IMG/VR virus record: IMGVR_UViG_3300025011_000634
Location: 1-36,523 of that record
Reading direction: 5' to 3' (one strand)
Length of the DNA: 36,523 bases
DNA from: a virus
Shown here: positions 1-36,523 of the stretch, one piece after another
Layout of the letters: each line of letters starts with the position of its first letter
Position numbering within the stretch: position 1 is the stretch's first letter
Translations under genes and position numbers: made by a program
Notes under the pieces: generated by a model
Database searches by the model: none
Told to the model about the DNA's origin: nothing
The model's input: the letters and a program-made list of their open reading frames with translations, nothing else

Positions 1-54
1 TGGTACAGTAAAACAGGGAATATAAATGGTATTCCTACCTATAAGGAAAAGTAA
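1..54 (+). CDS. 3' end of an upstream gene (partial)
   Basis: The first reading frame is open from the left edge for 17 codons, ending in TYKEK and a TAA at 52-54. It sits just ahead of the next ribosome site, as expected for the tail of the preceding gene in the virion operon. Too little is present to assign a function. Confidence 0.5.
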   Translation, partial: WYSKTGNINGIPTYKEK

Positions 55-69
55 GAAAGGATGATTGAT

Positions 70-702
70 ATGCCTACAGTTGACCCGAATAGACCGGGAT
101 ACTATACGGACGGTACGCCTATTCCGAGTACAACCGGACAGAGTCAACAAGCTGGTTATCCCATTGGGACTAATATAAGTGGTTCGACTGTTCCCCAAGA
201 CCCTGCTATAGCACAACAGGCAAATGCTATACGTACTGCATCTGGAACAACTCAGCCTATCAGTAGGCCGGGTAATCCTTATAATGCACAAGGCTCAAGG
301 GTGACGTATCGAACTGCTGACAATAAAATATCAGATAGCTCCAATAGGGACGCATACGCCTATTATGGTGTGCCAACTTCAAATGGTCTCGCACAAGGTA
401 ATGAGCAGTATGAGTTTGCGGAAAAGTTGAAGCAGTGGGAGAGAGAATTTAAGGAAATGCAAAAACAAAATGGATTTACGAACCAAATGGATTGGAATAG
501 ATTCGATGGATTCGCCGCTACTAATCCTATAACCGGTGAGACGCTGACTAGATCACCGTCGAGTTCGGGAGGACAATCAGTAACAATGCTTCCTGCGTCC
601 ATTTCAGCATTACATCCAGGAGCAACAAATATAACTAAGTACGCTGATGGCAGTTACACATTCACCAACTCTAACGGGAGTAGGGGGTACTATTCGGGAT
701 AG
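70..702 (+). CDS. hypothetical virion-associated protein
   Basis: A 210-residue protein rich in Ser, Thr, Gly, Asn, Pro and Tyr, low in complexity over about residues 1-100, with a charged helical stretch (EKLKQWEREFKEMQKQ) near residue 120. No catalytic motif, signal peptide or membrane segment is visible. I prefer the ATG at 70 over the ATG at 61. The site AAAGGATGAT lies at a proper distance from 70 but directly abuts 61, and the next gene uses the same AAAGGATGAT element with the same spacing. It lies directly upstream of a virion transglycosylase in the same operon, so a tail or internal virion role is an inference from position only. Confidence 0.6.
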   Translation: MPTVDPNRPGYYTDGTPIPSTTGQSQQAGYPIGTNISGSTVPQDPAIAQQANAIRTASGTTQPISRPGNPYNAQGSRVTYRTADNKISDSSNRDAYAYYGVPTSNGLAQGNEQYEFAEKLKQWEREFKEMQKQNGFTNQMDWNRFDGFAATNPITGETLTRSPSSSGGQSVTMLPASISALHPGATNITKYADGSYTFTNSNGSRGYYSG

Positions 703-743
703 GGTGTATCGCTATTCCGACTATGTAGAAAGGATGATAGCGT

Positions 744-2087
744 ATGGCTGTATATGGGTTACAGACTGATTACGAAAAAAATAAGGACAAAGGTGTTCAG
801 TTATACATTCCTGGTCAAACCAAGTTCAACGAAGATGATGTGTTTCTAGGAGGAGTAGGGACGGGCATTACTGACGAAATGCTTGGCCCTTCTGTGATGC
901 GCGTCTTTGGCGATACTGCCGAGGGAACTTCTAGGGCTTACGATAGTTATCTCAGGAATAACGATTCCTCCTCATCTTCCCCCTTTGAAACAAATGATAC
1001 CGCTGCCCAAATAAGGCAGTCCGTCATTGCCGGCAATGCTGCTCCGCGCCCTGACTCTGATAGAGGAAGACCGTCTATGGACAGACTCCTTATGGAACAA
1101 AAACAGATACAGAGTGCCATTGATAATGCCTATAACCAAAATAAGTTCACCTATGACAAGGGGCAGGATTCTATCTCTAACAAGTACAAGCAGGATGCGC
1201 TTGACCATACCATTAGTCAGGATAATTTTTCTAACGAATACGATGTTGGTAAAATGATGGCTAGATATAAGGGCGAGGATACTTACGAGAGAACTGCTGA
1301 TGCGATTAAGAATGCTCAGTTTATGGCGAACCTTAACTCTAATAATTACAATGATGCGGAAAGCCGTAAGATATCTCAGCAGAATGCCAATGTGAATGAG
1401 TTGAATGTAACTGGTGAGTGGCCTAGTAGTGGAGGTGGATCCAGTGCGGGTCAATATGCTCCATCTATCAATAAGTACGCTAGTCAATTCGGGGTATCTC
1501 CCGGACTTATTGATGCGGTAATTACCCAAGAAAGCGGAGGAAATCCAAGTGCCATCAGTTCGGCAGGGGCAAGTGGGATAATGCAACTCATGCCGGGTAC
1601 TGCGAGAGAGTTGGGGGTTACCGATGCGTCAAATCCTGAACAGAGTATTATGGGTGGGACGAAATATCTCAGCCAGCAATTGCAAAAATACGGCAGCAAT
1701 GAATTGGCGTTGGCTGCTTATAATGCTGGGCCGGGTGCTGTGGATAATGCAATTAGTAAGGCTGGTAGTAGGGATTGGTCTGCGGTATCTCGGTTTTTAC
1801 CTAGTGAAACCCAGGGTTATGTGCCTAGTGTTTTAGGGGGTATTAAGCCTATTAAGACAAAGGCACTAAAGCCGAACGAGGTGTCCGGACAAGATGCGAA
1901 GATAGCACAGAACCAAGCCATTGCGCTCGTTGATGCCATGGACGCTCAAGGCAAGGGAGAGGACGAGATTTTAAATTACTTCAGGACAAACGCTTCTATC
2001 TTTGCCAATAAAGGGGTTGATCTTATCGACATAGGAGATTACACAAGGCGGAGAAGGTATCCTGATTTTGATCCCACCTCGAAGTAA
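744..2087 (+). CDS. virion-associated lytic transglycosylase (SLT domain)
   Basis: A 447-residue protein. The C-terminal half (about residues 242-365) is a clear soluble-lytic-transglycosylase domain: FGVSPGLIDAVITQESGG with the catalytic glutamate at residue 263, then GASGIMQLMPGTA and ALAAYNAGPGAV, the usual SLT motif order. Such domains cleave the glycan strands of peptidoglycan by a non-hydrolytic reaction and, in tailed phages, open the wall locally during DNA entry. The N-terminal 230 residues are Asn/Ser/Asp-rich and unassigned. There is no signal peptide, which fits delivery in the particle rather than secretion. It ends 12 bases before the large virion protein gene, in the same operon. 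Confidence 0.85.
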   Translation: MAVYGLQTDYEKNKDKGVQLYIPGQTKFNEDDVFLGGVGTGITDEMLGPSVMRVFGDTAEGTSRAYDSYLRNNDSSSSSPFETNDTAAQIRQSVIAGNAAPRPDSDRGRPSMDRLLMEQKQIQSAIDNAYNQNKFTYDKGQDSISNKYKQDALDHTISQDNFSNEYDVGKMMARYKGEDTYERTADAIKNAQFMANLNSNNYNDAESRKISQQNANVNELNVTGEWPSSGGGSSAGQYAPSINKYASQFGVSPGLIDAVITQESGGNPSAISSAGASGIMQLMPGTARELGVTDASNPEQSIMGGTKYLSQQLQKYGSNELALAAYNAGPGAVDNAISKAGSRDWSAVSRFLPSETQGYVPSVLGGIKPIKTKALKPNEVSGQDAKIAQNQAIALVDAMDAQGKGEDEILNYFRTNASIFANKGVDLIDIGDYTRRRRYPDFDPTSK

Positions 2088-2099
2088 GGAGATGATAAA

Positions 2100-5000
2100 A
2101 TGAGTAATCCATATTCTTACTTCGGCCTTGATGATCCGAACGGAAAATCAAAGAAGGAAGCCAATAATCCATTCTCGTATTTCGGGCTAGATATGCCGGA
2201 GGTAGATAAGCCTCATGAACCAACTTCGTCCATGGGAGATTTTCGCAGGATGGAAGGCGAGACCCCACTGCCCGATGATCCCCCCCTTAAACAATCCTCG
2301 ACATGGGATCAAGTAAAAGCTGGCGACATCAAGGGGATAGGCAGTGAAATTGCTCTTGGCCTATCCCAAGGATTAGCGAAAACAGGTTCGGCCAGACAAA
2401 ACGAAGATATTGCCAACTTGCTAACAAAAAATACTCTCCCAGGTATGGCCGACATGGGCAGACAACAACTAGCGGAAATACAGGCAAATAAGGAGTATTT
2501 AGAGGCAAACCCTGCTGATTCTCTTCCCGCAATGCTGGGAAAAGAGATCCCTAGTTTGCCATTGTGGATGACCGGGGAGAAGGCTGTGGTGGGGGCGGCG
2601 CAGGGAATTGGAAAGCTGGCTCCACGAATTGCCTCAGTAGCAGAGAAGGTCCCTGGTTTTATTAAAGGAGGATTGACTGACGCTACAGCTTTCGGAACGG
2701 TCGTTGCGCCTACGCAGAATCTGAGTGAAGGCGGAAGTATTCAGGATCTTATCGAGAGGGAGAAGCAGTTACCTGGCGTTCTGTTCGGTGGGGTAGCGGC
2801 AAGGGGCGCGCTTAAAGGGATAAGTAAGGGTGTAGAGGGTGCTAGAGATGTCCTTAAGCCTCGCGGTGTACCATTGGAACCAATTGCACAATCTCCTGCC
2901 ATGGAACCCCTCTTGCGTCCTAGAGAACCTATCCAAGCATCGCGACTACAGCAAGAACTTTCCGCCCCAAGGATTGAACTTCCGACAGGCGGGCCACTTG
3001 ATAGATTTCAGATAAAGCCTGATCAAAGGATAAGAGGATCGGTTGTTCCTGGTGAGCAGGTTCCGGGAGGGAGGACGGTTGAAGAAATCCCCAAGGTTGG
3101 GGAATCTGCTGCGCCGATTGGTGAGCCTATTAATTCTTTGGGCAATAGAAGTGCTGCTACTTCGATTGAAAGTCCATCATCTACATTGACCCTCAAGGGA
3201 CCTGATAGGATGTCTGTAAATCAACCGCAGATTAATGAACGTCAATTTGCACAAAATATTAGAGACTCAAAGGTGGCCCCTGACGAAATCAAGGCAAATT
3301 TAGACGAGAATCCACTTACCTATGAACCAATCACGAACAAAGAGACTTACGAAAAGGCTCAGTCTGTCGTTGGTGCAGATTCCATAAAGGCGAGAGAGTT
3401 ATTTGATGCCCCGTCAAAGGGAATAAATGCTGATGACGTGGCGTTAGGTGAGGCATTAATCGTTAAGGCTATTAAGGACGGTGACAACGCAGGAGCCAAT
3501 AAGCTTATTGCTGAATTGGCAGAAAAACTGACTACAGCAGGTCAAGCAGTACAGGCAGCCAGTATCTTTAAAAGGCTGTCCCCTGAGGGAATGTTGTTGT
3601 ATGCCCAAAGGACTGTTAATAGTGCAAATAAAGATATCCTAAAAAGATTGGGAACCAAGGCTAACAAGATTGAGCTAACACCTGAAGACAGTCAGTTTAT
3701 CACCGATACAATGCAGAGGGTTCAATCCTTGGATGATGGCAGAGAAAAAGATATTGCAATGGCGCAAATAATGAAGCTAATATCAGAAAAGGTTCCCGCT
3801 ACTTTATCCGATAAGGTAAAAGGATTACAGAGGATCTCTTTACTATTAAATCCGAAGTCTATGGTGAGAAATATTTTGGGCAATACTGTATTCGGTGCAG
3901 TTGATAATGCAAGCAACGTACTAGCTGCCCCAATCGATGCAATTACTAGCAAGATATTAAAGACGAATCGAACAACAAGTTTACCTAATCCCCTGAAGCA
4001 ATTAAAGAGTATGAAAGAGGGGGCAAAACTAACCGTACAGGATGCCAAGTTGGGGATAGATACGTATAACAATCCAACCCAGTATGAGTTCTCAGATAAG
4101 AGGGTTTTTGATAACAAGGTGTTAAACGCATTGGATCGAGGAACCGTCACGGGTCTAAAATTAGGCGATACCCCATTCCATAAAGCAGCTTATGATGACG
4201 TACTTCGTCAAATGATGAAGCTGGCTAAGGTTGATAAGCCAACTCAGGAGATGATTGCTCAAGCACAGAAAACGGCTACGCAAAGAACTTACCAGGATGT
4301 TAATGCCATGACCGAAGGGTTTAAGATGGCGCAACAATCGCTGAATAAGATTAGTTCGGCAGTTGGACTAGGTAGCTCGGAGTTTGGACTTGGTAACATC
4401 GTTATGCCATTCGTTAAAACTCCTGCAAATATTTTAAAAAGAGCTGTAGAATACAGTCCTACCGGGGTGGCAACCGCGCTGAGGGAAGCCACTAAGATCA
4501 AAAAAGGAACCTTTGATCAAAAGGCATTCGTTGACTCTATATCAAGAAGCGTAACTGGCACGGCGATAATCATGGTTGGGTATGATTTAGCGAAGAAGGG
4601 TATCATTACGGGTTCAGGAAACAAGGATAAGGATGTAGCAGCGTTCGAGCGCGGTCTAGGTAAAGAGGATTATGCCTTTAAGGTTGGTGATAATCTTTAT
4701 ACCTATTCATGGATGCAGCCCGCAAGTATGGCGCTGGCAATAGGGGCAGATATATTTCTTAAAGGCAAGGATCGCAAAGAAGCCGAAAATGTTGTTGTGG
4801 ATGCCGTAAAAAGCGGTGGCGAAACATTATTTAAGCAATCATTACTGCAAGGGGTTACGAGGTTCATGAGTGGATATAGCCCAATGGACAACCTTGCTAC
4901 TACCGCGCTTAATGCGCCAAATCAATTTGTCCCCACCATTGGTAAGCAGATATCACAAGTATTAGACCCCACTCAACGTTCAACGTATTCACCCACTAAC

Positions 5001-5453
5001 CTAGGCACCGAGAAGAACCTTATAAAGTCCAAGATACCGGGGCTAACTTCTTCTCTTGAACCTAAGATCAATACCTCTGGTGAAACAATGCAGAATTTTC
5101 AAGGCAAAAATAGTTTGTTCAATATCTTTGTAAATCCTGGAACATCTACTGAATTTAAACCAAACAAAGTCCAAAAAGAAATTCTAAGGATTTATGAATC
5201 GACAGGAGATAATACTATCTTTCCGAAAATAGCACCAAAAACACTGACCAACAAAGGCGTGTCCATCCAACTTACCCCGCAGGAAATAACAACTTTTCAG
5301 AGGTCCATAGGCAAAAGCACTGAGGAAAAAATGAGTCACATTGTGAATATGGGTGGTGATGACAAGAAAAAGGCCGAAAAACTAGCAGATGCCATTAGGG
5401 ATGCGTATGAGGAATCCAAAAAACAGTTATTGAAAAGCAGGGGAATAAAATAG
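2100..5453 (+). CDS. large internal/ejection-type virion protein
   Basis: A 1117-residue protein, the largest in the window, starting at an ATG behind AAGGAGATGATAAA. The N-terminus carries two copies of an NP(Y/F)SYFGLD motif (residues about 2-10 and 22-30), followed by a Pro-rich disordered stretch to about 360. The remainder is alanine- and lysine-rich helical sequence with hydrophobic segments (around residues 815-835 and 875-890). Proteins of this size and make-up beside an SLT enzyme at the end of a virion operon resemble the large polyvalent or internal virion proteins that podo- and sipho-type phages eject with DNA. That role is inferred from size, position and composition, not from a recognised catalytic domain. 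Confidence 0.6.
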   Translation: MSNPYSYFGLDDPNGKSKKEANNPFSYFGLDMPEVDKPHEPTSSMGDFRRMEGETPLPDDPPLKQSSTWDQVKAGDIKGIGSEIALGLSQGLAKTGSARQNEDIANLLTKNTLPGMADMGRQQLAEIQANKEYLEANPADSLPAMLGKEIPSLPLWMTGEKAVVGAAQGIGKLAPRIASVAEKVPGFIKGGLTDATAFGTVVAPTQNLSEGGSIQDLIEREKQLPGVLFGGVAARGALKGISKGVEGARDVLKPRGVPLEPIAQSPAMEPLLRPREPIQASRLQQELSAPRIELPTGGPLDRFQIKPDQRIRGSVVPGEQVPGGRTVEEIPKVGESAAPIGEPINSLGNRSAATSIESPSSTLTLKGPDRMSVNQPQINERQFAQNIRDSKVAPDEIKANLDENPLTYEPITNKETYEKAQSVVGADSIKARELFDAPSKGINADDVALGEALIVKAIKDGDNAGANKLIAELAEKLTTAGQAVQAASIFKRLSPEGMLLYAQRTVNSANKDILKRLGTKANKIELTPEDSQFITDTMQRVQSLDDGREKDIAMAQIMKLISEKVPATLSDKVKGLQRISLLLNPKSMVRNILGNTVFGAVDNASNVLAAPIDAITSKILKTNRTTSLPNPLKQLKSMKEGAKLTVQDAKLGIDTYNNPTQYEFSDKRVFDNKVLNALDRGTVTGLKLGDTPFHKAAYDDVLRQMMKLAKVDKPTQEMIAQAQKTATQRTYQDVNAMTEGFKMAQQSLNKISSAVGLGSSEFGLGNIVMPFVKTPANILKRAVEYSPTGVATALREATKIKKGTFDQKAFVDSISRSVTGTAIIMVGYDLAKKGIITGSGNKDKDVAAFERGLGKEDYAFKVGDNLYTYSWMQPASMALAIGADIFLKGKDRKEAENVVVDAVKSGGETLFKQSLLQGVTRFMSGYSPMDNLATTALNAPNQFVPTIGKQISQVLDPTQRSTYSPTNLGTEKNLIKSKIPGLTSSLEPKINTSGETMQNFQGKNSLFNIFVNPGTSTEFKPNKVQKEILRIYESTGDNTIFPKIAPKTLTNKGVSIQLTPQEITTFQRSIGKSTEEKMSHIVNMGGDDKKKAEKLADAIRDAYEESKKQLLKSRGIK

Positions 5454-5473
5454 CAGAGGTAAATTCCTCTGCT
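5452..5473. terminator. bidirectional hairpin between convergent genes
   Basis: AGCAGAGG and CCTCTGCT form an 8-bp stem around a 6-nt loop, starting on the last bases of the 1117-residue gene. The leftward transcript runs into a T-rich stretch after the stem, and the rightward one has T-rich sequence about 15 nt on. It separates the rightward virion operon from the leftward moron genes. Confidence 0.6.
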
Positions 5474-5476
5474 TAG

Positions 5477-5590
5477 TTAAACGACTTTATTCCTTTTTCT
5501 ATCTTCATTCCATCTATCTAGCCATGCTATTCCGTGCCAAACACCACCACATATCATACATCCCATAACGAAAACTATTAACTCATCCAT
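5477..5590 (-). CDS. 37-residue small membrane protein
   Basis: ATG at 5590 is preceded by GGTGGGAGGT at ideal spacing. The product begins MDELIVFVMGCMICGGVWHG, a single short hydrophobic segment with two Cys, followed by a basic, Trp-containing tail. It overlaps the end of the upstream 51-codon gene by 13 bases, so the two are probably translationally coupled. Function unknown. A lysogenic-conversion or lysis-regulating micropeptide is possible from size and place. Confidence 0.5.
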   Translation of the reverse strand: MDELIVFVMGCMICGGVWHGIAWLDRWNEDRKRNKVV

Positions 5591-5733
5591 TTGCGAATAC
5601 CTCCCACCTGATCCATCTTGTATCCGGTTAAATAAGTACAGCTACAGAACAATACCACAACAATACCCTGCCATAATACTAAGTCTATTACCCAACTCAA
5701 CAAAATGGAACTGGCTAGAATTAAGCCGAACAT
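5578..5733 (-). CDS. 51-residue small membrane protein
   Basis: I choose the ATG at 5733 because TGGAGGGAGAGA sits immediately upstream. An earlier in-frame ATG at 5769 has no ribosome site. The product opens MFGLILASSILLSWVIDLVL and continues hydrophobic through about residue 35, so it should span the membrane once or twice, with a short charged tail. It is followed with a 13-base overlap by another tiny membrane ORF. No family is recognised. Both lie downstream of the secreted FN3-like gene but behind a hairpin, so they may have their own weak promoter or depend on read-through. Confidence 0.55.
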   Translation of the reverse strand: MFGLILASSILLSWVIDLVLWQGIVVVLFCSCTYLTGYKMDQVGGIRKWMS

Positions 5734-5785
5734 TCTCTCCCTCCATTTCTTTATGCAACAGTCTATCATTTACCTACGTAACAAT

Positions 5786-5815
5786 AAAGGAGCAGGATTA
5801 TCCACCCACTCCTTT
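5786..5815 (-). terminator. hairpin terminator after the FN3-like gene
   Basis: AAAGGAG at 5786-5792 pairs with CTCCTTT at 5809-5815, just past the stop of the leftward FN3-like gene. In the leftward RNA the stem ends in CUCCUUUAUUG. The rightward strand also has a T-run after the stem, so it may work both ways. Confidence 0.5.
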
Positions 5816-5823
5816 TTATCTCT

Positions 5824-6540
5824 TTATTTAGCCAAACTCAATGCCTGTAACTGAGCTATTGCTTCATCATCCTTCATGGATCCATTCATGACCTGAATTG
5901 AGATGTTGTTATATTGCTTGGCCTTTAAAGTTAAATTTGATCCCTGCACTATCATCCCCTGAACTATTCGCTTAAATGTAGTGTTGGATTCATATCTTAA
6001 CTTGTGAATCTGCAGTTCAATAATTAGATTATTTATCCTAGCATTGATGGCTAGCGTTGAACCAGGTGGGGCTATGACTTCCTGCGCCCTCATGGCTGTA
6101 ATCTGTTCCGATTTATTAGGCCTTAGGGTTGTCGCTTTAACCACTTTACTGTAAGGAGACATATAATCATCCTTTACGGTAGCGACCATAAAGTACATCG
6201 TGGTACTAGGCGGTACGTCGTAAACACTAGCTGAATAATTACCAGCCCATGCAAAATCGTTTGCTCCATCAGAGTTGACGAGTAGGGTAAATACTCCATC
6301 TTTCTCATCACAAGAATAGACAAGGTAGTAATCCGCGCCCGCAACTTTACTCCAACCGATTTTAATTTGGCTACTAGATACAGCCTTTGCTTTTGCTGTT
6401 TTTGGTGCTTTAACGGATGCTGATTCGATTTTAGACGAATTAGATTGCTTTGTATTCTCTGACAATTCCCCCGCCATCACAGGTAACGCAAGCACTACGA
6501 CCATCATCATAGCTAGAACCACTGACTTAATTCTTTTCAT
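5824..6540 (-). CDS. secreted fibronectin type III-like protein
   Basis: A 238-residue protein with a classic signal peptide: a basic MKRIK start, a hydrophobic core to about residue 20, and an Ala-x-Ala-like site near residue 23 (LPVMA-GEL). Residues about 44-137 form a fibronectin type III-like beta domain (IKIGWSKVAGADYYLVY, then TTMYFMVATV and SPYSKVVKATT). The C-terminal 80 residues are helical and unassigned. The ribosome site AGAGGAGGT and an extended -10 promoter lie directly upstream. Alone on the opposite strand between virion and lysis genes, it fits a lysogenic-conversion moron that puts a protein on the host surface or outside. Its binding partner is unknown. Confidence 0.75.
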   Translation of the reverse strand: MKRIKSVVLAMMMVVVLALPVMAGELSENTKQSNSSKIESASVKAPKTAKAKAVSSSQIKIGWSKVAGADYYLVYSCDEKDGVFTLLVNSDGANDFAWAGNYSASVYDVPPSTTMYFMVATVKDDYMSPYSKVVKATTLRPNKSEQITAMRAQEVIAPPGSTLAINARINNLIIELQIHKLRYESNTTFKRIVQGMIVQGSNLTLKAKQYNNISIQVMNGSMKDDEAIAQLQALSLAK

Positions 6541-6567
6541 CTCATACCTCCTCTAAATTTTCCCATA

Positions 6568-6573
6568 ATTATA
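6568..6573 (-). promoter_or_regulatory. extended -10 promoter for the FN3-like gene
   Basis: On the minus strand the sequence reads TGGTATAAT, an extended -10 with a perfect TATAAT hexamer, 28 bases upstream of the start codon. The -35 region is poor and overlaps the first TTACNGTAA box (6594-6602), so a regulator could control it. Confidence 0.55.
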
Positions 6574-6593
6574 CCATTTGGTTTTTGCGAAAT

Positions 6594-6636
6594 TTACTGT
6601 AATTTGTTGCAAAATAATAAAATCACTTTACAGTAA
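6594..6636. promoter_or_regulatory. twin TTACNGTAA operator-like boxes
   Basis: TTACTGTAA (6594-6602) and TTACAGTAA (6628-6636) are each perfect 9-bp palindromes around a central base, in the larger context TTTAC(T/A)GTAATT, with centres 34 bp apart. The first covers the -35 area of the leftward FN3 promoter and the second abuts the -35 of the rightward promoter at 6643. A dimeric repressor shared by the two divergent units is the simplest reading. The protein is unknown. Confidence 0.5.
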
Positions 6637-6642
6637 TTGTCT

Positions 6643-6670
6643 TTGCGTAAATCGACATCCGTGGTACACT
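6643..6670 (+). promoter_or_regulatory. candidate promoter for the lysis region leader RNA
   Basis: TTGCGT (6643-6648), a 16-bp spacer and TACACT (6665-6670) preceded by TG (extended -10, TGGTACACT). It is the only rightward promoter-like signal I see between the leftward moron genes and the lysis genes. Transcription would start near 6676, just at the first stem of the structured RNA. Confidence 0.5.
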
Positions 6671-6676
6671 ATTAAA

Positions 6677-6783
6677 ACTAAGGCTTGGCTAAACTGATCA
6701 TTTAGCGACGCACGCTCCTTGTCCGAGCAGCCTTAGTATTACTGGACAAATCCCAATGACAAGGGGTGCTGATATATCGCACC
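6677..6783 (+). ncRNA. candidate structured leader RNA with pseudoknot
   Basis: Seen directly: P1 is a perfect 9-bp stem (6677-6685 with 6729-6737) enclosing two hairpins. P2 is GCTAAA/TTTAGC with a 7-nt loop containing the self-complementary TGATCA. P3 is GCTC/GAGC with the loop CTTGTCC at 6718-6724. The P3 loop is complementary to GGACAA at 6744-6749, giving a 6-bp pseudoknot. A competing 7-bp pairing exists between 6717-6723 and GACAAGG at 6758-6764. A further hairpin GGTGC/GCACC (6765-6783) follows, then an intrinsic terminator. I match it to no riboswitch or ribozyme family I know. It could be a riboswitch-like leader of the lysis operon or a stand-alone small RNA of about 145 nt. Confidence 0.5.
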
Positions 6784-6785
6784 TA

Positions 6786-6818
6786 AAAAGACAGGTATCG
6801 AATTGATGCCTGTCTTTT
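6786..6818 (+). terminator. intrinsic terminator/attenuator before lysis genes
   Basis: A long stem pairs 6786-6799 with 6805-6818: 14 bp with one T-G wobble, GACAGG/CCTGTC at the core and loop GAATT. The 3' arm ends in TTTT. It lies between the only visible lysis promoter and the ribosome site at 6830-6837, so transcripts entering the lysis genes must pass it. Confidence 0.7.
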
Positions 6819-6844
6819 CCTATTCCCAAAAGGAGGGTGCAACT

Positions 6845-7249
6845 ATGTGGGTTAAGCTATGCAACTGGCTCAAAGAAAAAGAACGACTTCCACCGGACAA
6901 CCACAACGAAAGCACTAAACTATGGAGCAAGGGCTACAGAAAAGCATTTCAAGAGACAAGCGAGTATGTAGCAGACATTAAACCAAATAAACCGCTAATC
7001 ATCGGCGTATTAACCGTAGTCCTTTTGTCTATGTCCTTCCTCGCCCTTTACATCGAATACTCCAAAATAAATATAAATTCTGCAAGCATTGAGTCTTTAG
7101 AATCTCTTCCTGACATCGGCCCAGTATTAGCAAGGAGAATCGTTGAAGGTAGGCCTTATGAAGACGTTTGGGCACTGGATCGGGTTAGCGGGATAGGCCC
7201 AGAAACCATAAAGGCAATCGAGGATAAAGTTAAAACGAGGGGGTTGTAA
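6845..7249 (+). CDS. membrane-anchored ComEA-like helix-hairpin-helix protein
   Basis: A 134-residue protein. I choose the ATG at 6845 because AAAGGAGGG precedes it. The ATG at 6803 lies inside the terminator stem. The charged N-terminal ~47 residues precede one membrane segment (about 48-67, LIIGVLTVVLLSMSFLALY). Residues 75-134 are a double helix-hairpin-helix (ININSASIESLESLPDIGPV, then VSGIGPETIKAIEDKV), closely following ComEA, the DNA-binding receptor of competence. By family topology the HhH domain would face outside. It heads the lysis gene group, an unusual place for a DNA-binding membrane protein. A role in DNA handling at the cell surface, or a captured domain in a lysis regulator, are both possible. 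Confidence 0.75.
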   Translation: MWVKLCNWLKEKERLPPDNHNESTKLWSKGYRKAFQETSEYVADIKPNKPLIIGVLTVVLLSMSFLALYIEYSKININSASIESLESLPDIGPVLARRIVEGRPYEDVWALDRVSGIGPETIKAIEDKVKTRGL

Positions 7250-7250
7250 T

Positions 7251-7478
7251 TTGGAAAGTTTGATAAAGTACGGAATTGATAACAATATTATCTTCCTATC
7301 CCTGTTTGTATTGTCAATAGGTGGATTATCATGGCTGATAAAGTGGATACTCCAGACCAATGATGAGAGAGAAGGCAGGTATATTACGACAATCGAAAAA
7401 CTGTCTGACAACCTGGAGGTTATCAAGGATGTCCAAACGTCTGTTGAGAGAATCGAGAGAAAGTTAGAGGCTAGATAG
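7251..7478 (+). CDS. BhlA/UviB-like holin
   Basis: 75 residues from a TTG start behind GAGGGGGTTGTAAT. One hydrophobic helix (about residues 13-33, NIIFLSLFVLSIGGLSWLI) is followed by a charged coiled-coil (ERE.RY...IEKLSDNLEVIK...VERIERKLEAR). This is the layout of the BhlA/UviB bacteriocin-holin family, which makes membrane lesions letting the endolysin reach the wall. It directly precedes an amidase gene, the usual holin-endolysin pair. Confidence 0.8.
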   Translation: MESLIKYGIDNNIIFLSLFVLSIGGLSWLIKWILQTNDEREGRYITTIEKLSDNLEVIKDVQTSVERIERKLEAR

Positions 7479-7488
7479 GAGGGCAATT

Positions 7489-8121
7489 ATGCCAATAGAA
7501 GAATGGTCCCCATCCCCCAACTTCGGTAGCAGAAACGGCAGAAGCATCATAGCTATCGTTGACCACACAACATCAGGTACAGCAGAGAGTGCCCTCTCAT
7601 GGTTTCAGAATCCAGCGTCCAAGGTTAGTGCCCACTACCTCATCACAAGGTCGGGAAGGATTATTCAGCTCGTCAAGGAGGGAAGTGCTGCCTATCATGC
7701 AGGTATCGCAAATAAGCCTAACTGGTCGCTTTATGATGGCACGAATTGCAATCGTTACACCCTCGGTATCGAGCATGAAGGATATGATGGCAGCCTAACA
7801 GAAGAACAATATCAAGCTACCTTATTCCTCCACAAAGAGCTCACTACTAAATATTCAATTCCCATTGATTCAGAACATATCATCGGCCATTACCGCATTG
7901 ACAGCGTTGACCGACCGGATTGCCCGGGTCCGTGGTTTCCTTGGGAGAGACTATTCAATGGCTTGAGAGGAGTTGAGAATGTGGCAGAAGAAGTTAAGCC
8001 AAAGAAAATCCATCCCAACGATGTTTATTTATCAGTTCGCGTTCTGGATCATTTGGCAGACCAAGCGATTAAGGATATCAACAAACTTGGTTTTGCTGCC
8101 AAAAGGATGGAATTAGCGTAG
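7489..8121 (+). CDS. N-acetylmuramoyl-L-alanine amidase (endolysin)
   Basis: A 210-residue Amidase_2-type endolysin. The zinc ligands are recognisable: His26 in IVDHTTSG, His134 in IIGHYRI, and Cys145 in DRPDCPGPWFPW. Residues 20-158 form the catalytic domain, which cuts the bond between MurNAc and the L-Ala of the stem peptide. The last 45 residues (after a KPKK linker) are a short tail, perhaps wall binding, of no family I recognise. The start ATG follows AGGAGGGCAATT. Lacking a signal peptide, it should rely on the adjacent holins. Confidence 0.9.
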   Translation: MPIEEWSPSPNFGSRNGRSIIAIVDHTTSGTAESALSWFQNPASKVSAHYLITRSGRIIQLVKEGSAAYHAGIANKPNWSLYDGTNCNRYTLGIEHEGYDGSLTEEQYQATLFLHKELTTKYSIPIDSEHIIGHYRIDSVDRPDCPGPWFPWERLFNGLRGVENVAEEVKPKKIHPNDVYLSVRVLDHLADQAIKDINKLGFAAKRMELA

Positions 8122-8126
8122 ATCAA

Positions 8127-8161
8127 TTGTAAACCGTAAGCCCTCCCGGAAGGGTTTACAA
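8127..8161 (+). promoter_or_regulatory. intergenic hairpin before the second holin-like gene
   Basis: TTGTAAACC (8127-8135) and GGTTTACAA (8153-8161) are perfect 9-bp inverted copies, with a further CCCT...AGGG possibility inside the loop. No T-run follows. The hairpin ends seven bases before the ribosome site, so it may influence mRNA stability or translation of the next gene. Confidence 0.45.
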
Positions 8162-8182
8162 CGCAAGAAAGGAGTGAACCTT

Positions 8183-8383
8183 ATGAAGGATAACTCAACT
8201 ATACTCGCCATCTTCGGCGTAATAGCCATAACCCTCGCCGTTGTTATCGCATCAGTCATGACAGGGCAGCCTGTAGACACTGGATTACTAAGTCAGGTCA
8301 TAACTGGTCTATTGGCGTTTTCTAGTGGCTTAGGTATCAATGCTGTGGTTGATGCATTGAAGGGTAAGGATAAAACAGAATAG
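8183..8383 (+). CDS. small two-helix holin-like membrane protein
   Basis: 66 residues from the ATG at 8183. A GTG at 8174 overlaps the ribosome site AAAGGAG and is too close. Two hydrophobic stretches, about residues 6-27 (ILAIFGVIAITLAVVIASVM) and 35-55, are followed by a charged end (KGKDKTE). Size, two helices, charged tail and position right after the amidase fit a class II-type holin or antiholin. The opposing BhlA-like gene suggests a two-component lysis control, but the division of labour cannot be told from sequence. Confidence 0.65.
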   Translation: MKDNSTILAIFGVIAITLAVVIASVMTGQPVDTGLLSQVITGLLAFSSGLGINAVVDALKGKDKTE

Positions 8384-8405
8384 CAATTTGCATAGTTTGC
8401 AATTT

Positions 8406-8435
8406 CCCCTGCCGTAAAGGTGGGGGTTATTTTTT
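8406..8435 (+). terminator. intrinsic terminator of the lysis operon
   Basis: CCCCTGCC and GGTGGGGG form an 8-bp stem (with two wobbles) around GTAAA, followed by TTATTTTTT. It lies 22 bases past the holin-like stop. Confidence 0.85.
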
Positions 8436-8470
8436 ATGCCAAAATATAGGAATTTGCTCTGCGTTAAACC

Positions 8471-8499
8471 TGTACTTTTATTACTTTATGGTGTATAAT
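8471..8499 (+). promoter_or_regulatory. candidate promoter for the accessory operon
   Basis: TGTACT (8471-8476), 17-bp spacer and perfect TATAAT (8494-8499), 24 bases before the start of the ribbon-helix-helix gene. The -35 is a weak match, which would suit a regulated promoter. Confidence 0.6.
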
Positions 8500-8522
8500 T
8501 AACACATATATTTGGAGGTGAA

Positions 8523-8654
8523 ATGGTGAAAAGAATAGACCTATACATCACGGAACAGCAGAATAAATGGTTAGAGGAACAATCTAAGAAAATAGGAATA
8601 AGGAAGTCTGAATTTGTGAGAAGGATCTTTGATAAGGAGATGAAAAAGAAGTGA
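8523..8654 (+). CDS. small ribbon-helix-helix regulator
   Basis: 43 residues behind TTTGGAGGTGAA. The sequence MVKRIDLYITEQQNKWLEEQ, then a helix ending IGIRKSEFVRRIFDKEM, has the beta-strand, helix, turn, helix pattern of the Arc/CopG ribbon-helix-helix fold, a minimal dimeric DNA-binding repressor. It is the first gene after the promoter at 8471-8499 and overlaps the next gene by four bases (GTGA). Autoregulation of this operon is therefore likely but inferred. Confidence 0.65.
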   Translation: MVKRIDLYITEQQNKWLEEQSKKIGIRKSEFVRRIFDKEMKKK

Positions 8655-9526
8655 ATCCTATTTACGACTTACTTAGAGCAGACGGGAGTATTGTTGTAAA
8701 TAAGAACTTAATATTTGCAATTGGACTTCACGAATCAATTATCTACGCAGAATTAGTATCTAGGTTTAGTTATTTTTCAGACAGAGACAGGCTTGAAAGT
8801 GACGGTTACTTCTACAATACAATTAGTGATCTGCAATCAGGAACGGGTTTAGGTGAAAAAGCTCAAAGGAGTGCAATTAAGAACTTGGAAACATTGGGAT
8901 TGATAGACTCCGATAGAAGAGGTATGCCTCCTAAGAGGTATTTCTCTATTCTGGATAACGAATCTCTCCTAAAAGACTTACTGGCTAAAGGCAAGATAAA
9001 ACAAGCTGAAACCATTACTACATCACAATTACGCCATTCGGGAGGAATTAAAGACTCCAAGGTAGCGGAAACAAAAACGCTATATGGGAGAGCAAATAAT
9101 ACTAAGTCTAAGAATACAAAGCACAATACTAATAACATGGGAATTTCATCTGACGATGTAAATTCGTGTGTAAAAGAAAAGGCTATATCTTTTTCTGAAT
9201 ACAAACTTAGATATGTTGTTGGTGATTTTGAGGAAGAAAGTATTGATTATTACTTAAAATCATTTAAGCGATATAGGAAAAAGGAACATTCAAAGCTAAC
9301 GAGCAAGAAGTGGGCTTATGTTGTGGATACATGGTTCCACCTTTGGGATAGCCAAAGGAATACATCGGTTGATAATGATATCTACACAATGGAGAATATA
9401 ATCGATGCTCATTTTAAAACTAAGTACACATCAGGAGACCACAGCATCATTCATTTTTTATCAGGAGAGATAAGGATTAACCGTTATTATGAAACTAAGT
9501 ATGACGAGAGACGAGAGATTAATTAA
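8651..9526 (+). CDS. winged-helix replication/initiator-like protein
   Basis: 291 residues from a GTG start overlapping the upstream stop (GTGA). The N-terminal ~100 residues have the pattern of phage or plasmid initiator winged helices: an opening IVVNKNLIFAIGLHESIIYA, a wing region (DGYFYNTISDLQSGTGLGEK) and a recognition-helix phrase AQRSAIKNLETLGLI. The middle is Lys/Thr/Asn-rich linker. The C-terminal half is charged and unassigned. A similar two-part protein occurs at 27565. It may be a second initiator or a regulator. The function is inferred from fold pattern only. Confidence 0.55.
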   Translation: MNPIYDLLRADGSIVVNKNLIFAIGLHESIIYAELVSRFSYFSDRDRLESDGYFYNTISDLQSGTGLGEKAQRSAIKNLETLGLIDSDRRGMPPKRYFSILDNESLLKDLLAKGKIKQAETITTSQLRHSGGIKDSKVAETKTLYGRANNTKSKNTKHNTNNMGISSDDVNSCVKEKAISFSEYKLRYVVGDFEEESIDYYLKSFKRYRKKEHSKLTSKKWAYVVDTWFHLWDSQRNTSVDNDIYTMENIIDAHFKTKYTSGDHSIIHFLSGEIRINRYYETKYDERREIN

Positions 9527-9635
9527 TAATACTTATCAGCTAGTGCTTGGTTTAGGATTTGGGCTATTCGGGAGATTAGGAAGAAGAAGGGTGGTAAATA
9601 AGGGTGGGAATAACAATAAGTTCAAAAAGGCATAG
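9501..9635 (+). CDS. possible 44-residue ORF
   Basis: An ATG at 9501 opens MTRDERLINN followed by a Gly/Leu-rich segment (LVLGLGFGLFGRLGRRR) and a basic tail. It overlaps the ends of both neighbours and has no ribosome site, so it may be fortuitous. I list it because it fills an otherwise empty 77-base gap and its hydrophobic-basic pattern recurs among tiny phage proteins. Confidence 0.25.
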   Translation: MTRDERLINNTYQLVLGLGFGLFGRLGRRRVVNKGGNNNKFKKA

Positions 9636-10023
9636 TTGTGACATGGGGTATGGCGGTTTTGGTAGATTCAGAAATATGGTATCCGAAAAAGTTGGCGTTA
9701 AATTTCATGAGCATTACACGAGTATGGATGTTCCAGAAGTTATATTTTCAAGTGGAGATAAAAGAACAGAGTTTTTTGAAAAGTACAACGCTGCTACCGA
9801 GGAACTTAATGAACAAGGGGAAGTAACTATAGAAGTTGCTAATTTTCTATATCAAAGCGATTGCAATGGAAAGGTAGATAGAAAACAGGCAAAGCAGATA
9901 TACGAATTAATTAAAGGGTGTGACGATAACATTAGTTTTGGTTATTCTGGTAGAAAAGATTGTGCCAAAATGTCAGATTTGAAGAGTATATTTTCGGATA
10001 AAACAGGGGTTGAATGGAGTTAA
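9604..10023 (+). CDS. conserved phage hypothetical protein
   Basis: 139 residues from a GTG start. The opening ITISSKRHSCDMGYGGFGRF and the phrase FRNMVSEKVGVKFHEHY resemble a widespread family of small phage proteins with a DMGYGGF-type motif. No catalytic site is evident and the family has no established function. The ribosome site is weak (AAGAAGG, distant). It lies in the accessory operon that begins at 8523. Confidence 0.6.
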   Translation: MGITISSKRHSCDMGYGGFGRFRNMVSEKVGVKFHEHYTSMDVPEVIFSSGDKRTEFFEKYNAATEELNEQGEVTIEVANFLYQSDCNGKVDRKQAKQIYELIKGCDDNISFGYSGRKDCAKMSDLKSIFSDKTGVEWS

Positions 10024-10060
10024 TTGAAACCGATGGATTAGCGAGGGAGGAAGAAATAGG

Positions 10061-10351
10061 ATGAGAGTCTATAGAATGTGCCACACCGACCACGACTACG
10101 GGCCAATAACAACCAATTCAGGTGATGTGATTATAGAGCTAAAAACCGAACTAGATGAATCGGGAGAAGATCAAGAGTGCGGATTCACTAGGGATAATTT
10201 ACCTAAGCTGAAGAAATCACTAGAATCATTGCCAATAACGGGAGATATTAACGACGCAACCGCAATCGCTGTATTTGGCCCATATATGATACAGGCTGAA
10301 GAAATGACTCAAGAGGAATATGATAGCTTGCCTGAATTTGATGGGTATTAA
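10061..10351 (+). CDS. hypothetical acidic protein
   Basis: 96 residues, strongly acidic, behind GAGGGAGGAAGAAATAGG. The start MRVYRMCHTDHDYG and the ending MTQEEYDSLPEFDGY are typical of small soluble phage accessory proteins. I recognise no domain. The run of acidic residues could mimic DNA, but that is speculation. Confidence 0.55.
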   Translation: MRVYRMCHTDHDYGPITTNSGDVIIELKTELDESGEDQECGFTRDNLPKLKKSLESLPITGDINDATAIAVFGPYMIQAEEMTQEEYDSLPEFDGY

Positions 10352-10377
10352 TTATTAAGGAGGAATAAGTAAGTAGG

Positions 10378-10503
10378 ATGAAAACAGATTGGTTTGCAAT
10401 ATTTATAATTGTTAGCGGTGTTTTGTATTATGGAACTTTTTGTTTCTATCGTCAGTGGATGATAAGAAAGGAAGAGATTGAGAAGGAAGGTAAAGATGAA
10501 TAA
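10378..10503 (+). CDS. 41-residue single-span membrane protein
   Basis: ATG behind AAGGAGGAATAAGTAAGTAGG. Residues 5-24 (WFAIFIIVSGVLYYGTFCFY) are one membrane helix, followed by a basic then acidic tail. It overlaps the next gene by eight bases. Function unknown. Confidence 0.5.
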   Translation: MKTDWFAIFIIVSGVLYYGTFCFYRQWMIRKEEIEKEGKDE

Positions 10504-10645
10504 GCAATCAGCTAAAGACTTAATTGAAGAAAAATTTATCGACATTATGGCTGCCCAATTTGGCGTATCTGATGATGACGAAGCGAGGGGGATACTTAGG
10601 GATATTATTTTTAAGGGCGGAGGAGAGATTGGGGAGGAGAAATAA
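10496..10645 (+). CDS. hypothetical small protein
   Basis: 49 residues (MNKQSAKDLIEEKFIDIMAA...), acidic and helical, with no motif. Its start overlaps the end of the preceding membrane peptide gene, and AGAAGGAAGGTAAAG supplies a ribosome site. The C-terminus GEIGEEK also appears, by way of the GGGGAGGAG ribosome-site sequence encoded within it, in neighbouring genes. Confidence 0.5.
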   Translation: MNKQSAKDLIEEKFIDIMAAQFGVSDDDEARGILRDIIFKGGGEIGEEK

Positions 10646-10647
10646 CT

Positions 10648-10794
10648 ATGAATAAGTATGAAAAATGCAAAGAATGTACATGGGGAACAAAGTCCGGGAA
10701 CTGCGTACTAGTGGGAGATGTTAGGATAACATGCAGGGCGAATGAATTTGGTGAGTTTTCTCAGGTGGTAGAGATTGGGGAGGAGGGGGAATAA
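10648..10794 (+). CDS. small four-cysteine protein
   Basis: 48 residues, with Cys7 and Cys10 (CKEC) and later Cys19 and Cys29 as possible metal ligands (MNKYEKCKECTWGTKSGNC). It starts two bases after the previous stop, with GGGGAGGAG upstream. Probably a small zinc-binding or Cys-rich phage protein of unknown role. Confidence 0.5.
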   Translation: MNKYEKCKECTWGTKSGNCVLVGDVRITCRANEFGEFSQVVEIGEEGE

Positions 10795-10798
10795 GCGA

Positions 10799-10984
10799 AT
10801 GGGTATCGGTTACATTTCTAAGGAATATACATTCTGGTGCGGAAATGAAGAATGTGGAGAATGGGAGCAATTTAGTGGAAATAATAAAAAGGACACAATC
10901 GAATTCGCAAGGAAACATGGTTGGAGAAACACTACGCTATATGGCTGGATATGCCCCAAATGTTCTAAGGTTAGTAGGGGTTGA
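10799..10984 (+). CDS. small zinc-ribbon protein
   Basis: 61 residues from the ATG at 10799. A TTG 24 bases earlier lies before the ribosome site GGGGAGGAGGGGG and is not preferred. Two Cys pairs, WCGNEECGEW near residues 13-18 and WICPKCSKV near 51-54, make a zinc ribbon. Function unknown. Confidence 0.55.
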   Translation: MGIGYISKEYTFWCGNEECGEWEQFSGNNKKDTIEFARKHGWRNTTLYGWICPKCSKVSRG

Positions 10985-11001
10985 GAAGGAGGTGAAACAA
11001 G

Positions 11002-11169
11002 ATGATTAACTGCGAAGGTTGCTCAATGCCTATACATGAAGGTGATGAAGTCCTAATTATTCAATGGCATGATGATTTGCCGGAAATGATTATTCATAAG
11101 AGTTTCTATTGTCTACTAAAGCTTGAGGAGATCAATGAGGGTATTGGGAGTTTTGAGGAGGGGAAGTAA
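11002..11169 (+). CDS. small protein with CxxC motif
   Basis: 55 residues behind GAAGGAGGTGAAACAAG. It opens MINCEGCSMPIHEGDEVLII, a Cys pair followed by a GDEV phrase, as in many small phage zinc-binding proteins with a treble-clef-like start. A further Cys (HKSFYC) and His could complete a site. Its GAGGAGGGG end serves as the ribosome site of the next gene. Confidence 0.55.
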   Translation: MINCEGCSMPIHEGDEVLIIQWHDDLPEMIIHKSFYCLLKLEEINEGIGSFEEGK

Positions 11170-11170
11170 G

Positions 11171-11407
11171 TTGAGTGATAATCCATATGTAAAGCAGCAA
11201 ATGCAATCAATCCGGAACTTAATGGAGGTTCCCATAACTAACGGATGTAACTACTGCATGAAGGGTAAACAATTAATTAGTCATACCGTGCATAATAGAT
11301 GGTATGTGGATGACGTAAAGTGTGAGTTACGAGCTAACAATGATTTGGTTTCCTCGGAACGCATCTATATAAATTTTTGTCCTATGTGTGGTAGGAGGTT
11401 AAAGTAA
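11171..11407 (+). CDS. small zinc-ribbon phage protein
   Basis: 78 residues from the TTG at 11171, directly after GAGGAGGGGAAGTAAG. An upstream in-frame ATG at 11123 lies inside the preceding gene without a ribosome site. Two Cys pairs, GCNYCMKGK and FCPMCGRRLK, flank a beta-rich middle, the layout of the common phage 'C..C ... INFCPMCGR.L' zinc-ribbon proteins. Role unknown. Confidence 0.65.
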   Translation: MSDNPYVKQQMQSIRNLMEVPITNGCNYCMKGKQLISHTVHNRWYVDDVKCELRANNDLVSSERIYINFCPMCGRRLK

Positions 11408-11409
11408 TT

Positions 11410-11871
11410 ATGACTAAATACCAGCACTACAAAGGTGGCATCTATACTCTTATATCGGCATCGGCATACCACACAGAGACGGATGAGCGACTTGCGATAT
11501 ATCAGAACAAAGGTGGAGAAGTATTCGCAAGACCTCACGCCATGTTCTTTGAGTATATTTTAGTCGATGGGGAGACGGTTCAGAGGTTTAAGGAGATAGA
11601 TTCAGCTCCAAGGGAATATCCAATAATCAAAGGCAAGGATGCAGAAAAATTCGTGAAAAGACAAGAAAACTACATGAACAATCTATTGAAAAAGTATGGG
11701 AGGGTGAACAGGAATGAAGCAACACATAACTCCATCCCAAGCAAAAGAGATAACCGAAGAACAATTCTACTCTCTATTCAAAAATCAACATTGGGGAAGT
11801 GTAAGGCGCAAAGATTACGCCAATTATCATCACAAAAAGGTTACTATCGGGAAGTGTATCGAGGTACTTGA
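11410..11871 (+). CDS. DUF1653-like protein with an overlapping C-terminal extension
   Basis: 153 residues. The first ~50 (KYQHYKGGIYTLISASAYHT, then YQNKGGEVFARPHAMFFEYI) fit DUF1653, a small beta domain found in many phages and bacteria, often stand-alone. The frame continues 53 codons into the start of the next gene. That tail (after about residue 100) is Arg/Lys/Ser-rich and looks like out-of-frame reading of the neighbour, so a stop codon may have been lost recently. Confidence 0.65.
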   Translation: MTKYQHYKGGIYTLISASAYHTETDERLAIYQNKGGEVFARPHAMFFEYILVDGETVQRFKEIDSAPREYPIIKGKDAEKFVKRQENYMNNLLKKYGRVNRNEATHNSIPSKRDNRRTILLSIQKSTLGKCKAQRLRQLSSQKGYYREVYRGT

Positions 11872-12028
11872 AGAACACGACAGATGCATTAATATAACAA
11901 ATGCTGTATTCGGAGTAGAATACGATAATAAATTTACTTGGGAAGTGAGACTTCGCCATCTTGATAAATTAAATTATGAGGCTGAGCTTATAGATGCACT
12001 ATGGCAAGCAGTTAAATCAATATTGTAG
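11714..12028 (+). CDS. conserved phage hypothetical protein
   Basis: 104 residues, ATG behind GGGAGGGTGAACAGGA. It begins MKQHITPSQAKEITEEQFYS and contains HHKKVTIGKCIEVLEE, phrases I associate with a common small early phage protein in Firmicutes. No known function. It overlaps the preceding frame by 158 bases. Its own sequence looks the more gene-like of the two in the overlap. Confidence 0.65.
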   Translation: MKQHITPSQAKEITEEQFYSLFKNQHWGSVRRKDYANYHHKKVTIGKCIEVLEEHDRCINITNAVFGVEYDNKFTWEVRLRHLDKLNYEAELIDALWQAVKSIL

Positions 12029-12041
12029 GGAGTGAAGAGGG

Positions 12042-12161
12042 ATGGGAGAAAAGGAAATTCTCTTAAAAATAAACGAACTTATCAGAAAGGCTGAAGATGG
12101 AGACATAACGATAAAGGACGTTTATTATGCCATAAAAGTTATAATGCCTAGTGACCAATAG
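12042..12161 (+). CDS. 39-residue hypothetical protein
   Basis: ATG behind GGGAGTGAAGAGGG. MGEKEILLKINELIRKAEDG then DITIKDVYYAIKVIMPSDQ, two helices, acidic. It is the last rightward gene before a convergent terminator. No function can be assigned. Confidence 0.5.
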   Translation: MGEKEILLKINELIRKAEDGDITIKDVYYAIKVIMPSDQ

Positions 12162-12196
12162 ATTAAGGAATATTTCACATACTAATAGCACAAACA

Positions 12197-12221
12197 AATG
12201 CCATCCAGCTCGGATGGCATT
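12197..12221. terminator. bidirectional terminator between convergent genes
   Basis: AATGCCATCC and GGATGGCATT form a perfect 10-bp stem with loop AGCTC. T-rich sequence follows on both strands. It separates the rightward accessory operon from the leftward DUF4359-like gene, whose stop is two bases away. Confidence 0.8.
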
Positions 12222-12223
12222 AT

Positions 12224-12499
12224 CTATTTCAAGGGAATGAACCGATTAAACATTCCTAAAGTAGTTACCTTCCTCTCGCCATAGTACGTAGTGTAAATAG
12301 TTCCAAAGTAAATATCCTTAGATGTCGTGGCTGAACTTATTAATGGCCCGCCAAAGAAAGAGACTAATCCACTCTCTAAGCCAGGTGCGCTGCGCTCTAT
12401 CACCTTATCCTTTGCCCATGCTACATAATCGCTTCTAGGTGGGTTTGTGGCCGCCATCGCAACTAACACCACAGCTAATATAGCTAATCTTTTCATCAT
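12224..12499 (-). CDS. secreted DUF4359-like protein
   Basis: 91 residues. A short basic start (MMKRLAI) and hydrophobic core to about residue 17 form a signal peptide or anchor. It is followed by TNPPRSDYVAWAKDKV, the phrase typical of DUF4359, small exported proteins of unknown function. The ribosome site AAAGGAGAGATGG lies just upstream. Isolated between terminators on the opposite strand, it has moron character. Confidence 0.65.
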   Translation of the reverse strand: MMKRLAILAVVLVAMAATNPPRSDYVAWAKDKVIERSAPGLESGLVSFFGGPLISSATTSKDIYFGTIYTTYYGERKVTTLGMFNRFIPLK

Positions 12500-12553
12500 C
12501 CATCTCTCCTTTGCTCAAAATTATTATTACCTGAAAAACGAACAATTATGCAA

Positions 12554-12592
12554 AACAAATCCCTCTAATCATTGCGAATAGAGGGATTTGTT
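12554..12592 (-). terminator. strong inverted repeat after the plasmid-like operon
   Basis: AACAAATCCCTCTA (12554-12567) and TAGAGGGATTTGTT (12579-12592) are a perfect 14-bp inverted pair with an 11-nt loop. In the leftward RNA the 3' arm ends in UUUGUUUUGC, so it can end transcription coming from the M23 gene. It could also be a structural site of the adjacent repeat region. Confidence 0.6.
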
Positions 12593-12602
12593 ATCATGTC
12601 TA

Positions 12603-12665
12603 ATCGGTCACTATATCGGTCGTTCTTTATATCAGTCACTGCATCGGTCGCCATAAACGACTGAT
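12603..12665. repeat. ATCGGTC repeat cluster (iteron-like)
   Basis: Two 20-bp direct copies, 12603-12622 and 12631-12650, match at 17 of 20 positions. Each contains two ATC(G/A)GTC heptamers 12 bp apart. An inverted copy, CGACTGAT, lies at 12658-12665. The cluster sits in the gene-free gap between the M23 stop and the 14-bp inverted repeat. Such arrays serve as iterons, partition sites or transfer origins in plasmids. Which applies here cannot be seen. No gene occupies 12500-12761. Confidence 0.55.
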
Positions 12666-12761
12666 GTACAAGCCAAAATACGCTAAATACCTATGATTTT
12701 TCTAGGAAAAAGAGGGTTAAGGGGGAATGATTAAGGATTCCAAAGGACAAGCAAGGGGGAT

Positions 12762-13346
12762 TTACTTTAAGTACCTCACAGGGTCAACAGCAACCCCCTC
12801 CTTCCTGACCTCAAAGTGTAGGTGTGGGCCTGTTGATCTACCCGTACTTCCACAATTACCAATCCTAGAACCTGCGATTACAGGATAGCCAACTTTCACA
12901 GATAACCCACTTAAGTGACCATATAAAGTTTCGACTCCATTTCCATGATTCACGATAATCATATTTCCATAAATATCATCCCAACATACCTTGGTTACAT
13001 CTCCCTCCCAATACGAAGTTACGGGAGTTCCTTCGTTGGCAGCTATATCAATTCCGTGATGGTCCACGCCGTTGAAGTATTTCGTTATCTTACCTTTCAT
13101 TGGCAACTCATTACTACCTTGACCAATATTTGAAACTCTTTCTACTGTACCTTGGATAGAGTCTATCCTTGCGTTCAACCTTTTCAGGGTCGGAGCAAGA
13201 TCCTGTATAGTAGTTAGTAGGCCCAACATGATAGCCACCATCGCAACCAAGTTAGCGAGTTGTTTTCTCTCTACAGCGATAAGAATTACATAGGCTATAA
13301 ATGATGCTACCGCAATAAATACTATGTGGAAAATCCATAAAGCCAC
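12762..13346 (-). CDS. membrane-anchored M23 peptidase
   Basis: 194 residues. Two N-terminal hydrophobic segments (about 3-25 and 30-47) are followed by a short coiled stretch and an M23/LytM domain from about residue 82. Zinc ligands are visible as HHGID (His96, Asp100) and HLHFEV (His177), with the usual YGHLS in between. M23 enzymes cut peptide cross-bridges in the cell wall. It starts one base after the stop of the pilin-like gene and ends the FtsK cassette. In conjugation systems of Gram-positive bacteria a membrane-bound wall hydrolase opens the wall for the transfer channel. That role is attractive here but inferred. Confidence 0.8.
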   Translation of the reverse strand: MALWIFHIVFIAVASFIAYVILIAVERKQLANLVAMVAIMLGLLTTIQDLAPTLKRLNARIDSIQGTVERVSNIGQGSNELPMKGKITKYFNGVDHHGIDIAANEGTPVTSYWEGDVTKVCWDDIYGNMIIVNHGNGVETLYGHLSGLSVKVGYPVIAGSRIGNCGSTGRSTGPHLHFEVRKEGVAVDPVRYLK

Positions 13347-13347
13347 A

Positions 13348-13584
13348 TTACATCACGCCTGTCGTAAAGTCGAAGAACTTCTTGAGCAACTGCCACGCTA
13401 CGGCTACTACCGAAAGGATAGCAACAATTGTAGTTGCCGTTCTTAGCATTCCTGCGACCTGACCCTTATTCAATGCTCCTAAAATTAATTCCCCTAACCA
13501 AGATCCCACACCAAGCATAACTAAGATGATAATTACGAATCCAGGCTTACCTGGTCCGAATACCTCCCTTGCTGCTTCTGCCAT
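13348..13584 (-). CDS. two-helix pilin-like (VirB2/TrbC-like) membrane protein
   Basis: 78 residues behind AAAGGAGGAATGCTTAA. After a short amphipathic start come two membrane helices (about 15-38 and 47-70), separated by a small polar loop (NKGQVAGMLRT), with a basic KKFF end. Two helices with a tiny loop is the plan of VirB2/TrbC-type pilins and of small T4SS-channel proteins. Sequence similarity is not provable by eye, and a holin-like protein is an alternative. It sits between the replication-relaxation protein and the M23 peptidase, overlapping the former by 38 bases. Confidence 0.55.
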   Translation of the reverse strand: MAEAAREVFGPGKPGFVIIILVMLGVGSWLGELILGALNKGQVAGMLRTATTIVAILSVVAVAWQLLKKFFDFTTGVM

Positions 13585-14233
13585 TTAAGCATTCCTCCTT
13601 TATTTGATCTAATGAATAAACACGAAATTCAAGATTATGGGCATTCTCTTTATCAATTTTCTCCTTGATAGGTTTAACTCTTCCAGTAGTCACAACGATA
13701 ATAGCAGGGAATCGCTTGGACAAGGGAACCCACCATTGATCCATATAGGTTCCTGAATTAAAAAGCTCGTTGTATTTTTTAACTTTCTTTGCAAAGTCGT
13801 TACCACTTCTATTAATATCCATTTCGACGAAATAGAAATACATAGCATCTTGCCATAGATTTTTTATCCCCACAAAAGCATCCGGCCGAATAGTCTTGTA
13901 GTCCTTAATCTCCCGGTCGAAGCAATGAAGTTTTTCCATATTGGAGAGAGTTGCGGTTATCCAAGTGAAGACCCACGACACGCCTAGAACATGCTCTAGC
14001 TGCCCCGGCCTACGATCTAGGTAGTAATGATATGGTTCACCTAGCCTTAGTCTATAACGATTGACTTTAGCGTGTGGTGGAGATGAAAGGATGGCAAGGC
14101 GGCGTTGAACTATGCGGAGACAATTACCTTTGAATAAGAGTAGGTGAATCATATCCGTAGTTAGTGCTGTTTGAGATTCTAGGAGGTCAACTATTGCCCT
14201 ATCGCGGCGATAACATTTTTGGTGATTGCTCAA
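13547..14233 (-). CDS. replication-relaxation family protein
   Basis: 228 residues from a TTG start that overlaps the FtsK end by 35 bases. The N-terminal ~75 residues form a winged-helix (RDRAIVDLLESQTALTTDMI, then RLAILSSP). A middle region has HYYLDRRPGQLEHVLGVSWV followed by a nuclease-like core (RPDAFVGIK, FYFVEMDINRSGNDFAKKV, IIVVTTGR). The order fits the replication-relaxation (Replic_Relax) family encoded by plasmids, ICEs and phages, usually next to FtsK-type ATPases. Members are thought to act as DNA-processing or relaxase-associated proteins. The motif DxxxxxxD...FVEMD looks like a PD-(D/E)XK-type core, which is inferred. Confidence 0.75.
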   Translation of the reverse strand: MSNHQKCYRRDRAIVDLLESQTALTTDMIHLLLFKGNCLRIVQRRLAILSSPPHAKVNRYRLRLGEPYHYYLDRRPGQLEHVLGVSWVFTWITATLSNMEKLHCFDREIKDYKTIRPDAFVGIKNLWQDAMYFYFVEMDINRSGNDFAKKVKKYNELFNSGTYMDQWWVPLSKRFPAIIVVTTGRVKPIKEKIDKENAHNLEFRVYSLDQIKEECLNGRSSKGGIRTR

Positions 14234-15332
14234 TCTTTATCAACTCGCTTCGTACAATCATTGGCCTATTGTTATAGAGTTTTATCGCTTCGTCGGGTTC
14301 TAATAACAATGTTTGAACCTCTAATTTCTCAAGACCACATTTATAGATAGCTCTGCCTTTTATTGCTGGAAGGTGTGCCGCCTCATCACTGTCCAAGATC
14401 ATCCTGGAGTTAATTATATCGGCCACAACAAAACATATCCTTCCGAGAAACATTGCTTTTAGATCACCAAACTTTTCAAACACTTTGGAGGATGGCCTCT
14501 GTGTGGCTGCAATCACATGTACTCCAACAAATCTCCCCATCCTCAGAAGCCTCCATAAGCTGTCTTGTGCATCTTCTGGCAAGTCTGCCCACTCGTCTAT
14601 AATTAGGACTATATAGGGCATCTGGTGGCCTTTCTTGTGGTATTTCTTGATCTTAGCGCATGATGCTGACTTTAGAATCTTCTTTCGCTTATCCATCTCT
14701 TTATTCAGTGACTCGAACAAACCCTTAACTTGACTCATTTCGTCTACTACCAAAGCCATTTCATTAAGATAATCAAACTCAGTCGATTTAGGGTCGATGA
14801 TAATCAAGTTGGTGTCCGGCCTGTAAAGGAGGATTGAGTTCGCGATAACATGGAGTTGATTCGATTTTCCATAGTTCGTTTCCCCGGCTGTTAGTAGGTG
14901 CGGATAATCCACAAGGTCCCTAACTATTAATCCTTTAGCGGATACACCTAATGGTAGTGGTAATTCCATCTTGGAATATTTAGTGTGGTCATAGAGAGAG
15001 TATGGGTACTTCTTTTTAAGTTCCTCGGTCATAACCTCCATGGTGACTAATTTTCCGTGCTTTTCGATATGGACTGAACCACCTGTTGCATCTGCAAATA
15101 GTTGAGTCTTTTTCTGAAAATCAGAGAATCCAGTTCCAGGAGGAAGGAAGATTCTAAACGTCCATACTTCACCATCTTTTGATTTATGGATAATTAAAGG
15201 TTTTAGTTCACCCTTGGAGTACAGGGCATCTACGCAATCCTGAACTGCTGCATGGGCATCATTGCCCTTACGATGGAGCCAAAGCGATTTAAGCTGGTCC
15301 CTGACTTCTTCTATTACGTTTTGCTGCTTCAT
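14199..15332 (-). CDS. FtsK/SpoIIIE-type DNA translocase
   Basis: A 377-residue cytosolic ATPase. Walker A GETNYGKSN at residues 150-158 (Lys156), Walker B IVLIIDEWADL with Asp246-Glu247, and the FtsK-type ATQRPSS around 276-282. An N-terminal ~110 residue region precedes the motor. It lacks the membrane domain and gamma domain of chromosomal FtsK and so resembles the compact motors of plasmids and ICEs (Tn916 Orf21-like, TraB-like coupling proteins). The Walker A is degenerate at the third and fourth positions (ETNYGKS for TGxGKS). It overlaps both neighbours, so the operon is tightly coupled. Confidence 0.85.
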   Translation of the reverse strand: MKQQNVIEEVRDQLKSLWLHRKGNDAHAAVQDCVDALYSKGELKPLIIHKSKDGEVWTFRIFLPPGTGFSDFQKKTQLFADATGGSVHIEKHGKLVTMEVMTEELKKKYPYSLYDHTKYSKMELPLPLGVSAKGLIVRDLVDYPHLLTAGETNYGKSNQLHVIANSILLYRPDTNLIIIDPKSTEFDYLNEMALVVDEMSQVKGLFESLNKEMDKRKKILKSASCAKIKKYHKKGHQMPYIVLIIDEWADLPEDAQDSLWRLLRMGRFVGVHVIAATQRPSSKVFEKFGDLKAMFLGRICFVVADIINSRMILDSDEAAHLPAIKGRAIYKCGLEKLEVQTLLLEPDEAIKLYNNRPMIVRSELIKIEQSPKMLSPR

Positions 15333-15483
15333 CCATCAATCCCCTTTCAATCAATACTTTCCTCAGTCCGTCCCTAATCATGTCGGCTAGTTCTCCTTCT
15401 TCAAGGCTGAGACACATAATAGCTTGCCGAATATCCTTATCCCTTTTCCTTAACCTAGCCCTAAGAATTGATATATCGTCCAT
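15289..15483 (-). CDS. small helical ORF ahead of FtsK-like gene
   Basis: 64 residues from ATG behind CCCAGGAGGTACACAA, an excellent ribosome site. Two charged helices (ILRARLRKRDKDIRQAIMCL, then ELADMIRDGLRKVLIERGLM). It overlaps the ATPase start by 44 bases, suggesting coupled translation and perhaps an accessory subunit of the motor. No family recognised. Confidence 0.6.
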   Translation of the reverse strand: MDDISILRARLRKRDKDIRQAIMCLSLEEGELADMIRDGLRKVLIERGLMDEAAKRNRRSQGPA

Positions 15484-15560
15484 TTGTGTACCTCCTGGGT
15501 AATCGTTGTGTTACATGAAGGTATGGGATACTGTTTGTACTATATTCCTGTTAAATTTAG

Positions 15561-15591
15561 GCAAAAGAAAAACCAGACATATCATGTCCGG
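15561..15591 (-). terminator. intrinsic terminator of the RacA-like gene
   Basis: On the minus strand CCGGACAT-GAT-ATGTCTGG forms an 8-bp stem (one wobble) followed by TTTTTCTTTT. It overlaps the stop codon of the RacA-like gene, so the FtsK cassette must have its own promoter in 15484-15560, where I see only weak candidates (a TATAGT at 15539-15544). Confidence 0.8.
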
Positions 15592-16121
15592 CTAAATAGC
15601 TTTCTCCACCAAGGATTATTGCGTTGTTGTGCTTCTTTTATTTCCGTCAGGCGTTGTAATACCTCATTATCTCTCTCCTCTACGCTCCTAGACCTATCCT
15701 CTGCTCTCTTATTGTGATCTGTTAGGGTTTGCCTTATACCCTCTATTTCCTCTTGTAATTCAAGGATTAGCTCGTCCCTCCTGCTTAACTCCTGCTGAAG
15801 CATGGCCCGTAGACTCTGCACTAAATCTTCTTGTTGCGTTGCCTCGGTGTTGTTGTCCGGTTCTTGCGTTGCTAAGTCGGTAACTATCATTCCGAATCTA
15901 TTTTCCATTAACCCAACAATTTGATCTGCATCCAGCCCTTCGGAGTATGATTTACTAATAAATGAAAGCAGCTCTACGGTTGAATCTTGTTCGTATTTTA
16001 TCTTTTTGCCTTCTCCTGTTGTTTTGAAGTAATTCCTAAACTCTTCCTTGTCTTTATAAAAGCGGGCCGAACTAACCCCAACTTTGGCTAATTCCGCACA
16101 GTCCTTGAGAGTTAAGTACAC
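15582..16121 (-). CDS. RacA-like MerR-HTH coiled-coil segregation protein
   Basis: 179 residues from a GTG start. The N-terminus (LTLKDCAELAKVGVSSARFY, to about residue 75) is a MerR/excisionase-type HTH. Residues about 98-165 are a long coiled coil with heptad character. The end NNPWWRKLFSRT is a Trp-rich basic tail. This is the layout of RacA-like proteins from Bacillus chromosomes, plasmids and phages. RacA anchors origin DNA to the cell pole, and plasmid copies are proposed to help partition. The start codon touches the DnaA-box cluster of the candidate origin, so its HTH may bind there, which would fit a partition protein next to its site. Confidence 0.7.
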   Translation of the reverse strand: MYLTLKDCAELAKVGVSSARFYKDKEEFRNYFKTTGEGKKIKYEQDSTVELLSFISKSYSEGLDADQIVGLMENRFGMIVTDLATQEPDNNTEATQQEDLVQSLRAMLQQELSRRDELILELQEEIEGIRQTLTDHNKRAEDRSRSVEERDNEVLQRLTEIKEAQQRNNPWWRKLFSRT

Positions 16122-16124
16122 GAC

Positions 16125-16274
16125 TTATGCACATCCTTTCTGTGGATAATATCCTCGCGCGTATTAATAATAAGATCACTCTTGTAAGAGTATTTCTTGT
16201 GGGGAAAGATTCTTTCGGGGTCCCAGTAAGATTCTTTCGGGGAGGGGGAAAGAATCTTACTGGGTTGTGGATAA
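16125..16274. other. candidate replication origin with three DnaA boxes
   Basis: TTATGCACA at 16125-16133 on + and TTATCCACA on - at 16141-16149 and 16266-16274 all match the DnaA-box consensus TTATNCACA. Between them lie an AT-rich run (16161-16171) and the iteron and inverted-repeat block at 16206-16264. The segment fills the whole gap between the stop of the Rep gene and the start of the RacA-like gene. DnaA boxes, AT-rich element, iterons and an adjacent rep gene are the standard components of a theta plasmid origin. That it works as one is inferred. Confidence 0.65.
16206..16264. repeat. iterons and 17-bp inverted repeat with G-rich loop
   Basis: AAGATTCTTTCGGGG occurs at 16206-16220 and again at 16228-16242 (22-bp period). 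The core recurs inverted at 16248-16258. The second and third copies form a perfect 17-bp inverted repeat (16222-16238 with 16248-16264) around the loop GGGGAGGGG. The first copy contains the palindrome GAAAGATTCTTTC. G-runs on one strand could form a quadruplex. Probable Rep-binding sites, judging from place. Confidence 0.7.
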
Positions 16275-16277
16275 CTA

Positions 16278-16664
16278 TTATCTCTCTTTCATCATCATTT
16301 CGTAGAGTGTATTAGGACTTATTAATCCTTCTTTTACGGATCGCTCAAGGTGTTCTGTGTCCTCAGAACAAAGAAAATACATCACCTTCTCGTCACCTGG
16401 CATTCCGGCCTTTACTATCCATATGTAACCGCGTTCCTCTAGCCACCTCATCCCAGCCGTAATACTTGGCCTTGATAATCTAGTTAGTTTTAATAGTTGA
16501 GGCATAGCCAGGTAATCCCCAACCTTCTCCCAACCCCAACACTTCCTAATAAGGGTAAAGTAGCATTTGAGGGCAGCAAAATTCGTAATATCTGGCATGA
16601 GTTGGTCAAATACTACGTTGGGTACTTCTGTATAGTTTTTCTTAGGGCGTGGCAATCTGAACAT
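16278..16664 (-). CDS. winged-helix plasmid-type replication initiator (Rep)
   Basis: 128 residues, ATG behind ACAGGGG at 9-base spacing. It opens MFRLPRPKKNYTEVPNVVFD and contains a helix-turn-helix (LAMPQLLKLTRLSRPSITAG) followed by MRWLEERGYIWIV, the winged-helix pattern of phage O-like and plasmid RepA-type initiators. It is small for a stand-alone initiator, so it may act with host DnaA, whose boxes lie just downstream. A regulator role is the alternative. The context points to a replicon core: an antisense RNA and attenuator upstream, an origin-like block downstream. Confidence 0.6.
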   Translation of the reverse strand: MFRLPRPKKNYTEVPNVVFDQLMPDITNFAALKCYFTLIRKCWGWEKVGDYLAMPQLLKLTRLSRPSITAGMRWLEERGYIWIVKAGMPGDEKVMYFLCSEDTEHLERSVKEGLISPNTLYEMMMKER

Positions 16665-16667
16665 AAC

Positions 16668-16710
16668 AAAAAACCCCTGTCAATTTCTATTAGGAAACTA
16701 GACAGGAGTT
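16668..16710 (-). terminator. attenuator in the rep leader
   Basis: On the minus strand AACTCCTGTC (16710-16701) pairs with GACAGGGGTT (16681-16672), a 10-bp stem with one wobble, followed by TTTTTT at 16673-16668 and the rep start codon four bases on. The 5' arm can instead pair with AGACAGGA encoded at 16765-16758 (8 bp), which would prevent the terminator. This is the classic terminator/antiterminator switch used for copy control in pT181- and pIP501-type plasmids. Confidence 0.7.
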
Positions 16711-16727
16711 GTCAAATGTCTTATACT
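16699..16727 (+). promoter_or_regulatory. promoter of the counter-transcribed RNA
   Basis: TAGACA (16699-16704), 17-bp spacer, TATACT (16722-16727) on the plus strand, opposite to rep. Five bases match each consensus hexamer. It fires away from rep, into the rep leader. Confidence 0.7.
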
Positions 16728-16733
16728 TGAATT

Positions 16734-16817
16734 AAACAGCACAAAACACAGGATAATTCCTGTCTGGCGGGCCTCTTCGAACATCACTTTGGCGGTGGGT
16801 AGTTCGAAGAGGTTTTT
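16734..16817 (+). ncRNA. antisense (counter-transcribed) RNA to the rep leader
   Basis: Bounded by the promoter at 16699-16727 and an intrinsic terminator: CCTCTTCGAAC (16772-16782) and GTTCGAAGAGG (16802-16812), a perfect 11-bp stem followed by TTTTT. Predicted length is about 85 nt. A 5' hairpin ACAGGA-TAAT-TCCTGT lies at 16748-16763. The loop of the main hairpin carries TTTGGCG, a YUNR U-turn motif like the UUGGCG loops of known plasmid copy-control RNAs. It is fully complementary to the rep mRNA leader and contains no ORF with a ribosome site. Binding should favour the attenuator and lower rep expression. Confidence 0.7.
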
Positions 16818-16865
16818 CCTTTTCCCTTTAATTCGACAGGTTCAACAAATTATCCTTCAAAATAA

Positions 16866-16979
16866 TCACCCGAAAAAATAAGTAACAAACTCATACAAAT
16901 ACTGAGGGTCAAGTATAGTCAGTTCGTCATCCACTACTATCCACTTAAAGAATCCTGCTAAATCGCGTTCAACAATCAT
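16866..16979 (-). CDS. 37-residue leader ORF upstream of rep
   Basis: ATG at 16979 behind AAGAAAGGAAGTTTTGCAA. MIVERDLAGFFKWIVVDDEL, then an aromatic, acidic end. It lies in the presumed rep mRNA, before the antisense target. Leader peptides coupled to rep exist in other antisense-controlled plasmids, so it could be regulatory. It may also be a small independent gene. A possible -10 (TATTAT, 17004-17009, minus strand) precedes it. Confidence 0.45.
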   Translation of the reverse strand: MIVERDLAGFFKWIVVDDELTILDPQYLYEFVTYFFG

Positions 16980-17087
16980 TTGCAAAACTTCCTTTCTTAC
17001 CCTATAATACAATACATTTTCCCTGCCTTCAGGGGGTCTTTATGACCATAATTACGACTATATATTTACTTATATCTAAAAATGTGC

Positions 17088-17129
17088 AAAAAAAAGTGGG
17101 TATCCGATGTATTGCGATTGGATACTCAC
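17088..17129 (-). terminator. intrinsic terminator of the XRE repressor gene
   Basis: On the minus strand a 10-bp stem (GTGAGTATCC with GGATACCCAC, one wobble) is followed by eight T residues. It lies nine bases past the repressor stop and isolates the repressor from the rep transcription unit. 16980-17087 holds no gene. Confidence 0.9.
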
Positions 17130-17137
17130 AAAAATAT

Positions 17138-17521
17138 TCACTTAGACTTCATTTTTTTGATCGACTCCAGAAGATCACGAAGAAATTCGGGGTCTATTTT
17201 TTCGTTGTAAAGCTGTCGGGCTAACATAGCGTAAGGTAGACTCTCTTGTTTGGCAAAAAACTCAACCAGATCCTCCGGAAGGTCAACATTGTTAAGCTCG
17301 ACCAGCTTACGAAGAGACATGATATTATTATCTAGCAGATATGCCGAGTCAACACCCAATGCCTTGGCTACCTTCTCTAATGCTCTGATTGACATGTTAC
17401 TCTTTCCTGTTTCCGCATCAGACAAGTAGGATAAAGAAAACCCTGTTAGGTCGCGCAGATCAGCAAGGGTCATTCCCCTCACTGTTTCTCTAATATATCT
17501 AATCTTGTGGCCGTAGTCCAT
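17138..17521 (-). CDS. XRE-family repressor
   Basis: 127 residues from the ATG at 17521. An upstream ATG at 17533 overlaps the better-placed GGATGGTG site. Residues about 4-62 are a lambda-repressor-like HTH (GHKIRYIRETVRGMTLADLR, DLTGFSLSYLSDAETG, LEKVAKALGV) and the rest is a helical C-terminal region. It faces a Cro-like gene across a dyad-rich 215-bp gap, the standard lysogeny switch, and is therefore the likely prophage (and perhaps plasmid) repressor. There is no autocleavage domain, so induction may depend on another protein such as the BRO-type antirepressor at 18620. Confidence 0.8.
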   Translation of the reverse strand: MDYGHKIRYIRETVRGMTLADLRDLTGFSLSYLSDAETGKSNMSIRALEKVAKALGVDSAYLLDNNIMSLRKLVELNNVDLPEDLVEFFAKQESLPYAMLARQLYNEKIDPEFLRDLLESIKKMKSK

Positions 17522-17533
17522 TTGACACACCAT

Positions 17534-17740
17534 CCATTCATGTAAAGTATTATCTAATTATTAGTATTCTCATTTACATATGTTCGCTATAACTGAAATG
17601 AAAATATTTTTCCAATTATACCGAAATTGACTACTTTTAAGCTTGCTTTATCGCTGTCTCCGATATACAATAGGTGTATGTTCTGGATTGATAGTCTAGA
17701 ACTCAGAAATCAAGTTATTCGGTATTACTTTAAGAGGGGG
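17534..17740. promoter_or_regulatory. divergent lysogeny-switch control region
   Basis: Rightward: TTGCTT (17643-17648), 17 bp, TACAAT (17666-17671), a promoter for the Cro-like gene. Leftward: a TATAAT at 17615-17620 on the minus strand with a poor -35. Dyads: ATGTAAA (17540-17546) with TTTACAT (17573-17579) around CTAATTATTAG, and GTTCT...AGAAC near 17680-17702. These are plausible repressor and Cro sites. No gene is seen here. Confidence 0.55.
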
Positions 17741-17748
17741 TGGATGAA

Positions 17749-17946
17749 TTGACAATCGGCAGCCAAGTTCGCAAATATCGGAATAAAAAAGCGTGGACAT
17801 TAAGCGAGCTTGGAGAACGCGCAAAGCTCAAAGGGAATACTTTGAGTGATATTGAAAACGATAAGTGCGACCCAAGTATAAAGTCGCTCAGAAGGGTAGC
17901 TGAAGCTCTTGAGATCGAAGTTGCCTGTCTATTCCAAACGGTGTAA
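17749..17946 (+). CDS. Cro-like XRE regulator
   Basis: 65 residues from the TTG at 17749. A GTG at 17740 overlaps the site GAGGGGGTGG. Nearly the whole protein is an HTH (IGSQVRKYRNKKAWTLSELG, LKGNTLSDIENDKCDPSIKS, LRRVAEALEIEV). First gene of the rightward early region, opposite the XRE repressor, so a Cro-type role is the natural inference. Confidence 0.75.
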   Translation: MTIGSQVRKYRNKKAWTLSELGERAKLKGNTLSDIENDKCDPSIKSLRRVAEALEIEVACLFQTV

Positions 17947-18073
17947 ATCTTTCTTTTTTATTTCTTTTAAAAAGATCCTCAACCCTAAACAAACCTTCCT
18001 ATGCACCTTACCAATGCAACAGAAGGAAGTCATTTATATTTCTTTAATAATGATTGGGCACGCTTCCAATTCA

Positions 18074-18177
18074 ACGATGTTACCAGCATCGTAAAAGCGA
18101 AAGCATGCCAAAGGAGCAACATTGCTCTGAGTAATTTTTCGTCCCACCACAGAACGATCCGGCTATTTCAGTAGCCG
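18074..18177. other. gene-free segment with consecutive hairpins
   Basis: The 338-base gap 17947-18284 has no convincing gene. Within it lie ACGATG-7 nt-CATCGT (18074-18092), GCGAAAGC (a GNRA-capped mini-hairpin, 18097-18104), GAGCAACATTGCTC (18114-18127) followed by TTTTT at 18134-18138, and CGGCTA-6 nt-TAGCCG (18160-18177). The third stem plus T-run could terminate the Cro transcript. The rest could be a structured RNA, or a site on DNA. Confidence 0.4.
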
Positions 18178-18284
18178 CGTCAAACACTACCGTAACCCAA
18201 GGGGCTTGTTTGCTACGCTCTTGTTTAACTGTGTTCATCTTACACTATAAATAATAGCTTGGCAATAGGTTTTTCAATTAATTT

Positions 18285-18623
18285 ATGACATTTTTGCAAA
18301 AAAGTATTAGAAAATGTATGTTTTGGAATCGTTTCGTCAAGGAGGGGAAAGAGATAGAAAAGGCACTAGTAGGAGAATTTAAGAGGCTGACAGGCTACAA
18401 CGGTGGCGATATTGCCGAAAGATATGGAGTTAGTAGGCAGTTCGTCCATCAAGTGCTCAATAATCACTCGTTGACTCATAAGGCGAGTTCGGCTTTCTTC
18501 CTCAATTCAATGATCGGGGAAAAGATTTCGTCACTGAAAAAGCAGGTGCAGGACTTGGAGTTTTTACAAGTTAGTATCGAGGGAAGCGTAAATAACGTAA
18601 TGACTAAGGAGGATTTAAGTTGA
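18285..18623 (+). CDS. HTH protein (start uncertain)
   Basis: 112 residues if read from the ATG at 18285, but that start has no ribosome site. A strong GGAGGGG at 18341-18347 lies inside the frame without a standard start behind it (only ATA). A palindrome TTTTTGCAAAAA overlaps codons 3-6. The phrase YNGGDIAERYGVSRQFVHQV is a clear HTH, and the C-terminal half is a short coiled coil. Located between Cro and the antirepressor, it is probably a further switch regulator. It overlaps the next start by four bases. Confidence 0.6.
   Translation: MTFLQKSIRKCMFWNRFVKEGKEIEKALVGEFKRLTGYNGGDIAERYGVSRQFVHQVLNNHSLTHKASSAFFLNSMIGEKISSLKKQVQDLEFLQVSIEGSVNNVMTKEDLS
18291..18323 (+). promoter_or_regulatory. 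palindrome and possible internal promoter
   Basis: TTTTTGCAAAAA (18291-18302) is a perfect 12-bp palindrome. TTGCAA within it, 17 bp, then TATGTT (18318-18323) would make a weak promoter leading to the GGAGGGG at 18341. This would explain the badly placed upstream ATG if the HTH protein really starts downstream. Confidence 0.3.
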
Positions 18624-19234
18624 ACATCCGAACTGAAAATTGGCTAGGCCACGAAATCCGTTTCGTGGAAGTTAGCCCTAATGACTGGTGGGCAGTACTG
18701 GCGGACATAGCGAAAGCTGTGGAATTATCAGCCAAGGGAATTAGGCAGAGATTACCGAAGGATGTCATTTCAAATTGCCCCCTTAAAACATCAGGCGGTA
18801 TACAGGAGATGCTTATCGTTAATGAATACGGGATTTACGAGGCAATCTTTGAAAGCCGCAAAAAGGAAGCCAAGGAATTCAAGCGATGGGTTTTTGAAAT
18901 GCTCAAGCAACTTCGCCAAGCTACTAACTTAGAAGGTTTCCAGATATTCCGTATGCTTGATAAGGAACACCAACGTGAAGCTATGACTCAACTTAAGGTT
19001 AATTTATCTCAACCTATCAAAGTTGACTACATCAAGGCCAACACGGTTGCCAACAAAACGGTATCTACAATGTTCGGTTATCCCAAGATGATCAAGAAGG
19101 ATGAAATGACACCTGAGATGTTAGTGCAACGTCAAGAAGTCCTCGGTGAAACTGTAAACCTTATGGGGGTTAATGAAAAGTTTAATTTGGATCTCTCAAT
19201 TAGCAAGACGGTTCAGGGGAAGTATTTGAACTAG
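18620..19234 (+). CDS. BRO-N family phage antirepressor-like protein
   Basis: 204 residues from a TTG behind GGAGGATTTAAG. The N-terminus follows the BRO-N domain: IRTENWLGHEIRFVEVSPND, WWAVLADIAKAVELS, then EMLIVNEYGIYEAIFESRKK and FKRWVFEMLKQLRQA. The C-terminal ~90 residues are unlike the usual KilA-C or ANT domains that I recall. BRO-N proteins bind DNA, and in prophages they often counter the lysogenic repressor. Its position after the Cro-like and HTH genes supports that. Confidence 0.8.
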   Translation: MNIRTENWLGHEIRFVEVSPNDWWAVLADIAKAVELSAKGIRQRLPKDVISNCPLKTSGGIQEMLIVNEYGIYEAIFESRKKEAKEFKRWVFEMLKQLRQATNLEGFQIFRMLDKEHQREAMTQLKVNLSQPIKVDYIKANTVANKTVSTMFGYPKMIKKDEMTPEMLVQRQEVLGETVNLMGVNEKFNLDLSISKTVQGKYLN

Positions 19235-19254
19235 GTGGGCAAGGGGGATTAGTA

Positions 19255-19554
19255 GTGCATTGTATCGGCGGAGAAGTTATCCAACCTGATCTAACAGCAA
19301 AATTTCTAAAGGAGAATGAGCAATCTTTTGAGGTTGGCAAAGCGTATTTCTGGTCAAGTATGCTGAACGACAGCATGAAACCTTCTAAGTGGTTGACTCC
19401 CACAAGGAATGGTTCAAGGGTAAAATTTGATTCAATTATGGATAAGCAACAAATGGAAATAGCGAAAGGAGAACTCAAGGGTTACCTGAGCTACTTAAAC
19501 GAGAAATACGGAACTGATTTTTCTCTAATAAAAGAGCAGACAAATAAGGGGTGA
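19255..19554 (+). CDS. hypothetical early protein
   Basis: 99 residues, GTG behind GGGGGATTAGTA. MHCIGGEVIQPDLTAKFLKE... then SRVKFDSIMDKQQMEIAKGE, a mixed soluble protein with no recognised domain. Part of the rightward early operon. Not assignable. Confidence 0.5.
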   Translation: MHCIGGEVIQPDLTAKFLKENEQSFEVGKAYFWSSMLNDSMKPSKWLTPTRNGSRVKFDSIMDKQQMEIAKGELKGYLSYLNEKYGTDFSLIKEQTNKG

Positions 19555-19560
19555 ACCAAA

Positions 19561-19812
19561 TTGAAATCTAACAATCCAGCAAACCAAATCAGTCAAGCCG
19601 CCAAAGCTCGCGGCCTATCCTACTGGGAGTACATCGAATCAACTCAACCCCATCATGTGCAAAAGTTCATTTGGGGCGGCAAGAAGGAAACTCGCAAGGA
19701 GAAGCGTGAGATGGATAACATACTTAATCTAGCGTTGACCGGGTCCACTAGCCCCATGATGAGGATTATGTCTCAAATGAGAAGTTTGATTGAGAAGAGG
19801 AGTGCTTATTGA
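19561..19812 (+). CDS. hypothetical early protein
   Basis: 83 residues, TTG behind AAGGGGTGAACCAAA. NQISQAAKARGLSYWEYIES suggests an HTH-like or helical start. The middle is strongly basic (KKETRKEKREM), and the C-terminus is Met-rich. Nucleic-acid binding is possible but unproven. It ends at the start of the next gene. Confidence 0.5.
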   Translation: MKSNNPANQISQAAKARGLSYWEYIESTQPHHVQKFIWGGKKETRKEKREMDNILNLALTGSTSPMMRIMSQMRSLIEKRSAY

Positions 19813-20144
19813 TGATGTTTCCGTCCGACTCATGGGGTAAGCTCGGTGCTACATGGACATCTAGTAGGCCAGTTATGGTTCCAGTAAAACCAAACCGCAA
19901 AAAGAACCGCAAATTAGCTAGGCAAATGCGAAGAATGAGGAGAAGCACAAAGCCAATAGTTCAGACAAAATCTTCCAAGCTAACCCTATGTATCCCTAGA
20001 TTCAATTTAGTTCTTGGAAATGGAGACGTTAGGTCTTGCAGCGATTGCGCTAATACCTGGGGTCTGTATAGATTTCCTTGCAAAAAGTGCTTTGAGGTAA
20101 GTCCTTTAGACACAGGAACGAGCTATTTCTTGCCAAAGGAGTGA
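19812..20144 (+). CDS. basic protein with C-terminal zinc-ribbon-like Cys pairs
   Basis: 110 residues, ATG at 19812 behind GAGGAGTG. An Arg/Lys-rich segment (KPNRKKNRKLARQMRRMRRS) at about residues 26-46 precedes four Cys, CSDCANTW and FPCKKCFE, a probable zinc ribbon. Basic tail plus ribbon suggests nucleic-acid binding. Family unknown. Confidence 0.5.
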   Translation: MMFPSDSWGKLGATWTSSRPVMVPVKPNRKKNRKLARQMRRMRRSTKPIVQTKSSKLTLCIPRFNLVLGNGDVRSCSDCANTWGLYRFPCKKCFEVSPLDTGTSYFLPKE

Positions 20145-20323
20145 TTCTAATCCACCACCAGAAAGGGGCAAGTCTATTGCGTAAAGATCAGGTCAGAAGG
20201 CTAAAGTATCAAGAAGCCCAACGCATCAACTCGAAGTCCATTCCATGTTTTAAGGATGTCCTGAAGTCGGTTCAGTTAACTGAAGGCCAGTTGAAAGTTT
20301 TCACAGCGAAACTAATTAAATAA
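20141..20323 (+). CDS. small basic hypothetical protein
   Basis: 60 residues if begun at the GTG overlapping the previous stop (GTGA). A TTG at 20177 behind AAAGGGGCAAGTCTA is the better-supported start and gives 48 residues (LRKDQVRRLKYQEAQRINSK...). Basic, helical, no motif. Early operon member of unknown function. Confidence 0.4.
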   Translation: MILIHHQKGASLLRKDQVRRLKYQEAQRINSKSIPCFKDVLKSVQLTEGQLKVFTAKLIK

Positions 20324-20337
20324 GAGGAGGAAGAAAA

Positions 20338-20472
20338 TTGATTTATGCCATGAACAAAACTTTTTACAAGGAACTCAGAAAGGTTTGTATTATCGATAAG
20401 AACATCGTTTCTTACATCAACCAAACTTTTGGATTGAACCGTGAAATAACCGAAGTTCGCGTAATCGGTTAA
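20338..20472 (+). CDS. 44-residue hypothetical protein
   Basis: TTG behind GAGGAGGAAGAAAA. MIYAMNKTFYKELRKVCIID, then NIVSYINQTFGLNREITEVR. Too short for the usual length cut-offs but with one of the best ribosome sites around and tight spacing to its neighbours. No family known. Confidence 0.5.
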   Translation: MIYAMNKTFYKELRKVCIIDKNIVSYINQTFGLNREITEVRVIG

Positions 20473-20493
20473 TTAAATAAGGAGGACAAGCAC

Positions 20494-20760
20494 ATGAGAA
20501 TTGACATTAACGAAGAAATCTGTCTCACATCAGATTCGGATCAAATCACCGTTAACATGAAGCGTACTGTCACGAAAAAGGACAGTGAAAACTTTGGCAA
20601 GGAAGCTCTCGTACCGTTGGCTTATCTGAAGAATCTTCCGCAGTGTGCTAAATTCCTGATTGACCATAAGGTTAGGGTATCGGATGCTACTACGTTTAAG
20701 GAGTTGCTTGAAGAGGTTAGGGAGTTCAAGAGGGAACTTATGGAGTTGTTGGATATTTAG
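20494..20760 (+). CDS. hypothetical early protein
   Basis: 88 residues, ATG behind AAGGAGGACAAGCAC. An N-terminal beta-rich half (ICLTSDSDQITVNMKRTVTK) is followed by a helical C-terminus (TFKELLEEVREFKRELMELL), perhaps an oligomerising coil. No function recognised. Confidence 0.55.
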   Translation: MRIDINEEICLTSDSDQITVNMKRTVTKKDSENFGKEALVPLAYLKNLPQCAKFLIDHKVRVSDATTFKELLEEVREFKRELMELLDI

Positions 20761-20772
20761 GAGGGATGTCAA

Positions 20773-21012
20773 ATGGTACAACCACAACCAACTCAACGGT
20801 GCATTTGTGGTCGCACGATGATCTTTCCAGATGGAGAAATAAAGACAGTCTGCCAATGCTCTCGCGTCTGGGAAATTAGCACAGAGGGGATATGGTTCAC
20901 GAATCTAATGTTCCCATTTTGCCAGGGAGAATGTTCTAGGCAGACGAATGTGCCTATTGTGGCAAAGGTTGAGCGAGTGAGAAATAAGCGGAAGAGGAAG
21001 GCGATGAAATGA
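20773..21012 (+). CDS. small Cys-rich protein
   Basis: 79 residues, ATG behind AGGAGGGATGTCAA. Six Cys in three groups (RCICGRTM, VCQCSRVW, FCQGECS), followed by a very basic tail (KVERVRNKRKRKAMK). Looks like a zinc-ribbon with a nucleic-acid-binding tail. Overlaps the next gene (ATGA). Confidence 0.5.
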   Translation: MVQPQPTQRCICGRTMIFPDGEIKTVCQCSRVWEISTEGIWFTNLMFPFCQGECSRQTNVPIVAKVERVRNKRKRKAMK

Positions 21013-21314
21013 TCCACAAGGAAGGTGGTTGGAAAGAAAAGTATGTAATACTCAAACCGACAAAGGTGACATGTACAACTTGCGACTCCAACAAAACAGA
21101 CTGCGGAATGGCTTGTGATGGTGAAGTTAAGCTAATGGAAGTGGATAAAAATGCAACATATTTTGTTCTTCGCCTAGACACCGACCCACACGCTAGGGCG
21201 GCTGCTAGGGAATACGCGCGAAGCGTCTCTGATGAAAATATTCAGTTATCTAGGGATATTTACCGAAAGGTTTATGAATGCGCTGACAAGCTTATAAAGG
21301 AGGGAAAGCTGTAA
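21009..21314 (+). CDS. hypothetical protein with Cys cluster
   Basis: 101 residues, ATG overlapping the previous stop. Four Cys near residues 22-36 (VTCTTCDSNKTDCGMACDGE) followed by a beta phrase (KNATYFVLRLDTDPHARAAA) and a helical end. Unknown function. Overlaps the next start by one base. Confidence 0.5.
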   Translation: MIHKEGGWKEKYVILKPTKVTCTTCDSNKTDCGMACDGEVKLMEVDKNATYFVLRLDTDPHARAAAREYARSVSDENIQLSRDIYRKVYECADKLIKEGKL

Positions 21315-21634
21315 TGTTAAAAAGATTAATCAAGGCCATCGGCTATCAAGCGTCAAAAATAGGCTGGATCAACCGCGAAATCCAAGCTTACAAAATCGAG
21401 CAGGAAAAGAAGGTCATCAAGGAGCGTATCAAGCACAACAAAGCTGATTTTACCGAGTTAATGCGGTGTGGTAATACGGTTCGAGGCGAGGATAAGGAAG
21501 ATGGCAGGATGAAAGTTGTAGCGGTGGATTATGTTGGTAGGGGGAGAGTTGGGGAGCCGTTTAACCCGGTGTTTACGAGGATGAACTGTATTAATTGGGC
21601 AGAGAAGTCTAAGAAGGTTGGGGATGGGTATTGA
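21314..21634 (+). CDS. hypothetical basic protein
   Basis: 106 residues, start shared with the previous stop (TAATG). The basic helical first half (IKAIGYQASKIGWINREIQA, KIEQEKKVIKERIKH) and Gly-rich second half contain no recognised motif. It overlaps the methylase start by four bases. Confidence 0.45.
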   Translation: MLKRLIKAIGYQASKIGWINREIQAYKIEQEKKVIKERIKHNKADFTELMRCGNTVRGEDKEDGRMKVVAVDYVGRGRVGEPFNPVFTRMNCINWAEKSKKVGDGY

Positions 21635-22791
21635 GTGGACTAAGGTTCGTCGACCTATTCTGTGGCATTGGCACAATCAGAATGGGAATGGAGCAAGCAT
21701 CCCACGAATGCGTTTACTCGGTTGAATGGGACAAGCATAAACGAAAGATATACTCAATCATTTTTGGAAAGGAGCCAGAAGGTAGTGACATTCGAGCAAC
21801 TAACGCTAGAGATATACCAAGAGCAGATGTGTGGTGCTTTGGGGCACCCTGCCAAGATTTTTCCATTGCAGGAAAGCGAGCAGGAATGGAAGGAGAAGGG
21901 TCATCCCTTGTACTCGAAGTTTTTCGACTCATCAGGGAAACCACGGAAGAAGATCGACCCAAATACCTTATCTATGAAAACGTTAAAGGAATGCTTTCTT
22001 CAAACAGGGGAAGAGATTTTCTCGGAATCCTCGATCAAATGGTCTCGCTCGGCTACGATCGAATTGAATACAGTTTGCTCAATTCCAAAGATTTCGGAGT
22101 CCCCCAAAATAGGGAAAGGGTGTTCGTTGTTGGACATCTTAGAGGAAGAAGTTCTGGAAAAGTATTTCCTCTCGTCAGTACAGACAGAGAGGTTACTGCA
22201 AACATTAAGTGTCTCGGAAACTTAATGCCAAGCGGAAATAAAAACAATTCAGTACCAGGTAGGGTTTACGATGCTGAGGGAATTAGTCCTTGCTTGCGAA
22301 CTCCAACGGGCGGTATGACAACTCTGATAATCGTGATCCAGAAAACCCATGGAGCAACAACAACTATTCATTATAACGAAACAGGAACACTGCAAGCCGC
22401 TAGATTGGACAAGGTTCCGTGCGTGGTAGTCCATAACGAACTTAAACTCACCGATATATCTAACTGCATTGACGCTAACTACCACAAAGGGTTAGATAAC
22501 CACGGGCAAAGGACTGGGATGATTCAGATGGCGAGAGGTTTTAATCAGGGAGGAATCCACGAAATATCTCCAACCCTAACTAAGAATAGTTGGGAGCAGA
22601 ACGATCATTTATTGCAGAACTCCAGAATTCGCAAACTGACCCCAAGGGAATGTTGGAGACTCCAGGGAATCCCCGACGAAATTACAGATAAAGTAATCCA
22701 AGCGGGAATAAGCGATACGCAAATGTATCGCGGTGCCGGGGATGCTTGTACCGTAAACGTAATTTATGAAATTGCCAAAAAACTCACATAG
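21631..22791 (+). CDS. C5-cytosine DNA methyltransferase
   Basis: 386 residues from a TTG overlapping the preceding stop (TTGA). Conserved motifs in order: I FVDLFCGIGT (6-15), IV GAPCQDFS with catalytic Cys74, VI ENVKG (116-120), VIII QNRERVF (159-165), IX RKLTPRECWRLQGIPDE, X QMYRGAGDACTVNVI. It transfers methyl from SAM to C5 of cytosine in a specific sequence read by the region between VIII and IX. No partner nuclease is nearby, so it most likely protects phage DNA from host restriction. Motif X has GD where GN is usual. A 187-codon second frame lies inside it (see findings). Confidence 0.92.
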   Translation: MSGLRFVDLFCGIGTIRMGMEQASHECVYSVEWDKHKRKIYSIIFGKEPEGSDIRATNARDIPRADVWCFGAPCQDFSIAGKRAGMEGEGSSLVLEVFRLIRETTEEDRPKYLIYENVKGMLSSNRGRDFLGILDQMVSLGYDRIEYSLLNSKDFGVPQNRERVFVVGHLRGRSSGKVFPLVSTDREVTANIKCLGNLMPSGNKNNSVPGRVYDAEGISPCLRTPTGGMTTLIIVIQKTHGATTTIHYNETGTLQAARLDKVPCVVVHNELKLTDISNCIDANYHKGLDNHGQRTGMIQMARGFNQGGIHEISPTLTKNSWEQNDHLLQNSRIRKLTPRECWRLQGIPDEITDKVIQAGISDTQMYRGAGDACTVNVIYEIAKKLT

Positions 22792-22806
22792 AAAGGAGCA
22801 ACCAAC

Positions 22807-23238
22807 ATGAGAAAACTAACCAAAGATGAACTCTCATCCATCCAAGATCTAGAAGACAGCTCACTCATAGAGCAGTGGTCGATCGACGGTCATTCCAGCT
22901 CACTAAGGCGCGTAACGGTCATATCTAAGGTTAATGCGAGCTGGAACGAGATAGATGCCTTGCTGAATACTATCTTCCCTGAATTAGAATATCGAGGCAA
23001 GGCAGGAATTAGTGTCGAGGATGGAGTTATCTCGGAATACTTCTCGATTGATGTTGATAGAGAAACCCTAATCAATCTTGTGATCAAGAAGTCTTTTGAG
23101 CAAAAAGAAGGAATCTCCGCGCCAACAGAGATTCCGACTGACAAGGAAACTACTCACTTAGATTGTATCATAGGAAACTCAATAGCAGAACTAGTTGGGC
23201 CGTGCAGCATTGAACAAATAATTAAGCAGGAGGGGTAA
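22807..23238 (+). CDS. hypothetical early protein
   Basis: 143 residues, ATG behind GAAAGGAGCAACCAAC. Acidic alpha/beta protein (QDLEDSSLIEQWSIDGHSSS, LLNTIFPELEYRGKAGISVE) with no recognised motif. Between the methylase and small Cys-rich genes. Not assignable. Confidence 0.55.
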   Translation: MRKLTKDELSSIQDLEDSSLIEQWSIDGHSSSLRRVTVISKVNASWNEIDALLNTIFPELEYRGKAGISVEDGVISEYFSIDVDRETLINLVIKKSFEQKEGISAPTEIPTDKETTHLDCIIGNSIAELVGPCSIEQIIKQEG

Positions 23239-23241
23239 TAA

Positions 23242-23454
23242 TTGAACATATCAGAAGTTCAGGCCAAAGAAGTCTGTAAAATCGGTCAAGGAAATGAATG
23301 CTGCCGCTATCTAACTCTAAGTTCATTAGGGTTTCTATGCGGCAAACACACAGAGCTAAGAAGTGTATTAAATGCAAAGGTGGACAGGGGAGAAATGGTA
23401 GCACAGGGGGATAATTGCGAGGGGTTGACTGGTGCGGAAGTGTTCAGGGTATGA
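23242..23454 (+). CDS. Cys-rich hypothetical protein
   Basis: 70 residues, TTG behind GCAGGAGGGGTAATAA. Cys residues at CKIGQGNECCRYL and FLCGKH in the first half resemble a metal-binding knuckle seen in some small phage proteins. The rest is unassigned. Overlaps the following ATG (ATGA). Confidence 0.5.
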   Translation: MNISEVQAKEVCKIGQGNECCRYLTLSSLGFLCGKHTELRSVLNAKVDRGEMVAQGDNCEGLTGAEVFRV

Positions 23455-23654
23455 CCGAAAACATCTTCCGTGGTCGGGAATGGTACAGGGAATTTAAAGA
23501 GCAGGACCACGAACATGGGGAATGCACTGAAGAACCGGAAGAGGAAATAGACTTGGAGGAATGCCCGTACTGCGAACATAATAACCATTGTCCCGGTGGA
23601 TGCCAAACAGGAGCGTTGCATCATTGGAAATTCGAGAAGAAGGAAGAGGGATAA
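23451..23654 (+). CDS. small acidic Cys/His-rich protein
   Basis: 67 residues from ATG overlapping the previous stop. An acidic middle (CTEEPEEEIDLEECPYCEHN) and Cys/His cluster (CPYC, HCPGGC, HH) suggest zinc binding. An in-frame ATG at 23415 lies inside the upstream gene without a ribosome site and is not used. Function unknown. Confidence 0.5.
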   Translation: MTENIFRGREWYREFKEQDHEHGECTEEPEEEIDLEECPYCEHNNHCPGGCQTGALHHWKFEKKEEG

Positions 23655-23657
23655 TGT

Positions 23658-24221
23658 ATGAATTGGCTAAATGATACCGAACTAACTGAAGCTAACGACA
23701 TGCTTTTTACGGGCGGAACAGAGGAAAAGGAACATTTCAAAATAACAGACCTGCAAACCTTAAATTGGGCCATGCGTAAACTTTCTGTATTGGACAAAAA
23801 ACGAGCAGAAGAGGTTGCTGTTACCAATGCAGAGATTGAGCGCATACAACAATGGTTCACCAAGCAGGACAAGCAGTATCAATACAGCAAGGAGTACCTC
23901 GAAAGACTTATTGGGGATTACGCAGAAACACAACGCGTTGAAGATCCTAAGTGGAAGGGTAGTAAGACTCCTTACGGAAAGATTAATTTCCATAAACAAA
24001 AGGATCAGTGGGAGTATGACGAGGAGGCTTTAGTAGCCTACTTGGAAAAAGAACGCAAGACATCATTACTAAAGGTTAAAAAGGAACCTATAAAAGAGCT
24101 TATTAAGGATTTCTTTACCCTTAGTAATGGGCATTTAATCAATGAAAATACGGGCGAGATAGTTCCCGGAGTGACTATTACCGAGCGTGAGGCTAAATTA
24201 TCCATAAAGTTGGAGGGATAA
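23658..24221 (+). CDS. host-nuclease inhibitor Gam-like protein
   Basis: 187 residues, ATG behind GAGGGATAATGT. The pattern KITDLQTLNWAMRKLSVLDK, a long helical hairpin (ERIQQWFTKQDKQYQ...YLERLIGDYAETQRV), then SKTPYGKINFHKQKDQWEYD and VAYLEKE fits the Mu Gam/Gp157-like family of helical phage proteins that bind DNA ends and block RecBCD/AddAB-type nucleases. It lies immediately before the ERF annealing gene, as these proteins often do. Confidence 0.75.
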   Translation: MNWLNDTELTEANDMLFTGGTEEKEHFKITDLQTLNWAMRKLSVLDKKRAEEVAVTNAEIERIQQWFTKQDKQYQYSKEYLERLIGDYAETQRVEDPKWKGSKTPYGKINFHKQKDQWEYDEEALVAYLEKERKTSLLKVKKEPIKELIKDFFTLSNGHLINENTGEIVPGVTITEREAKLSIKLEG

Positions 24222-24223
24222 GT

Positions 24224-24865
24224 GTGAATAAATCTGACAGCATAGCGAATCTAGCCCAAGCGTTAGCTCTATTCCAAGGCGAGGTATCTAATCCAAAGAA
24301 CAGCGCAAATAACCCATTTTTTAAGAGCAAATATGCGCCTTTAAACGAGGTTATTAACACAGTTAAGCCTATTATGGCTAAACAGGGGTTAAGCGTCCTA
24401 CAAAGCCCTTCTGGTGATGGTGAGAGGATTGTGATCACTACCCTCCTAATGCACTCGTCGGGGGAATGGATAGAAGGTGACCCCCTCATACTTAAAGCTG
24501 ATAAGGTGACAGCGCAGGGAGCAGGGAGTGCAATAACCTACGGAAGACGCTATGCGCTCTCAGCTATATTGGGTATTACGAGCGAAGAAGACGATGATGC
24601 CAACCATGCGACAGGAAATAAAGAAAAATCAGATACTAATCAAAAGCCAAGGGAACCGGATGTAAAACCTCAGCAGAATAATCAAAAACCAATAAACTGG
24701 CCAGCATTCTGGCAGGGTTGCAAAAACATTGGCTTTACTCAAGAAGAAGTTCACGAATTCGCCAAAGTTAGCAGCATTAAGGATTGGGACAGATCGAAAT
24801 TAGATAAACTTCTCGTTGATCTTAAGGCAAGTAAATCCAGTCTTTCAGCATCGGAAAGTAAGTAA
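24224..24865 (+). CDS. ERF-family single-strand annealing protein
   Basis: 213 residues, GTG behind TTGGAGGGATAAGT. The ERF core is clear: NPFFKSKYAPLNEVINTVKP, GLSVLQSPSG, VITTLLMHSSGEWIE and GAGSAITYGRRYALSAILGI. ERF proteins anneal complementary single strands during phage recombination and genome circularisation. The C-terminal part (QNNQKPINWPAFWQGCKNIG onwards) is a small helical domain. Paired with the upstream Gam-like gene and, further on, SSB and a RuvC-like resolvase. Confidence 0.9.
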   Translation: MNKSDSIANLAQALALFQGEVSNPKNSANNPFFKSKYAPLNEVINTVKPIMAKQGLSVLQSPSGDGERIVITTLLMHSSGEWIEGDPLILKADKVTAQGAGSAITYGRRYALSAILGITSEEDDDANHATGNKEKSDTNQKPREPDVKPQQNNQKPINWPAFWQGCKNIGFTQEEVHEFAKVSSIKDWDRSKLDKLLVDLKASKSSLSASESK

Positions 24866-24870
24866 ATAAA

Positions 24871-24891
24871 GGGGTAGCCAACAACTACCCC
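24871..24891 (+). promoter_or_regulatory. intergenic hairpin
   Basis: GGGGTAG-7 nt-CTACCCC, perfect 7-bp stem between ERF and the next gene, with no T-run. It sits 8 bases before a GAGGTGAT ribosome site. Similar G-rich hairpins precede genes at 27507-27538 and 34949-34973. Confidence 0.45.
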
Positions 24892-24911
24892 AATCCTCAG
24901 AGGTGATGCAA

Positions 24912-25376
24912 TTGGATTACCAATACTATATAACCCCCTCAGACTACGCTAAAGCCCTCTCTAATGGTATTAGCTACAATCTACTTACCAAGCGCGTCAG
25001 AGACTACGCATGGGGCATAGAGAGGGCTACGACAACGCCACCGCAAAGCCATAGTAAGTGGAATGGATGGCTTGAGGTAGCTAAACAAAACGGTATAAGC
25101 CATTCTACTTTTTACACGCGGATAAACAGGGATGAGATGTCGCCAGAAAAAGCAGCTACAACCCCGATTACACCGCAACATGTAATTAGCCAAAAGATGT
25201 CAGAAAAAACACGGATATATCCTAAGAAATATGCAGACATGGCGATTGCTAATGGAATATCTCGCTATGCATTTGTCGAAAGAATGAGTAGAGGGTGGGA
25301 ACCATTGGATGCGGCAACAAGGCCGATAGATACAAGCCGATGGAGTAAGGAAAAGAAGGAGATGGCAAGAAAATGA
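24912..25376 (+). CDS. protein with tandem HTH-like repeats
   Basis: 154 residues from the TTG at 24912, optimally spaced from GAGGTGAT. ATG 24906 and GTG 24903 overlap that site. Three repeats of about 45-55 residues are visible: ALSNGISYNLLTKRVRDYAW..ERATTTP, AKQNGISHSTFYTRINRD..PEKAATTP and AIANGISRYAFVERMSRGWEPLDAATRP. Each has the NGIS..F..R......AAT.P pattern of a small HTH unit. Phage proteins built this way may bind DNA as short-repeat readers. The target is unknown. Confidence 0.6.
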   Translation: MDYQYYITPSDYAKALSNGISYNLLTKRVRDYAWGIERATTTPPQSHSKWNGWLEVAKQNGISHSTFYTRINRDEMSPEKAATTPITPQHVISQKMSEKTRIYPKKYADMAIANGISRYAFVERMSRGWEPLDAATRPIDTSRWSKEKKEMARK

Positions 25377-25639
25377 GGGCAATGGGTATTACACGCAAAA
25401 TGGACAACCTTAATCGTTTGGTGATCCCAAAAGAGCTGTGCAAGTCGTTGAATATTGGGGCAGGTACTCCGATGGAGATACTTGCCAATGACAAGGGGAT
25501 ATACCTAAAGAAGTCGAGCGTTGGATGCACGTTCTGTCAGAGCGTGGATGATGTCGTAGCGTGGCATGGGGTTTTGGTTTGCAAAGTATGTGCCGGGGAT
25601 ATTTTAGCGAAGAGCGTGAAGGAGAGTGTTGGAGGATGA
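25373..25639 (+). CDS. AbrB/SpoVT-like transcription regulator with zinc ribbon
   Basis: 88 residues, ATG overlapping the previous stop. Residues 3-50 are a swapped-hairpin AbrB domain (GITRKMDNLNRLVIPKELCK, SLNIGAGTPMEI...IYLKK). The remainder is a Cys-pair ribbon (GCTFCQSVDDV, VLVCKVCAGDI). AbrB-type proteins are transition-state repressors in Bacillus, and phage copies may tune host or phage genes. The domain plus C-terminal ribbon layout is common in Firmicutes mobile DNA. Confidence 0.85.
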   Translation: MRAMGITRKMDNLNRLVIPKELCKSLNIGAGTPMEILANDKGIYLKKSSVGCTFCQSVDDVVAWHGVLVCKVCAGDILAKSVKESVGG

Positions 25640-25989
25640 AAACGGGTGAAATGTATACCTATGTTCTGAATAATCCAGAAGCTAGATTCCATAGGCTTAA
25701 CATGAATAATGCTTCTTACGGGTTCGTAAACGGTACTCTTGTATATGGCGAAACCAAAATAGCTACAGAGGTTCCGCGTCCTGATGAGGATTGGGAATTA
25801 GTTCCTCAAGAAGTAACGTGGCAGGAAGCTATACAGGGATGGTTGGATGGTAAGTCGTTTTACATTGAACTTGGAGGTACGAGATACACGCAAAGTAGAG
25901 GAAGTAGATTGGGTTGCTTCAATAATAATCTACTTAACGGCTTTGGTGGTGGACTCTTCAGGGAAGGAAAATGGTTCATCGTAGGGTAA
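25636..25989 (+). CDS. hypothetical phage protein
   Basis: 117 residues from the ATG at 25636, overlapping the AbrB stop (ATGA) behind AAGGAGAGTGTTGGAGG. Residues 50-75 (DEDWELVPQEVTWQEAIQGW) are a phrase I have seen in small phage early proteins. Aromatic and Gly-rich C-terminus (NNNLLNGFGGGLFREGKWFI). Role unknown. Confidence 0.55.
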   Translation: MKTGEMYTYVLNNPEARFHRLNMNNASYGFVNGTLVYGETKIATEVPRPDEDWELVPQEVTWQEAIQGWLDGKSFYIELGGTRYTQSRGSRLGCFNNNLLNGFGGGLFREGKWFIVG

Positions 25990-26017
25990 AAATAAAGCAG
26001 AGATTAATCCTCTCTGC
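25986..26017 (-). terminator. terminator of the leftward RHH gene
   Basis: GCAGAG (25997-26002) and CTCTGC (26012-26017) form a stem that overlaps the RHH stop. On the minus strand it is followed by TTTATTTTTAC. It may also stop rightward transcription from the AbrB group. Confidence 0.7.
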
Positions 26018-26186
26018 CGACTGAATCCTTATTTTTATCCTTGTGCTTTTTAATTAAATCCTCTATAGCTTCATCAAGTAAACGAGTAGCAGGTATTCTT
26101 GTCTGTTCTGCTAATTCCCTGAAATCTTTAAGGATTTTCTTATCTACTGAACCGCCATAGCGTTCTCTATTCTTCAGTTCACCCAT
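26004..26186 (-). CDS. ribbon-helix-helix repressor
   Basis: 60 residues, ATG behind AAAAGGGGGAATTTGAT. GGSVDKKILKDFRELAEQTR followed by IPATRLLDEAIEDLIKKHKD is a typical ribbon-helix-helix. It is transcribed opposite to the replication genes from an extended -10 (TGGTATAAT). Three 20-bp-spaced CTTATG repeats lie between it and the rightward promoter, making it the likely regulator of both itself and the replication operon. Confidence 0.75.
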   Translation of the reverse strand: MGELKNRERYGGSVDKKILKDFRELAEQTRIPATRLLDEAIEDLIKKHKDKNKDSVGRED

Positions 26187-26208
26187 ATCAAATTCCCCCT
26201 TTTAACGT

Positions 26209-26267
26209 ATTATACCACCTTATGCGAAGAATATACAGCTTATGATTTGTTCTTGAAGCTTATGATT
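26209..26267. promoter_or_regulatory. RHH promoter and three 20-bp-spaced operator repeats
   Basis: Leftward extended -10 TGGTATAAT (hexamer 26209-26214, minus strand). CTTATG begins at 26219, 26239 and 26259, exactly 20 bp apart. The last two are part of an identical AGCTTATGATT (26237-26247 and 26257-26267). The third copy touches the -35 of the rightward promoter. RHH proteins commonly bind direct repeats cooperatively. Confidence 0.65.
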
Positions 26268-26281
26268 AATTGTGATATAAT
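26253..26281 (+). promoter_or_regulatory. promoter of the replication operon
   Basis: TTGAAG (26253-26258), 17 bp, TATAAT (26276-26281) with TG one base before the hexamer (TGATATAAT): one of the strongest rightward promoters in the window. The last CTTATG repeat overlaps its -35. 26282-26388 has no gene. Confidence 0.8.
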
Positions 26282-26388
26282 ATTAATATAGGAAGGAACG
26301 AGGTGAAGGTAAGTAATTGGGCAACATAAGGAGTCCTTGTCACTATGAATTAAAGCAATCGAAATAATTAAAAATAAGGAGTGAGAAC

Positions 26389-26775
26389 ATTATCAAAAAC
26401 TATAGAAAAAGCGTTCTTGAAATGGCAAAAGGTGCCTTAATTGAGCAGTTTAATACTGAGTTCGTAAAGATCGGCTCCAATATCCTTGACCCGAATACGG
26501 ATGCCACTAAGGCCCGTAAAATTACCCTGACATTAACCTTTAAACCGGATGAAAACCGTGAATTCATTGGGTGGGAAGCTCAGGCCAAATCAACCCTTGC
26601 CCCTGTCATGCCGATTGCAACGAGGTTCTTCTTGGGTACAGATAAAGACGGAATTCCTGTCGCTACGGAGATTGTTCGCGACGATCCAAATCAAGTCCAT
26701 ATCTTCGACGAACCGGAAGATGGTCAACCCGAAGTCCAAGAATCGAAAGTATTAAAATTTGGGAGTGTGAAATAA
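26389..26775 (+). CDS. 'replication terminator'-like phage protein
   Basis: 117 residues from the ATG at 26422, or 128-129 if begun at the ATT at 26389, which lies 7 bases past AAGGAG. The ATG has no ribosome site. The extra residues (IKNYRKSVLEMAKGALIEQF) continue the homologous-looking start of a family that I recall as annotated 'replication terminator protein' in Gram-positive phages and plasmids. Other family phrases: NILDPNTDATKARKITLTLT, KSTLAPVMPIATRFFLG. True function unknown. Partner of the next gene. Confidence 0.7.
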   Translation: MIKNYRKSVLEMAKGALIEQFNTEFVKIGSNILDPNTDATKARKITLTLTFKPDENREFIGWEAQAKSTLAPVMPIATRFFLGTDKDGIPVATEIVRDDPNQVHIFDEPEDGQPEVQESKVLKFGSVK

Positions 26776-27489
26776 ATGATCAAAGCAGCTTTACAGTATA
26801 TAAATTCCTTCCGAGATACGGAAATTACAGAACACAATGGGTTCCAATTCTCTAATCGTCAACTCATTCAGCTTCCCGAAGATGCGCCAAGTATATTCTC
26901 CACAAAGACACTCGCAAGCCTTGTTGAACTAATCCTCAAGGAACACTCTCACAACTCTCTGAATGACCTTATCGTCCACATTGATAGTCCCACTAAGGTA
27001 AATGTCCACACAACTCTTCGCGGGCACCTTGACCGCTTTAGCCTTTATACCGCAACAGCCGAGCTGCCACGCATTATCCTTGATAGTTACATCAACCTTG
27101 AGGCCATGAACATCTTGTTAAAAAGTGCATTTGTGCAAAACGGGACACGGGACGAACTCATTAAGGTCCTTGGACAAGTCGTTGAGGATGCGATAAAAAC
27201 TAGCGTTGACGATGGTATGTCGCAGACCGTAACCGTTAATACTGGTGTTCGATCACTTGCCAAGATGGAAATGCCTACAATTGTGAAGCTGGCACCTTAT
27301 CGGACGTTTATCGAAGTCTCCCAGCCTGAAGGGGAATTCCTACTTCGCCTAAGAAAAGGGCCGGAGGCGGCGTTATTCGAAGCAGATGGTGGAGCGTGGA
27401 AGATGGCTGCACGACAGAATATTAAACAGTATTTCGAGGTTGCGCTTGCCGGATTAATTGAGGCCGGAAGGGTTATCGTTACTGAGTAA
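26776..27489 (+). CDS. conserved phage/plasmid protein near replication genes
   Basis: 237 residues starting right after the previous stop. Phrases IVHIDSPTKVNVHTTLRGHL, VTVNTGVRSLAKMEMPTIVK, LAPYRTFIEVSQPEGEFLLR and AALFEADGGAWKMAARQNIK belong to a conserved protein that usually accompanies the 'replication terminator'-like protein in Firmicutes phages. No biochemical function is known to me. A structural or processivity role in replication is a guess. Confidence 0.65.
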   Translation: MIKAALQYINSFRDTEITEHNGFQFSNRQLIQLPEDAPSIFSTKTLASLVELILKEHSHNSLNDLIVHIDSPTKVNVHTTLRGHLDRFSLYTATAELPRIILDSYINLEAMNILLKSAFVQNGTRDELIKVLGQVVEDAIKTSVDDGMSQTVTVNTGVRSLAKMEMPTIVKLAPYRTFIEVSQPEGEFLLRLRKGPEAALFEADGGAWKMAARQNIKQYFEVALAGLIEAGRVIVTE

Positions 27490-27506
27490 CGCATATATCG
27501 ACATCT

Positions 27507-27538
27507 TGGGAACCAACTACATAAAAACAGGGTTCCCA
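27507..27538 (+). promoter_or_regulatory. intergenic hairpin
   Basis: TGGGAACC-16 nt-GGTTCCCA, a perfect 8-bp stem in the 75-base gap before the winged-helix initiator gene. A weak CTTT follows, so partial termination or mRNA processing is possible. Confidence 0.45.
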
Positions 27539-27564
27539 CTTTAAATGATAGAGGATGATTAAAA

Positions 27565-28293
27565 TTGAAGCACAGTGTATTAGGTTTCCAGCAAACCAAG
27601 TTAATTGAAAACGGTTTAAGCGTAGAGGATGCCTTTGTACTCAGAGTGATTAAGGATATGTATTCTTCAGCCACTATGGAATTCAAAGACTTTGATGGGA
27701 TTAAATACATGTGGATCAATTATTCTTACCTATTAGACCAAATACCAATTATCGGAAGTAAGAGAAACTTAATGCGGAAGATTGAACTATACGGAAAAGA
27801 ATATCTTCTACTTAGAACACTGGAAAAAACAAGAAAGGGTAAAAAGGGGAACTTTTCCTATATATCCCCCACTGCCAAATTAGATGAATTACAGGATTAT
27901 GACCTTATGACAGAATCGCATAAGGGTTATGACAAAACTGACATAAGGGTTATGACAGAATCGCACAACAAAGATACTTCTATTAGTGATACTTCTATAA
28001 AAGATATATCTCTTGTCGATTTCTTTGAATTAATCTGGAAGCTCTATCCCAAAAAAGAAGGTAAGGGTGGAGTTAGCAAAACTCAAAAGGAAAAACTGCA
28101 CAAGATCGGTATCGAAGAAATGACAAGGGCTATTAGCAGGTACATCAAAGCAAAAGTGGGAGAAGACAAGAAGTACCTGCAAATGGGAAGCACCTTCTTT
28201 AATAGCGGATATGTAGATTACTTGGACAAGAACTATCAGACGGACAAGCCCATACGACCACCCATGAAAATCATTGTAGAGGATAGAGACTAG
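27565..28293 (+). CDS. winged-helix replication initiator-like protein
   Basis: 242 residues, TTG behind AGAGGATGATTAAAA. The N-terminal ~95 residues (LSVEDAFVLRVIKDMYSSAT, YMWINYSYLLDQIPIIGSKR, NLMRKIELYGKEYLLLRTLE) form the winged helix of phage replisome organisers. A repeat-bearing linker (two copies of VMTESH/LMTESH-type) separates it from a C-terminal domain (LVDFFELIWKLYPKKEGKGG onwards), a pattern seen in DnaD/helicase-loader-like proteins. Directly before the primase-helicase, so initiator or helicase-loader is likely. Confidence 0.7.
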   Translation: MKHSVLGFQQTKLIENGLSVEDAFVLRVIKDMYSSATMEFKDFDGIKYMWINYSYLLDQIPIIGSKRNLMRKIELYGKEYLLLRTLEKTRKGKKGNFSYISPTAKLDELQDYDLMTESHKGYDKTDIRVMTESHNKDTSISDTSIKDISLVDFFELIWKLYPKKEGKGGVSKTQKEKLHKIGIEEMTRAISRYIKAKVGEDKKYLQMGSTFFNSGYVDYLDKNYQTDKPIRPPMKIIVEDRD

Positions 28294-28309
28294 AGGAAGT
28301 GTCGGTATC

Positions 28310-30148
28310 TTGAATAATGACATCGAGACAATCAAATTAAATTATGGGCAAAGTTCAAGGGACATCATTGCTTCTGGAATTGGATTAAGGAATAAAGGCA
28401 AGATGTATCATTGCCCAAATGTTTACGAACATAACAATGGAGATAAGAATCCTTCAATGAGTTGGGACCCGAACGCTCTACAGTTTTATTGTTTCGGATG
28501 CAACATGAAGATCGACATATACGGCTACTACAGGAACCACTTGAACTATTCCCATCAAGAAGTTGTAAGGGAGCTACTTGGAACCACGGATCATAAATCC
28601 ACAACAATGCAAGTCAATCGGGATGTATTCGCTCAAGAGTTAGGAAATATCAGGCCAATTACTCCAGAGTGTGTCGATTACATCAAACTAAGGGGCCTCA
28701 CGGAAGAAACTATATCCAAGTTCATCCTAATGTCATGTCGTGGAGAGATAGCTTTCCCCTACTACAAGTTCGAAACAATAGTTGGGTACAAGTTAAGGAA
28801 ACCGATTAAAGACCCTCCTAAGCCTAAGCTAACGTCTCTCACGGGGTCTAAGCCATACCTTTTCAATGCTCAAAATGTTGTTATTGGAACAGAGTTGATA
28901 ATTTGCGAAGGTGAATTTGATTGCATGTGTATCGACCAATGCGGATATAGCAACGTGGTTAGCGTGGGGGCAGGGGCTAATAGTATGGCTGCGCTCTTGG
29001 AACAGTCTAAGGAGTTTTTAAATTCATTTGAAGTCCTGATAATTGTTTCTGACAATGACGAATCAGGAAGCAACATGGATAAGACTTTCATAGATATGTT
29101 CGGAGAAAAAGCCAAGCTGATAGATAAAAGATTGTACGCCAAAAATGACATCAATGAGGAATATGTCTTATTCGGAAAAGAAAAGATTATTAAATTAGTA
29201 GAAAGCGCAAGATTCAAGATCGAGGGCAGAAGGGACTTAGACAATGACCCATACAGAGGGTTAACAAGTCTTACTGGAAGATATATTCCTACTGGCCTAA
29301 ACTCCATAGACGATGCCATAAACGACTTAGCCCCAGGATGCGTTACGTTGATTGCAGGACGTTCTAACGGAGGAAAGACAACCCTCACTAAGCAGATCAT
29401 GGCAAACGCAATAGATAAGGGAAATAAAGTCTATCTGATGAGTGGCGAGGGAAATACAGAAAAGCTAATTAACGAAATTTATCAGTGCGTTATCGGTAGG
29501 AACAACGGCTACTACGACATCATCAAGGTTAATAAGAAGTATCACAAGGAACCGAAGATAGAAATATTAGAAGCATTGAAGCGATGGCACAAAGGTAAAT
29601 TCACCCTATTCAACAAGGGAGAATCTAAGCTTAAAACTATTGACCAACTATTCAAGATGGTTGAGGTTGAGGTAAAGGTAAATAAGTTCGACTTAATTGT
29701 GATAGACAATCTGATGAGTATCCTTTCTGTTCAATCGGCAGAGAAACTAGAGGCACAAGCCGACTTCCTCCAAAGATGCCATAACCTAGCTGACTTATAT
29801 CACACTCATATAATCTTAGTTCTGCACCCTAATAAGACCTATAAAAAGGGTGATGATATGGATTTTGAGCAGATTAGCGGTTCAGCAGACATTAGTAATA
29901 AGGCAGACAATATAATATCTGTTATTCGCGAGTATGATCCGGTGGAGATTTCAGCAGGTGTAAGTGGAAAGATATGCGTCTTAAAGAACAGGTATTATTC
30001 AGACATCGTTAAGTGTTTTGTTCACTTCGAGGAAGAAACAGGACTCCTGTTGGAGATTGATGATAAAGCAAATGCGGCACTGGCTTATAAATTTCACTGG
30101 GACAAGCACTTGATAGAAAAAGAATGTCCATGGGACGTGAAGGAGTGA
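28310..30148 (+). CDS. bifunctional primase-helicase
   Basis: 612 residues, TTG start. Order: CHC2-type zinc finger (Cys35, then Cys61 and Cys64 in FYCFGC), TOPRIM primase core (ELIICEGEFD with Glu200, IIVSDNDESG with Asp248/Asp250), then a DnaB/Twinkle-like RecA helicase with Walker A AGRSNGGKTT (Lys356), MSGEG, and Walker B DLIVIDNLM (Asp466). The T7 gp4-like arrangement makes RNA primers and unwinds the phage fork. It is the main lytic replication enzyme in the window. No DNA polymerase gene is seen here, so the host enzyme may be used. Confidence 0.92.
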   Translation: MNNDIETIKLNYGQSSRDIIASGIGLRNKGKMYHCPNVYEHNNGDKNPSMSWDPNALQFYCFGCNMKIDIYGYYRNHLNYSHQEVVRELLGTTDHKSTTMQVNRDVFAQELGNIRPITPECVDYIKLRGLTEETISKFILMSCRGEIAFPYYKFETIVGYKLRKPIKDPPKPKLTSLTGSKPYLFNAQNVVIGTELIICEGEFDCMCIDQCGYSNVVSVGAGANSMAALLEQSKEFLNSFEVLIIVSDNDESGSNMDKTFIDMFGEKAKLIDKRLYAKNDINEEYVLFGKEKIIKLVESARFKIEGRRDLDNDPYRGLTSLTGRYIPTGLNSIDDAINDLAPGCVTLIAGRSNGGKTTLTKQIMANAIDKGNKVYLMSGEGNTEKLINEIYQCVIGRNNGYYDIIKVNKKYHKEPKIEILEALKRWHKGKFTLFNKGESKLKTIDQLFKMVEVEVKVNKFDLIVIDNLMSILSVQSAEKLEAQADFLQRCHNLADLYHTHIILVLHPNKTYKKGDDMDFEQISGSADISNKADNIISVIREYDPVEISAGVSGKICVLKNRYYSDIVKCFVHFEEETGLLLEIDDKANAALAYKFHWDKHLIEKECPWDVKE

Positions 30149-30153
30149 TGTGA

Positions 30154-30363
30154 ATGTTGATTATTAATACCGATACCATAATTGAGGAAAAAAGAAAGGA
30201 TATTACAACCCATTTAGGGTTTAGTAAGTGCGAAAATTGCGGTTATATAAATTGCGAAATTACCGGAGCTAAGAACGGAAAATATGTTCGTTTTTACAGG
30301 AAGCATCTGCTTGCATTGTGTGATGAGTGCGTAGATAAAAAGAATGGTCATTCTTGGAATTAA
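30154..30363 (+). CDS. small zinc-ribbon protein
   Basis: 69 residues, ATG behind AAGGAGTGATGTGA. Cys pairs KCENCGYINC and LCDEC make a four-Cys site. MLIINTDTIIEEKRKDITTH is the N-terminal helix. Function unknown. It follows the primase-helicase closely. Confidence 0.55.
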   Translation: MLIINTDTIIEEKRKDITTHLGFSKCENCGYINCEITGAKNGKYVRFYRKHLLALCDECVDKKNGHSWN

Positions 30364-30377
30364 AGGAGTGAATGAAA

Positions 30378-30545
30378 TTGACAGATACGCAAGCGTATTG
30401 GTTAGGACTTCGTGACGACAGGGAGAGAGAAATATTCGTTGATGCTTTCTGGTTAGGGATTAATCCTGACAATGACTTGAGAAAGCAGGTGAGCGAATTT
30501 GAAGCAGAGTGGAGAGGAAGAAGAGTCTCAACGGAAACGGTATGA
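30378..30545 (+). CDS. 55-residue hypothetical protein
   Basis: TTG behind AAAGGAGTGAATGAAA. TQAYWLGLRDDREREIFVDA then FWLGINPDNDLRKQVSEFEA, helical and acidic with a basic end. Overlaps the next frame by 47 bases. Not assignable. Confidence 0.45.
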   Translation: MTDTQAYWLGLRDDREREIFVDAFWLGINPDNDLRKQVSEFEAEWRGRRVSTETV

Positions 30546-30696
30546 CGAGTTGTATTCCAGGGTTCACAAGGCTATCGAATGGCTAGATGATCCGATCAGA
30601 ACCAATGAAGAGGTTGAAAAATGGCTGTCTATTTATGAAAAAATGTTTGATGAGTGGATGGCTGAAGGGAGATTGGTGTGTAATGGGAAAAGATGA
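30499..30696 (+). CDS. hypothetical acidic helical protein
   Basis: 65 residues from a TTG inside the preceding gene, behind CAGGTGAGCGAA. Charged helices (YDELYSRVHKAIEWLDDPIR, VEKWLSIYEKMFDEWMAE). Unknown. Confidence 0.45.
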   Translation: MKQSGEEEESQRKRYDELYSRVHKAIEWLDDPIRTNEEVEKWLSIYEKMFDEWMAEGRLVCNGKR

Positions 30697-30763
30697 ATTC
30701 GACGAGATCATGAAAAACATATCCAGATTGGTCGGCGTGCTGAAGAAAATTGAGAAGAGATAA
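30683..30763 (+). CDS. 26-residue micro-ORF
   Basis: ATG overlapping the end of the preceding gene: MGKDEFDEIMKNISRLVGVL then KKIEKR. An amphipathic helix. The ribosome site is poor (AGGGAGA, 12 bases away). Listed because it fills the gap and ends just before the next AAGGAGG site. Confidence 0.25.
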   Translation: MGKDEFDEIMKNISRLVGVLKKIEKR

Positions 30764-30775
30764 GGAGGAACCCAA

Positions 30776-31150
30776 ATGCGAACAACCTTCAACGAAAAAA
30801 TAGCCTTACAACTCTACAACTCTGGCAAAAACGATACCCAAATAGGTGAAGTTGTAGGAAAAGCCTCTAACACTATTGCACAGTGGAGGCATAGGAAGAA
30901 GCTTCCTGTCAACATTGGTAACTTGGCTGACGGGACATACCAAACCGGGGTGAATTATCGCGATGTACTGGAACCGGGACAGGTGGATGATATGAGCACG
31001 TTTCTTATTCACTTGCTCAGGGCCGGAAAACAAGCTGTGAGGGCAGGGGTTAAACCGGATGTCATGGGATTTATGGAGGTTTATGCTGGCAGAACTAAGA
31101 TGTGGTCAGAGGAAAGACGGAGCGAGAAGAGGGGGATGGTGGCGAGATGA
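30776..31150 (+). CDS. HTH protein (paralogue of 32891)
   Basis: 124 residues, ATG behind AAGGAGGAACCCAA. Residues 1-45 are an HTH of resolvase/terminase-small type (NEKIALQLYNSGKNDTQIGE, KASNTIAQWRHRKKLPVNIG), closely parallel to the 67-residue protein at 32891. The C-terminal half (TFLIHLLRAGKQAVRAGVKP) is helical. A small DNA-binding accessory protein. Confidence 0.6.
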   Translation: MRTTFNEKIALQLYNSGKNDTQIGEVVGKASNTIAQWRHRKKLPVNIGNLADGTYQTGVNYRDVLEPGQVDDMSTFLIHLLRAGKQAVRAGVKPDVMGFMEVYAGRTKMWSEERRSEKRGMVAR

Positions 31151-31533
31151 GTAAATTAACTAGGGATGAGATTATGGCTAGATGGGATGCGTCCACATCG
31201 AGGGAACGCGATGCTTGGGTGGCTAAAAAGGTAATGGGATTAACGATGTCCGAACTGTCCATGAATTCGTATCCCAAGGTGGTTAACCCGAACAATGAGG
31301 CATATATAATGGCGGTTGATTATTACTCAACCGAGATATCCGCAGCCATGGAAATAGTTGAAAAGCTAAAACATACTGAAGGGTTTAAATACTTCTGCGT
31401 TTCCATGATGGAAGGTGGAAAATTAACCGTTGGATTTATTTTAGGAGAAAAAACAAGCGGAACGGAACCGATGTTGTCTTTATCTGAGGGAATATGTAAG
31501 GCTGCGCTATTGGTTATGGAGGGTAAGGGATGA
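31147..31533 (+). CDS. phage ABA-sandwich domain protein
   Basis: 128 residues from the ATG at 31147 (ATGA overlap). KLTRDEIMARWDASTSRERD, AWVAKKVMGLTM, DYYSTEISAAMEIVEKLK and FKYFCVSM follow the small 'phage ABA sandwich' proteins common in early regions. Function unknown. It overlaps the deaminase start. Confidence 0.65.
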   Translation: MSKLTRDEIMARWDASTSRERDAWVAKKVMGLTMSELSMNSYPKVVNPNNEAYIMAVDYYSTEISAAMEIVEKLKHTEGFKYFCVSMMEGGKLTVGFILGEKTSGTEPMLSLSEGICKAALLVMEGKG

Positions 31534-32105
31534 AAATAGAGTGCATCAAGGATGTAATTATGAATATTACTTCGGACAAGGCATTTACCGCTGGTTTAAC
31601 GTACGAAGGATACCGCCACACAAACCCTGATTCTTTCGACGAAACTCTTTGTGCTAAGAATAATTTCGGAATGGGGCATCATATCAAGGATTATCCAGAC
31701 TTAGGGGATAACGAATTTTTTGATAAACATTTTAAGATAGTCAGTGAACCAAACTACTTCGACGAAGCCCGAAAACTCCTCCCCCTCTCAAACTGCCTAA
31801 AACGTCACTACGCCTGTGTAATTGTTAGGGGTGGCCACATTATAGCCAAGGGGTACAATAAGTCGCTTACAGGCTGTACTACGTGCGCTAGGGAAGATAT
31901 TGAGCATAATGTTGGAGACTATGCGGAGTGCAAATCAATCCACGCAGAGCAAATGGCCATGATTGGGACGGAAGAGAGCCTTTATGGTGCTGAGTTATAC
32001 CTAGTATGCTCGGATGAGGTTGATCCTATACCATGTCCGACTTGCCGGAAGATGATGGATTGGGCCGGGGTTAAATTGATGAGAGAAAAGGATGGCGCAA
32101 TATGA
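31530..32105 (+). CDS. dCMP/cytidine deaminase-like protein with N-terminal add-on
   Basis: 191 residues. The C-terminal ~115 residues are a zinc deaminase: SIHAEQMA (His138, Glu140) and PCPTCRKM (Cys169, Cys172), with CTTCAREDIEH between. It should convert dCMP or a related nucleotide to its uracil form, feeding dTTP synthesis. That fits a dUTPase gene near the window end. The first ~72 residues (MKIECIKDVIMNITSDKAFT...) resemble a small stand-alone phage domain, so the gene looks like a fusion. Confidence 0.85.
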   Translation: MKIECIKDVIMNITSDKAFTAGLTYEGYRHTNPDSFDETLCAKNNFGMGHHIKDYPDLGDNEFFDKHFKIVSEPNYFDEARKLLPLSNCLKRHYACVIVRGGHIIAKGYNKSLTGCTTCAREDIEHNVGDYAECKSIHAEQMAMIGTEESLYGAELYLVCSDEVDPIPCPTCRKMMDWAGVKLMREKDGAI

Positions 32106-32260
32106 GCAATAGCAAATACACAAAAATGTATACTCTGCCTACTGGCGAGGAAATAGGAGTTCTTGAATCATACGAAGGAAGATATATTGCGGTTCCGATT
32201 CAGAGGATATACACAGATGAAAAACATGCAGACAAGAATCAGGTTATGTCCGAAAAATGA
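32102..32260 (+). CDS. 52-residue hypothetical protein ending at an in-frame TGA
   Basis: ATG overlaps the deaminase stop (ATGA). MSNSKYTKMYTLPTGEEIGV, then ESYEGRYIAVPIQRIYTDEK. After the TGA at 32258 the same frame stays open without a break for 34 codons into the gene at 32363. Either this is a complete small protein or the first part of a gene split or recoded at that TGA. Confidence 0.5.
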   Translation: MSNSKYTKMYTLPTGEEIGVLESYEGRYIAVPIQRIYTDEKHADKNQVMSEK

Positions 32261-32362
32261 TCTAGTTTATCTTGTCCAAGGATTGAAAAGAGCGTTAGTC
32301 TTTTTGACCGAGAATCACACGAGCTATATTACGCTACTGATACATCGGTACTAGCCGAGGAT

Positions 32363-32779
32363 ATGCAATGGGTTGAATATCCAAATGTTAATTATTATGA
32401 CCAACAATGTTGCAACACGAAAGCCACAACGAAGGTCGAGATTATTTTACAGGTTGATGAATTTTCAAGGAGATTATTTAGGGAATGGTCAGGAAATACA
32501 TCTTGCTATGATTTAATGCAAGACCTATCTGATGATCTGTGGGAAGAGTTTTGCGAGGGGAGGTATGGAGCCGTTCTGCACAATAAGGATGGAGATGATA
32601 TTAAGTCAATCAAAAAGGGATCACGCAGAAAAATAGAGACCGTAGGGCTGGAAATGTACACAAATGAAGGAGAATCATGTCTGATTGAATTTGAGAGTGA
32701 GGGAAAAATAGGGGACTCTATTGTTAGTGTGAGGGTTATTGGTTTCAAGAATGAAATCATAAAGGATGCTGAAGAATGA
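32363..32779 (+). CDS. hypothetical protein, possibly the second part of a split gene
   Basis: 138 residues from the ATG at 32363, which has only a weak, too-close GAGGAT before it. The frame is open upstream to the TGA at 32258 with no other standard start. Beta/alpha sequence (TTKVEIILQVDEFSRRLFRE, SCLIEFESEGKIGDSIVSVR) with no recognised family. Its stop overlaps the next ATG (ATGA). Confidence 0.5.
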   Translation: MQWVEYPNVNYYDQQCCNTKATTKVEIILQVDEFSRRLFREWSGNTSCYDLMQDLSDDLWEEFCEGRYGAVLHNKDGDDIKSIKKGSRRKIETVGLEMYTNEGESCLIEFESEGKIGDSIVSVRVIGFKNEIIKDAEE

Positions 32780-32940
32780 AACGCGGAAATATGCGAAGTT
32801 ACGGAGAGGATTATGATCCTAAACCGTGTCCTACTTGTCGGAAGATGCTAGATTTCGCGGTGGTAATACAGATCAAAGAGGTGAAATGGTGTGGCAAGAA
32901 GTCATTTGGACAAAGAAAAGGCACTACAACTTTGGCTTAA
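32776..32940 (+). CDS. deaminase-fragment-like 54-residue ORF
   Basis: ATG overlaps the previous stop (ATGA). Residues 13-34, around DPKPCPTCRKMLDF and IKE, mirror the zinc-binding end of the deaminase at 31530 (DPIPCPTCRKMMDW...RE), and the DNA is likewise similar over about 50 bases. The rest of a deaminase is missing, so it is a relic or a captured CxxC knuckle. It overlaps the next gene by 50 bases. Confidence 0.5.
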   Translation: MKRGNMRSYGEDYDPKPCPTCRKMLDFAVVIQIKEVKWCGKKSFGQRKGTTTLA

Positions 32941-33094
32941 CGGATTGCTCGACAAAGAAATTGGCAAAGAGTTAGGATGCAGCGCAAACACTATATGGGC
33001 ATGGCGAGATAAAAACGATTTGCCGAGTAATGTAGGTATTTTTAGCTGGGATAAAGGCTATCGTGAGGGGGTTGAGAGGGTATGTAATGGATAG
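32891..33094 (+). CDS. small HTH protein (paralogue of 30776)
   Basis: 67 residues, GTG behind AGAGGTGAAATGGT. LDKEKALQLWLNGLLDKEIG, KELGCSANTIWAWRDKNDLP matches the N-terminal HTH of the gene at 30776 in order and spacing. Basic, likely DNA-binding. It overlaps the sigma-like gene by eight bases. Confidence 0.6.
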   Translation: MARSHLDKEKALQLWLNGLLDKEIGKELGCSANTIWAWRDKNDLPSNVGIFSWDKGYREGVERVCNG

Positions 33095-34523
33095 GAATCC
33101 ATACTTGGACGGAACACCGGATGAATTTATCGAAAAGAATCTTGGATTAGCTCGACATATTGCTTGGAAATACGTTAAATCTCGTAAAGATCGTGACCCT
33201 GATGATATCCTGAGTGTCGCCAATCTTGGGCTAGTTAAGGCATATCAAGGATTTAATCCAGAGGGAAGAACTGGTCAAGATGGCAAAGAGATTACATTTG
33301 CGGCATACGCAGGGAGTACAATTCACGGATTCATCATGACATTCCTTCGCGTTGACCGTCCTATCCACCTCGGGAGAAGAGCTATTGACCTAATCGCTAA
33401 GCTAAATTCCGCAGGATTAATCGGGAATGAAACCATTGAGGAAATTGCAATAAAAGCAGGGATTAGCACCAAAGAAGCCACTGAGGCGGTTATGGCAAGT
33501 GTTGCGGTTAACACCGATAGCATGGATCGTGAAATAGTCACAGAGGGTGGAAATATTACCCTTGGGGATATGTTTGGAAAATGTGACGAGATAAACGAAA
33601 GTCAGGAAATAGTTGATGATTTTGTTACACAATTACCACCTAAACTTAAAGAAATATACAGACTACGCATAGTTGGAGAAAAAACGCAAAGAGAAATAGC
33701 GGATATCATGGGACTTAGTCAATCGTATATCACTAGGCTTGAAGAAAAACTAATGAAAACAGCGCGTCAATATGGAGATGTGCAAAAAAGATTGGAGGAT
33801 GAAGCTATGGGCAGAGAAATATCACCTGAGACAAAACTAATGCGCGAAGAGGTTGATACTTTTGCTAAATTTGGCACAATCGGAACTTATGAGGATGTCG
33901 CGAATAAGTATGGAGTCGGAAAAAGCACGGCCTATGCTTGGATGAAAAAACTTATGAGTGAAGGGGAGGTGAAGAGGGTGGAGGCAGTTACTGAGGTAAA
34001 AGAAATGAAGATGGAAGAGACGACTTTTTTCGAAATACCCAATACACCGGAGAGCTATCAAGCGATAAATGAGGCCGTAGGGGTCACAGAAGGGGTTGTC
34101 TTGCCGTTGAAGGTTGAGGGGGTGGAGGAATGTATTGAGGAGGTGAAAGTCGAGCCGGAAAGGGAATATACAGATTGCTTTGGACAATACGATGTTTCCT
34201 GTGAATTAACTCCTTGTGGAAGAATTAGCGAATGTAGTTTTGTTAAGGAAAATCCTATTAAGAAAACAAGGGATGATCTCGGAGGGTTGGCTGAACCGGA
34301 ACCAGCGTGGACTCCTGAGTATTCAGGACGTATACCGAGAAGGATGAGCGACGAAGAAGAGAGAAAATTATTAGATGCAATTACGGGTTTAGATACCGAA
34401 GAATTGGATGAAGAATTATGGATAACGGTTACCGATGACCTTAAGGGGTTACGCGAACGAATGATTATGCGAGCTGAAATTAAGTTTAATGAGAGAATTA
34501 ATCAAATTTTGGGAGGAAGATAG
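33087..34523 (+). CDS. sigma-70 family factor with long C-terminal extension
   Basis: 478 residues from the ATG at 33087 behind GAGAGGGTATGTA. Sigma region 2 (GLARHIAWKYVKSRKDRDPD, DILSVANLGLVKAYQGFNPE, YAGSTIHGFIMTFLRV), a region-3-like HTH (about 108-140), and region 4 (LPPKLKEIYRLRIVGEKTQR, IADIMGLSQSYITRLEEK, about 184-228). Ordinary sigma factors of this type end near residue 240. Here a further HTH (TIGTYEDVANKYGVGKSTAY, 265-290), an acidic stretch with a Cys group (near residues 370-395) and a helical tail follow. A phage sigma would redirect host RNA polymerase, for instance to late genes. The extension's role is unknown. Confidence 0.8.
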   Translation: MDRNPYLDGTPDEFIEKNLGLARHIAWKYVKSRKDRDPDDILSVANLGLVKAYQGFNPEGRTGQDGKEITFAAYAGSTIHGFIMTFLRVDRPIHLGRRAIDLIAKLNSAGLIGNETIEEIAIKAGISTKEATEAVMASVAVNTDSMDREIVTEGGNITLGDMFGKCDEINESQEIVDDFVTQLPPKLKEIYRLRIVGEKTQREIADIMGLSQSYITRLEEKLMKTARQYGDVQKRLEDEAMGREISPETKLMREEVDTFAKFGTIGTYEDVANKYGVGKSTAYAWMKKLMSEGEVKRVEAVTEVKEMKMEETTFFEIPNTPESYQAINEAVGVTEGVVLPLKVEGVEECIEEVKVEPEREYTDCFGQYDVSCELTPCGRISECSFVKENPIKKTRDDLGGLAEPEPAWTPEYSGRIPRRMSDEEERKLLDAITGLDTEELDEELWITVTDDLKGLRERMIMRAEIKFNERINQILGGR

Positions 34524-34524
34524 T

Positions 34525-34929
34525 ATGCTGAATCGTGCTGTATTAGTGGGTAGAATTTGTAGGGAAATTGAGCTTAGGTACTCGGGCGCAGGTGTCGCAA
34601 TTGCAAATTTTACTCTTGCGGTTGAGCGTAATTTTAAGAGCGCAAATGGCGAGCGTGAGACAGACTTTATCCCCTGCGTTACATTTAAACAATCGGCTGA
34701 ATATGCGGCGAACTACCTAAAAAAAGGAAATCTTTGTTCAGTGGATGGTAGGATACAGGTCCGCACATACGATGGTAGCGATGGACAGAAACGATGGGCA
34801 ACTGAGGTGATTGCGGATAGCGTCAATGGTTTAAGCCCAAGGGAACAGGAGAGCAACAACGCAACAGAAGGAACACCTGCAAGCTCATTTGGGAGAGAAG
34901 TACAATTAGATGATGATATCCCATTTTAA
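34525..34929 (+). CDS. ssb: single-stranded DNA-binding protein
   Basis: 134 residues, ATG behind GGGAGGAAGATAGT. An OB-fold with MLNRAVLVGRICREIELRYS, ANFTLAVERNF, ETDFIPCVTFKQSAEYAANY and a short acidic C-terminal tip DDDIPF, the partner-binding signature of bacterial SSB. It coats lytic replication and recombination intermediates, alongside ERF and the primase-helicase. It is followed by a G-rich hairpin. Confidence 0.95.
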   Translation: MLNRAVLVGRICREIELRYSGAGVAIANFTLAVERNFKSANGERETDFIPCVTFKQSAEYAANYLKKGNLCSVDGRIQVRTYDGSDGQKRWATEVIADSVNGLSPREQESNNATEGTPASSFGREVQLDDDIPF

Positions 34930-34948
34930 GGAAACTAAGTAAATAAAT

Positions 34949-34973
34949 AGGGGTGCGCGGAATGTCCACCCCT
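34949..34973 (+). promoter_or_regulatory. intergenic hairpin
   Basis: AGGGGTG-11 nt-CACCCCT, perfect 7-bp stem after ssb, followed by TAAAAAG and the next ribosome site. No T-run, so more likely an mRNA processing or stability element than a terminator. Confidence 0.45.
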
Positions 34974-34994
34974 TAAAAAGAGGAGGAAGTCGGG

Positions 34995-35417
34995 ATGAGC
35001 GATGTTAAGTTTACGCCTGGTCCATGGATGGTAAATAATTCACCTGGGGCCGGATGGGAGATAAAGGCTGCGATACCTGAATTAAAAAAATATAGGCCTA
35101 ATGATGGGGGAAGTGTAATATGGACAGTTCCTGAAGGCACGTCCATTACTCCTGCTGGAGAACCTAAGCCTTTGATCGGATATGAACCATGGGTACAGTT
35201 TCCGCCAAAATGGTGGATTGAAATGGCTAAAAATAATGCCAATCTTATTGCGGCTGCTCCTGAAATGTACGGAGCATTGAAAAGAGCGTTGTTATTCATC
35301 ACCAACGGCAGGGAAAATGGTTATATTCGGATGCCGGATATAGATAGCGGTGATCCTGCACTAGAAACTCCTAACATTATACGAATGGCGTTGGCGAAAG
35401 CAGATGGTAAGGCGTGA
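34995..35417 (+). CDS. conserved phage hypothetical protein
   Basis: 140 residues, ATG behind AGAGGAGGAAGTCGGG. The opening VKFTPGPWMVNN and the phrase NNANLIAAAPEMYGALKRAL are typical of a widespread family of small phage early proteins without known activity. It overlaps the resolvase start (GTGA). Confidence 0.75.
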   Translation: MSDVKFTPGPWMVNNSPGAGWEIKAAIPELKKYRPNDGGSVIWTVPEGTSITPAGEPKPLIGYEPWVQFPPKWWIEMAKNNANLIAAAPEMYGALKRALLFITNGRENGYIRMPDIDSGDPALETPNIIRMALAKADGKA

Positions 35418-35956
35418 TAATAATCGGTATTGATCCCTCGCTCAATTCTACAGGGATATGCTTGATGAACGGGGAAACTGGCGAGATTGGCGAGACAATA
35501 GTAATTCAACCAAATGATGTAGGTCAGAAGAGATTAGCTTACTTTAGGCGAGAGATAATGAACTTGATTACTATGAGAAGTAACTTGCACGCATTTATCG
35601 AAGGATATGCCTTTGGAGCAAATAACCAAAGAGAGGCACTTGGAGAGCTTGGAGGCGTGCTGAGGCTTGCGCTATATGATGCGAGTATCCCAATTGTTAT
35701 AGTTCCTCCAACAACGCTTAAGAAGTTCGCTACAGGCAAGGGTGCGGCTGATAAGGTAGCAATGGGCGTACAGCTTATGAAAGAGTTTAGGTTATCGTAT
35801 CCGACAACAGACCAGACAGACGCGCATTGGCTTTGTTGTCTTGGTAGGGCTTATCATAGTCTTATGCCAAACTTATCCAAGGCTAGGGAAGAGATTATCG
35901 ATGCTATTAAAAACCCAAAAATGAAAAAGAGAACTAAAGCAACGACGCAAAAATAG
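35414..35956 (+). CDS. RuvC-like Holliday-junction resolvase
   Basis: 180 residues, GTG start. RNase H-fold catalytic acids are visible in order: Asp7 (IIGIDPSLNSTG), Glu63 (AFIEGYAFG) and Asp133/Asp136 (TTDQTDAHWLCC), with the RuvC-type VPPTTLKKFATGKGAADKVA in between. It should cut branched DNA from phage recombination or replication before packaging. Directly after the ssb region and before dUTPase. Confidence 0.85.
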   Translation: MIIIGIDPSLNSTGICLMNGETGEIGETIVIQPNDVGQKRLAYFRREIMNLITMRSNLHAFIEGYAFGANNQREALGELGGVLRLALYDASIPIVIVPPTTLKKFATGKGAADKVAMGVQLMKEFRLSYPTTDQTDAHWLCCLGRAYHSLMPNLSKAREEIIDAIKNPKMKKRTKATTQK

Positions 35957-35982
35957 CGCAATAATAGGAGGATGATGAGGGA

Positions 35983-36523
35983 ATGGAAAAATCATGTGAC
36001 AATTGCAAATTTATGAAACTACCACTAGCGCTTTACCCCTGTTCTGACTGTAGTGGAGAATTTAACGAGTGGGTTCCTGGCGAAAACATTAATCTTAAAG
36101 TAATTCCCACCAAACTAATGCACACCACAGACCCCATATTCCTTCCATACCGCAAGCATCCTAACGATGCAGGTGCAGACCTTCGAGCGCGGATAGAACA
36201 GCCAATTAGATTGCATCCTGGCGAACTGCACAAGGTTCCGTCTGGCGTTGCTGTCGAAATACCGCCTGGTTACGTTGGATTATTACAGCCGCGTTCTGGG
36301 GCATCGGGAGAGGGAAAACTAACGATCACAGGAATTATAGATAGTTCGTATAGAGGCGAAATGTCCATGAATGTGTTTAATCCTCTCGACTCAAATTATG
36401 TTGTTATTAACCCAAAAGAGCGCATAGCCCAACTGGTAATAGTTCCATATTTACAGACTGAGTTTGTGCAGGTGGATGAGCTGGGAGAGAGTGACCGGGG
36501 TACGGATGGATTTGGGTCGACAG
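35983..36523 (+). CDS. dut: dUTPase with N-terminal Cys knuckle (cut by window end)
   Basis: At least 180 codons, continuing past the window. ATG behind AGGAGGATGATGAGGGA. dUTPase motifs: 1 HPNDAGADLRA, 2 PRSGASGEG, 3 GIIDSSYRGEM, 4 KERIAQLVI, and most of motif 5 (RGTDGFGS) at the edge. Trimeric dUTPases turn dUTP into dUMP and PPi, keeping uracil out of DNA and supplying dTMP synthesis. An extra ~33-residue N-terminus carries CDNC and CSDC, probably zinc-binding, not found in ordinary dUTPases. Confidence 0.92.
   Translation, partial: MEKSCDNCKFMKLPLALYPCSDCSGEFNEWVPGENINLKVIPTKLMHTTDPIFLPYRKHPNDAGADLRARIEQPIRLHPGELHKVPSGVAVEIPPGYVGLLQPRSGASGEGKLTITGIIDSSYRGEMSMNVFNPLDSNYVVINPKERIAQLVIVPYLQTEFVQVDELGESDRGTDGFGST

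Follow-up and report, generated by a model that had tools for sequence, protein, structure and literature searches.

A putative antisense RNA and attenuator switch ahead of rep in an uncultured phage-plasmid

Bacterial plasmids use small antisense RNA switches to keep count of themselves, and for Gram-positive plasmids the attenuation of rep by an antisense RNA is textbook knowledge. The DNA examined here, called the window, is a 36,523-nt (36.5-kb) virus record fragment (IMGVR_UViG_3300025011_000634, positions 1 to 36,523). An earlier note made from its letters proposed that plasmid-type copy control precedes a rep gene inside a phage genome. We asked whether the region ahead of rep has the parts of such a switch, whether related viruses keep them, and what kind of element carries them. 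The elements, their structures, covariation, strand bias, and conservation, together with an origin-like region and phage genes, make it very probable at the level of sequence that this unit is an antisense-RNA/attenuator copy-number control of a phage-plasmid.

Relatives were gathered from viral contigs by using the Rep protein, two other initiator types, and a DNA pattern as queries, and they contain 15 distinct leaders that are 44 to 97% identical. Because all but L017 (14 of 15) were also reachable through Rep proteins, the set was not selected for the leader. The order of elements is common to 15 of 15: an AGGA-N12-CCTGTCGAAWTA box, a stem-loop called P1, element A, the antisense promoter, element B, element C, a U-tract, and the start codon.

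Parts of the leader on both strands

The earlier note had described a plus-strand promoter and an 11-bp terminator stem followed by TTTTT, and both were found in place. The promoter (16699 to 16727, plus strand) has a -35 TAGACA and a -10 TATACT separated by 17 bp, with 10 of 12 matches, and its -35 overlies element B. On its own, this match is weak evidence because 11 promoter-like sites were found in the search where 7.5 were expected, yet a site with 8 to 11 of 12 matches and a spacing of 17 to 18 occupies the corresponding position in each of the 15 leaders. P1, which is both the antisense stem-loop and the terminator stem (16772 to 16812, plus strand), has 11-bp arms at 16772 to 16782 and 16802 to 16812 that are 100% complementary, and TTTTT follows directly (16813 to 16817). 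This promoter, convergent with rep, and the terminator predict a short RNA of about 85 nt antisense to the rep leader (16734 to 16818, plus strand, placed from promoter and terminator positions and from the fold) that includes A and P1 and excludes B and C. The apical loop of P1 contains UUUGG, so that the U-turn-like loop claimed previously is present, as weak evidence, since a loop of 7 carrying YUNR is no rarity in random sequence.

On the minus strand, where the rep start codon ATG lies at 16662 to 16664, we located the pre-emptor element A (AGACAGGA, 16758 to 16765), element B (AACTCCTGTCT, 16700 to 16710), which can pair with A or with C, element C (GACAGGGGTT, 16672 to 16681), which is the 3' arm of the attenuator, and the attenuator U-tract TTTTTT (16668 to 16673), which has 4 to 7 T in 15 of 15 leaders. 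The earlier note had placed A, B, C, and TTTTTT correctly, but its description of B needs correction: the string reads AACTCCTGTCTAG, and part of TCCTGTCT therefore falls outside AACTCCTGTC. Full-length leaders fold the B:C hairpin followed by the U-tract, and leaders ending before C fold A:B, with the A-B interval as a second hairpin. Thus, the proposed pair of mutually exclusive structures before rep, an A:B antiterminator and a B:C terminator, agrees with the predicted folds, and A lies inside the predicted antisense RNA. Folding of both strands, which the earlier note had advised, gave -33.2 kcal/mol (z, -4.1) for the plus-strand RNA and -57.7 kcal/mol (z, -6.0) for the rep leader, with 0 of 200 shuffles as stable in either case.

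Within C, AGGGG at 16674 to 16678 stands 9 nt ahead of the start codon and is likely the Shine-Dalgarno sequence; in every leader, C includes AGGGG, AGGAG, or GGGG at a distance of about 9 nt from the start codon. For this reason, the attenuator would also hide the ribosome site, as stem-loop IV of pT181 does (PMC5703833). The antisense RNA could then act mainly on translation, with B:C hiding the Shine-Dalgarno sequence and transcription not being stopped. RNAI of pSK41, one of the RepA_N plasmids, acts on translation without attenuation (PMC5703833), and it resembles the RNA predicted here in being antisense to a rep leader and in having the ribosome site in the induced stem. However, the window differs from pSK41 in the U-tract after the stem. 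A tract of 4 to 7 directly follows B:C in 15 of 15 leaders, it is not needed to hide a ribosome site, and together with B:C it has the form of an intrinsic terminator. We regard a mainly translational switch as unlikely and favor attenuation of transcription.

Just upstream of the leader is a near-invariant AGGA-N12-CCTGTCGAATTA box (16829 to 16856, minus strand; one copy in the window). Its spacing is fixed in all leaders, even where A, B, and C have changed, and it is probably the rep promoter and/or operator. The CCTGTCGAATTA box was also considered as an extra pairing partner of A or C, which was ruled out because it is unchanged where A, B, and C differ (L048). No clear sigma-70 promoter was identified for rep. 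In the window and in all leaders, the box is unlike a normal sigma-70 promoter, and the window encodes a sigma factor (33063 to 34523), so that a phage-specific rep promoter is possible.

Covariation and wobble pairs across the leaders

Covariation was counted on hand-cut, hand-aligned elements with artificial linkers and guided by structure, so that the counts lean toward structure; counted in this manner, P1 had two-sided substitutions in 8 of 11 pairs (33 cells) and a covariation score of 0.559, versus 0.206 (SD, 0.031) when shuffled and at most 0.205 with partners slid. With the same leaning, 92.9% of A:B cells were paired, 3 of 8 pairs had two-sided changes, and the score was 0.273, versus 0.199 (SD, 0.017) when shuffled and at most 0.141 when slid. 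A:B was weaker, with 6 to 7 of 8 pairs, in L007, L009, L014, L017, L048, and L062. For B:C, 96% of cells were paired, a percentage reached by 51 of 500 shuffles, and changes were mostly one-sided, with 1 two-sided pair; its score was 0.306 versus 0.267, reached by 12 of 500 shuffles, and at most 0.167 when slid. B:C covaries little partly because C, which must also serve as the Shine-Dalgarno sequence, varies little. Permuting whole partners among leaders gave 0 of 20,000 for P1, about 0.001 for A:B, and 0.09 for B:C, figures that are optimistic because the sequences are related. In L048, the sequences of A, B, and C are all new and pairing is retained.

Positions that pair as G·U in an RNA become a C/A mismatch in its complement. 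Among distinct sequences, P1 contained no G·U cell in rep mRNA, against 9 cells in which the plus-strand RNA alone forms G·U. The reverse held for B:C, with 17 cells G·U only in rep mRNA and 0 of the opposite kind, and for A:B, with 8 versus 2. Additionally, the plus-strand form of P1 was the more stable one in 15 of 15 leaders, and the rep mRNA form of B:C was the more stable one in 14 of 15. This strand signature is the strongest single result of the analysis, and the wobble-pair bias therefore implies that P1 is kept as antisense RNA and that A:B and B:C are kept as an mRNA attenuator.

These data also bear on whether an antisense RNA is involved at all. Switching between A:B and B:C could answer to a protein or to transcription rate, in which case the leader would be a cis-acting rep attenuator sensing another signal and P1 would be a terminator for convergent transcription. 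This is very improbable given that the plus-strand promoter upstream of P1 is kept in all leaders with A inside its predicted transcript, that the structure preserved in P1 through sequence change is that of the plus-strand RNA, and that a promoter and a terminator without a long ORF between them imply a short RNA antisense to A. The thought that chance hairpins and promoter-like sequence happen to coincide in an AT-rich intergenic region draws on how common promoter-like sites are (the 11 against 7.5 above), but we give it almost no weight: both fold z-scores and the compensatory changes across the 15 leaders speak against it, and covariation together with the strand-specific wobble bias already refutes it. 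As expected if the antisense-controlled attenuator proposed in the earlier note is real, A, B, and C are kept, with compensatory changes and strand-specific wobble, in all relatives whose Rep is at least 90% identical.

Three Rep relatives at 47% (L054, L055, and L056) are without the window-type leader. In L054 (2101 to 2430), direct repeats ATCTACAAATCTACATGTAGATG are found upstream of rep in place of the attenuator. In L010 (2440 to 2725) and L011 (2800 to 2990), which encode Rep relatives at 65% identity, the rep operon is preceded by a leader of unrelated sequence that contains an antisense-type hairpin (CCTCCAAGGA / TCCTTGAAGG) plus a terminator and may represent another family of switches like that of the window. 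The L011 leader also matches Leuconostoc plasmids over 44 nt, with no annotated rep nearby, and this match was treated as chance.

Rfam gave no plasmid control RNA in the whole window at the gathering score and no match of the leader to any plasmid control RNA at an E value of ≤10, and DNA similarity searches of the leader region against phage and plasmid records gave none. Rep and FtsK alignments found no relative in two scans of 84,980 species genomes, and we therefore name no host.

Initiator, origin, and phage-plasmid setting

The rep gene (16278 to 16664, minus strand) encodes a 128-amino-acid winged-helix, phage O-like initiator with matches to phrog_678 (1.5e-10) and to Phage_rep_O (9.8e-5, below the Pfam cutoff). 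It resembles the N-terminal half of phage O proteins and is short, without the C-terminal primosome domain. Its AlphaFold model (pLDDT, 79) has winged-helix matches in the PDB; a sequence search of the Rep alignment against solved structures returned nothing. Directly downstream is an origin-like region (16125 to 16274) with three DnaA boxes in 150 bp (16125 to 16133, 16141 to 16149, and 16266 to 16274), found in 0 of 300 shuffles, and three iterons with 22-bp spacing (16201 to 16265). Regular repeats about 22 bp apart and DnaA boxes thus adjoin rep, as in an iteron-type origin. In relatives with another Rep type, the repeat sequence differs, the spacing is 22 to 24 bp, and the DnaA boxes are kept. 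Because the repeats change with Rep type and the boxes are retained, this region supports the prediction that Rep is an iteron-binding initiator with its origin downstream, in line with the earlier naming of the gene as rep. For HTH_36-type Reps, we found no such boxes right after rep.

Two further observations concern the origin. The second and third iterons in the window form a perfect 17-bp inverted repeat (16222 to 16264) that is absent in L006, the sole O-like relative checked. In L043 (2624 to 4100), about 1 kb between rep and the MerR-like gene is without a DnaA-box cluster, and the origin of this relative may be within rep or at another site.

An XRE gene (17138 to 17533, minus strand; HTH_3, 1.3e-9) occupies the position of CopR upstream of the leader, and an XRE gene with 38 to 100% identity lies upstream of every leader. 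Judging from this position, the XRE protein probably represses the rep promoter, as CopR represses the repR promoter of pIP501 (PMC4981023). Downstream of the origin, a plasmid module (13547 to 16121, minus strand) encodes a 179-amino-acid MerR-like protein, labeled by eye and with no confident Pfam family, an FtsK/SpoIIIE ATPase, and a Replic_Relax protein. Adjoining the plasmid module in L007 (109 to 366) is an ORF of tandem Q-T-F/L-A-V/M repeats that could be a repeat array and not a gene.

We identified no terminase in the 36.5-kb window. The relative G003 has a 127-bp terminal repeat and forms a circle of 65,629 bp (65.6 kb) that carries small and large terminase, portal, and major head protein genes as well as the rep/FtsK/Replic_Relax module; the nearest portal proteins in named phages are those of Paenibacillus larvae phages, at 25% identity. 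Because packaging and structural genes are joined to a plasmid replication module on one circle, these elements are phage-plasmids, and the phage genome setting in the earlier note is upheld through this relative.

The leader cassette was found ahead of four initiator types, among which similarity was seen only between the two HTH_36 types (29%). The leaders of L007, L014, and L017 are 92 to 95% identical and precede three different Reps, and leaders whose O-like Reps are close relatives show up to 43% difference. L043/L048 is nearly identical to the window in DNA over 9095 to 15869, with a Replic_Relax protein that is 100% identical, and it has a different Rep and a leader in which A, B, and C have changed together. 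Therefore, the leader and rep move as separate units.

A proposed control circuit and its relation to known systems

From features of the DNA we infer that both RNAs are made, that the antisense RNA binds the leader and causes termination, that copy number is set in this way, and what role the XRE protein has; the circuit would run as follows. Transcription of rep would start near the AGGA-N12-CCTGTCGAATTA box and run leftwards. Without interference, A would pair with B, the terminator could not form, and Rep would be made and would fire the iteron/DnaA origin directly downstream. The plus-strand promoter would yield the short antisense RNA in proportion to copy number, and this RNA would bind the leader via P1 and its U-turn-like loop and cover A. 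B would then be free to pair with C, which would end transcription at the U-tract and also hide the Shine-Dalgarno sequence in C. More copies would thus mean more antisense RNA and less Rep, with CopR-like repression by the upstream XRE protein probably added.

The earlier note had called this the pT181/pIP501 logic. By its sequence features, the proposed mechanism is that of pT181 and pIP501 (PMC5703833, PMC4981023), and the element belongs to neither family, as its Rep, RNA sequence, and carrier differ. Like pT181 RNAI and repC, it has a short, here predicted, antisense RNA and a pre-emptor (A) set against an attenuator stem (B:C). However, pT181 Rep is a rolling-circle Rep_trans protein, whereas a winged-helix O-like or HTH_36 initiator and an iteron/DnaA origin are found here; the phage-borne leader also lacks a sequence match to any Rfam control RNA (E value of ≤10), and the window Rep is Phage_rep_O-like. 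Its gene order matches that of pIP501 and the Inc18 plasmids (PMC4981023, PMC5703833): an XRE gene, which in pIP501 encodes the repressor CopR, comes first, then the probable rep promoter region, a leader that an antisense promoter faces convergently, the attenuator, rep, and the origin downstream. It differs in its leader (about 170 nt versus 329), its predicted antisense RNA (about 85 nt versus 136), its unrelated 128-amino-acid Rep in place of a PriCT_1 RepR initiator, its iterons and DnaA boxes at the origin, and its phage genes. Extrachromosomal mycobacterial prophages likewise replicate in the manner of plasmids and rely on RNA to do so, but they have RNA-based origins at which an initiator RNA replaces Rep (PMC7157519), whereas the antisense RNA predicted here would act as a regulator of Rep. 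In the literature searched, we found no report of antisense-driven rep attenuation in a phage.

Taken together, these results incline us, with modest confidence, to the view that an undescribed antisense/attenuator RNA family serves uncultured phage-plasmids as a movable cassette for copy control and incompatibility that passes whole between unrelated initiators. Its antisense hairpin would diversify by compensatory change, so that co-resident phage-plasmids could form separate compatibility groups whatever their Rep. Finding the same leader before unrelated initiators shows that copy control and initiator can be exchanged one without the other. Relatives with two loop types open RNA-based incompatibility between phages to a direct test. 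Should the switch operate as proposed, a small diffusible RNA would set how many copies these viruses keep as lysogens and how they exclude one another.
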